Source of the DNA: Symbiodinium natans | Lineage: Eukaryota; Sar; Dinophyceae; Suessiales; Symbiodiniaceae | NCBI GenBank assembly: GCA_905221605.1 | Contig: CAJNDS010002484.1 | Span: 62,001-126,000, forward strand | Length of the DNA stretch: 64,000 nucleotides | Reading direction: 5' to 3' | In this document: piece by piece, positions 1 through 64,000 of the stretch | Layout of the letters: every line of letters starts with the position of its first letter | Position numbering within the stretch: position 1 is the stretch's first letter | Position numbers and translations under genes: made by a program | Notes under the pieces: model-generated | Databases searched by the model: none | Told to the model about the DNA's origin: nothing | Seen by the model: the letters and a program-made list of their open reading frames with translations, nothing else

Positions 1-10935: not shown

Positions 10936-11071
10936 TTGGAGGTTCATGGTACTTAGAAACCCTATAAGTACCTACTTCTAACCCAATTGTAACCATGTTA
11001 GGGCACTGAAGGGGCATATAAGTGGGTTATAAGGGCAGTCATAATTGGTTCATATGTACCATGAACCTCCA
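10936..11071. repeat. palindromic element family P4 (136 bp)
   Basis: Begins GGAGGTTCATGGTAC and ends with its exact inverse complement GTACCATGAACCTCC. Inner arms pair less well. Single arms recur at 4698-4712 and, degenerate, near 9231 and 10484. It lies directly left of the (GT)n run and the gap. Confidence 0.7.
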
Positions 11072-11072
11072 G

Positions 11073-11074
<2 letters not shown>

Positions 11075-11168
<94 letters not shown>
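11075..11168. repeat. (GT)n microsatellite at gap edge
   Basis: 47 or so perfect GT units running into the N block. The true length is unknown because assembly stopped here. Confidence 0.95.
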
Positions 11169-11268
11169 NNNNNNNNNNNNNNNNNNNNNNNNNNNNNNNN
11201 NNNNNNNNNNNNNNNNNNNNNNNNNNNNNNNNNNNNNNNNNNNNNNNNNNNNNNNNNNNNNNNNNNNN
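11169..11268. other. assembly gap (100 N)
   Basis: Exactly 100 N, a conventional placeholder for a gap of unknown size. Base composition and repeat content differ on the two sides, so the join rests on scaffolding only. Confidence 0.98.
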
Positions 11269-11412
11269 TTATCTCAGAGTATGATAAATATGATAAGCAA
11301 CTTTTCATAATTATGATAAGTTATTATAATTATGATAAGTTATCATAAGTTATCATACTTATGATAAGGTATCATAATTATGATAAATTGTCATAGTTAT
11401 CATAAGCTATCC
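11269..11412. repeat. AT-rich TTATCATAA hairpin repeat
   Basis: The self-complementary words TTATCATAA / TTATGATAA repeat about every 10-18 bp, giving a highly foldable AT stretch. No coding signal. Confidence 0.75.
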
Positions 11413-11673
11413 TCCTCGCCCTTTCCCGTTAAAAGTGCTTACAGCTTAAAGACCTTAGTACAAAAAACTGTACTAAAGCGCAAAGAAAACAATGCTTATG
11501 ATGCAGAGACTTTGGTACACTATGATGCGTCAAGACACAATGAAATTATGCTTGCGATCTAGACACTGCGCCCTTTGAAAAAATGGCCGCGTGCCAATAT
11601 TGATTGCTTGTAACGGAGTGATTCCAAGTCTTGCTTATCGGGGGGTAAGTGTTCGTAAATTTCACCAAAAACA

Positions 11674-11974
11674 TGACAATTTTTCCGCTGAATATGTGTC
11701 AGTAGAGCCGTGCTACCACAAAAAAAGCATGACACAATTTTCGCGGAATATGTGTCACCAGAGTTCTCTTAGCAACATAAACATGACACTTTTCCCGCGG
11801 AATATGTGTCAGTAGAGCTGTGCTAACACAAAAAGCATGACACATTTTCCGTGGAATATGTGTCAGTAGAGGCGTGCTAACAAAAAAAAGCATGACACAT
11901 TTTCCGCGGAATATGTGTCACGAGAGTTCTGCTAAGACAAAAAGCATGACACATTTTTCGCGGAATATGTGTCA
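11674..11974. repeat. tandem array of a 28-bp palindrome, period 54-56 bp
   Basis: Six copies begin at 11674, 11730, 11784, 11838, 11893 and 11947. Each is a near-perfect dyad: TGACACA, an A/T tract, CCGCGG or a close variant, an A/T tract, TGTGTCA. The linkers are also conserved (GTAGAGCCGTGCTAACAC alternating with CGAGAGTTCTGCTAAGAC types). Symmetry and copy number resemble an array of dimer-binding sites or a hairpin satellite. Function is unknown. Confidence 0.85.
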
Positions 11975-12007
11975 GTAGAGCCGTGCTAACACAAAAAAGC
12001 ATGAGAA

Positions 12008-12079
12008 GTGCACCTATCTGTGAATAGCAAGATTGGTATTTCTAATTAGGGAGAGACAAGGGAGATATATAAAGCTTTG
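12008..12079 (+). repeat. detached fragment of the 1.4-kb repeat
   Basis: Matches the start of the repeat unit found at 13394, 14049 and 15471 (ACCTATCTGTGAATAGCAAG ... GATATATAAAGCTTT) and then stops abruptly in AT-rich DNA. Confidence 0.75.
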
Positions 12080-12192
12080 ATTAAATGATTTACATCATGT
12101 AATTTAAACAATTTAAACAATTCAAATAATGTAAATACATTATATAGTTTAAATAGTTGAAATCCGAAAAGGGGGGGGAACCACCCTCCCCG

Positions 12193-12280
12193 CCCCCTAA
12201 GAATTAAATAATGTAAATAATTTCAATCCGAAACCTCCCCGTCGTACTTAACTTAATCACTATTTAATTCTTGGGAGGGG
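12193..12280. repeat. short inverted repeat, 88 bp
   Basis: CCCCCTAAGAATTAAATA at the left and its near inverse TATTTAATTCTTGGGAGGGG at the right. This is foldback structure between AT-rich DNA and the 87-bp array. Confidence 0.6.
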
Positions 12281-12293
12281 GGGAAGCTCCGGG

Positions 12294-12850
12294 CAAAATT
12301 TGGCCAAATCGAGCCGCGCATTTCTCATCGCATACGAAGAGCTGCCCGATTTGGCCAAATTATGCCCGGAGGCTGCTTGGCAAAATTTGGCCAAATCGAG
12401 CCACGCATTTCTCATCGCCTACGAAGAGCAGCCCGATTTGACCAAATTTTGCCCGAAAGCTGCTCGGCAAAATTTGGCCAAATCGAGCCGCGCCTTTCTC
12501 ATCGCCTACGAAGAGCAGCCCGATTTGGCCAAATTTTGCCCGAAAGCTGCCCGGCAAAATTTGGCCAAATCGAGCCGCGCCTTTCTCATCGCCTACGAAG
12601 AGCAGCCCGATTTGGCCAAATTTTGCCCGAAAGCTGCCCGGCAAAATTTGGCCAAATCGAGCCGCGCCTTTTTCATCGCCTACGAAGAGCAGCCCGATTT
12701 GGCCAAATTTTGCCCGGAGGCTGCTTGGCAAAATTTGGCCAAATCGAGCCGCGCATTTCTCATCGCGTACGACGAGCAGCCCGATTTGGCCAAATTTTGC
12801 CCGCAGACTGTCCGGCAAAATTTGGCCAAATCCAGCCGCACGTTTCCCAT
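12294..12850. repeat. 87-bp tandem repeat with internal hairpin
   Basis: Unit starts at 12294, 12381, 12468, 12555, 12642, 12729 and 12816 show an exact 87-bp period. Each unit carries a perfect inverted repeat (GATTTGGCCAAATTTTGCC / GGCAAAATTTGGCCAAATC, 11-12 nt loop). Because 87 is divisible by three and the unit lacks stops, long frames stay open on both strands (206 codons on +, 184 on -, as a 29-residue repeat). That openness follows from the arithmetic and is weak evidence for a protein. The edge at 12850-12920 holds a different GGGCCC-rich palindrome. Confidence 0.88.
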
Positions 12851-12920
12851 TGTTGGGCCCTTTGGGGCCGTTTTTTTGGGGCCAAATTGGGCCCAAAGGG
12901 CAAATGTTGCCCAAAATTAG

Positions 12921-13393
12921 CCAAAGGAGAAAAAAGAGCCCACTTCATAAACTGTATAAACCTTATAAGTAGTTTTATATAATTCTTTTACCCCACCCCC
13001 CCAGCCCTCCTCCACCTTTCGTGCCCTCTACCTCAAAAACGAAGGCTTGTACTTGCACTTGTACTTGTAATGTACTCTGATAGGCGCAGAGTGTGCCTAG
13101 GTCACTTGAGAAGTTTTGAGTGGTGCAGCAAACCCAGCTGATGCTCATGATTTCTCTGTCTCCCTATATATGGGCGATGGAACGGGTGTCCTTTTTGATC
13201 GTTTTCTGCATCTTCAAGGGAGAAAAAAGGACCCCCCAAGAAGGAAAAGTAACATAAGAAAAAGGGAGGGACATTGAAGAGATCCTCTCTTTACTTAGTC
13301 ATTCCCTGTCATCTCTTCTTATCTGTTGTTTTTCTTAGTCGCTTCAAAACGCAAAATAAGGGAAAGGCGATTTCCTGAAGAGGAGGAAGGGTA
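12921..13393. other. spacer leading into the 1.4-kb tandem block
   Basis: From about 13170 the sequence already matches the tail portion of the 1.4-kb repeat (GGGCGATGGAACGGGTGT..., AAGGGAGAAAAAAGGACC). No gene. Confidence 0.5.
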
Positions 13394-16300
13394 CTGTACC
13401 TATCTGTGAATAGCAAGATTGGCTTTTTCGAATTAGGGAGAGACAAGGGAGATATATAAAGCTTTGCGACAAGTTTTGTCACTCCGTCTCCTTGCTTCCT
13501 GTCTGTTCTTTTCCTTGCAGAGATCAGGGAGAGAGGATAGATAAAGAAGAGTGCCATCTTCTTTGCGCCTTGTTTTGTCTCTCCCTCTCCTTTATTCATC
13601 TCTCTTCTATTCTTTTCTTGGCTCTTCCCATTAAAATTGTGTTCCTTTCATCGCTCCTCTCTCCTTCTCTTTCCCTTCTCTTCTGCTGTTCCCCTTTATA
13701 TGACAAAAAACACAAGAAAGGAAGAACAAGAGGGGAATGGAGGCCCTTTTCCTGTCTTCTCCTGTTGCAATGAATAAGGAAAAGAGCATAGGAGATAAGG
13801 AAGGGAATTGAAGAGTAAATGGGCGATGGAACTGGAACGGGTGTTCCTTTTGAGAGTTTTCTGCATCTTCAAGGGAGAAAAAAGACATCCCCCAAGAAGG
13901 AAAAGTAACATAAGAGATAGGGAGGAAAATTGAAGAGCTCCTCTCTTTACCTAGTCATTCCCTGTCCTCTCTTCTTATCTGTTGTTTTTCTTAGTCGCTT
14001 CAAAAAGCAAAATAAGGGAAAGGCGATTTCCTGAAGAGGAAGAAGGGCACCTATCTATCTGTGAATAGCAAGATTGGCTTTTTCTCATTAGGGAGAGACA
14101 AGGGAGATATATAAAGCTTTGCGACAAGTTTTGTCACTCCGTCTCCTTGCTTCCTGTCTGTTCTATTCCTTGCAGAGATAAGGGAGAGAGGATAGATAAA
14201 GAAGAGTGCCATCTTCTTTGCGCCTTGTTTTGTCTCTCCCTCTCCTTTATTCATCTCTCTTCTATTCTTTTCTTGGCTCTTCCCATTAATATGGTGTTAT
14301 TGTTATCTCTCCTCGCTCCTTCTCTTTCCCTTCTCTTCTGCTGTTCCCCCTTAAATGACAAAAACGCAAGAAAGGAAGAACAAGAGGGGAAGGAGGCCCT
14401 GTTCTTTTCACAATGGATGGGGCAAGTGAGCGGGGTTGGCTCCTTGCCCGTAGACCCTCCCCATGCTTCAGCATATTCTTCCTCTCGCCCTATCGCCTCT
14501 CTGTTCTTTTCCTTGTTCCCAAACGGAAAAAGTGAACGGGTTCCTGAAGACGAGAGAGGGCGCCTGTTTTTCTAATTATAGAGGGAAAAGGGAAAGACAA
14601 GGATGATAGATAAAGAAGAGTGCGATCCGTCTCCTTGTTTCTTGTCTTTTCTCTTCTTTTCAATACCCTTCCAGAAAATTAAAATGGCATCCTTGTTGTC
14701 TCTCCTCTCTCACTTCTCTTTCCCTTCTCTCCTTCTGTTTCCGTTTAGCTGTTAAACCACAATAAAGGAACTTGTATGATAAAGGCAGTGGGAGGGTAAG
14801 CAGAGGGTGACTCCTTGAGTGTGGACCTTGCCATACTTCATCATATCACTCTTTTCGGCCTATCTCTTCTGCTCTTTTCCTTACCCTTCTCCTTTTCATA
14901 ATTCTTCCTGCTTAGTTTTTCTTATTTCGAAAAGAAAAAGGGAAGGGAGAGATAAGGGAGAGGGGATGGATTAAGAAGAGCGCCATCTTCTTTGCAACTT
15001 GTTTTGTCTCTCCTTCTCCTTTATTCATCTCTCTTCCATTCTTTTCTTGGCTCTTCCCATTAAAATTGTGTTCCTTTCATCGCTCCTCTCCCCTTCTCTT
15101 TCCCTTCTCTTCTCCTGTTCCCCTTTATATGACAAACACACAAGAAAGGAAGAACAAGAGGGGAATGGAGGCCCTTTTCCTGTCTTCTCCTGTTGCAATG
15201 AATAAGGAAAAGAGCATAGGAGATAAGGAAGCGAATTGAAGAGTAAATGGGCGATGGAACGGGCGTTTCTTTTGAGAGTTTTCTGCATCTTCAAGGGAGA
15301 AAAAAGGATATCCCCCAAGGAGGAAACGTAACATAAGAGATAGGGAGGAAAATTGAAGAGCTCCTCTCTTTACCTAGTCATTCCCTGTCCTCTCTTCTTA
15401 TCTGTTGTTCTTCTTAGTCGCTTCAACAAGCAAAATAAGGGAAAGGCGATTTCCTGAAGAGGAAGAAGGGCACCTATCTATCTGTGAATAGCAAGATTGG
15501 TTTTTTCTAATTAGGGAGAGACAAGGGAGATATATAAAGCTTTGCGACAAGTTTTGTCACTCCGTCTCCTTGCTTCCTGTCTGTTCTATTCCTTGCAGAG
15601 ATAAGGGAGAGAGGATAGATAAAGAAGAGTGCCATCTTCTTTGCGCCTTGTTTTGTCTCTCCCTCTCCTTTATTCATCTCTCTTCTATTCTTTTCTTGGC
15701 TCTTCCCATTAAAATTGTGTTCCTTTCATCGCTCCTCTCTCCTTCTCTTTCCCTTCTCTTCTGCTGTTCCCCTTTAAATGACAAAAACGCAAGAAAGGAA
15801 GAACAAGAGGGGAATGGAGGCCCTGTTCTTTTCACAATGGATGGGGCAAGTGAGCGGGGTTGGCTACTTGCCCGTAGTCCCTCCCCATGCTTCAGCAAAT
15901 TCTTCCTCTCGCCCTATCGCCTCTGTTCTTTTCCTTGTTCCCAAACGGAAAAAGTGAACGGGTTCCTGAAGACGAGAGAGGGCGCCTGTTTTTCTAATTA
16001 TAGAGGGAAAAGGGAAAGACAAGGATGATAGATACGGAAGAGTGCCATCCGTCCCCTTGTTTCTTGTCTTTTCTCTTCTTTTCAATACCCTTCCAGAAAA
16101 TTAACATGGCATCCTTGTTGTCTCTCCTCTCTCACTTCTCTTTCCCTTCTCTCCTTCTGTTTCCGTTTAGCTGATAAACCACAAGAAGGGAACTTGTATG
16201 ATAAGGGCAGTGGGAGGGTAAGCAGAGGGTGACTCCTTGCGTGTGGACCTTGCCATACTTCATCATATCACTCTTTTCGGCCTATCTCTTCTGCTCTTTT

Positions 16301-16870
16301 CCTTACCCTTCTCCTTTTCATAGTTCTTCCTGCTTAGTTTTTCTTATTTCGAAAAGAAAAAGGGAAGGGAGAGAAAAGGGAGAGGGGATGGATTAAGAAG
16401 AGCGCCATCTTCTTTGCAACTTGTTTTGTCTCTCCTTCTCCTTTATTCATCTCTCTTCCATTCTTTTCTTGGCTCTTCCCATTAAAATTGTGTTCCTTTC
16501 ATCGCTCCTCTCTCCTTCTCTTTCCCTTCTCTTCTCCTGTTCCCCTTTATATGACAAAAACACAAGAAAGGAAGAACAAGAGGGGAATGGAGGCCCTTTT
16601 CCTGTCTTCTCCTGTTGCAATGACTAAGGAAAAGAGCATAGGAGATAAGGAAGGGAAGAGTAAATGGGCGATGGAACGGGTGTTCCTTTTGAGAGTTTTC
16701 TGCATCTTCAAGGGAGAAAAAAGGACCCCCCAAGAAGGAAAAGTAATGCAAAATTGAAGAGCTCCTCTCTTTACCTAGTCATTCCCTGTCCTTTCTTCTT
16801 ATCTGTTCTTTTTCTTATTCGCTTCAGAAAGCAAAATAAGGGAAAGGCGATTTCCTGAAGAGGAAGAAGG
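13394..16870 (+). repeat. ~1.4-kb tandem repeat, purine/pyrimidine-biased
   Basis: The marker GTGAATAGCAAGATTGG occurs at 13406, 14061 and 15484, and as a diverged form at 16885. That gives one short unit of 655 bp and two long units of 1423 and 1401 bp. The short unit lacks the middle section present in the long ones (the part with CTCCCCATGCTTCAGCA). Copies are nearly identical at most positions. Strands are strongly biased (CT-rich tracts with GAAAGGGAAAG tracts), so 60-150-codon frames here are low-complexity artefacts. Confidence 0.85.
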
Positions 16871-18068
16871 GCACTTATCGATTTGCGAAGAGCAAGATTG
16901 GTTTTTTTCTAATTAGGGAGAGACTTGCCCCGCCTGAGCCTCCCTGGCCTGCTTGTTGTGGCCACATTCCGCTACAGTTGCCCCGCCTGAGTCTCCCTGG
17001 CCTGCTTATTGTGGCCACATTCCGGTACAGTTGCGCTTCCAGAAAAATGCCATCCTTGTCATCTCTCCTCTCTCACTTCCCTTTCCCTTCTCTCCTTCTG
17101 TTTCCTTTCAACTGATACAGCGCAAGAAAGGAACTTGTATGATAAGGGCAGTGGGAGGGTAAGCAGAGGGTGACTCCTTGCGCGTGGACCTTGCCATACC
17201 CCCTCCTATCGGCCTATCCCTTCTATTCCTTTCCGTCCCCTTCTCCTTCTCATAGTTCTTCCTTTTTGTTTTCTTATTTCGAAAAGAAAGAGGGCAGGGA
17301 GAGATAAGGGGGAGAGGATAGATAAAGAAGAGTGCCATCTTCTCTGCGCCTTATTTTGTCTCTCCCTCTCCTTTATTCATCTCTCTTCTATTCTTTTCTT
17401 TGCTCTTCCCAGTACAAATGCAATCCTTTTTGTCTCTCCTCTCTCCTTCTCTCTCCCTTCTCTTCTCCTGTTCCCCTTGATGTGACAAAAACACAAGAAA
17501 GGAAGAACAAGAGGGGAATGGAGGCCCTGTTCCTTTCTTTTCCTGTTTCAATGGATGGGGAAAGTGAGCGGGGTTGGCTCCTTGTCCGTAGACCCTCCCC
17601 ATGCTTCAGCAAATCCCTCCTCTCGCCTTATCGCCTCTGTTCTTTCCTTGTTCCCACATGGAAAAAGAAAACGGGTTCCTTTGCATGTTCATTGTTCTTC
17701 CTTTTGTTGTTTATTTGAAAAGGAAAAGAGCAAGAGAAGAAAGATGAAAACGAGCACCATCTTCTCCTAGCCTGATTTTGCACCTCCCTCTCCTGTCTTC
17801 ATTTCTCTTCCATTCTTTTCATTGCTCTTCCCATTAAAATTGCATTCCTTTTGATCTCTCCTCTGATCTGCGAAGAGCAAGAATGGTCTTGTCTTTTGAA
17901 TTATAGAGGGAAACGGGAGAGGCAAGGAAGGGAGAGATGATAGATAAAGAAGAGTGCCATCCGTCTCCTTGTTTCTTGTCTCTTCTCTTCTTTTCAATCA
18001 ATACCCTTCCAGAAAATTAAAATGGCCTCCTTGTTGTCTCGCCTCTCTCACTTCTCTTTCCCTTCTGC
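16871..18068 (+). repeat. degenerate copy of the 1.4-kb repeat with a nested duplication
   Basis: Shares many blocks with the preceding units but is rearranged. It contains a 53-bp tandem duplication beginning TTGCCCCGCCTGAG at 16925 and 16978. It ends where the sequence becomes CCGCAGCCAAACAGCG. Confidence 0.7.
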
Positions 18069-18522
18069 CGCAGCCAAACAGCGACTTTTTCACGCAGGCT
18101 GAAAAAAGAACACGCATACACAGATAGCAAAGAGAAACAAATGAAAATAAGAACAACCAGAAATTCGCAGTTCGTAATGGCGTGCGGCTAGGCCTAGAAC
18201 CGCTGGGCATGAGATTTGCGTGCCATATGTAGGTGTAAATATGTATTTTTGTATTACGATATTTATATTCGCTCTTTTTAAGCAATAAGAAAAACCCAAA
18301 GCTAAATAGACCCTAAAGGCGGCGGGCTCATATTGGTATTGATGCACGAGGCGCACATTACACCACATATAAGCAAGGTACGGTGCATCAACAGACTGTC
18401 ACCCACAACAACATCCCCTCCACAATTCCCACCCAAGAAAAGGCACTGCGCATTTATGTCTACGATCGGCAACCTGCTGTCTACCATTGCTTCTATGGGG
18501 TCCATCGGGACCCTTTGCCCCT
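18069..18522. other. unique leader upstream of the LINE-like ORF
   Basis: No tandem repeat and no clear gene. It probably holds the 5' end or promoter of the element beginning at 18523, but no motif I can name marks it. Confidence 0.4.
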
Positions 18523-21500
18523 ATGACGACGATTCGTGACGTGGTGATCAAGGCAAGGTCTACGACCTTCCTTGATCACCTCAATGCCTATGTTGCTTGT
18601 CGTAGACATCGCGCACGTGTCAGATCCCTCAACAGCATTCTCCTTGCCTACAACCTGCCACTCACCTATCCCACAACACGTGAGCTGAAGCTTGCTCTCA
18701 TGGCCAATGACAGCCGACCTTTTAACCTAATCGCTGCTATCAATCTTCAGCTCCCGACAGAAGAGCTTGAACTTGCACTGAATCTCATAGCTGACAGGCT
18801 TGTTCCTTACTTCGACACGATCCCAAAGGAGCCGTGCAAGCTGCAGGCTGTCGTTAGTTGGAACGTTACCTCGCTGTGTACCTTCGACACTATTGGCCTT
18901 GCCAAGCTTCGTACCATTGGTGCGTTGGCTCACCAAACGCCCGTGCTTTTGCAGGAAACCAAATGGAATGCTGCCTGTTTACACCGATTCAGACAGGCAA
19001 CAGCCAGAATAAATACGATTGCCTCTCTCGCTATTTGGAAGGAATCTGGACACTCTGGAGGAGTTGCTGTCTGTTTGCCACAGGACTATAAAGTCGTAGA
19101 AACTGTTGACCTTGTGCCTGGTTTTGCCCTTGCCGTGCTGGTCAGATTTCGGTCTGTCTGCTACTGGCTCCTGTCGGTTTATTGGCACCCTGATCAATGG
19201 GGGAAGCTTTTCCCTGCACTTAGTGCTTTTGTCAAGGATGCAACTCATGTGGTTGTCCTTGGGGGGGACTTCAATGCTGTTAATCAGCAGAAGGAGGGTG
19301 AGTATGCACATCTCCTTGCTCAAGGCGACATGATTGAATGCAAGTCTGACAGGCCAACTTTCGAGCAAGGCTCTACCTGCAGTCACCTTGACCATTACCT
19401 TATTTCCAGTTCGCTGTACTTGTCCGCCAAGATCTGTTCTGTCTCTTGGAAGCACAAAAAAGTAACTGGAGGACATCACTTGGTAAAGATTCGGTTTCGG
19501 CCGAAGCATAAGCTTGACAAAGATGTCCCGGCGATACCTGTTCGGACAGTTCCTGCTGCGGCTTTTTCTGTTCCACCTGCGACTACTGACTTGCCTGGCA
19601 TCGAGGCTGCGGAGACTAGCCCTTCGCACCTTCTTCTTCGTAAACTAATTAATTGCACTAAAGCCCGCTTGATTGAAGAGCAGAACAATGGTCAAAAACT
19701 CTGCCCTTCTGACGCGCTCGTTGCACAAAAAGCCACATGTTTCTTGTGGCATGCCAACCTACGTGCCCAAACTGGAAACTCAATTGCTGCATTAATTAGG
19801 AAGTTGGTACGCCTTTTGAACAGGAGCACTGGTGCGACTGTCGGTGTCAACGCAAGCACCGTCACATCTTTAGCCAGGCATATCACCATACCCCCTTTCA
19901 CGCCGTCAGGTAATGGTTCAGCCGAGCTCCCGAGACATTGGCTTCAAGAAGCGCTTAATCGGCTACACCTTGGTGCAGAGCTGAAAACTGCCCCCTCACC
20001 AAGTCTTCGTTCCCTGGTTGCTCAAAGAGATTTGCAGGTTGATAAGTCTAAAATTAAGTGGCAGGCCTTCAGGAAAATCTGCCCTCGAATCATCGATTCG
20101 CAACAGGTCAGAAGCGAAAATGGCCAGCTGATCACATCTATGAGTCAGTTTGATGCTGCACTAAGGGCAACTAGAGCCTTTTGGCACCACTTCCCTTGTC
20201 AATACGATAACCAGTGGGACAAACTCCTACAGCCATATGCGCAAAGGGCCCCCTTCGTGCCGGCTGACTTACCAGATGAAAGCATCATCTTCAAGGCCAT
20301 TATTACCACCAAGGATTCTTCCCCGGGTCCCGATGGTGTGCCCTATGCCTTCTATAGGCAAAATCCGAGTTATTTTGCCAACTTACTTGGGGATCATATG
20401 TGGGAGATGTGCTTGTCTCAAGCTGATCATCCGCTTCAGGCCTTAGTCTTCATTCCCAAGGCAGACAAGGGTGCGTACGCGGACAACTACAGGCCACTAG
20501 ACATGCCCGATACTTGTGATCGAATCATTGACTCCGCAATCTACGCTGTCCTTGCTGAGTCTTTCAAAGACTCGCTACATCCTGCCCAGGCTCTTCTTAA
20601 TCACTTCAAAGAACCACAGGCAAATTATGCCCAAATGCAACACTACTTGGAGCTCAAAGATGCCCAGTACACAGTCATGCTTTCCGACTTTGCCAAGGCC
20701 TTTGAACGGGTGAATCCCTGGTGGGTACTACAGTGCTTAGCGGCAAGAGCTGCCCCTGCCTGGATCAAAGCTTACGTCATCCACCTTATGTTTGGGAGGC
20801 GCACCCAGCATAAAGTGCAAGGTTTCTTGCTCGAGCCTATCTCCATCCACCAAGGCCTTGCTATGGGAAGGGCGACTTCTGTTGTCCTTTTCTGTCTCGC
20901 CTTAGATCCCTTGATTTGGGCGCTGCACGACATTTCTTCCTTCATAAGACTAACGGCTTACATGGACGATAACAGCGCTGCCTCCAAAGGCCTGCATTGG
21001 GTGGAAAAGGCACAAAGAACTTTCGAACCAGCGCACAGCGCGGGGTTACAAGTTCTCCGTCACCAATGCTTCCAAGCAGGGTTTATTTCTTTACAGGTTC
21101 TCCCTGGGGATGTCAGAGCATGCATAGCCCAATTTGGTGTCGCTTGGATTGAGTCCAAACAGCTTCCACCGAGCAATACTCTCACCATTGGAGGTCCCTC
21201 ATTGCATCAAGCCTTGTGCTTACTGCTTCAACAGAACATCTACAGCCTCGACCAAGCAATGAGGATGTCCTTGACTAGGCTTGACGTGCGACACGGACTG
21301 CTCTTAGTAAGCGGAAGCAAATGCTACGTCCTGTCTAGCGATATGCTGCTTTGCATGTGCACACAACAGCAAAATTTCCAGGCTTTGTTGGCTTGCATTA
21401 TTGCATCGCCTTGCAAATGCAAATGCAAAACTTCTATTCTTACCAACAAGCCCTTCAAAACTGCTGATATCCTTCTCCTCGACATGACGCCTTGGGGGTC

Positions 21501-24500
21501 TAAGATTATTGCTGAGACTGCAACAATGTTGGGCTTTATCCTGCGTGGCCGCATGTCAAAATATGAATGGGAGCAAGCAACGTCTATTGATGAAATCCAT
21601 TGGGTTGGACAAAGGAAAATGTCAGATGTTTCCTTGCGCATGCTGATCCTTGATAAGGCCTTGTGCAATATGTTGAGAAGGAATAAACAAGCTCTTTCCC
21701 TTACTGCATCAATGCCTGCCAGGATTCAATTCCATACGGCCTTCATTGCCTCTTGCCCTCTTTTCTGCAATTCCTTGTACGCCTTCACCAAAAGGCATAT
21801 GCTCAAAGCACTAGCTATTGCCAGCTCAACTATTTTGAGGCGTCCCTGGATTCAGGCCAAACATATGGCGGGCGTTTTTGATTTTATCAAAGCGCCTAGG
21901 GCAATGGATCCTGAGATAGGCGCCATATTATCTAAAGTTGGCCTACTGCTGCGCTGGAGAGGCAAATGGGCTTTAAACGTTATCCTGCATGACCTTGAAA
22001 ATGCGCATGCGGCCAACCTTCCCTTCTACCATTCGTTGCTTGTGCAAGCCAGGCAAGCCATTCAGAAATCAGTCTCCTTAGGAGACTCACCAATCATTGA
22101 GCAGTTCAAAAGCAAGTGCCATGATGCCCTATCTGCTGCGCTGCCTCGAGTGAGCCCTCACTCAGGCGGTCGCAAGCTCAAGCAGGCGCAAATTGCGCTT
22201 AGAGCAGTGTTGCGCAATGCTGCTTGTGTTCAGGCGCAAGGATATCTTCGACAAAAAGTTGCGAACCATGCACATGAGAGACAGCTATGTGCCATTTTGC
22301 TTGCGCTAAACCTCCCGCCAAAGAACGTGGCTTCGGATGTCACTCGTTGCTACGCACTTAGATGGGCCATTGTTGAAGAAGCCGATGCATATTTTGTGTA
22401 CAGGCAATATGCCTCTAGGGACGAGCAATGTAGAGTCTGCCTACGCAAACAAACAGGGAAAGAGCTCTGGTATGACAATGGGTTCGGCAGCATGCCAGTC
22501 TGCAAACTCTGTCATCTCAACCAAAGCTGCCCTGATGACCTTGCCCATGCCATCAGCTGCATGCTGCCTTGCTGTGATGTTAACCAAGCACCACTCCTGC
22601 AATGTGCGGCAATGCCTGGTGCTCCGGCTAGAACTATTACTTACAGAGCAGCTATACCCAATGAGCACCAGTGTACTTTCATCCAAAGCCACTGCCTGCT
22701 CTGTGGGCTGGGAGCAAACACAACAGAGCATTGGCTTACGGCTTGTGTGGTCACCAAAGCCTCCCTCTTTATTGTCCTAGTCACATTGGGATATGCTGGC
22801 ACTGCCTCGTTTGACTCCCTGTGTCACACTGCCCTTCCTAAGATCAATGTTGAGGGAGGGATTGACAAGAAATTCTGTGCCGTCCTATTAGCATGGATTG
22901 CGACCATAAGAAGATATACTATGGAACAGCAATGCACCTGGCACCCTGGATGGTGTGAGACACCGCAACGGGCAAAACACATCAGTAACATACCCAAGCT
23001 CGCGTCACGTCTTTGGAATACCATCCCGAGGATGTTACTTCCCAAAGCATTACCGGCATGGTGGGTTGACACGGAACGCTGCAAGCCCTGTTGCAACGAC
23101 GGAGGACTCCATATTGAGGTCAAGCATCCCCTTTCTGCCTTAATTAAAGCAAGCGCCCAAGGTGTTACCGTCTCCCCCAGGAATGCCAATATAGGGGATG
23201 TCTTAGCAACATTAGATGCACAGCATTACTTGCTTGCACCTATGTATCAACAGACCCTTGGCGTCCCTAATGTTGCTCTATGGCCTAAAATGTGTCATTG
23301 CGGCAATCTGCACCTTAAAGTTACGGCATTAAGGCCAATCCCTGCAGGTACTCCACTTATTGTTGAGTTAAAACCTGTCAAAGATACCCACCTTGTTGCT
23401 CAATTTGACGGCAGCTGCCACGTGCAAGAAGGTATCGGTGGTGCGGGTGGTATCGTATGGTCGCCCGGACCAGTCCCGGTAATTCTTGAAACGATTGCCA
23501 TCCCACTCCAGCCTTGTCCAGATTCTATGTTTGCGGAAATATGCGCCGCTGACGCAACGTTAGACAAGGCATTATCTCTAGCTGCTAGCAATCAAATTAG
23601 GGAGGTTATCCTTCAGGGCGACTGCATCAACATTGTAAAGCACTTTGCTGGTGCCTTGAGACTACATAGGGAAGACCTAGTGCGAAAACTGGACAACATG
23701 TGGCAAAAGTTAACGCACACACCCATTACAGTGCATTGGTCATACGTCCCTCGCGTCGGCAACAAAGTCGCTGATCACCTGGCAGGAATCGCTGCTAACA
23801 GTCTCCGCTACGAAGCACCCCTTCATGAAGATGTCTTCTTTGACTCGGGTGAGGGTCAGCCTCATATGCAAATAAACACTGAGTGCTTTCCGCCTATTCT
23901 GTTGCCTTCCAAGCAATGGCACCTGCAAGCTATACAGGATTTGCATTCCGGAGCTGAAACTATTTCTCTTGAAGCCCCCCCACTTTGGAATCCGGAACTG
24001 CTTTTGCGGTTTTGCCTCTACAATCGGATCAAGCCTCCCCCCGAGCTTGATACAACGTGGCCAGGGCTGGTCCAGTATCGAAGGCCATCTTTGCACCCAC
24101 AGGGTAGATATTATGCCATACGGCACTGGCAAACGAGTAAAAGGCTAACACGTTTCTTGGCCATCGGACCGAACGCAATTGAAATCGACATGAAAGGTGC
24201 GCATTATACGCTTTTGCGCCTCCTTACATGTCACAGCCCTACTCACCCACCCCTCCCAACGTTGCTTGAAGCCAGGGAGCTATTTAGTAGTCACCTTGCA
24301 CGCGCGCCCAAAGCACAAACAGTGCAAACCAAGCACTTGTTGCAAAGAGCAGTTGGAATGGACAGCAATGCTTTCCTTCGGCATGTTTATGAAGGTAGTA
24401 TTGCTGCTTATGCCATCCCCCCTGCCTTGGCAAGTTTTCTTGCACATTTGGTGCAGGCCAAAGCTACCCTCCAGGTTATGATCCAGCAAGGAATCCCTTT

Positions 24501-25026
24501 TTACCAACCGGATGCAAGGGTCAACAACAGGAATTGGGCAACTTTTGCACTTGAAGCTGCGGAAAGCTTCGTAATGCGAAAAGGGCTCGCTGCAATGCTC
24601 CCGTACTGCGCAGGCACAGTGCTTTGGGTACATGACGGGGTGTACGTCAAAAATAGAAACGCAGTTTCGCCCTTCATCGAAGGGGCTACTGAAGCGTTGG
24701 TTCAGCTCATCCAGGTGGGGCAGCACTGTCATCCACAGGTCACACCTAACCAGGAATTTGCTAACCTACAAGATGTCTTTGCTATTACCACCACGAAGAG
24801 TGAATTTAATGCGGCAGTTGATGCGTTAAACGCTGCGGGTATCGCGTGTCATAGCCCTGCTCTCCCAAAGCGCCCAAAGGCAACCACCAACAGGGTGTCC
24901 AAGCGCCTTATCCTGGAAGTTCAGGATATACTAGAGGTCGAGAGGCAAAGAGACGATAAAAGGAGACGCGTTGATGTTACAGCTGTTCCGCGTAGGGGAT
25001 TGTGGGCAACACCCCCCTCGTTGTGA
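18523..25026 (+). CDS. LINE-type polyprotein: endonuclease, RT, zinc fingers, RNase H, DNA-polymerase-like C-terminus
   Basis: Non-LTR retrotransposon polyprotein, 2167 codons from ATG 18523 (the frame is open upstream without an earlier ATG). Domains in order: (1) APE-like endonuclease, residues ~95-325, with LLQET (E145), GGDFNAV (D249, N251), SHLDHY (D290) and GGHH (H318/H319). (2) Reverse transcriptase ~600-900, with motif A LSDFAKAF (D722), motif B QGLAMGRATS (from Q777) and motif C YMDD (D815, D816). (3) Cys-rich region from C1303, then CCHC C1391-x2-C-x8-H1403-x4-C1408. (4) RNase H ~1625-1760 with FDGS D1629, E1672, D1700 and D1751. (5) From ~1880, motifs like a family-A/TV-pol palm: IEIDMKGAHY (D1889), K1937, E2014 and WVHDG (D2038). 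All expected catalytic residues are present and the frame is intact, so the copy may be recent. LINE identity is firm; domain 5 is inference. The stop overlaps the next start. Confidence 0.93.
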   Translation: MTTIRDVVIKARSTTFLDHLNAYVACRRHRARVRSLNSILLAYNLPLTYPTTRELKLALMANDSRPFNLIAAINLQLPTEELELALNLIADRLVPYFDTIPKEPCKLQAVVSWNVTSLCTFDTIGLAKLRTIGALAHQTPVLLQETKWNAACLHRFRQATARINTIASLAIWKESGHSGGVAVCLPQDYKVVETVDLVPGFALAVLVRFRSVCYWLLSVYWHPDQWGKLFPALSAFVKDATHVVVLGGDFNAVNQQKEGEYAHLLAQGDMIECKSDRPTFEQGSTCSHLDHYLISSSLYLSAKICSVSWKHKKVTGGHHLVKIRFRPKHKLDKDVPAIPVRTVPAAAFSVPPATTDLPGIEAAETSPSHLLLRKLINCTKARLIEEQNNGQKLCPSDALVAQKATCFLWHANLRAQTGNSIAALIRKLVRLLNRSTGATVGVNASTVTSLARHITIPPFTPSGNGSAELPRHWLQEALNRLHLGAELKTAPSPSLRSLVAQRDLQVDKSKIKWQAFRKICPRIIDSQQVRSENGQLITSMSQFDAALRATRAFWHHFPCQYDNQWDKLLQPYAQRAPFVPADLPDESIIFKAIITTKDSSPGPDGVPYAFYRQNPSYFANLLGDHMWEMCLSQADHPLQALVFIPKADKGAYADNYRPLDMPDTCDRIIDSAIYAVLAESFKDSLHPAQALLNHFKEPQANYAQMQHYLELKDAQYTVMLSDFAKAFERVNPWWVLQCLAARAAPAWIKAYVIHLMFGRRTQHKVQGFLLEPISIHQGLAMGRATSVVLFCLALDPLIWALHDISSFIRLTAYMDDNSAASKGLHWVEKAQRTFEPAHSAGLQVLRHQCFQAGFISLQVLPGDVRACIAQFGVAWIESKQLPPSNTLTIGGPSLHQALCLLLQQNIYSLDQAMRMSLTRLDVRHGLLLVSGSKCYVLSSDMLLCMCTQQQNFQALLACIIASPCKCKCKTSILTNKPFKTADILLLDMTPWGSKIIAETATMLGFILRGRMSKYEWEQATSIDEIHWVGQRKMSDVSLRMLILDKALCNMLRRNKQALSLTASMPARIQFHTAFIASCPLFCNSLYAFTKRHMLKALAIASSTILRRPWIQAKHMAGVFDFIKAPRAMDPEIGAILSKVGLLLRWRGKWALNVILHDLENAHAANLPFYHSLLVQARQAIQKSVSLGDSPIIEQFKSKCHDALSAALPRVSPHSGGRKLKQAQIALRAVLRNAACVQAQGYLRQKVANHAHERQLCAILLALNLPPKNVASDVTRCYALRWAIVEEADAYFVYRQYASRDEQCRVCLRKQTGKELWYDNGFGSMPVCKLCHLNQSCPDDLAHAISCMLPCCDVNQAPLLQCAAMPGAPARTITYRAAIPNEHQCTFIQSHCLLCGLGANTTEHWLTACVVTKASLFIVLVTLGYAGTASFDSLCHTALPKINVEGGIDKKFCAVLLAWIATIRRYTMEQQCTWHPGWCETPQRAKHISNIPKLASRLWNTIPRMLLPKALPAWWVDTERCKPCCNDGGLHIEVKHPLSALIKASAQGVTVSPRNANIGDVLATLDAQHYLLAPMYQQTLGVPNVALWPKMCHCGNLHLKVTALRPIPAGTPLIVELKPVKDTHLVAQFDGSCHVQEGIGGAGGIVWSPGPVPVILETIAIPLQPCPDSMFAEICAADATLDKALSLAASNQIREVILQGDCINIVKHFAGALRLHREDLVRKLDNMWQKLTHTPITVHWSYVPRVGNKVADHLAGIAANSLRYEAPLHEDVFFDSGEGQPHMQINTECFPPILLPSKQWHLQAIQDLHSGAETISLEAPPLWNPELLLRFCLYNRIKPPPELDTTWPGLVQYRRPSLHPQGRYYAIRHWQTSKRLTRFLAIGPNAIEIDMKGAHYTLLRLLTCHSPTHPPLPTLLEARELFSSHLARAPKAQTVQTKHLLQRAVGMDSNAFLRHVYEGSIAAYAIPPALASFLAHLVQAKATLQVMIQQGIPFYQPDARVNNRNWATFALEAAESFVMRKGLAAMLPYCAGTVLWVHDGVYVKNRNAVSPFIEGATEALVQLIQVGQHCHPQVTPNQEFANLQDVFAITTTKSEFNAAVDALNAAGIACHSPALPKRPKATTNRVSKRLILEVQDILEVERQRDDKRRRVDVTAVPRRGLWATPPSL

Positions 25027-25028
25027 TG
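25024..25028 (+). promoter_or_regulatory. TGATG stop-start overlap (termination-reinitiation candidate)
   Basis: The TGA stop of the LINE ORF (25024-25026) shares its A with the ATG of the next frame (25026-25028). Such overlaps are used for coupled translation in some two-ORF LINEs. That this one is used is inferred. Confidence 0.5.
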
Positions 25029-25700
25029 CGTGTAGTCCCCATTTTAACCACCCTCCCTCTTTCGGGATGGCGGCATCTTTGGCTCAGACCAGTTGTGAAC
25101 GCCCGGGCACAACCAAACATGCTGGCCGCCACACGCTGCCTCCTGGCTTGGCGTTACCATGAAGCCATTGGTAGTCATTCCAGCACAGCTGACTTCGAAC
25201 TCGCAGTTCTCCCTGCTGCAGCGGGAGCGATCCTCGTGGCTCTCTTAGAGGAAAGCAAGTCGAACGAAGCCCTTTCCCCGTACCATAAGGATCGTTTATA
25301 TCGAGGCGTCTCCTTTGGTAATCCACTGATCATTCACGAGATTGTCGAAGATCTGGATGAGGAAAAACTCCTACTTGCATGGACTCTCATTGAAGTCATT
25401 GCAAGGCTGGACGCTGCCACTCAACCTCGCGCTACCGTGTCAATGCTATGGAAAATAAGTGCACCAAATCTCCGTGCCATCTCGTGCGTTGGAGAACGTG
25501 CGCTTGCCCAATCACTTTCGGAGCACTTTTCTTTGACCCCCAAGTGGTCTTCACGAGTTGTCGGGGCTTTAATCGGGCACAAAACTGGATGGGGTAGGGT
25601 AGAGGCATTGCTCCAGGTCTTAACGCCAAGAGCAACAGTCATTGCCCGTGAACTGTGTGAGTGTGAACAATTCCCCTATCACTTCTTTTGGCCGTGGTAG
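25026..25700 (+). CDS. 224-residue ORF coupled to the LINE ORF, unknown family
   Basis: Begins at the ATG that overlaps the upstream stop. The protein is mixed helical and Leu/Ala/Glu-rich, with recurring LLAWR/LLLAWT segments (about residues 37 and 119) and acidic patches (VEDLDEEK). No catalytic motif, signal peptide or membrane segment is evident. The LLAWR/LLLAW words recur in the 29923-30615 product, so the two may be distant paralogues or share a helical repeat. Its position suggests it is expressed with the LINE polyprotein, for example as an accessory or RNA/protein-binding factor, but no function is assigned. Confidence 0.55.
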   Translation: MRVVPILTTLPLSGWRHLWLRPVVNARAQPNMLAATRCLLAWRYHEAIGSHSSTADFELAVLPAAAGAILVALLEESKSNEALSPYHKDRLYRGVSFGNPLIIHEIVEDLDEEKLLLAWTLIEVIARLDAATQPRATVSMLWKISAPNLRAISCVGERALAQSLSEHFSLTPKWSSRVVGALIGHKTGWGRVEALLQVLTPRATVIARELCECEQFPYHFFWPW

Positions 25701-26047
25701 TCATACCTTGTTTCTTCTCACACAATAGATCCAGAGCCACGTTATTGGCTTTAATGCCCCTGGCTGGACCCACCTCACTTTGGCCATCTGTTCGCAGACA
25801 GTGGAGCTATGTGCCAATGTGTCCACTGAGTGAGGGTGTGGTTGCCCCTTGTACTTTGTGCTCGGTGGGCTTTATTGCCGCTTATGGTACTCGTACCTTT
25901 ACGTGCTCCTCTGTTATTTGCTTCGTTGTTTGATCACTGCTAACATTGTGATCACCTACCCCTCCCCATCCGAATATAGTTGGCACATGCGTGACAGTTA
26001 TTTTGCTCAAGCGCTCGTTATGGGAGCACTGACCCTTAACCCGCGCA

Positions 26048-26494
26048 ATGGCCTTCTGTCTGGATTTGGCGCCGGATCATCTTAGGAAGATTCTTGGCTC
26101 TTCCATCCATACTTCGCCCTGCCTCTTCTCGTATGACAACAAATTCTGCACCGTGGAGTCCAGTATCGCCTTTTGCATTATGCAGCTGGCTGGCACGGTC
26201 TCCATTCGTGCACACTTGGATGCCGATGTAAAGTCCTCCGAATTGGTTGGGGCTGCTCTCCAGCTTATCCACCGCTGTTGGTCCAAGGGACTTGCCCTCC
26301 AGTTAAGGGAGATAGATGGATGCGGATGCCATGAGTGGCAGCAATGGGGGTTGCAAACTCTGCGCGCTATGGGTTCAGTGAGTGTGGCGTGGCATAATGT
26401 ACTTGCTGGCCACATCGGGCAGGCGTATATAATTGCGCTCCCGGTAACATTGCATGCGTCTTGCAGAATTGCCACTACCACCCTGGGCAGCTAG
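26048..26494 (+). CDS. 148-residue ORF, unknown family
   Basis: ATG start, intact to TAG. Residues include several Cys/His (GCGCHEW) but no standard zinc-finger spacing. Its last 41 nt overlap the start of the 26454 ORF in another frame. It may be a real small gene or the frame-shifted N-terminal part of the following protein. I recognise no domain. Confidence 0.35.
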   Translation: MAFCLDLAPDHLRKILGSSIHTSPCLFSYDNKFCTVESSIAFCIMQLAGTVSIRAHLDADVKSSELVGAALQLIHRCWSKGLALQLREIDGCGCHEWQQWGLQTLRAMGSVSVAWHNVLAGHIGQAYIIALPVTLHASCRIATTTLGS

Positions 26495-27350
26495 TCTTCA
26501 CGCACCTCTTCTCGCATACCAAAGGTCACCTCCCACCCTGCTTGCTCGTGCCACCCACCATGGTTTTTGGCCTGGCGTTCTTAAACGCCCCTCTGGGCCC
26601 CTCCCAGCCGAGAATGGCACCGGTGCGCCACGAGTGCAAGAGTACCAGTTCACCGCCCAAACGGCCTGCGCCTTTCACGAACAGGGTCTTGGTGCGACCT
26701 GTGCTTTCGTTGGCCAAATCGCCACCTTCGTCCTCGTTGAAGTTGGACTCGAGTTTGGATGTATGCTCAAGTACACCATGTGTTGCTCACCCTACACGCA
26801 CGGAGAGTGGCACCTCCTCGACTCTACCCAACTAGGCGCTGAACTTCTTCCGCTCCTCCTGGAAAACATGGCCTTCCGACTTGATCTCAATCTGGTGCAA
26901 ATCCAAGTAGTTGTCCAGGGACTGACTTTTGCTGTCCCTCTAGTCAGCTTTCTTGTTGATTGGCCTGTTGGCACGGTCTTTATTGCTGTTGCCTTCCCCT
27001 CCTTTGAGCACATGGTAGAGGCGCATCCGGTCCTGGTAGGGTCTTACTTTAGTAGGCGCCTCTGTATTGTCAATCCGCCTGATGGGATGCTCCCTCTCAA
27101 TCTCACAATCGATCCAATGCTGCCGGTCCTAATGTTGCAAATACTAATTGTGCAACACATGCGGCAACGGAGTGGTTACCTTGAAAGTCGGGCTTTCGTA
27201 CTTTGCGATGAACAGGGCTTTGTTGCGGACACGTGCACCAAAATCCAAACAGCGTTCCATGAGGATGCGAGGGTGCTTCTTAAGTATAAGTGCCTCACCT
27301 TCGAAGGTCACCTGTTTAGATTGGTCTCCGCCTCCCACAGCCTACTTTGA
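26454..27350 (+). CDS. 298-residue ORF of a repeated family (LVDWPVGT motif)
   Basis: ATG start with a continuous frame. The middle part has the segments GCMLKYTMCCSPY, ELLPLLLENM and FLVDWPVGTVF (DNA 26950-26977). These recur in the same order on the minus strand at 27891-28647, which makes this a genuine protein family and not a chance frame. The protein is hydrophobic in patches (VLMLQILIV near residue 220) but lacks a clear transmembrane signature. It lies on the same strand downstream of the LINE ORF, suggesting it belongs to the same or a nested mobile element. Function unknown. It ends in TGATG, but the following frame is only ten codons. Confidence 0.6.
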   Translation: MRLAELPLPPWAASLHAPLLAYQRSPPTLLARATHHGFWPGVLKRPSGPLPAENGTGAPRVQEYQFTAQTACAFHEQGLGATCAFVGQIATFVLVEVGLEFGCMLKYTMCCSPYTHGEWHLLDSTQLGAELLPLLLENMAFRLDLNLVQIQVVVQGLTFAVPLVSFLVDWPVGTVFIAVAFPSFEHMVEAHPVLVGSYFSRRLCIVNPPDGMLPLNLTIDPMLPVLMLQILIVQHMRQRSGYLESRAFVLCDEQGFVADTCTKIQTAFHEDARVLLKYKCLTFEGHLFRLVSASHSLL

Positions 27351-27890
27351 TGCTAGGACGGCTGGCTTTGCTGCATTGGTAACGCCTTCTTGCCGCCTTT
27401 TGGCTCACACTAGCGTAGTAGAGCTTTGGCTCATGGGAGTCTGAGGCTGCCCCGCGACGTCACTTTCCTGCCGCCACACTATACGACTCGTTGCCTTGCG
27501 CCAACTTGAGCATGTCAACAGAGGAAGATTGCCTTGACAGCGACCCAAGGCAGCTTGAGTACGCCCGTACTCTTGCTCTGCCGCAAGCTCTGTCCTTGGA
27601 TTTGTCCCCGGTGGCCTTGACGCTGGTCCTAGGCAATGACCCTCTAATTCCTCTTTGCGGAGGGGAGAGGACCCTGTGCAAAGACTGACATCGTCAGTCG
27701 CGCAACGCCTTCGGGAAGGCGGTGGACTACCTCGGATCTACAGAGTTGACCTGAGCCAGCACTGCACAGCACCCATGAAAAAGTCCCGCCAACACATTCC
27801 CCAGAATGAAAAACCGCGAAAGCAGTGTGAAACTGGGAACGAGACCCTCATGCTTCCAAGGCGTGAAGGAGCGGGGTCCCCACTGCATTT
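27351..27890. other. no gene seen
   Basis: Between the two opposed LVDWPVGT family members. Short frames only; at most a decayed remainder of the preceding ORF. Confidence 0.35.
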
Positions 27891-28647
27891 TCAGGCGTAT
27901 GTTTGCATTCGAAGCAAAAGCTCGGAGTACTGCCGACGCAGGACTCGCAACTGAACAGCCCTTGCAGCCTGGAGATCATTGTAGGCATATACAGTGAACG
28001 GTGTGCCCACCGGCCAATCTACCAGAGCACAGCACGGAGGGACAGGTAGGTGACCAAGTTGCGAAACAGCGAAGACCCCAAGGCGGTTCGGACACAAAGC
28101 ACACAAGGCAGGGAAAAGTTGAGTGGTAAGTTGGAGAGTATCCCCTTCAAGAGCTTCTTGTCGAAAGGGGGCAACGCACCAAACGATTTGAATCATACAG
28201 CCTTGATGTTGAGTAACGCGCACAAGGGTGAGATTGGCAACAAGGCCAGCATACCTTACCCTACCAACGAGAAGCTGCTTCACGGACTGACCAAGGGGAG
28301 GCACGTGACGTTGCAAGGTGGACTGTGTGCGAGGCCATAGACTGCCACAGTGGCCTTCTGCCTGCGGGTGAGGAGAATCCATGGGCAGGCCAATGATGCT
28401 CATGAGCAAGTCGCCCGCCCAGGAGCTGCCTTGCAGGAGTTTGATAAGCAAAGTCAGCTGTAAATCGGAGGAAGCGGAGGCTCGCGAGTGGGAAGTCTCC
28501 AACTGCATGGACGTCGTAAGTGCATTCGTCAAGAGGCGTGACTCCAAAGAACGCTCCGGCGTGTTCCCCCGTGGGAATCGCAAAGAAGGGCATTCCCCTC
28601 AAACCTTCCAAGAGAAGTCGGAACCAGTGCGAATTAACTGAATGCAA
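27891..28647 (-). pseudogene. inverted, frame-broken paralogue of the LVDWPVGT family
   Basis: Two overlapping minus frames together cover the family. 28647 to ~28380 reads MPFFAIPTGEHAGAFFG and so on. A different frame continues to 27891 with GCMIQIVWCVAPF, LQLTTQLFPAL and ALVDWPVGTPF. These match GCMLKYTMCCSPY, TQLGAELLPLL and FLVDWPVGTVF of the + strand ORF at 26454-27350. The break between frames near 28380-28450 indicates an indel, so this copy is probably dead. Frames further upstream on minus (to about 29362) may be its N-terminal remains. Confidence 0.6.
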
Positions 28648-29502
28648 GACAGGCCACAGACTGAATAGCCAATTGGCACCAATGAAGCATGTGCCAATGA
28701 AAGTCTAAGCCGCCCGAGACCTGGCCGATCTTTATTTCTTGTCTTATGCTCCACTAAGCCAAGCCTGGAAGGCATCAGCGGCATTTTCAGTGCCATGAAC
28801 ACTCTGCAATGGCAGGGCAAGAACAACCTTGATGTTGCAGAGATCCACAACTCAGAAAGGCATCACTGACATGGTTGAGGCATCCAGCCCTCAATCCCTA
28901 TGGAACGTCTTGCTCCGCTGCTTGTGATTGTCTCGCAGTTGAGCCCTACGTCGGCCTGCTGTAGGCCCGCCTCCAGGCACAGCGATAGACACCTTCACGA
29001 CTGCCCATTGGATGCATTGCGTTGTATCCTCTTTGATGCGTGCACTGTGTGCTTGAGCCTGTGGTTGATTATAGAGCCGAACGAAGGCCTCTCCGAGCCT
29101 CCACAAGTGTACCTCTGGCGGCAACAACAGTCGAATTGGGGTTGTTGTTGTACTCGCCTCCCTCACGTCGCTCCTGGAGTCGAGAATTATAGGTTGCCCT
29201 CCCGTCCCTGAGGGAAACCGCGAGAGTGGCTGCTGTTTGTCGGCGCTGGGGAGGTATCATCCGGGCTTGGGCATCGCGCAGGCGTTTTGTGACATCAACG
29301 TCAACCTTCGCCAGTACACAGCGTGTTGTGCCCGTCGTGCGTGTGAACTGCACCCATTTCAAATTGCAGCTTCATGTTACGGAATTGATGGACTTGGGTG
29401 TCGCGCGAATGCGAAACAATGCTTTACTCTTCCCTCCTCTAGCCAGGCCAGGACCCCAGTCACTGGGCAAGTGGAGGAGGACGGTTGAGTTGCTCATGCC
29501 AC
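28648..29502. other. possible upstream remains of the minus-strand paralogue
   Basis: Several 80-100-codon minus frames with mixed composition. No recognisable domain, no repeat. Confidence 0.3.
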
Positions 29503-29753
29503 GTGAGTGCGCCCGCACTCACACGGCGGTGTAGGAACCTGCATCTCTTCTCAAGGCAGTAGATCCATTTGCGTTCTCTGTACAAGTTTGACGAGCAGTG
29601 ACCCCTCACTGCAATCTCCGAGCAGGGGCTCGGTGAAGCAGCTCAGGAGCTCCCGTTCAGGTTGCTCCCTTGCTCCCGAGTATGACCTGCGGAGAATCTT
29701 GTGAGGGTGCGGGAGTGATTTGATGTTGGGTACGTGAGTGCGCCCGCACTCAC
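29503..29753. repeat. paired 20-bp perfect hairpins
   Basis: The same palindrome, GTGAGTGCG-CC-CGCACTCAC, sits at 29503-29522 and 29734-29753, 231 bp apart and followed both times by AC. Nine-base GC-rich arms with a two-base centre give either a cruciform or a DNA-binding site. Confidence 0.7.
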
Positions 29754-29922
29754 ACGCCCTAGTCCCCCGCATGGATTGACAGTTTGTTCCTGTGGCTCAT
29801 GCCCTCTCAGCCGCGAACATAAAGGAGTGATGGTATTACCTGCTAACTTGCCCCCTTGTTCTGTGCCGCCAGGGCTCACAGGAGCAGGCGCCCGCTTGCC
29901 CTCCCCGAACTAACTGTCCGGC

Positions 29923-30615
29923 ATGGCTGCTTCGTTGGTCATTGGTGGCAGCCTTTACACTGCTGTCAATGGAGATGGCGACAGTGACTGGGAAAGATGC
30001 TACCCTTACGAACACTCGGAGATATTTTCCAGCGAGCCCATCCTCGAAGGCCACGGCCACACTTGTAGTGCTGGCTGGATATCGCTCACCAAGCTCCTCG
30101 TACTGCAAGGAATCCGCGATGCCTCGGCAGCCCGAGGACGTCCCAATCAACGGACCCTCGCCATGGTTGCTGCGGCCGAACTCGCGCACTCTGTTGGAGG
30201 TCATCGTGCCTGGCTTGCACACCACCTTCGAGATCTTTCGCAGGATTTGAGGAACGAGCTTGCCCAGGAGTACGGGGCGTTACTGGCTATGTTCAGACGT
30301 CCGCCTGGACCACAGCAGAATGCCCTTTTAGCCTGGGCCAGGCCAATCATTGTGCATCGCCAGGAAGATTTTCCAATTTACCTCATAAAAGCGCATTTGG
30401 AGCAGCATCTTTTGCTTGCATGGCGTTTCACTGCCGATAAAGTCAATTTGCTTTTGCAAGCGATGTCCGATGCTGTCCCCAATGATAATGCCGTCATTCT
30501 GGAGTGGGTAGCGTGCTTCCTCGATGAACGTATTGCTACCGACATTCTCGAGCATTTAGATGACGAGACCATGCATCTGCTTGAGGACAATCGGCATTCG
30601 GATAGTGACATCTAA
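29923..30615 (+). CDS. 230-residue ORF, helical, unknown family
   Basis: ATG start with an intact frame and acidic C-terminus (DDETMHLLEDN). Predicted mostly helical, with repeated LLAWAR/LLLAWRF segments at about residues 133 and 164 that echo the 25026-25700 product. The N-terminal ~60 residues differ. No motif identifies a catalytic role. It could be a HEAT/ARM-like helical protein, but that is a guess from composition. It stands alone between the paired hairpins and the 30.9-kb ORF cluster. Confidence 0.5.
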   Translation: MAASLVIGGSLYTAVNGDGDSDWERCYPYEHSEIFSSEPILEGHGHTCSAGWISLTKLLVLQGIRDASAARGRPNQRTLAMVAAAELAHSVGGHRAWLAHHLRDLSQDLRNELAQEYGALLAMFRRPPGPQQNALLAWARPIIVHRQEDFPIYLIKAHLEQHLLLAWRFTADKVNLLLQAMSDAVPNDNAVILEWVACFLDERIATDILEHLDDETMHLLEDNRHSDSDI

Positions 30616-30912
30616 CGCTGACCTTGTGCGAATACGGAACAAACGGCGGCCTAGTACATCGGTCGTTATCCATGGTCATGCGGCATTCCTGTAATGTCAT
30701 GCTGTTGTCTTGACCGATTTGGAAAGTTGTAACCATTGATCATGTTATACTGCTGATGTAGTCTCCAACTGAAGGGAGCTGAGTCAGGGGAAGTTGGGAG
30801 CAAGCTTGTTGTTGTGTGACATTCTTTGCGCTGGACGGCACGGCTCTCAGGCAAGACTGCCCAGTCTTCCTCTACCTTGCCCCATCAATTGGGTAGGCTG
30901 CCTCTTCTTCGC

Positions 30913-31781
30913 CATGGCATTGCAAGAGCCCCTTGGCCTGGAGAACCTGCAGCCTCCTCCATTGGTCGCCCCTCCGCTCGTAGCTGGGCGTGAAAACACC
31001 TGGATTACGGCGAGCCATGGCAGTTCAACCCTCCCCTTTGTTGTATCCCGGCCGAGTGCGGATGCAGGGAAGCCAACTCGATAGTGCTTCTCCTCCCTGG
31101 TTGTGGACATTTCTATGTGGAGAATATGCACCCACTGCCTTGGCAAGGGGCCATCGAGTATCTGTGGAGCAACCTGGCTTTCAAAAAGGCCGTCATTGCC
31201 TGCGCATGGCCTGTGGCGGGACAAGCAGGCTCACCGCCTGCCTGGATGCTGCCTGACGGTGCTGCCTGGACCAAGGCAGTGTATACAATGGAAATTCTAC
31301 CGCTCCTACTGGCCGTCCAACGTGATGCGAGCCCTCGCATCTCCTTGCCCACATATCTCATGGGCCTTGGCTCTGGAGGAACCATCACCTACCAGATTGC
31401 AATTTCCGAGGCCCATGCGACCTTCCGGGCTTGTGTTTGCATGGGCCCCATTAGGCTGCCTTCTTTGCTGCCAGCCCCAACGAGCGGGGAGACACGAATT
31501 TTAGTCATGGCGGACGAAAGGACGTAGAGACCTTTCAGCACCACCTTCGGATGTGCTACTCGGTGCGGGGCAATCATCGCGTGCCTCCTGTCACAGAAGC
31601 CCTTTCCGAAGACTCACACTTTACCGCCTTCAAGGGCTACGGACGCACGCAGTACCTCTGGGCCCCCGGCCTCACAATCCGCCAGGTGGTTATCGGCAAG
31701 GACCCGGAGCATGTGGTGTGGCCTGCATTGCTGAGCGATCCTGATTGGCTGCTGGCGGACCATATCGAGCTCCCGGAGTAG
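30913..31781 (+). pseudogene. frame-broken ORF cluster with the GHFYVENMHP domain
   Basis: Three successive frames read like one protein. ATG 30913 to the stop at 31084 gives a Pro-rich N-terminus (LQPPPLVAPPLVAG). 31084-31527 has GHFYVENMHPLPWQ, AWPVAGQAGSPPAW and ISLPTYLMGLGSG. 31455-31781, in a third frame, has DVETFQHHLRMCY and ends PDWLLADHIELPE. The middle segment recurs, diverged, at 39815-39960, 40055-40150 and 40548-40830, so it is a mobile or duplicated domain. Either two indels broke a gene, or these are exons; no clear splice sites support the latter. Function unknown. Confidence 0.5.
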
Positions 31782-32304
31782 TCGTCGGGGCAGGGTAGAG
31801 AGTACCTTCCTTTTTCCATTTTAATCGATTTATGCGCGCCGGCCCTTGTGTTGCCGCTACAAACAGACCAGCAACCGAGGTACGCCTGCATTCTGGTGCT
31901 ACTACTGTGCACGGACAAAGTAAAGGATGCCATCGTCTCCAGGTCATTGCTTTGTACATGCAGCACATTGCAGCCGCAAGTAACAGCCACCTGCGATGAC
32001 ACGCTGCATCCCTTTTCAGGTTGCGCGTTGGATGTGCCCTGGCTCAAGCTAAGGGTGGCTGGCTGACTGAACGAGGACCCATTGTGTAGAGGGTTGTAAC
32101 GCTCCTGACTGGTTTTTTCTTGCCTTTCTGCTTCTTCTCTCCTGTGTGTTGTGCTTTTTGTTTGGTCCTCCCTTTCCTTGAGTCCCTCCCTAGTTTTTGT
32201 AAGGGCTTTCCAGGGATCTTGGTGTCTGGAGGTTGCCTCGTGGTTCTCCGCTGCCTGTGGGGTAGTCACATGAGTTTGGCCTGCCATGTTCGGTGAGTGA
32301 TGCC

Positions 32305-33843
32305 ATGGAGTCGTATGCCTGTCAACCGTACGCGATCCGGGTTGGAGCGCAAGTGCTCCAAGTCCACGTTGCCAGGAGAGGGCAACTCACTGCACTTGCC
32401 ACTTTAGGGACCAGTGATGTCGCAATGACCAGGCAGATGCAAGCCGGCGTCATCCTGCCTCACGAACTCGATGCTGCCGGTTGGTGCCGATACTTTCCGC
32501 CGGAAATACAACCCTTGTTGTGTCTGGACCATTCTGCCTTTTTGAGAAACAGCAACGCCGTCTGCTTCGCCCGGCAACCCACGGTTCGCTGTTTTCTCCT
32601 GCATGCATGGAGGCCAGGCATCGGCATCATGCCGCATAGCAGTGCCCTCATGGGGCGAGCGGTGTCCACGCACAGTGCTTTGCCTGGTGACGCGATAGAC
32701 CTTCCCCCTTGGGCGAGTGTTGTCACCGAACAAGGAGCGGGTAGGGAGACAGCCCTGTCTCCCGGGCCCTGGCAAACTCCATCACCTAATCCACCTAGGG
32801 TCTGCTGGCCGGAGAATAGTCCTCGCCCTCCCATACCGCCGATTCCTCCACGTGTTGGAGAATACCCAGTGAGTGAGGTCAGTAGGATCGAGCCGCGAAT
32901 TCCACATGGGAGGCCACCTCCCGCGCCAGTTGCAGCCGACCTGCCACCTTGGCAGGTCCCTAGCCACCCAGGTCCACAGGTCCTTGCGGCGACCGCAATG
33001 CAGGCTATATGCCAGCTTCGCACTCTCAGTGCTGACCATGCGCCGGGGCCTCAGGAGCCTGAGGATCTCGCGCAGGCACTAGAAAGTAATCAGAATTTCC
33101 CTGAGCCCACCCCTAGCGGCGTACTGCCATTGAAACTGGCCTCGGGAGCCATTTCCGGCGAACCGCCTGAGCCGCAAGGTCTCCACCCAGAGATTGACTA
33201 CAATGCATTACTCGGCTGCCTACTTCCACAGCTCCGGGCTGCTGAGTCCGCAGGAGCCCATGTCCTGCTCTTAGTCACGGATAGTCGCTGCTTCTTGTCC
33301 ATTCCGCACTTCCCCTACTTTGTCCGGCATTTGGTAGCACGCATGCAGTGGGAAGGCCCGTTTAAGGAGAGGTGGTTTCCCATCTTGGTTAACACCAAGG
33401 AAGCGGGGCTAGCTTCTGTGCACTTTACGTGGGCGGGGCCCGAAATTCTGGCAGTCCTCAGAGTCCTTGCGCCAGGGGTGGTCTTGATGTTGCTTGACCA
33501 TGACACCTTGTTCACTGCCAGGTGGGAGGCAGAAGAGCTGCGAAGGTTTGCAGTCCTCGATCTACTGCCCAATACCCTCTCGACGGAGTCACTGGGCAGT
33601 ATGGAAGTCGAGACGGACGAGACACAGCCCTGTGGCTCGCTTCCAGCCTCGCCGTGGAGTTGCTCGCCGGACGGGTCCATACCGTGTGGGGCCCGATCGC
33701 CAAACTCAATTGGCATGGTTTGTGCGTCCGAGGACCAGCTCGAAGCAAATGGGGGATTGGTCCTCTTCTACCCGAATGCTCCGGACGGCAGACATCCCCG
33801 GCCCCTCGCTTCTGCATCCCTGGCAACGTCGCTAGTGCGGTGA
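32305..33843 (+). CDS. 512-residue ORF, Pro-rich middle, unknown C-terminal domain
   Basis: ATG 32305 (a GTG lies four codons upstream). Residues ~130-210 are Pro-rich and low-complexity. Residues ~290-410 are a compact hydrophobic domain with HVLLLVTDSRCF, RWFPILVNTKE and VVLMLLDHDTLFTARWEAEEL. The acidic DHD after a beta-like stretch recalls metal-binding turns of glycosyltransferases, but no fold can be named safely. From about 33600 this frame becomes Ser/Pro/Cys-rich and less protein-like. An overlapping frame (33522-34100) becomes more so (VHTVWGPIAKLNWHGLCVRG), suggesting an indel and a longer ancestral protein running into the 33968 ORF. Confidence 0.55.
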   Translation: MESYACQPYAIRVGAQVLQVHVARRGQLTALATLGTSDVAMTRQMQAGVILPHELDAAGWCRYFPPEIQPLLCLDHSAFLRNSNAVCFARQPTVRCFLLHAWRPGIGIMPHSSALMGRAVSTHSALPGDAIDLPPWASVVTEQGAGRETALSPGPWQTPSPNPPRVCWPENSPRPPIPPIPPRVGEYPVSEVSRIEPRIPHGRPPPAPVAADLPPWQVPSHPGPQVLAATAMQAICQLRTLSADHAPGPQEPEDLAQALESNQNFPEPTPSGVLPLKLASGAISGEPPEPQGLHPEIDYNALLGCLLPQLRAAESAGAHVLLLVTDSRCFLSIPHFPYFVRHLVARMQWEGPFKERWFPILVNTKEAGLASVHFTWAGPEILAVLRVLAPGVVLMLLDHDTLFTARWEAEELRRFAVLDLLPNTLSTESLGSMEVETDETQPCGSLPASPWSCSPDGSIPCGARSPNSIGMVCASEDQLEANGGLVLFYPNAPDGRHPRPLASASLATSLVR

Positions 33844-33967
33844 CCTCAATTGGTACTGCGTTGAGCCGAGCCCTGCAGCTTGTCATCATGCCCAGTGAAG
33901 TGCCGAAAGGGCAGTGGACCAGTGCGGCTCCAGCTCTTCCCTGGGGTCCTCATGTTTTGGAACAAAG

Positions 33968-36900
33968 ATGCCCTATCTTCCTGCAGGGCCACCCCGAAAT
34001 GGCGCAGTCGACCCAATGCCGCTTGCTCTTCTTGCTGCCGCTGCGCATGCTTGGCTGGCCCAGGCGGATCTGCCGTGGCCTCTCTTCGCCGCAGACATAA
34101 AGGTCACGCCGTTGGGCCTCAGTCAATACTGGGATGATGGACTAGCCATGCGTGTGCAACAAGCCCTGGCAGCCTTTGCCTTTCCTGCCTACCAGTACCC
34201 GCCTCCAAAGCCTCACCTAACCCCCTTAGGGGAATGTCGGTCGCTCTTCATTAGCGGGATGAATGGGAAGGCCGAGAATACGCCCCCCACTGTGTCGGGT
34301 AGCATCATTCACACAGCCAATTCCTATGCACTCACTGGCTTAGAAATGGAAACAGTCCGGGACAACCAGGGCCAAAAGGTCCGATATGAGGACACACAAC
34401 GCCCGTTGTTGCTTTCGACCAGCGGTAATGCCGCACATGCATTGTTGCTCCTGCCCCAAGCCGCCCAGCTATGGGCACGTGCTCTGTACCCTCAGGTCGA
34501 AGGATGCGGTCTGCCAGCGGCGGTTCGTGCTAGAATCAGCTCGGTAGAAGCCTCCCTGACAATGTGCCCTGCCCTGGCTCACTTGCACATGCCACATACT
34601 GCTGCGCTGACCGCTCTGCATGTGGGCCTCGCCGCGGGTAGAGCTGGCGAGTGCAAACTGTGCGTTACGGGGTTCTCTGCTGGGTCGTATACGGGCGCTG
34701 CTGTGGCTATCGCTTGGCATGAGCGCCAAAAGCTTCCTGACTGCAAGGGCGATTTTGTCCACATCAAGGCACGTTTGGGCGGCGTTGCCATGCCACGGGC
34801 CATGCTGCAATATATCCTGGGTTCGGAATTGCGGCACGCTGTTAGTCTTGTCCATCATGAGAGCGACCAGCTTTGTATCTTCCGGCCCAGCCAGGCAGCA
34901 AGGACGCAAGCGATTGGCGCGGGAGCGCGTCTCTACTACTTCACTGGACCTGAGTCACTTGGCAGTGGTGGACACTCTTATGGTCACGTTGTCCACAGTG
35001 AAGAGCTATTCCAGCTCACGCCGGGGGATTATGTGCATAAGGAATTGACTAAAAAGATTTGTGGCTTGGCCGACCCCCGGATGGATCGCACAGTGCGAGC
35101 AGGTTTGATGGGGGTTGCGTGTGGCTCTGTCCAGCTTTCGGATAAGTCTAAAACTTTCATCAACTCCGTGCTGGGACGGCAAATCAGACGCCCCGATCTG
35201 GAGGCTTTTCTCCGGATACCTTCCGCTGAGAACCGGAGCATTGCAAGTCTCCGTGCTGACTGTACCCAAGTCCTCCTGACGGATGCCAAGCCGCATCTGG
35301 CTGATTTGCCGCCCCCGTATCATGAACTTGGTCCCACGATGAAACTAGTTTTGGGTATGTGGCTCCCCCACCTGTCGTTAGAGCGCCTGGTTGACATGCT
35401 GGGTTATCAGTTTTTAGCCATGGCCTCGGAAGCAGAAATCGAGGAGGAGCCCTCGGAACAGTATCACTACCCAGAGCAAGCTGCGGTCAAGCGGGCCGCC
35501 ACCCCTGTGGCGATAAAGCCCGGCACGCATACATGGCCAATCTGCCTTCTCCATCGAGTTTACCCAAGGGCATCGGTCATGCTCCTTACACCGGAGTTGG
35601 CGGATGTCCCTGACTGGGCTACAAAGTGGTTTGCTGTCGCTGGTAAAGTGCCGGCCAAGGGCACTGCTTTGCTGGTTACCTTGAGAGAAGACAAGGGGGA
35701 TGTGGCCTACCCAGGCATGTTTATAGAGCTCCTTGCCCCGAAGAAGCTTTTCACCGGCCCTGGAGAAAGTAAGGCCATGCAGCCAGTCAATATAACCATT
35801 GCCCTGCTCTTGACTGATGAACAGCACAACCAATTCGCGCAACGACCCTCACTGCCGAGAGTCAGCCAGCTTGAGGTTCTGCCCGGAGGAGCCTCTACCC
35901 CGCTTTGGGATGCTCTGTTACACATGCCTAGGGAAAGGCAGCATGTTGCATTGGGCGTTCCGCTAGAAGACTCGCCTCTTGATGCCATCCGGCAGCCACT
36001 GCGGTTGCCGGGCTTTCTCACAGATTTAGTGCTTGTCCTCCTTATCGGGCTAGTGGTGAGAGGGAACTGGCGCGACACATGGGCACAGCTCATTCACCCG
36101 GAGGTCTGCCAAGTCTTCAGAGGCAAGCACGAAACGCAAGCTGCGCAGGCATCGCTTACTGCGGGTCCGGGGGCTTCCAACCCCTTGCAAAGCTTCCTCA
36201 ACCTTTGGCTTGCGGAGGAACAATCCTATCGCAAAGAATGGACGCCAACGCTGCTGAGTGGCGTGTTAGCTACGCTGCCTGACTCTCCGCTGCCCGGCCA
36301 AGAGGACGCCCGGACTCCTGCGCTGTGGCATGCGGAGTGTCTACGCCTGTCCCATGACTCGTTGAGCAACGAGCACGATCCGAGGACTCGAGCCAGCATC
36401 TTTGCGCTCGCGGTTGGTCCCGCCTTCCTTACGTGCCTCTGTGATACCTTTTGGGGGGCGGACGGACACCTGGCAGCGCTGCTGGGAGCGTGCTCGTACG
36501 GCCTGGCCGCTAATCGTACTTCTGTATTCATAACGGGTGCGCCCGGCAGCGGGAAGACACGATCCTGCGCGTTTCTAGGAGTACTCCTTGCGTGCCTGAC
36601 GAGCCGGCTCACCCTGTACACCGCTCATGGCAATGAATCGGTTCGGGCCTATGTCGAAGCGGTTGATAGGCTCACGACTGCTAGCAATGAATTTGTTCGC
36701 AGCCGCATCGTTCGCATACCGGGTAACAAGGAGAAGGACACACATAAGCTCCCTTTTGATGTGCACGATTTGTACCGGGGGCTACTTGTAGCCACGACAC
36801 ATGGTACGATTGTGGCAAGGCTTAGCTTTCCCTACTCGCAGCTCATTAACCGTCTAAAGGATGTTGAGTTGCTCCTCCGAGATGAAGCCCAGCAATTGGG

Positions 36901-37210
36901 CACGCCTGGCTCCAACACCATTCTGGCGCACATCAAGCATGCACTTGATGTGATCACGATTTCGATGTCTTACATGGGACTCTTAACCATGTATTTTCCT
37001 TGTGAAGATTTCTTGTGGTGGGATGTTTTGTTTTGCCCAGAAGCTTTACAGTCATGTCTCATGTCATGTGCCGATGCAGCTGTGCTCGTGAGTATCAAAA
37101 GTTTTCATGGTAGCGGAGCGCTTGTGATCCAGCCTTTGGGGCCTCGGATTCACTTGTGCTCAGGGAGGCAGGACCCTTACCTCCCGGGGTCAGGACCCAA
37201 ACCCCATTAG
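33968..37210 (+). CDS. 1080-residue ORF: GFSAG hydrolase-like domain plus truncated SF1 helicase core
   Basis: ATG 33968; the frame is open further up from a GTG. Residues ~190-370 hold GFSAGSYTG (S237), a nucleophile-elbow-like G-x-S-x-G, then LVHH (H296/H297) and GGHSYGH (H336). This suggests an alpha/beta-hydrolase or esterase-like fold. Residues ~855-980 hold a P-loop, TGAPGSGKT (K863), and DEAQQ (D972), the Walker A and B pair of Upf1-like SF1 helicases. The remaining helicase motifs are absent. From about nt 36990 the frame continues in unrelated sequence to a stop at 37210, so the helicase is cut off, apparently where a gag-protease element has entered. A decayed relative of the GFSAG part lies at 46208-46892. 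The helicase half is likely; the hydrolase call is tentative. Confidence 0.65.
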   Translation: MPYLPAGPPRNGAVDPMPLALLAAAAHAWLAQADLPWPLFAADIKVTPLGLSQYWDDGLAMRVQQALAAFAFPAYQYPPPKPHLTPLGECRSLFISGMNGKAENTPPTVSGSIIHTANSYALTGLEMETVRDNQGQKVRYEDTQRPLLLSTSGNAAHALLLLPQAAQLWARALYPQVEGCGLPAAVRARISSVEASLTMCPALAHLHMPHTAALTALHVGLAAGRAGECKLCVTGFSAGSYTGAAVAIAWHERQKLPDCKGDFVHIKARLGGVAMPRAMLQYILGSELRHAVSLVHHESDQLCIFRPSQAARTQAIGAGARLYYFTGPESLGSGGHSYGHVVHSEELFQLTPGDYVHKELTKKICGLADPRMDRTVRAGLMGVACGSVQLSDKSKTFINSVLGRQIRRPDLEAFLRIPSAENRSIASLRADCTQVLLTDAKPHLADLPPPYHELGPTMKLVLGMWLPHLSLERLVDMLGYQFLAMASEAEIEEEPSEQYHYPEQAAVKRAATPVAIKPGTHTWPICLLHRVYPRASVMLLTPELADVPDWATKWFAVAGKVPAKGTALLVTLREDKGDVAYPGMFIELLAPKKLFTGPGESKAMQPVNITIALLLTDEQHNQFAQRPSLPRVSQLEVLPGGASTPLWDALLHMPRERQHVALGVPLEDSPLDAIRQPLRLPGFLTDLVLVLLIGLVVRGNWRDTWAQLIHPEVCQVFRGKHETQAAQASLTAGPGASNPLQSFLNLWLAEEQSYRKEWTPTLLSGVLATLPDSPLPGQEDARTPALWHAECLRLSHDSLSNEHDPRTRASIFALAVGPAFLTCLCDTFWGADGHLAALLGACSYGLAANRTSVFITGAPGSGKTRSCAFLGVLLACLTSRLTLYTAHGNESVRAYVEAVDRLTTASNEFVRSRIVRIPGNKEKDTHKLPFDVHDLYRGLLVATTHGTIVARLSFPYSQLINRLKDVELLLRDEAQQLGTPGSNTILAHIKHALDVITISMSYMGLLTMYFPCEDFLWWDVLFCPEALQSCLMSCADAAVLVSIKSFHGSGALVIQPLGPRIHLCSGRQDPYLPGSGPKPH

Positions 37211-37319
37211 TTGCTGCCGTAGTTTCCAGCCATAGCCTTCGTTTGCCTTGCCGAAGAAGGCTAGGCGGTTGCCAGCCTAATCTCCTCGAGACTCGTGTTG
37301 TCACCTACCAGCCACGGAG

Positions 37320-37835
37320 GTGTCACCAGAACTTGAGGAGCAGATTCAGTGTTTTCAGCTTTGGGACGACGAAAGAGTGTTGGATAAGCTTCGCAAAACT
37401 GTTCTTGAGTGGTACATCGAGCTTCAGTGTGGCAAACCTTGCACTCCGTCCTTGAGCATCCTGAGCTTCGAACGTCGACAGTTGCAGAGGCGGAAGGAGA
37501 AGAAAACCGAACTGAAAGGGATCCAGAACGCGCCAGAGATTATTGCTTACGGTTGCAAGTTGTTGAGTGGTGAGCGAGCCCTGCTTGAAGCATACCTTGC
37601 AGCAGTCTTCACCGTTCTCACTTTTGAGCCTAAGAAAATCTTGCGTGAGAGAAATTTCCAAGCATCGTCCTCCAGTTTCAGCAGAAACCTTGGTCCGTCT
37701 GGAGTGGAGTTTCAGTTATCCACTGATCCAGCATCGTCATCCAGTTTCAGCAGAAACCTTGGTCCGTCTGGAGTGGAGTACGATCTAGATAGTGACACGA
37801 GCATTGCATCCGAGACTTCCTTAGATTGGGAGTGA
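37320..37835 (+). CDS. 171-codon ORF without ATG, upstream of gag-protease
   Basis: Open from GTG 37320 to TGA 37835 with no in-frame ATG at all. It therefore uses a non-AUG start, or is an exon (CACCAG before 37332 could be an acceptor), or lies inside a longer transcript. The product is Glu/Lys/Leu-rich and helical at first (about 1-115). It then has a 69-bp direct duplication giving SSSFSRNLGPSGVE twice, and ends acidic. Its stop overlaps the ATG of the gag-protease ORF as TGATG. Confidence 0.5.
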   Translation: MSPELEEQIQCFQLWDDERVLDKLRKTVLEWYIELQCGKPCTPSLSILSFERRQLQRRKEKKTELKGIQNAPEIIAYGCKLLSGERALLEAYLAAVFTVLTFEPKKILRERNFQASSSSFSRNLGPSGVEFQLSTDPASSSSFSRNLGPSGVEYDLDSDTSIASETSLDWE

Positions 37836-37837
37836 TG
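37833..37837 (+). promoter_or_regulatory. TGATG stop-start overlap
   Basis: TGA 37833-37835 and ATG 37835-37837 share one base, identical to the junction at 25024-25028. It decides the start chosen for the gag-protease ORF. Confidence 0.5.
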
Positions 37838-39913
37838 ACCGACGGGAATGGAGCTGGGCCACATCCGCTAGCAAGCCCAGCACTTAGCCCTGTCCACAGC
37901 CCAACCGGCAGCGCCGGTCCAACAGATGGTGAGACTCGTCTTTTGGAGATTCTTGCAGGAATGCAGCAGAACCAGCAAGTGTTGACCGAGCTTCTGAGGA
38001 GCCAGTCTGAATCCCGCGCCGCAGCAGCCGCTGCGACCACATCCTACTCAGGTCTAGCGGCCAAAGACCTGAGCAAGGTGTTGAGGCATCCTTCAACCTT
38101 TTCTTGTCAGACCCGAGATGAGGAGCTGATCAAGTGGCCAGCATGGTCTTGGGAGTTTGAGCAGTATTTGGGAACCTTAGATAAGGAGTTTCAGGTGGAC
38201 TTCACTCGCTTGAAATCGAACCCGAAAACTGAAGTTCTCCCTGCACAGCTGAGCGCCACTGAGCTCGACAGGTCACGCATCATGTATGGCCTGCTTGCAT
38301 CGCTTTTGAACGACCGTCTGAAGCGTCTTCTTAAGACTGTGTCTGACAATAACGGGTACGAAGCATACCGCTTGATCTCGCTTGACCTTCGCCCTTCATC
38401 CCGCACCAGAGCCTTGGCCCTCATGCAGACAATCCACAATTGGCCTGTGTTCGACAACAAGCAAGGCCTCCTGACTCAAGTTGTTAGGCTTGAGCAGGCG
38501 ATGGCAGAGTATGACTCGATTGCATCGCAGGCCATGTCCGATGATCAGAAGGTTGTTTCGCTTCTGAGATGTTTAACAGGCCAACTTCGTCAGCATGTGA
38601 ACTTGACCATGGAAGACTCCTGGACATATGCCGAGTTGCGAAGTTTGGTTGCTCGATATGATGCTTCTTCGTCAAAGTGGAGTGCGTCTGTTGCAGCGAC
38701 TTATGGCCTGTCAGAGGGCAAAGGTGGTGTGCTTGTGAATGCGCCTGCAGCATCCAGTGAAGCCGTTCCAATGGAAATCGACCGTCTTCAAAAGGAGATT
38801 GATAGGCTAAGCAAAGGCAAGACTAAGAAGGGTGATAAGGGAGATAAAGGTGGTAAAAAAGGCAGATATGACAAGGGTAAGAAGGGTAAGGGTGATGGTA
38901 AGAAAGGGGATGGTAAGTCCAGGCCTCCGCCCAGCACAAACCCTAACCCTGCCGCAAACAAAACTTGTCATAATTGTGGCCGAAAGGGTCACTTTGCCCG
39001 AGACTGCCGATCCAAGCGAGTCAGACAGGTTGAAGACGCCGCTGTTGCTGACAGCAGCGCTGCACATGCTGACACAGCCGTGTCAGCTGCCCCTGCCAAG
39101 GCGAAACCTGCTGCAAAGCCCCAGGTGAGACGAGTCACCTACAACCTCGATGACTTTGATGAGTCAGCCGGAGGTGAGATCCGCATGGTGTCAGGTTGTG
39201 ATTCTTGTGTGGAGAGCCAAGACAAAGTAGACAGGCAAAGCAAGGAAGCTTCGGGTTTCTTTTGCAAGGCACTGAGCATCTTTTCACGTTGTGTGCCATC
39301 GAGGTGGTGCGTTTTCCACAATGCATTGCCGAGTGATGCACAGAGCGAGGCTGAGCACGCTTCGGGCGTGTGTCAGCGTGATGTGGCTGAGCACGCTTCG
39401 GGCGTGTGTCAGCGTGATGTGGTTGAGCACACTTCGGGTGTGACCTCGACCAGTGGATCAGTGCGCATGGTCCAGCAGAATGCCGAGCATGGCATGGAGA
39501 TCGAAGTCATAATTGACTCAGGTGCTGACGCCTCTTGTCTACCGCAAAACCTCAGCATGCTTGGAGTTTCCTCTGGAAGGCCATGGGAAGGTTTTCAAGA
39601 TGCCCAGGGGAATCAGCTGCTAGTTCACGGGACTAGGCGAGCTGAGCTGAGCTTCGGTGATCAGCCTGGATTCACCGAAACGTTCTTGGTTGCTCCCCAC
39701 ATCACCACACCTCTTCTTGCAGTTGGGAAGTTGTACCGCGCCGGATTCAGCATGGTGAACAAAAATGGAAACATGAGTCTTTGCAGCCCTAACGGAGAGA
39801 TCCAAAACCCGTTGCTGCGGGGTTCCCTGCCTGCTTGGGTGTATATCTCTGCTTGCGTCAAAGCAGCCATACATGACTACCTCCCCATCGGTAGGTGGCC
39901 AAGCGTGATGTGA
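37835..39913 (+). CDS. retrotransposon Gag-protease (CCHC knuckle, DSGAD protease)
   Basis: 692 residues. Residues ~75-310 are a Gag/capsid-like helical region (WSWEFEQYL, LLNDRLKRLL, LTQVVRLEQAM). Residues ~322-370 are Lys/Gly-rich and basic. The zinc knuckle is CHNCGRKGHFARDC, C378-C381-H386-C391. After a linker with a 36-bp tandem repeat (EHASGVCQRDVA, from about nt 39355), a retropepsin follows with IIDSGADASC (catalytic D561) and a C-terminal hydrophobic strand LLAVGKL. No integrase or reverse transcriptase follows, so the element is truncated or these were on a separate ORF. Residues from ~661 on come from an unrelated repeated segment (see 39815-40830). Copia-like polyproteins of dinoflagellates have this Gag style. 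It probably interrupts the helicase ORF upstream. Confidence 0.85.
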   Translation: MTDGNGAGPHPLASPALSPVHSPTGSAGPTDGETRLLEILAGMQQNQQVLTELLRSQSESRAAAAAATTSYSGLAAKDLSKVLRHPSTFSCQTRDEELIKWPAWSWEFEQYLGTLDKEFQVDFTRLKSNPKTEVLPAQLSATELDRSRIMYGLLASLLNDRLKRLLKTVSDNNGYEAYRLISLDLRPSSRTRALALMQTIHNWPVFDNKQGLLTQVVRLEQAMAEYDSIASQAMSDDQKVVSLLRCLTGQLRQHVNLTMEDSWTYAELRSLVARYDASSSKWSASVAATYGLSEGKGGVLVNAPAASSEAVPMEIDRLQKEIDRLSKGKTKKGDKGDKGGKKGRYDKGKKGKGDGKKGDGKSRPPPSTNPNPAANKTCHNCGRKGHFARDCRSKRVRQVEDAAVADSSAAHADTAVSAAPAKAKPAAKPQVRRVTYNLDDFDESAGGEIRMVSGCDSCVESQDKVDRQSKEASGFFCKALSIFSRCVPSRWCVFHNALPSDAQSEAEHASGVCQRDVAEHASGVCQRDVVEHTSGVTSTSGSVRMVQQNAEHGMEIEVIIDSGADASCLPQNLSMLGVSSGRPWEGFQDAQGNQLLVHGTRRAELSFGDQPGFTETFLVAPHITTPLLAVGKLYRAGFSMVNKNGNMSLCSPNGEIQNPLLRGSLPAWVYISACVKAAIHDYLPIGRWPSVM

Positions 39914-40830
39914 GCCCTCACATCTCCTCGCCGACGTCTGTCGGTTTGGGCATGGAGGGTCTGATTCTGGTTATTGAACCCTCAACCCTCGCCGGCCAAG
40001 GAGATAGTTGCTTGGCCTTGAGTGCGAAGTTTCGACTGGGGGACTCTCCCGCTTCCTGCGGGGCAGGTGGGGTCCCCGCCTGCTTGGGTTTACCTGATGG
40101 CTCTGATTGGAACGAAGCAGTCAAGCCTGCTTTGGCCGTCGGACGAGACTCTTGTGAGTCAAAAGAACGTTGCGCCTTATGCTCGGAGAGGCTCCACTGG
40201 CTGACCACCATGGAGTGCTCTGGGCTGGTCCTACCCTTTGTTCTTGCCTTAAGTCCCCACTGGCTGACCACCATGGGGCAACTTTATACTTCGGATCAAG
40301 AAGGTTGACACCTGCAACGTCCCGTGCCAAGGCACGACTATGCCCCACCTGTGAGGGCGGACTTGTGAACCTTCTCGTGAACGGCCTTGGCTGGTGCTGA
40401 ATGTAGTCGCATCGGTGGCTGCATGATGGTGGTTTTGTGAATCTGGCAACGTCGCCGACGCACCTGCGCACTCGGTGCTACATGTGTGCTCCCGGCCTCT
40501 TCGACGATTTCGAGTACTGAGTGCACAGGGTGACCTAGCAGTTCGGCGCGCTGGCTGTGGACACTTCTACGTGGAGATTTGCACCCGCTGACTTGGCAGG
40601 GAGCCATTCCCCACTTGTAGAACAACCTGGCCCTCTTGAGACTCTAGAGGGTCACCCTCGTCTGAGCTTGGCCTGCGGCAGGGCAAGTGGGCTCCCCGCC
40701 CGCGTGGATGTTACCTGAAGGCCCTGATTGGATCAAAGTAGTAATACCATGGAGATCCTTGCACTTCGGCACCAATGTGATGTGAGCCCTCCCATCTCCA
40801 TACCGACGTACCTCGCGGGTTTGGGTTTGG
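39815..40830 (+). repeat. three decayed copies of the GHFYVENMHP segment
   Basis: DNA at 39815-39960, 40055-40150 and 40548-40830 resembles 31097-31385 (for example GGCTGTGGACACTTCTACGT and GTGATGTGAGCCCTC). All copies are frame-broken. The first forms the C-terminus of the gag-protease ORF, so it entered after or with that element. Confidence 0.65.
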
Positions 40831-41345
40831 AGGGACCTGATGCGTGCCGACGCGCAGGCCAGCGCCAAGGTGTGAGATGCCTGGACTGGGAGGTTCCTCG
40901 TTGTCATTATAAACCCTGTGGCGTTAAGGGTTTGGTAACTCGCTGTGGACTCTCCCCGTGGAATCGGTAGCTGCAGCTACTCTCGCCCCCTCTGGCCGTG
41001 CGCGGGCACCTCTCTGGGTGGGCACTTGTACGCCAGGTTGACTGGAGAACCCTGTGCTCGGAGCTACTCCACTGGCTGACCACCATGGAGTGCCCTGGGC
41101 CGGTCCTGCTTTGATTGTTCTTGCTGTCAAGTCCCCACTGGCTGACCTCCATGGGGCATATGCCCCCTGTGCCGGGTGCGGACACCTCACTGGGTGGGCA
41201 CTTGTACGCCAATGTGAATGGAGCACCCAGAGCTCGGAGCTACTCCACTGGCTGACCACCATGGAGTGCCCTGGGCCGGTCTTGCCTTGATTGTTCTTGC
41301 TGTTAAGTCCCCACTGGCTGACCACCATGGGGCATATGCACATCT
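40188..41345 (+). repeat. ~176-bp tandem repeat (ACTGGCTGACCACCATGG)
   Basis: Two good copies begin at 41061 and 41237, and a diverged one at about 40188. Within each unit the word CCACTGGCTGACCACCATGG occurs twice, about 75-80 bp apart. Frames of 100-140 codons on minus come from this repeat and are not genes. Confidence 0.7.
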
Positions 41346-41772
41346 TTCATCCCCCCTAGGGAGTCTGACTTGCAACATCCTTTCGCCATTGAGTGTCGGT
41401 TGTCTGTCCTTGACAACGAGTACGTGATCCGAACCTCTTCTGATGACCTCGGTTTGAATAACCGCTGTCGCACCAGTGGCTCCATGATGGTGGTTTTGAG
41501 AATCTGGCAATGTCGCAATTTGCGATTCCCCCACAAGCTCTGTGCTTCCTTGTGAACCGGGACTTCATTGACGACTTCGAGTACTGAGTCCGTGGGGTAT
41601 CTAGTAGTTCAGCGCGGTTGCTCGCTTTGTTTCTTTGGTGTTTGTTTGCTTGGTGGTTGCTTGGTGTGTCTGGCGGATTGTGTGCGCTGACTTTGTTTCA
41701 CCCTTTACGTCGAGCCCAACAAGACCGGCCTACTGTGCTACTGATGTAGTAAAGAGGCGTCAGTCCAAAAAA
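41346..41772. other. unique spacer, no gene seen
   Basis: Ends in a poly-A run of about ten (41768-41778) at the edge of the satellite, which could mark a retroposed 3' end. Confidence 0.4.
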
Positions 41773-42630
41773 AAAAACCGAAAGGCTTTGGAGAGGGCGG
41801 CGTGGAAAGGGCTTGGAGTGGGCGCGCCATGAAGGGCCCGAAAGGGCTCTGGAGAGGGCGGCATGGAGAGGGCTTGGAGTGGGCGCCCTGAAGGGGCCTT
41901 GGGCTCTGGAGAGGGCGCCACATGGAGAGGGCTTGGAGTGGGAGCGCCATGAAGGTACTGAAAGGGCTCTGGAGAGGGCGCAGTGGGCGCGCCATGAAGG
42001 GGCCCAGGGCGCCACATGGAGAGGGCTTGGAGTGGGCGCGCCATGAAGGGGCCCCGAAAGGGCTCTGGAGAGGGCATGGAGAGGGCTTGGAGTGGGCGCG
42101 CCATGAAGGGGCCGCGAAAGGGCTCTAAAAGGACGCCACATGGACAGGGGTGGGCGCGCCATGAAGGGGCCCCGAAAGGGCTCTGGAGAGCTCTGGAGAG
42201 GGCGGCACATGGAGAGGGCTTGGAGTGGGCGCGCCATGCAGGGGCCCGAAAGGGCTCACGTGGAGAGGGCTTGGAGTGGGCGCGCCATGAAGGAGAGGGC
42301 TTGGAGAAGGGGCCCCGAAAGGGCTCTCTTGCTCAAGGATGCTCAAGGTCGGCTCTGGAGAGGGCGCCGCATGGAGAGGGGTTTGGAGTGGGCGCGCCAT
42401 GAAGGGGCCGCGAAAGGGCTCCAAAAGGACGCCACATGGACAGGGGTGGGCGCGCCATGAAGGGGCCCCGAAAGGGCTCTGGAGAGGGTGCCACATGGAG
42501 AGGGCTTGGAGTGGGCGCGCCATGAAGGGGCCCCGAAAGGGCTCTGGAGAGGGCGGCACATGGAGAGGGCTTGGAGTGGGCGCACCATGAAAGGGCTCTG
42601 GAGAGGGCGCCACATGGAGAGGGCTTGGAG
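41773..42630 (+). repeat. 65-bp GC-rich satellite, left block
   Basis: About 13 copies of a 65-bp unit containing ATGGAGAGGGCTTGGAGTGG, GGCGCGCC and GGGGCCCC, with deletions in several copies. The GGCGCGCC and GGGGCCCC palindromes are retained in most units. Open frames up to 189 codons on both strands arise because the unit lacks stops. Confidence 0.9.
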
Positions 42631-42784
42631 TCCCATTTGCTTCTGCTGGAAGAAGGGCTGCGGTCGTTCTCGCCCTTTCCATGAATGCAATCACCAGGAT
42701 TGAAAGGATGGCCAGCCTTCTCCACCCCCCGCGGGGGAGGCAGCCGGCCCTCTGGCCCGGTCCACGGGTGAAGTCGGGGGAGTT

Positions 42785-43188
42785 TTGCCTTCTTCTGCAG
42801 AGGCCTTAGCCTCTTCTTTTCTTCAACAAAGAACACCTTTGAGCCGTCAGCAAGCTTGTGAAGTTTTCGACCGGCTTCCCGCCCTAAAGTCCCGCCGCTC
42901 CGCTAAGACCGGGCCGGGGAAGACATTTGTGGTGGGGGCTTATGTGTTTTCCAACAACGTGGGCCTCACGGCTTCTTTCAGAGACTATCCTCAGTCGGCC
43001 CGTGTTTTCACCGCGCTGGTGCGCCATTTCGCACCCCTGCATACTTTTAGCTCCATCGCCATTTTTCAGAACCTTGAAGCACCTGTGCATCAAGATGTGC
43101 ATAATGCGGAGGGCAGTTTGAATTTCCTCATCGCTCTCTCAGACTTTCAGGATGGCGCCATCGTCGTCGAGGACCCTGATGGCCCGGA
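42785..43188 (+). pseudogene. 2OG-oxygenase-like fragment of a retroelement polyprotein
   Basis: The frame has no ATG near its start (TTG 42785). It reads FVVGAYVFSNNVGLTASF, then IAIFQNLEAPVHQDVHN, then LIALSDFQDGAIVVED. The H-Q-D pair and the following G-x-[IV]-x-V-E-D strand match the double-stranded beta-helix domain that recurs in dinoflagellate retrotransposon polyproteins. Only ~130 residues survive. The right end runs directly into the 65-bp satellite at 43189 and the left lies ~150 bp from the left satellite block. The distal metal-binding His and the rest of the polyprotein are missing. The family assignment is from memory of such proteins and is tentative. Confidence 0.5.
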
Positions 43189-44375
43189 GTGGGCGCGCCA
43201 TGAAGGGGCCCCGAAAGGGCTCTGGAGAGCGCCACACATGGAGAGGGCTTGGAGTGGAAAGGGCTGTGGAGAGCGCCACATGGAGAGGGCTTGGAGTGGG
43301 CGCGCCATGAAGGGGCCCCGAAAGGGCTCTGGAGAGGGCGGCACATGCAGAGGGCTTGGAGTGGGCGCACCATGAAGGGGCCCCCGAAAGGGCTCTGGAG
43401 AGGGCGCCACATGGAGAGGGCTTGGAGTGGGCGCGCCATGAAGGGCCCCGGAGAGGGCGGCACATGGAGAGGCTTGGAGTGGGCGCGCTGGAGAGGGCGC
43501 CACATGGAGAGGGCTTGGAGTGGGCCATTGAAGGGGCCCCAAAAGGGCTCTCCACATGGAGAGGGCTTGGAGTGGGCGCGCCATGAAGGGGCCCCGAAGG
43601 CTCTGGAGAGGGCGGCGTGGGCACGCCATGAAGGGCCCCGAAAGGGCTCTGGAGAGGGCGGCACATGGAGAGGGCTTGGAGTGGGCGCGCCATGAAGGGG
43701 CCCCGAAAGGGCTCTGGAGAGGGCGCCACATGGAGAGGGCTTGGAGTGGGCGCGCCATGAAGGCGCCCCGAAAGGGCTCTGGAGAGGGCTGCACATGGAG
43801 AGGGCTTGGAGTGGGCGCGCCATGAAGGGGCCCCGAAAGGGCTCTGGAGAGGGCGGCGCAGGGAGAGGGCGAGGAGTGGGCGCGCCACGAAGGGGCCCCG
43901 AAAGGGCTCTGGAGAGGGCGCCACATGGAGAGGGCTTGGCATGAAGGGGCCGCGAAAGGGCTCTGGAGAGGGCGGCACATGGAGAGGGCTTGGAGTGGGC
44001 GCGCCATGAAGGGGCCCCGAAAGGGCTCTGGAGAGGGCGCCACATGGAGAGGGCTTGGGGCCCCGAAAGGGCTCTGGAGAGGGCGCCACATGGAGAGGGC
44101 TTGGAGTGGGCGCGCCATGAAGGGGTGCCGAAAGGGCTCTGGAGAAGGCGCCACATGGAGAGGGCTTGGAGTGGCGCGCCATGAAGGGGCCCCGAAAGGG
44201 CTCTGGAGAGGGCGGCACATGGAGAGGGCTTGGAGTGGGCGCGCCATGAAGGGGCCCCGAAAGGGCTCTGGAGAGGGCGCCACAGGGAGAGGGCTTGGAG
44301 TGGTGCGCCATGAAGGGGCCCCGAAAGGGCTCTGGAGAGGGCGGCACATGGAGAGGGCTTGGAGTGGGCGCGCCA
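43189..44375 (+). repeat. 65-bp GC-rich satellite, right block
   Basis: About 18 copies of the same 65-bp unit as 41773-42630. It begins immediately inside the oxygenase-like frame and ends at GGCGCGCCAGGAAGACG. Minus-strand frames of 342-441 codons here are repeat artefacts. Confidence 0.92.
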
Positions 44376-44624
44376 GGAAGACGCTGTGCGGGATTGCTCG
44401 CAGTTTCAACGAGTGCGGTGTTCAAGTGCTGTACTGACATGCATCCATGTCTGGACCTCAGCATGCTCAGAGTGTTTCGCGCGTGCTCTGCAAGGCCAGG
44501 AACCGTCTGGTGTCAGGCGGCAGAGGTTGTGGCAACCAACACCAGCCATTGCGGTGATCTCGCGTCTCTTAACACGAAAATTGCACGCCACAAAACCCCT
44601 GCGATCAATTAAGAACGTGACGCC

Positions 44625-46019
<1,395 letters not shown>

Positions 46020-46208
46020 ATGGGCTCCACGTGCGGACGCCGCGCAGCGCCAGAGCCGCTTGTCGAGCAGGATCCTGCCATCCCGGCCTGTCAGCAACTC
46101 TGTCGGCAGTGTGGCCGTAACGGTTGTATCAGGTACCGCATCAACCACAACCACCACTGGTGCGCGCACTGTGTAATTGCTTGGTACCTGGCAGTCTACG
46201 ACAGGTGA
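46020..46208 (+). CDS. small Cys/His-rich ORF, possible zinc-binding protein
   Basis: 62 residues from ATG. The core CQQLCRQCGRNGC followed by HNHHWCAHC offers at least four Cys plus His ligands in two clusters, a spacing suited to one zinc site. The family is not recognised. It precedes a decayed GFSAG-domain gene and its stop overlaps the next ATG as TGATG, so it looks like the upstream partner of that gene. Confidence 0.45.
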   Translation: MGSTCGRRAAPEPLVEQDPAIPACQQLCRQCGRNGCIRYRINHNHHWCAHCVIAWYLAVYDR

Positions 46209-46210
46209 TG
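46206..46210 (+). promoter_or_regulatory. TGATG stop-start overlap
   Basis: TGA 46206-46208 and ATG 46208-46210 share one base. It is the third such junction between successive element ORFs. Confidence 0.45.
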
Positions 46211-46892
46211 GCGTCTCCTGAGACCCCTGCAACCGCTGCACCCCCCGCCGCCCCAACACCCCCCGGTGTCGCCCCGGTGTGTGTGGTCAAGCGCTTCAGG
46301 AAAGATCTCCCCGAGGGGCTTGTCAGCGGGATCCTACACCGGGGCCGCCCTGGCGGTTGCATGGCAGGACGTCCGAGCGGGAGGCAGGTCCCCAGGTTGC
46401 CCGGCTTTTCAAGTATATCTTTGCATCCCCGCTCCGCACATCCATCCACCTTGTGCACCACCAAGGCGCATTTCGGCAGTTCCGTTCCGTCGGACCGTCC
46501 ACGGCACACACTGGGGCAACCAGCTCCAGCAGTGCACCTGGTGTTCCAGAAGTGCCAAAATTCCTATGTTTCGTCCCTCGCAATACACAGCCCTTGTCCC
46601 TGAACTTCATGCCGCCATTCAGCAGCCTGAGCTCACCTCGGAGCAGCATGCGCGTTGGTGTGAGGCCAACACCATGTTACCCGAAAAGTGGTTCGAAGTT
46701 CTGCAAGATCTGGAGTCGACTGTGAGCATCGACCTTGCAGAACAGGTGCTTGACAGGGCACAAAGCGTGGCAAGGGACTTGGATCGTTTCTATGCCACCA
46801 ACATCTACATCAGCAATGGACCCAAGGTCACCGGCATGTGGATCACTCGATGGCTCCCATCACACCACGTCTTTTCTTTGGCAGGAGGATAG
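46208..46892 (+). pseudogene. decayed paralogue of the GFSAG-domain gene
   Basis: ATG 46208 opens a Pro/Ala-rich N-terminus. The similarity to the 33968-37210 product is spread over three frames. GLSAGSYTGAALAVAW (DNA 46318-46365) matches GFSAGSYTGAAVAIAW (34670-34717). LFKYIFASPLR...IHLVHH (about 46410-46460) matches MLQYILGSELR...SLVHH. A third frame continues from about 46560 with RPSQYTALVPEL to a stop at 46892. At least two indels have broken it. The Ser of the motif is kept. Confidence 0.6.
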
Positions 46893-47189
46893 CAGATAAA
46901 ATAAGGGAGAGTAAGATCTGTGTTGCCACCGGTGCACCAAGTCCTATGCATACTTCGTCTGTGTGGGCACGGGGGCAGTGCAGTTCCCTCATTGCAAGCT
47001 ACCAGCCAGAAGGCTAGACAATCAAGTTCGTCAGCCCAGCCCTATGTACCGTCCCAGGAAAGGTCGATACTAGAACTGGCAGGGAGAGGAAACTTCATTC
47101 AGGAATGAGCCAAGGGGGGCGAGACCCAACCTTGCCTCTTCGCCCTGTGGAGACCTCTCAGCCACCCCGCCCCTAGGTCAAAATCGTAG

Positions 47190-47549
47190 GACCTTTGGGG
47201 AAGTCAGGCAGAGAACTCCACATGAGCTCACCTTCACCTACACCCGCTACGATGAATGGCGGAACGCTGGAATCATGCCATCCGACTGGTGACCCTGGCC
47301 AAGGCTTATTTGGGATGAGTCAATGCCTGCAGACCCGTTCGAGGTCATCCCTGCCGGTCTGTGGCAGGAGACGGGTAGATGACCCTGATCTTGTGTGACC
47401 AGGGCCAAGAGCATATCTTAGCAGTTGTGCTTGACAGCAATGTCTCCATCCTTCCGCTGGTGGGAGACATAATGGCCACGTTTCGCATTCTTGACTTTAA
47501 AACTGAGGAGGCATTGCGTCATCAGGCAGGTTGTCCACACCTTGCATGA
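47190..47549 (+). pseudogene. frame-broken coding remnant, retroelement-like
   Basis: About 47210-47380 reads ELTFTYTRYDEWRNAGIMP and then DPFEVIPAGLWQETG with an in-frame stop between. ATG 47379 to TGA 47549 (56 codons) continues with EHILAVVLDSNVSILPLVG in another frame. Sequence style and location suggest the tail of the same decayed element. No domain named. Confidence 0.4.
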
Positions 47550-47681
47550 CAGACAGAGGCAGGAGAATCGGGGTCGGGCTACAGGTCCACGATTACACTA
47601 CCAGCACAGGCTTTTGGGCGCAGAACACTAGCCCTGAAAACGCGTTTCTACGCGTTGAAACACCACAAATGTTTCCCCAGC

Positions 47682-47719
47682 GACCAAAGAGCTCGCGCCA
47701 CGGCGCGAGCTATTTGGTC
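47682..47719. repeat. 38-bp near-perfect hairpin
   Basis: GACCAAAGAGCTCGCGCC pairs with GGCGCGAGCTATTTGGTC across a two-base centre. The arm ACCAAATAGCTCGCGCCAGA with ATGTTTCCC beside it recurs singly at about 48168, 48210, 48268 and 48308. Confidence 0.75.
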
Positions 47720-47754
47720 ATCAGGGCGCAGAAGGAGTGCTAGCGTGAAGGGAT

Positions 47755-48585
47755 GGCCCTCACCAAGCCCCACGAGCACAAAGAGAGGGGACATACGACA
47801 AACCTCGAAGGGATATGTTTTTGCTTCTACAGTGTTCTGAAGCTATTTGAACACGCTCGGTCCCTAAAAAGCGGGATACTAGTTGAACACGTTCGGTCCG
47901 CAAAACTTGAAAGTCCTAAAATCAGAGCGTGCTTGAAGCTCCCAGCGTGCGAGGTTTGATGTTTTCAGAGATGCCTCCTGGAGATTGGTTCTTGTGTTCC
48001 CAAATGCCCGCAAAACAATCCCAGCACGTTTTCTCGATGTTTTCCGCGGTCCGCACTTGAGTCTTCCATCGCAAAATGTCCGTGCAGGTCCTCGCCCAAA
48101 CCTTTCAATTAACCTTGTCGCAGAGCAAGCGGCGAAGGGAGAAACCCTGATTATTTGCTTGCGCCAGATGTTTCCCCTGCTACCAAATAGCTCGAGCCAG
48201 CCTTACCTTAAATAGCTCACGCCAGATGCATAGAACCTTCACGCAAAGTTGGGACAAAACCTCCCTTGCGACCAAATAGCTCGCGCCAGATGTTTCCCGG
48301 CCCCTGTGACCAAATAGCGCGCGCAATGGAGCCACAATGACGTTGCGAGCACACAAGGGACAAACATCTCTGTTTACTTAAACCACTTTTTTTTGTGAAA
48401 CCCATTCGCGGAGCAAGAAGAGTTGGGTTAAAACCCCGCTTGCACTGCGAAAAGGTTCTATACAAACGCAAAAACATCCTAGGTTTTTCCTAGCGTTTGC
48501 ACGTTCAGGACACTAGAAGCAGAAGCATATCCCTTAGTGGTTTGCCGTATATCCCCTCCCTTTGTGCTCGTCGGGTTTGGCGAGG
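47755..48585. repeat. inverted repeat with ~88-bp arms
   Basis: Arms 47755-47842 and 48498-48585 match as inverse complements with about 80-85 percent identity (GAGCACAAAGAGAGGGGACA versus the inverse of the right arm). The interior (~655 bp) carries the ACCAAATAGCTCGCG words. It could be a foldback or non-autonomous DNA element; no transposase. Confidence 0.6.
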
Positions 48586-51169
48586 GCCGTAGAAGTTTGT
48601 CGGATGTCCCCTCTGTTCGCAGGGTGAGGGCCCAGAGGCTAGGCCTGAAAGGTTTAGAATCATAACGTGCTTGAAGGGCCCTGGTCATCAGGGCTCAGAT
48701 GGGGTGCTAGTTGCTTTCGATGCGGGGCAGGGGTGTTGGGACGGGCTGGGATGGTGTGGTTGGGGTTGTTGGGGAGGGGTGCGGTTTTGGTTGGGATAGC
48801 ACGGTATGGTCGCGGCATGGTTGGGACGCCTGGTGCCGTGTGGCGCTCCGTTCCAGACCCCAAACAGCGCGCGATCCAGACCAAACGATCCTTTCGGCGC
48901 GATCCAGGGCCTGGTGTGTAGCGATCCAGGCTTTTTTTGTGACTGATCCGGGCCCTGTGTTTTCCGGTGCCGCAGCCCAGCTGCCAGTCAAAATGCTGCC
49001 TGTTGATCTTTTTTCGTTGGTGGAAGGGAGGGGAAGGGGCATGGGTTCGTGTTCGCTCCCCGAAACCATCCAACACATCGCCCCAGGGTCGGCGGATGTT
49101 CTGTGACAAACATGCATCACGGCCAGTTTCCGAAAACAGAAAGCACGATAACTTTACGCGAAGCTATTCGTGCAGGCCTTGCGGTTTCAGCGGGTTTTGC
49201 GTCTCCATGTTGATAGCAAGCGGTCCATGCGCGTGAGGTTTGGTTCCATCTACACGTTTTGCATCGGGACAGGTTTTTTGGGAAGGGAGGTGGTTGCGCC
49301 CTAGAATCCTCGAACGCCCTTTGACTGGATATGATAGTCAAGGTCAAATCTGGTGCATCGCGCAGACCGACGAAAACCTCACACACTTTCCAAGCACGGT
49401 GGTGACTGGCTTTCGGCTTTTGCAGAACCTTTTGGACCATTGCCGTGATCCTGACTTTGTCGTTTGTGCGGCTGCTCATTTGTGCTGGAGATGCGTAGCC
49501 GAAATGGTCTTCCACAACTGCAGGCGGGTATCTGGACGAACTGGACGGCGCAAGTGCAAGACACATGGCCCCGGAAGCAACTAATTATCCAGCAAATGCC
49601 CAACCTCGTCTGTTCACTTTGCCAGACAGGGCGGACAGAATGGGCAAACTGTCTTGTCGAGCTGCTGCGTGTGGAAACTGATGTTGAGCGACACATGTTT
49701 TTGACTGGCAAGCTGCGGCAAGCTGGAGCCCCCATACTCTGAGTTGGTGTTGCAACTTCGTCAGGTGGAAATGGCCGGTGTGGGGGAGTTTCTTGCACTG
49801 GCGAAGCTGCGCAGATACTGACCTGAAGTTCCCAGGCTGCTCAAAGGCTCTTGCCGGTGTCAACGGGAGGACTCAATCTGCAACACAACACACAGCTTTG
49901 AACTGGCAGGCGTCCGCATAGATATCGAAGTTGTGGCAGCCATGGCAGCTATGGATCGAGGTCGTAGAGCAGAAGGCCTTGGAGCCATGGTTTAGCACGG
50001 ACATCGTCCGGTCCTTCGATTCTTTGGATGAAGCTGGCCAGGAGCTGCCTGTCGGTCTTGCTGGTGGCGAAACCGGCGCCGTTATTCTCAGCACAGCACA
50101 TCAGCGGCAACTGAGACCTTGGATGCCATCAGGCTGACGCCGCTGATCTTGACCTTGGTGATAGCCTGCGAGTTAAACCACCTTGGCGCAGCCCTGTGAC
50201 CCTTTGTTTCCAGAGGGAGGGCTGGGCCGGACTACTCAAGTGAGGGAGAAAGAAGCGTGCAACGCAAGGGGCGCAGCGCGGTGGAATCAGCCGAGCTTTA
50301 GACAGCAGGCAGTTTAAAATCTTTGGGCGGGGAAAGGAACAGCGGACTCGTGCAAGAACAGGTCCATTTCTAGACGAAGAGCCAAGGTCAGCAGAACAAA
50401 GGTACAAGCGGCAGTGTAAAAGTGCTAGAATGCGAAAGCCATCGGAGACTGCTGCAACTCTGTGTCGTGGTGCAGGTCTGAAGTAGATGTAAAACGCAAA
50501 TGGAAATCTTTTGCTGTTAGCAGATTCGCAGATGAGTCCAACGCCAACCGTGGAAGCATTTTCAGCTGACAGATACGAGCCCTGCGCGGCAGCGACCATG
50601 GATGCTGAAACAAGAAACGTTTAGCGAAGTGAAATGTTATCGTTTTGATACTGCATTCACATGAGCATGCGTCCGTGAAGGCCATGAAGATTCAACTGGG
50701 TTGTTTTGTCAGGTGGTCCGTGTTGGATTTAGGTTTCGTCATCACCAGTGCAAGGGGGCTACTTCAGGAATTAGCTGACCAAGTACTGAGCAGTCGCTTG
50801 CAGTTTGCGATTTTGTTTTTTTTTGGTGGAATGCAGAATGCACGTAATTCATGCAGATGGAATGTCCGCATTTTTTGTGAGAGCAAGCATATCCGCGGCT
50901 GCTTGTGAACCGTCTTGACCGCATTGAGCATGAGCTTCTCATTGCAGCGTTAGCGCATTTTAGGTGAACAAACATCATTCAGTTGCATCAGACTTGTGGA
51001 GTTTCATTATATGCAGCATGCAAGTTGTGCAGCATGACCCAGCGAGAAAATATGCTTCGAGATCGACGGTTGCTGTCTACCCCAAAGCAGAAGACATCAT
51101 TTGAACAACGTTGTTGAATCAATCATGGATGCACCAGGTAGCCGCCAGCTGCTGAGAGCAATGCGCGTA
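48586..51169. other. unique DNA with possible exon-like frames
   Basis: GATCCAG/GATCCGG words cluster at about 48868-48950. Frames near 49500-49740 and 49931-50137 look mildly protein-like (EWANCLVELLRVE, VRSFDSLDEAGQEL) but have no motif or firm splice sites, so no gene is called. Confidence 0.3.
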
Positions 51170-51795
<626 letters not shown>

Positions 51796-52204
51796 TGCGT
51801 GCGTGCGGTCGTGCATGCTCTTGTGTTCGAGGCATGGTGTGTTGATCTTCAAGTCATGAGGTGACAGCAAGGAACCTTTCATTGTCCAGCAGTTCAGGAT
51901 CGAGTGTTGGAGCAGCCTGCTCACCGCTTCTTTTTGCACTCTCGCGGCTTTTCCTCTGCCTGGAACATATGCGCCACAGGCAGAAGCTTCCAGACAAGCC
52001 TTTGCTGGTCAGTGGAGCCGTTGGCGGGCCGTTGGCCCCTTGTACCCAAAAAACTCACAGAGCCTAACGGAGCACACATATGAGTCATATGAAAATTTTT
52101 ACATTATGATTTATAATCATTAAAATCAAAGAATCCGAGTCTGAGGTGATCTTCTCGTGCACTCCTCTGCGCAACGGGCTCACTCTGGGAGCGCAGGAGA
52201 CGAC

Positions 52205-52525
52205 AGCAAGTGAGAGAGAGAGAGAGAGAGAGAGAAGCAGCAGACACAAAACATGGGACTCTCGCGCCCTTCGGGGCGGCTCCCCTCTAAAGGCCTGGCG
52301 TGTGGAGAGAGAGAGAGAGAGAGAGAGGGATAGAGAGCGAGAGAGAGGAGAGAGAGAGAGAGAGAGAGACAGAGAGAGACAGAAAGACGAGACGAGACGT
52401 CTGTCAGAGTCAGAGTCAGAGTCAGAGTCAGAGTCAGAGTCAGAGTCAGAGTCAGAGTCAGAGTCAGAGTCAGAGTCAGAGTCAGAGTCAGAGTCAGAGT
52501 CAGAGTCAGAGTCAGACAGAGCGAA

Positions 52526-52561
<36 letters not shown>

Positions 52562-52632
52562 AGGGAGAGGGAGAGGGAGAGGGAGAGGGAGAGGGAGAGG
52601 GAGAGGGAGAGGGAGAGGGAGGGAGAGGGAGA
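52205..52632. repeat. GA, CAGAGT and GGGAGA microsatellites
   Basis: (GA)n at 52208-52236 and 52300-52390, a perfect CAGAGT hexamer run at 52404-52515, then (GGGAGA)n to 52632. The hexamer keeps frames open as Ser-Glu or Gln-Ser repeats but is not coding on present evidence. Confidence 0.92.
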
Positions 52633-53247
52633 CAAAATGAAGGATTGGGGGCTCATAAAGAGGGGGGATATGTGAGAGAAGAGGGGGAGGACCCTTCGTA
52701 AAGAAGTTTCCCAAAAAGGAGTACAGGGAGGCTTCGGTGGGGTGTGGCAGTTCTCTGTTCCGGCTTGCCTGTTTCAAAACGATGTTTTGCCTGCGCACAG
52801 GGCTGCGCGGATTGACGTTTGGATCTGCCAGGACAAGAAGTCCGACATCCCGGCATTGTACCGTAAAGCCTGTCTCTTGGTCTCTTGTGCCGTTTGTGGG
52901 GTTCCGCTGCAATTTGTTCGTTGTTTAAGTCAGTTGCAAGTGTATTCAGTGTATTCAGTGTATTCAATGTATTCAATGTATTCAATGTTTTGAGTGAGAA
53001 TGTGAGAACCGCTCTCAACTCAAGGTGTTTCGCGGAGGTCCGCGTGCAGGTTGGACCGGGGGCTTGGCGCCCGCTGCTCCTCGGCCTCCTCAGAACTTCA
53101 ATCTCAGCTAATCGGCTCAGCTGCGGCCCTTGTTAGAGTGCACTTCCCGTACACTTTGCTTGCAGAGGTCGTGGCCTGCCCGCAATTCCTGGCCATTGGA
53201 CCCGTTTGCGCCTTGGGATCTCTGTTGTCGTTGGGTTGTTTTTGCTG

Positions 53248-53316
53248 GCAGATGTACCTGAGATGTACCACTTCATGAACGACAGCTTGAGGGAACTCAC
53301 ATCGGTCCTCGCCTGA
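53248..53316 (+). CDS. candidate terminal exon
   Basis: After a TTTTTGCTGGCAG acceptor-like stretch, a frame reads DVPEMYHFMNDSLRELTSVLA and then TGA 53316. Short but protein-like. The host gene is unknown and the exon call is weak. Confidence 0.2.
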   Translation, partial: ADVPEMYHFMNDSLRELTSVLA

Positions 53317-53330
53317 CCCCGCGCATTGCC

Positions 53331-53460
53331 ATGCGTTGCCATGCGTTGCCATGCGTTGCCATGCGTTGCCATGCGTTGCCATGCGTTGCCATGCGTTGCC
53401 ATGCGTTGCCATGCGTTGCCATGCGTTGCCATGCGTTGCCATGCGTTGCCATGCGTTGCC
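53331..53460. repeat. ATGCGTTGCC 10-mer tandem, 13 copies
   Basis: Thirteen perfect copies of a 10-bp unit, then a degenerate end (ATGCATTGCA). Confidence 0.95.
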
Positions 53461-53484
53461 ATGCATTGCATTGCCTCTCTGCAG

Positions 53485-53668
53485 TTCTGTCGCATTCCAT
53501 CATGAAGTGCTTGACCGGCTTGACTGCCGAGGCATCCAAGTTTTGTTGCTCAGTGCGGACGCTACGAAACGCACCTTGCACCTTGTGTTCTCGCTGACTT
53601 CCTGCTTGAGGCAGTTGCTTCATTCGGTGCAGCCCTGTGTGAAACGGTACGCCGGCAACTTGCAGTAG
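53485..53668 (+). CDS. candidate exon of a split gene
   Basis: Starts after CCTCTCTGCAG and reads VAFHHEVLDRLDCRGIQV, then LSADATKRTLHLVFSLTSC, ending at TAG 53668. The composition is normal protein and quite unlike the flanking microsatellites. No family recognised; the partner exons are not identified. Confidence 0.3.
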
Positions 53669-53810
53669 CCTTTGCAGCAACCATCACACCATCACTGGTC
53701 CGTGTCCTGATGTGTCTTGCTTCTGTTGCTTCTTGTCGATTGTTGAGAGGATGTTCCCCGCAAGGGCTGGCTCGAGACACCTCCAATGTGCACAGCTCCG
53801 GCAGTGGCAG

Positions 53811-53876
53811 AAGGCACGAAAGGCACGAAAGGCACGAAAGGCACGAAAGGCACGAAAGGCACGAAAGGCACGAGAG
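53811..53876. repeat. GGCACGAAA 9-mer tandem, ~7 copies
   Basis: Perfect nonamers, length a multiple of three, giving a repeated Arg/Lys/Ala peptide or His-Glu-Arg peptide in other frames. The flanking frames are weak. Confidence 0.9.
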
Positions 53877-54628
53877 GAGGCGCACTGGAGAAGGCACTGG
53901 AGAAGGCGGCCAAGGCCTCAGCGTCGGACCAGGGGCAGGTGGGGTGAGAGAAGTCGGGGAGCCGGGGTCCTAGGTACATGAACACCAATGGCGTCCCAGA
54001 TTCCCAGATTCCTCTGGTGGAGTCCAAAGGCGCGTGAAGGGTGCCAAGTCGCGAAGGGTGCCAAGTCGCGCGTTAAGGTTTGTGAAGGCTGTCAAACTGT
54101 GACAGTGACTGTATAAAAGTATGACTTCCTGAGGAAAAGGACATGGCGGCAACGGCGGCAGCGGCGGCAATGCCAAAGCAAATTCCGAGGCGCACCGCAT
54201 GCTGCAACAGGTGACATCTGGTGTGGGCTTCCAATCCGCTAGAAGCAGCATCAGATCATTGACAGATCGATGAGTTACTCAAACCTGATTCGTTTCACTT
54301 TCTTGCAGGGGCATGATGGCAATGTCCCGCTCTTGGCTAGCAGCGTTCTGCATGTTGCCAGCACACTTGCTGCTCCATGAGATTTTGAAGATGCTAGCAG
54401 GTCCACATAGAAGCTGTCCACGAACTAATGTGTTGGCAAAATTGGAAGCAGTCGAGTCCAGTTCTTCGTCAAACGTGAGGCTTCGCCTACAAAGCAGTCC
54501 AGCCTTCAGTAACCAAAGTGCTCGATCGAAGAGTTTATGTGCCACATCATGAGACACTCTGAGACCGTGTCCTTCTCAGGACCGGCAGGGCGCGAGACAA
54601 TTTCTTGTCGGCTGCGGTGCTTGGCAAC

Positions 54629-55020
54629 ATGGTGACGACCTTGACATCTCAATTTGAATTGGCAAAAGGCCCCCAGGCGCACAGCTGCTTTTGCACTGCA
54701 GTTCGCCAATCGAAGGTCAGCCTGGGGTCCGATGCTGCCAATGCAGGCATGATGGCAGCAACCTCGAACGCAATGTGGTCATGCACCATCATGCACCCAA
54801 TGCACCGAGGGCTGATGATTACCCTACATAACGCCCTCTTGCTCAGTCATGTCATTCGAACACATGTGTCGTTGCACATCAGGTACGCCACGCGCGGATC
54901 ATTCAGCAACTCATCCTGGCGTCTGGGAACGAAGCCAGCAAAGCGTATGAGCATCTGGGATTCATACCGTGCACTGGAAGCAGAGCTGAAAGCATGTTGA
55001 AAGCATGTGTGACATGTGTG
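54629..55020 (+). pseudogene. GNAT acetyltransferase-like segment, frame-broken or split
   Basis: One frame gives IMHPMHRGLMITLHNALL (about 54784-54840), resembling the acetyl-CoA-binding motif A region (hydrophobic-P-x-x-R-G). The next frame, open from 54832, gives LILASGNEASKAYEHLGF (about 54919-54972), which fits the GNAT motif B pattern N-x-x-A-x-x-x-Y-x-x-x-G-F. The two motifs are ~48 residues apart, as in the family, but a frame change near 54840-54900 separates them. CACATCAG before 54893 could alternatively be a splice acceptor. GNAT membership is an inference from two short motifs. Confidence 0.4.
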
Positions 55021-55394
55021 GTGTTGATGCGGAAAACCAAGGAAGTGGCAGCGCCGCGGGAAAGCGTCCGTGTGCTCCAAGAGGGACGTAGAAGAGCTCC
55101 AGAGTCACGGCTCTGTAAGGCGCTGACATCCACTGTGCTGGGTAACTGGGTATGGGGGAAGTCTCACTTCCAAGCCTCACTGTGGCAGCCGGAAGGGGTT
55201 CCAGTAAAGGAGGGCTTCGATCTTCTTGTTTCGGGCGAGCCGACATGGCCTATCGCAGGAACGCATTGCGCTCTTTTTTCTTCGCCTTGCATTGTGCATA
55301 CCCTCCCATTGTTTACGCGTACCAGACTCTGAAGGAGGTGTGACTTTTTGGGCAGTGTACACATGACTTGTTTGTTTTTAGTTTTGCGCTCTCT

Positions 55395-55600
55395 ACACTC
55401 TTCCTCTTCCTCTTCCTCTTGCTCTTGCACTTCCTCTTCCTCTTGCTCTTGCCCTTCCTCTTTCTCTTGCTCTTTCACTTCCCCTTCCTCTTCCTCTTTC
55501 CCTTCCCTTCCGCTTTTTCTTGATCCTTCTCATTCTCCTTCTCCTTTGCTTTCTCCATCGCTTTCTCTTTCTCTTTCTCTTTCTCTTTGTCTTTCTCTTT
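55395..55600. repeat. CTTCCTCTT-type pyrimidine tract
   Basis: About 200 bp of imperfect CTTCCT/CTTTCT repeats, ending TTTCTGTATACG. It may be a polypyrimidine-rich intron end. The following frame (LRNDVRKAGNKMQQRRRAN, from about 55625) is a weak exon candidate. Confidence 0.75.
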
Positions 55601-55853
55601 CTGTATACGTGTACACCAGTTTGTCTGCTTGAGGAACGACGTGCGCAAAGCCGGCAACAAGATGCAGCAGCGGAGACGGGCCAATCTCCTCAACCGGCTG
55701 TCGAGTGAAATGACGTCACACGGCTTTCAACCGGAGGCACACCCGAGAGAATGCACGAGGTCCAAAGTGCGCAGCATTTTTCACGCGATACTGGAAGACA
55801 CAATAAGACTGGGGAACGCGTCCACACACACACACACACGCGCACATTCGTAA

Positions 55854-56940
55854 CATTATTTCAAGCAGGCCAAGGGTGTTAAGGGCCGTAAGGGCCCTAA
55901 GGGCCCTAAGGGCCCTGAGGGTGCAATGGGACCCCGCAGTCTTCGAACGTTGGTGATAGCATCTGATAGCAAGTGTAAGTGTACAGTTCATGGGCATCGC
56001 AAGCTTGGGAGCACTGCTTCGTTGTGCAGTGCATGGGATAGGGGTCTACAGGTTGGCCCAGGTTGGCCCAGGTTAGGCCGCCGTCCTTTTTTGCAGAGTG
56101 CCCTGCAGAGTGCTATGCAGAGTAGATGCAGAGTGCTGGCAGTGTAGCGGGCTTCGGTTGTTTCTTTTGGGGTTGCGGAGGGGGCCTTTGGCAACCGCCG
56201 CTCCGTGACCGAGACGCCGAAGCCAGAAGCCAAGCTGCCAGGCCGTGGGCAGAGTTCAGAAAGATGAAATCATGTTTCCTCATGTTTCCTCATCTTTTTG
56301 CTCCAACGTCTGCCCACCAAATCACTCCTTTTGAATGGTTGCTAGTCCATTATGTCATTATGTCTACTCTGCTCAGCGACTGTCAGGGCTTTCTCATGCT
56401 GACTCCTTGGAGTCCTTCGACGGCAGCGGATCAGGCGCGTGCCAGCATGTGCCAGCGTGGAAGATGTGGAAGCTGTCCTAGCTTTTGGCATGGCTCCAGA
56501 TGGCTCCAGATGGCTCCAGGTCGCAAAAGATAGAGCTGGGCTTTTAAGAACAAAGCGCAGTTAAGGAAGTCGGGGAAGGAGTCGAGACCCCTCAATGCGC
56601 AGGAGACAAAAACTGTTGAGCATTACAATAGAAGGCGTCGTCATCACGGGATGTCAGCCTGAGCCGAAGAACCTTCGGAGAAGACGGAAACAAAGCAGAT
56701 CACGGCAAAGGGCCTCGGAGCTCGACTCTGGAAACTAGCTGCACATCTACTCTAGCTGCTGAGACGTCCTGAGACCAAACAGCGGTCGGCAGTTGTCTGC
56801 CCCTTCTGCCCCCCGAACCCCTTGAGGCCACCCTGAGCAGAGTACCACGCATCTTCACGTGATTGTTGGCTTGATAGCAGATGCACGGTCACCGCGGGAA
56901 CTTGTCTGATCTTCTTCTCCCCTCCTCCTATCTCTGCACA
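55854..56940. other. unique DNA with short repeats, no gene seen
   Basis: Small tandem words: AAGGGCCCT at 55885-55915, GGTTGGCCCA at 56051-56072, TGCAGAGTGC at 56095-56140, TGGCTCCAGA at 56491-56520. No convincing coding frame. Confidence 0.4.
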
Positions 56941-56971
56941 AGTTCATCTCTTCCTCTCCTTCTGTGCCTCT

Positions 56972-57075
56972 AGGCAAGCCTTCGGCGTCGAGTGCGACCT
57001 CCAGTGACAGCAGCTCCTCCTCCGACTCCGACTCCGATGAGGAGGAGCGCGCAGCGCACCGGGGGCCCCCCCGGG
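56972..57075 (+). CDS. candidate exon, Ser/Asp/Glu-rich
   Basis: After TTCTGTGCCTCTAG, the frame encodes KPSASSATSSDSSSSSDSDSDEEER and so on, an acidic phospho-type low-complexity segment, up to GTCTCTCTCC (a possible donor). A CTCCATCTCCCT repeat follows (57080-57240) and ends CCTCTCCCAG, another acceptor-like site before GTGCCGGGCCTGGGC. This suits a split gene with a microsatellite intron but is unproven. Confidence 0.3.
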
Positions 57076-57079
57076 TCTC

Positions 57080-57240
57080 TCTCCACCCCTCTCCACACTC
57101 TCTCCATCTCTCTCCATCTCCCTCCATCTCCCTCCATCTCCCTCCATCTCCCTTCATCTCCATCTCCTTCCATCTCCCTCCATCTCCATCTCCCTCCATC
57201 TCCCCCCATCTCCCTCCATCTCCCTCTCTCCCTCTCCCAG
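57080..57240. repeat. CTCCATCTCCCT repeat
   Basis: Imperfect 12-mer tandem, C/T-only strand, bracketed by donor-like and acceptor-like sequences. Confidence 0.85.
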
Positions 57241-57472
57241 GTGCCGGGCCTGGGCTTCATGCGCCTGTCAGTGCCCCGGAGAGCGACAGAAGCCCCTTCC
57301 ACAAGTTACACCACGTTACGTTACTCTGCCATGCTGTGCCATGCTGTGCCATGCTGTGCCCCTCTCTCTCCTCCCGGAATTGTTGCCGCAGCCATGATGG
57401 AAGTCTTATTGTCAGATCGGTGATATCCATATTGAAACGACACATGAAACTTTTTGAACCCCAGGGGGCAGG

Positions 57473-58338
57473 GTCGAGAAACATCACGTTCAGCGTCGAG
57501 TAAACATCACGTTAAGACTCCAGTGCGCATCCATCCCCAAGTCGAGCCCCTCCCCAGGCTGCCCGCCAGGAATTTTTCGGACCCCGCAGAACGCATTTGG
57601 TGTTTTATGCCTTGTAAGTGGCGGGGCTTCCCGTAACGCATTTTCCAGTCGCTGGAAGATGCAGGGGGCCTCCTCCGGGTGCCACGAGACACCAGAGGTA
57701 AGGCAGTGGTGCTTCCGGAGGCTTCCCGTGTATGTTCCAGTCCCCGCAAAATGAACAAGGCCCTGCCTCAACTGTATACGGGTAGGAAACTTCAAAAGCA
57801 ACGTTCAAAAGCAACGTTTCAAACACTTCAAATGACTGTATTCATAGAAGACAACCTGAATTTCAAGATTCATACGAGAGAACAGTTATATGTATGAACT
57901 CGGGGTATTTGATAAACCCCTGTTTCGGAAAAAAAGCCAAAGCTCAACAAGAAAGTGAATGAGTTGGTTAAAATCAGGGTAAAACAAGCAACCAAATACA
58001 AAACATGGACGAACAAAAAACTGCCATTTTGACATAACAACCCAAAAAAAGCAAGCAGAACCGATAGCAAAACCCCAAAAAAGAAACACAAAAAGAAACA
58101 CGCAACATAAAATGCGGGAAGGCGCTACAGAAATCAGCTCCAACAAATTAGGTTGCAAGATAAAAGAAAGGAGGGCGCACACTGGAGTCTTAACACTGTG
58201 TTTTTTTCGGCACGCGCCGGGTCCAGCAAGCATTCACGTCAAGACTCGAGTGCGCATCCAAGGGTGCACACTGGACAGAGAACCGTCCAGACCCCCCGTA
58301 GGATGCACACTCGAGTCTTAACGTGATGTTTTCTCGAC
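57473..58338. mobile_element. putative 866-bp non-autonomous TIR element
   Basis: The left end begins GTCGAGAAACATCACGTT and repeats AACATCACGTTAAGACTCCA just inside (from 57503). The right end is the inverse: GAGTCTTAACGTGATGTTTT then CTCGAC, ending 58338. Terminal inverted repeats of ~20 bp plus a ~27-bp inner pair. Further inverted pieces of the same motif (CACACTGGAGTCTTAAC, AAGACTCGAGTGCGCATCC) occur at 58183-58275. No transposase frame inside and no clear target-site duplication. Confidence 0.6.
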
Positions 58339-59255
58339 TCCCCTCCCTTCATGAAGATCTTCGACAGCGTTGAATTGAAGAGTCTCCGAGAGCATCGAAA
58401 GAAAACTGAGGCACGTCTCAGATATGATATGGCTCAAATTTTCCGCGAGCAAAGCGGTTAACAGGATGGCTGTTTGGTTTGGAAGGCAGATGCGTATCAT
58501 GCTGGAGTGGAAGAGAGTTTGGAGTGTCCAGTCGTTCGAAGCGAACCTGGAGGCCTCAGGAGCGCACGAACCGTTGAATAAAGTTGAATGTGAAGTTGAA
58601 TGTGAAGCTGAATGTGAAGTGGGAAGAATCTGGGGGGGGGGGGGGGCGATTCCAAGCCGTCTGCTCCGGACAATTGCCCCCCCAAGTACATCTCTGCAGC
58701 GCGCTCGAAGCGAGGACTGGGCGCCGGGCCTCTTTGACGGCCGAGAACCCCGTGAACCTGGTCGCCCAGAGGACGCCTTGCACTTCACACCTTCCTTCGC
58801 TTTCTCTTCTTCTTCTTTCGCTCTCTCTTCTTGGCTCTTTTTCCGCTGTTTTTTGAAAGTCGAGGAGGATCGCCGTTCGGCAGCCCTCCCTGCTTCAGCA
58901 GCCGGCCTTCGGGCAGCTCGTGCGCCATTCGATCAGCCCGGGTTCCGCGGCCCATCCGGGCGGCCTTCCCGGACTTCCAGGGGACGTGGGGGCCCCCGGT
59001 TTCAACAGCAGTCGAGAGAAGCGCAAGTCGAGAAGCAGCCAAAGAAGTTGCAGCGTTGCAGCGGCCCTGTGAGCTTTCTTTTCACATAGCTCTCGTTTTT
59101 TCCCCAACGGCTTGAGCTTTGGGGTCGTCAGCCCTTCAGGGGTCCAGCGTTGGTTCCGCGAAGGAGGGGCGTCTGGAGTGGGTTGTGGAGCAGGTTTCGG
59201 GGTTCCGGATTCCGGAAGAAGGCTGGGTGTATGCCACCACGCCCTGTGTTGTTTG
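58339..59255. other. unique DNA with a possible coding frame
   Basis: An open frame on + (58424-59089) contains SGRPSRTSRGRGGPRF, an RG-rich stretch, but also crosses a poly-G run (58633-58645), so at most the part after 58860 could be an exon. Confidence 0.3.
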
Positions 59256-60072
59256 TGAGTTCACATTGGCAAGGCCCCAGCCTGAATGTGATGCCTTGTG
59301 TTTTTCGTGAGTTCACGTGGGAAGGCCCGAGCCTGTATGTCACATGGCAAGGCGCAAGCCTGTGCGTCACGCTTGTGTTTTTCGTGAGTTCACGTGGGAA
59401 AGGCTCCAGCCTGTATGTCACCCCTTGTGCTTTTTGGTGAGTTCACATGGCAAGGCCCCAGCTTGTATGTCACGCTCCGTTTTTTTCACGCGGCAAGACC
59501 CCAGTCTGTATGTCACGCCCTGTGTTTGTCGCGAGTCGTGAGTTTACATGGCAAGACCCCAGCCTGTATGTCACGCCCTGTGTTTTTCGTGAGTTCTCAT
59601 GGCAAGGCCCTAGCCTGTATGGCACGTCCTGTCCAGCCTGTATGTCACGCCTTGTGTTTTTCGTGAATTCATGTGGCAAGGCCCCCAGCCTGTGTCACGC
59701 CCCGTGTTTTCTCGTGAGTTCACATGGCAAGGCCCCAGCCTTCATGTCACGCCCTGTATCACAATTTAGCAAGTCTTTGTACGCGCGGGTGAAAAGAAGT
59801 GTATACTCTTGCCCCGTTCGAAGTGGATGACAGGGCTTATACAATATTATTTCCTTGTCCAAAACCCAAATTCCAAATAATTCCAATTATAGAATTCGTG
59901 CGCCTCTTCGTTGCTGTATGGTCTTCTAGGGCATTCGCTTCGTTCTCGCAATCGCAAGCTCATTTGTTCACCGTGTTTTTCGTGAGTTCACATGGCAAGG
60001 CCCGAAGCCTGCAGGTCACGCCCTGTTTTTTGTCGCGAGTGCATATTGGCAAGGCCCCAGCCTGCACACTTC
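59256..60072 (+). repeat. ~51-bp tandem repeat (GTGAGTTCACATGGCAAGGC)
   Basis: About 12-15 diverged copies of a unit GTGAGTTCACATGGCAAGGC...CCTGTATGTCACGCCCTGTG, interrupted by unique DNA at ~59760-59965. Frames across it repeat peptides in all phases and are not accepted as genes. Confidence 0.85.
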
Positions 60073-60302
60073 TGTCACGAGAAAGAGAGAAACTGTCCAG
60101 GAATACACGAAGCCACACGCGAGCAGGAACAGAAGTAGTATCCCAGCAGGTATCCCCAACAGCAGCAGAACGCGCAAAGGCAAGTCCGATAGCAGTTAGA
60201 GGTTGCAACAGGCATGCGCTGACTCCTTGAGCGCACACTCCCTCGGATTGCTTTCATGGGCTCTTCATTGATGCGCATGCGGCATGGGGCCTTGCCATGT
60301 GA

Positions 60303-60341
<39 letters not shown>

Positions 60342-60759
60342 ACTTCTGTGAGGCACGTCCAAAGAGACAGTCGCAGTGGGGATGCAGCCTCAGCGTTGAG
60401 CGAGTTCAGCGCTGCAAGGCACAAGAGCGACAGGTTGCATGTTGCTGAGAGCAATCAGCTCGCCAAGCTTTAGGTCAGATTGCAGGACTCGCCAGACTTC
60501 TTCGGCCCAAAGAAGGAAACGAGCGTGTGACGCTGTGACGCTGTGACGCTGTGTGCGAGTCATATTGCTCCCACAAGGCCTGCAACTCCTCTTAAGTCTT
60601 AAGCCCTACACTTATGTCGCTCCCACAAGCATGCCTCTGGCATGGTGAGGAAGTAAAGTAAAAGCTCAAAATTCGCTCACGCAGTAATTACCTAAGCAGT
60701 TGTGTAACTCAGAAATTGGGCCATCATCAAGCGACTCAAAAAGAAGGTCAGAGGGTCAT

Positions 60760-60796
<37 letters not shown>

Positions 60797-61560
60797 AGCC
60801 GAGCTAGCAGTGCAGCCACAGCTTTTTTGCAAGATACGATAGGGTTCGGTTTAGGCACAGACTTGTCAGTCTTAGGGTTGGGACTTTGAGCTCGTCGGGG
60901 CCGGGGGGTGGGGGGTGGGAGGGAGGGCAGGGAGGGGAAGGCCGGGCCGGGGGTCTGTTCGTGGCTGCGCTTGTGGGTCTATCGTGACTCCCTCAGTGAC
61001 TTGTATGTTGAGTTGGTTTTTTTTGAGCTGTTTTTGAGTCGTTTTTTGATATTTTTTGCGTTTTACAAGGGAAAACTCACAATCTCGCCTGGCCTCTCGT
61101 CTCGCATTCCAGGCCTACCTGGAATTACACTCATAAGAACACGGAAACACCCGCAGGAAACAAAAGATGGTCTGCGGGTTTCGACAAGGCCTCGTTTCTT
61201 CAGCTGACTGTTTGCTGTGGACGATCTCTGTGTATTGAGTTGTGTCATCTTTTCCTTGGTTCTGTTGATTTCCGAAGTGCCCCAGCAACTCAATTGAGGT
61301 AGGCAGTGACCTGTTTCTGATTTGATATTCCGAGCTTGTATTCTTAAGAAGCCGAGAAAGATGAGAAGAGTGGACAGGACCTGGATCCAGCATTTCTGGG
61401 CCACCAGACGAGTCCGGCGCGCTGCGCAGTCAAGCCATGACGAGTTTGCTGGGTTGGGAATCATGAGAAAGGAAGCATGAAAGGAAGCATCAACAGACAT
61501 GCGAGATTCAGTGTGAGGCAAGAGTGATGTGGAGCAGAGCGACACCCAAGACGAAGCCAT
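60073..61560. other. unique DNA with small microsatellites, no gene seen
   Basis: (CT)n at 60308-60339, GTGACGCT at 60527-60550, (CTG)n at 60762-60791. The minus frame at 61063-61608 has no motif. Confidence 0.4.
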
Positions 61561-61672
61561 CAACGAAGGTTGGGTTGGGCTTTGCGGGCATGGGGATGGA
61601 TGTTCCAAAGTGGTAACAAACGATTACAAATGGTGGATTCTTGCTGCAGCGTGGTGCCCGGTGACTCTTTCC

Positions 61673-61740
61673 CAGGCAAAGGCGTCGAACTCACAGTTGC
61701 TCAGCGACGCAAGCTCCCAGAGGCCATGCTGAAGCGAATG
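61673..61740 (+). CDS. candidate exon
   Basis: After TCTTTCCCAG, the frame reads KGVELTVAQRRKLPEAMLKR. It is short, charged and protein-like, then runs into a hydrophobic stretch (FFGLVVIVVTLCYALF) that could be a membrane helix or intron. Weak. Confidence 0.2.
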
Positions 61741-62194
61741 GCCGCTTTTTTTGGACTTGTAGTGATTGTTGTGACTCTTTGCTATGCTTTGTTTGACTTT
61801 GTTTTGCTTGTCAGGTCTTTGGCATCTCAAAGTTTCGGGACAGGAGAGCACATTTCCTTAAATCCCTGCGCTGCTCCATTGGTGCGAATTCGACGTGTCG
61901 ACACTGTCGACACCCTCGAGACACCTTTTCGCATGTCGATGTCGAGCAGCGCAACGTTCCAGTGCTCTCGGTGAGTTGCCAGAGTTTTGCCCCGTGAGAG
62001 GACGACCATTCTCGGACAGCAGTGGCAGGAGCCGGCGCCGACTTTGAAGCGCTTCCACCTCGAGGTGCAATAGTTGCGAGTGCAACAGTGCTCTCAGCTG
62101 AAAATGGCTCTAGAGCACAAAAAAAACTAAAACAAATGTTGCTTAGCAAAACGAAAACAGGGGAGAGACAAGTCTTGAAGAGCTTGCCAGAGAG

Positions 62195-62521
62195 GTGGCG
62201 GAACGGCTCGGGCTGGACGCTGCCGCCGGAGACTGGGATCCAGGCGGGAGTTGGAAGAATGAAAGCGAAGGCAAAAAAGAGAGAACAAGGGAGAGGAAGA
62301 GGGCGAAGGGCGAAAGGCGAAAGAGAGAGAACAGAAATGGCAGCCCTTCATGCCGCGCGGAAGAAGAGGGAACAGTAATTCAGTGCTCGAGTGACCCTGA
62401 CCCCCGAGAATGGACACAGGGAAGGGGGTTCCCCGCACAAGCCGTGACCTACCAAGAGTGCGAGAAACAGAGGAAAAGGGATGAATGGTTTAATGCTAAA
62501 GGCTACATGGAACAGTTATGA
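62195..62521 (+). CDS. candidate coding exon(s)
   Basis: 108-codon frame ending TGA. The first half is Lys/Arg/Glu low-complexity. The last ~30 residues (AQAVTYQECEKQRKRDEWF and on) look like ordinary protein. No family recognised. Confidence 0.3.
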   Translation: MAERLGLDAAAGDWDPGGSWKNESEGKKERTRERKRAKGERRKRENRNGSPSCRAEEEGTVIQCSSDPDPREWTQGRGFPAQAVTYQECEKQRKRDEWFNAKGYMEQL

Positions 62522-62600
62522 TTCGTGATGAGTGGGTATTTGGGTTGAACTTTGTCAAGCACTTCAGAAATCGAAATTTCCGAGTTTTTTCCTAGGCCAG

Positions 62601-62720
62601 ACCTACGTGATGGACGTGGCAAAGCTCGAGGAGCTGGCGGAGCGGAAGATTCTGCGGCACCAGGAAGAAGCCGCCACCAAAGTCCAGACCAGGCCCAGAA
62701 AGACACATGGGAGAAGAGAG
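62601..62720 (+). CDS. candidate exon
   Basis: After TTTTTTCCTAGGCCAG, the frame reads TYVMDVAKLEELAERKIL and RHQEEAATKVQTRPRK, an amphipathic helical segment, then dissolves into (GA)n. It fits a split gene with GA-rich introns. Confidence 0.3.
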
Positions 62721-62743
62721 AGGAGAGAGAGAAGAGAGAGAGA

Positions 62744-62785
<42 letters not shown>

Positions 62786-63031
62786 AGAGAGAGAGAAGAG
62801 AGAGAGAAGAGACATGGGTCGAAAACAGGCCCTGTTCAGGTGGCATAGCTGCTGTGGCCAATGGGCCACCGTGTGAGTGGTAGCGCGATACTGGAGCGGG
62901 AGCGGGGCGCGCTGTCGCGCGGGGGGTCCTGGGCCCCTCAAGCCCCTAAGAAAAAAAGAAAGAAAGAGAGAAGAGAGAGAAGAGAGAGAAGAGAGAGAGG
63001 AGAGAGAGGAGAGAGAAGAGAGAGAGCAGCG
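62715..63031. repeat. (GA)n-rich tracts
   Basis: GAGAGA/GAAGAGAGA tracts at 62715-62812 and 62950-63031, around a unique segment (62815-62948). Confidence 0.85.
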
Positions 63032-63185
63032 CAGAACTCATTGGGGGGGCTGGCCCTCCGGAACCAGACGCCTATTCAAACCGAAGAGACCAGTTTTCGC
63101 CAGCCGAGCCAATGAGGGTCATGACAAAAACAAGCCAAGCAGGCGCGGAATGCTGCCAGAAAGATGAGGGGGTACGACGTGCCGG

Positions 63186-63350
63186 ATGGGCACGTCCATG
63201 GGGCCCGGCGCCCTACAACTACCCGGAGCCCCGCTGAGAGAGGAAGATGCTGAGCGCCCCAGCGCAAGTGAGCTCAGGGCCGACCGTGACGAGAACGAGT
63301 CACCGGGACTGCGTTGGAGTGGGGGCTACGACGACGGCAAGAAGAACTGA
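63186..63350 (+). CDS. candidate C-terminal exon or small ORF, acidic
   Basis: ATG 63186 to TGA 63350, 54 residues, with PLREEDAERPSASELRADR and ESPGLRWSGGYDDGKKN. It is acidic, ends basic, and lies between GA tracts in line with the 62.2 and 62.6 kb candidates. An in-frame stop lies just upstream (63165), so it is a separate small ORF or a spliced exon. Confidence 0.3.
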   Translation: MGTSMGPGALQLPGAPLREEDAERPSASELRADRDENESPGLRWSGGYDDGKKN

Positions 63351-63691
63351 GCCACAAGGAAGCGGACGCGTCTGAGTCCAATGAAGAACACCAGACGCAG
63401 AGTGCTTGGGGCCCTGGGTGACTGATGAGGACTTAGGTTAGGGGGGTCTATGGGGGTAGTATCATTGCTTGGGGGCCCTGAATGACAGTCCAACCTAGTG
63501 AGGGCCGGAAGAGCACAGTCTCACACTCAGCAGGCGAGATGTGAAGCAGGGGGGTAGGGGGTAGTGGTTTGGGACATTCAGTTGAGGGCTGGGGGCAGAG
63601 CAGCACATCATTGTCTTCAGCTGTACCCGAGTACCGCTCCGGAAACAGGGGCGGGCGATGACGCCCGGAGGCTTCGGCCTCCACGCCCTCC

Positions 63692-64000
<309 letters not shown>

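Follow-up and report, generated by a model that had tools for sequence, protein, structure and literature searches.

LINEs with an RNase H domain (I, R1, and the like) encode endonuclease, reverse transcriptase (RT), and RNase H in this order, and none of them is known to have a further polymerase. The window analyzed here (64,000 nucleotides of Symbiodinium natans contig CAJNDS010002484.1) holds an element with the same domain order whose ORF2 continues beyond RNase H for about 410 residues (about 300 in a preliminary description), raising the question of what this C-terminal region is. The element is probably a dinoflagellate LINE (endonuclease-type non-LTR retrotransposon) whose ORF2 protein has a superfamily-A-type DNA polymerase domain at its C-terminus, and a role in second-strand synthesis is proposed. 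The computed basis comprises a family-A-like predicted fold, an Asp pair, a hairpin Arg, a fingers Lys, and purifying selection.

Organization of the element

Translation and Pfam bore out the 2167-residue LINE ORF with endonuclease, RT, and RNase H described beforehand (Table 1). Its frame is open from a TTG at 18487 to 25026, the 2167 residues being counted from the ATG at 18523, which overlaps the upstream ORF1 stop (ATGA) in two of the three copies read, the third not being readable. Assignment to the LINEs was based on an EEP endonuclease ahead of an RT with YxDD and on many dispersed copies. The endonuclease gave two weak Pfam matches in residues 140-307 (E 0.0017 and 0.003), both below Pfam's cut-offs, and its G248, D249, F250, and N251 were invariant in an alignment of 13 polyproteins, as were RT residues Y813, D815, and D816. 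ORF1 of the element contains stretches resembling methyltransferase motifs; with ORF1 submitted to Pfam in two pieces, PF00145 (DNMT) was not detected, and neither Pfam nor PDB gave a match, so that only the motif-like stretches were seen. Coupling of the possible ORF3 via TGATG was abandoned because a stop at 25065 was present in 31 of 35 loci, the window's own copy being among the four of these 35 that lack it.

Table 1. Features of the element in the window (residue numbers refer to ORF2).
Feature	Position	Strand	Basis or remark
ORF1, 3' remnant	18330..18526	+	Similarity of the window copy to three other copies begins at 18330
ORF2 polyprotein EN-RT-RNase H-Pol, 2167 aa	18523..25026	+	Reading-frame translation
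Endonuclease, Exo_endo_phos type, residues 140-307	18940..19443	+	Pfam; G248 D249 F250 N251 invariant
Reverse transcriptase (RVT_1), residues 644-833	20452..21021	+	Pfam E 9.6e-13
RNase H (RVT_3), residues 1628-1754	23404..23784	+	Pfam E 1.2e-10
Predicted family-A-type polymerase core (hairpin, palm, fingers), residues about 1848-2108	24064..24846	+	Predicted fold, alignment, selection
G1861-R1862, hairpin arginine, matching the E. coli PolA R668 region	24103..24108	+	
Motif A, E1887 to R1899 including D1889	24181..24219	+	
K1937, motif-B-like lysine	24331..24333	+	Lys in 20/20 representatives as aligned
E2011 to E2014, invariant Glu pair, helix preceding motif C	24553..24564	+	
Motif C, W2035-V-H-D2038-G2039	24625..24639	+	
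Basic C-terminal tail of ORF2, little conserved	24847..25023	+	
Possible small ORF3, 193 aa	25119..25697	+	

Conservation and selection in the C-terminal domain

Motif conservation in the C-terminal domain exceeds chance, with 21 of 260 core columns invariant across 13 polyproteins of three groups (counting only columns holding at least 11 letters); over the same core, the window protein has a mean identity of only 20-23% with the other polyproteins. The polymerase core is under purifying selection (dN/dS 0.07-0.10 in divergent copies). The four motifs lie where the preliminary description put them, namely D1889 in IEIDMKGAHY, K1937, the Glu helix with E2011 and E2014, and H2037-D2038-G2039. 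The two Asp residues at 1889 and 2038 recur in homologs as it had anticipated, motif A in 56/56 and HDG in 54/56, where the remaining two sequences end early; three long database members that do not fit the strict patterns likewise have both. Ahead of motif A lies a hairpin Arg (R1862), conserved but previously overlooked, with the E. coli PolA spacing in 28 of 29 proteins, while in the window protein the spacing is shorter by one residue. Of nine family-A polymerases, three fit this Arg-hairpin pattern exactly and five fit a looser version. The fingers Lys of motif B is found in 20/20 representatives as aligned, with an assignment less sure in the window family. The Gly eight residues after it, taken earlier as part of the motif, is present in the window protein and is peculiar to its family, as Asn or His occupies the position in 19 of 20 representatives. 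Fingers differ from group to group, and an Arg four residues before the Lys (RxxxK) occurs in 3/20 representatives. The same fusion, which had been suggested as something to look for elsewhere, is present in a group of polyproteins (P0003 and kin) not found in this genome; other genomes therefore carry it too.

Predicted fold

The earlier reading of a family-A-like palm is supported by the predicted models, which have the palm and fingers fold of the superfamily A DNA polymerases. Models of two proteins about 20% identical agree, and one superfamily fills the best 50 listed PDB structure matches of each: DNA polymerases are 49 of these 50 for the first model, with T7 RNA polymerase in 18th place, and all 50 for the second. 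As structural matches, Pol theta, Taq, and T7 DNA polymerase rank level (Z differences <1), the nearest viral folds include those of virophage replication proteins, and the residue spacing of the domain agrees with E. coli PolA.

Sequence searches

No polymerase came up in Pfam, PHROG, or PDB sequence searches when the window domain or profile A2 served as the query; the C-terminus alone had only a chance match in Pfam (E 0.1), and among PDB sequences the profile hit nothing but one unrelated chain (E 0.28). Profile-profile alignment is suggestive at best. PF00476 recognized 0/23 members and the domain is thus not filed under this family. Pfam DNA_pol_A was found at one place in this genome, a classical PolA by sequence. 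The A2 search, which takes only proteins 0.55-1.75 times the query length, scored 7996 candidates and matched 37, of which 21 had PF13456, none had another Pfam domain, and 29 had the LINE-type motif A. Donor scans with profile A3, which rely on one short pattern, gave four pattern stretches in IMG/VR and two in GTDB contigs and no relative in either. Cyanophage Ma-LMM01 carries a TV-Pol (PMC2579912), and a scan of 104 ORFs from 150 kb of its 162-kb genome gave no match (best E 0.98), so that kinship with TV-Pol is argued from predicted folds alone.

Relationship to known polymerases and elements

With superfamily A (E. coli Pol I, T7 gp5, Pol theta) the domain shares the predicted fold, the hairpin GR...Q.(I/L)P, the motif A Asp, the motif-B Lys, and the His-Asp of motif C. 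It differs in having HDG for HDE, Asn/His in place of the O-helix Tyr in groups II-III, a short N-terminus, no exonuclease, a position within a LINE polyprotein, and in being unseen by PF00476. TV-Pols, which include virophage and SCC CcPol polymerases, are characterized by a hairpin Arg and two Asp (Iyer, 2008, PMC2579912), and share with the domain a minimal palm, fingers, the Arg hairpin, and a mobile-element setting, virophage proteins being its near structural neighbors. The likeness to TV-Pol proposed beforehand holds for the hairpin Arg and both Asp, whereas RxxxK in only 3/20 and, less clearly, no helicase partner detected by Pfam (which misses other divergent domains here) argue against a plain TV-Pol label, and the domain is fused behind RT and RNase H; TV-Pols are associated with D5-like helicases and also exist as stand-alone proteins (PMC2579912). 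The phage family phrog_4756 (440 positions, without annotated function) matches the group III stretch from Arg hairpin to fingers (E 7.4e-5 for P0036) and was matched by 5/23 members at E<=1. SymbioLINE-Dnmt of Symbiodinium is likewise a dinoflagellate LINE with a large ORF1 ahead of the RT ORF (de Mendoza, 2018, PMC5890265), but in ORF1 of the present element only the methyltransferase-like stretches were seen, PF00145 not being detected. A legend in that paper, covering LINE and DIRS elements together, lists Exo_endo_phos, RVT_1, RNase_H, and Phage Integrase and does not name a polymerase.

Proposed mechanism and alternative explanations

In the proposed mechanism the endonuclease would nick the target, the RT would use it for target-primed reverse transcription of the first cDNA strand, and RNase H would take away the RNA. 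The C-terminal polymerase, kept at the site by belonging to the same chain, would then copy the cDNA into the second strand, primed from the nicked top strand, a synthesis thus not left to the RT or a host polymerase. More tentatively, the lineage may have in a single chain every enzyme needed to convert its RNA into double-stranded DNA at the target: besides endonuclease, RNA-directed polymerase, and RNase H, a distinct DNA-directed polymerase of family A, perhaps also a primase, that would make the second strand. This polymerase would be an old acquisition from a virophage-like or polinton-like virus, maintained by selection in several dinoflagellate genomes.

The virophage proteins among the nearest viral folds would also suit a primase-polymerase that begins the second strand de novo on cDNA, like CcPol and its partner in SCC elements, instead of extending a nicked strand; DNA priming is described for CcPol-MP, which is classed with the TV-Pols (PMC10061031), and TV-Pols are predicted primase-polymerases that are also found stand-alone (PMC2579912). 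This is unlikely given that CcPol alone only extends primers (PMC10061031), that Pfam, which misses other divergent domains here, detected no helicase or ssDNA-binding partner in ORF2 or in ORF1 (two pieces), and that the nicked top strand would already supply a primer. Quite unlikely is a theta-like activity in which short annealed stretches would connect the end of the new element with the broken target before fill-in: the tie of Pol theta with Taq and T7 DNA polymerase makes structural rank uninformative on this point, and no target duplication was found at the borders of the only two copies read, whose true ends are unsure.

That the palm is retained for a structural or nucleic-acid-binding role is improbable; the fingers vary among groups and some small proteins of CcPol-like operons lack the Asp pair while retaining the fold (PMC10061031), but here both Asp persist in all 54 polyproteins reaching motif C and in the three long database members, and the dN/dS of the core is low. 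A T7-kind DNA-directed RNA polymerase transcribing the element would agree with the T7 RNA polymerase match and with the occurrence of both activities in the superfamily (PMC2579912), yet appears very improbable beside the DNA polymerases in every other listed match of both models, and a promoter-binding extension is not apparent. An artefact of shallow alignment and helical content is scarcely credible in view of the two concordant models and the PolA-like residue spacing.

Implications for LINE integration

The second half of LINE integration, including second-strand synthesis, was described in 2019 as very poorly understood (PMC6895275). If active, the second polymerase of this element might enable it to complete its DNA copy independently of host polymerases. 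A LINE of this kind would split the two strand syntheses between two separately removable active sites, so that the second-strand question becomes testable. If true, the finding would bring the RT and family-A lineages of polymerases together in one retroelement protein, and would be a hint that retrotransposons have engaged in exchange with small DNA viruses of protists.

Structure of the element

The preliminary description had proposed a second polymerase after the RNase H domain of the LINE ORF2 polyprotein, and all of its C-terminal motifs were located at the stated places in the translated protein, the C-terminus of which showed nothing beyond a chance match against Pfam (E 0.1).

Features of the LINE element (nucleotide positions refer to the window)
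Feature	Location	Strand	Basis
ORF1, 2098 aa	loci L077 + L080, upstream of ORF2 in the copy on contig C2226		open frame
ORF2 open frame	18487-25026, contig C2172	+	
ORF2 polyprotein, 2167 aa	from ATG 18523	+	translation
Endonuclease, weak matches	within residues 140-307	+	Pfam
RVT_1	residues 644-833	+	Pfam
RVT_3	residues 1628-1754	+	Pfam
Possible small ORF3, after the polyprotein	25119-25697		no Pfam match

The window holds only an incomplete copy: its similarity to three other copies begins at 18330 and reaches 27712 in two of them (the contig of the third ends there), and these copies extend further on both sides. In two of the three copies, the junction in C2241 being unreadable, the ORF1 TGA overlaps the ORF2 ATG as ATGA: in the C2226 copy and likewise in that on contig C224, where ORF1 is cut short. 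The overlap supports ATG 18523 as the ORF2 start. ORF1 had no match in Pfam (searched over its full length, in two pieces) or the PDB; its stretches LFDGCGISRAV, GSPCQDLTVAG, IFLENAGSM, and FGHVERKRKFF were taken to resemble cytosine methyltransferase motifs. Summing the pieces common to the copies gave an approximate element length of 16 kb, and no target-site duplication was found at the putative ends of two copies.

ORF3 had dN/dS values of 0.26-0.45 in three divergent copies, and a stop at 25065 was present in 31 of 35 loci and missing from the window copy. The 3' portion of the element held further long open frames: window 26454-27350 (298 codons, no Pfam match), L074 1104-2471 (455 codons), and L075 2565-4034 (489 codons). 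Rearrangements comprised window 27713-28850, which lies in the opposite orientation to its counterparts in L075 and L076, and the copy on contig C2241 (L082, L078), with part of ORF1 inverted and an apparent repeat, just upstream, of the element's C-T rich 5' end. Another mobile element may lie at window 33914-39913, where long open frames carry a zinc knuckle (E 4.2e-6) and a weak match to AAA that stays below the cut-off (E 1.1e-4).

Distribution, conservation, and selection of the C-terminal domain

Genome searches covered the 759-Mb assembly, which is taken to be that of a dinoflagellate because the 21-base spliced-leader sequence had 205 exact occurrences in it (reversed control, 0). The C-terminal domain had at least 111 matches. 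The best 38 were stop-free and 98-100% identical across 387-388 of the 388 residues, and 12 of the 111 listed fell within open frames 2211-2217 codons long. A protein search retrieved a pair of relatives: a member of the same family, and P0003, a LINE polyprotein with the same fusion and about 25% identical to the window protein along its length. The C-terminus of P0003 retrieved 54 polyproteins, P0003 among them, with E values from 1.3e-252 to 5.5e-14; 49 were marked with PF00078 or PF13456 and five carried no Pfam mark. Only proteins 0.55-1.75 times the length of P0003 were admitted, so stand-alone domains could not appear. By similarity, without a tree, three groups were distinguished: I (the window's), II (P0003 to P0020), and III (P0021 to P0056). 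A search of the assembly with the P0003 domain did not find group II, as all 70 places matched were those of the window's family. Mean identity between groups I and II was 36% for the RT, 29% for RNase H, and 23% for the polymerase core. The window RT had 129 matches in the genome, among which no close sister element without the polymerase domain was at hand, since RTs outside the window family were few, partial, and ~45-49% identical across some 80-140 residues. The C-terminal domain is a genuine and old part of the polyprotein.

Homologues retaining the two proposed catalytic Asp residues were found: the motif A pattern E[IVL]D[IMLV]xGAHY occurred in 56/56 polyproteins (P0001-P0056) and HDG in 54, P0012 and P0020 stopping short of it. 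Among 37 additional database proteins, mostly fragments, the patterns were present in 29 and 20, respectively, and three long proteins outside a pattern (P0064, P0066, and P0067, the last with NDG) kept both Asp. Invariant among 13 long proteins were 21 of the 260 core columns: Y1852, G1861, R1862, Y1864, Q1870, R1877, E1887, D1889, G1892, A1893, H1894, Y1895, R1899, R1918, K1937, E2011, E2014, W2035, H2037, D2038, and G2039. A hairpin motif, GR-x8-Q-x-[ILVM]-P, was carried by 28/29 representatives, the exception being the window protein with one residue fewer, and by 0/104 control phage ORFs.

Codon-by-codon comparison with the window covered 35 loci including the window itself (L009), most being too similar to inform (core dN/dS 0 to 0.30 or undefined). 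In the divergent loci L045, L046, and L048, dN/dS was 0.07, 0.08, and 0.10 for the core (dS 1.43, 1.30, and 0.115, values above 1 being near saturation), 0.05, 0.04, and 0.02 for RNase H, and 0.16, 0.17, and 0.65 for the C-terminal tail; the core is therefore firmly held, slightly less so than RNase H.

Relationship to known polymerases

Sequence links to known polymerases were weak. PF00476 matched none of the 23 members scanned, and the PDB sequence search gave no match; VHS, the best Pfam match of P0057 (E 7.6e-4), was under the Pfam cut-off and taken as chance. Profile-profile comparison (hhalign) with nine family-A polymerases placed the hairpin and motif A in the right register at a probability of only 1.7% (P 0.029); in a second set-up a different stretch was best (P 0.048), 5/200 block-shuffled controls were equally good, and the global alignment was senseless. 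E. coli PolA has the hairpin motif spaced as in the LINE domain (R668, Q677, and P680, numbered from its sequence), and the nine polymerases had the exact pattern in three cases and a looser one in five. The phage family phrog_4756, of unannotated function, was matched by 5/23 members and provides one independent sequence link; the best match was P0036 (E 7.4e-5, hairpin-to-fingers stretch), and P0061, P0062, and P0065 matched over the same stretch (E 0.08-0.6). The catalytic stretch corresponds to phrog_4756 positions 226-331, and phrog_4756 may itself be a family-A-type polymerase. Separately, a classical family-A polymerase, not to be confused with the LINE domain, was represented by an exon at locus L073 (C556:39294-39587, partly N), which reads GRLSTRSPNLQ, DYGQLE, and RRRAKTLNFSLLYG at its motifs.

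A family of minimal polymerases, TV-Pol, is defined in the available text of PMC2579912; RxxxK was present in only 3/20 LINE representatives, placing the LINE domain outside that definition, and Pfam searches of ORF1 and ORF2 found no helicase partner. It may nevertheless work like TV-Pol. Dinoflagellate LINEs with a methyltransferase ORF1, SymbioLINE-Dnmt, have been described (PMC5890265), the available text of which uses “polymerase” solely for two PCR enzymes. A viral donor is thinkable, since PMC12721341, in the part available, describes dinoflagellate polinton-like viruses and retrotransposons near such viruses and mentions PolA-helicase fusions in related viruses; no such donor was found by profile search of proteins or IMG/VR and GTDB contig scans. 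No published account of a retrotransposon with a family-A polymerase was found among the matches listed, judged by titles and abstract openings, subscription journals lying mostly outside.

Possible function

Computation showed that the LINE protein carries a domain that is conserved, under selection, and predicted to fold like a family-A polymerase, bearing out the preliminary description on sequence and, by prediction, on fold. The family-A-type fold is very highly probable, and an active polymerase, which would polymerize DNA, is likely. Its main job is less certain. Priming is a serious rival, because CcPol of SCC elements, counted as a TV-Pol, extends primers alone and primes together with its partner (PMC10061031, in part), by analogy with which the C-terminal domain would prime; joining in the manner of polymerase theta is likewise a serious alternative. 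Second-strand synthesis, in which the C-terminal polymerase would copy the cDNA into a second strand, is modestly favored as the main role. In the sections available, this step in LINEs is described as long unresolved and thought to be the work of the RT (PMC6895275), and top-strand nicking as readying the primer (PMC7617806). Second-strand synthesis would suit a DNA-directed polymerase held in one chain with the RT.
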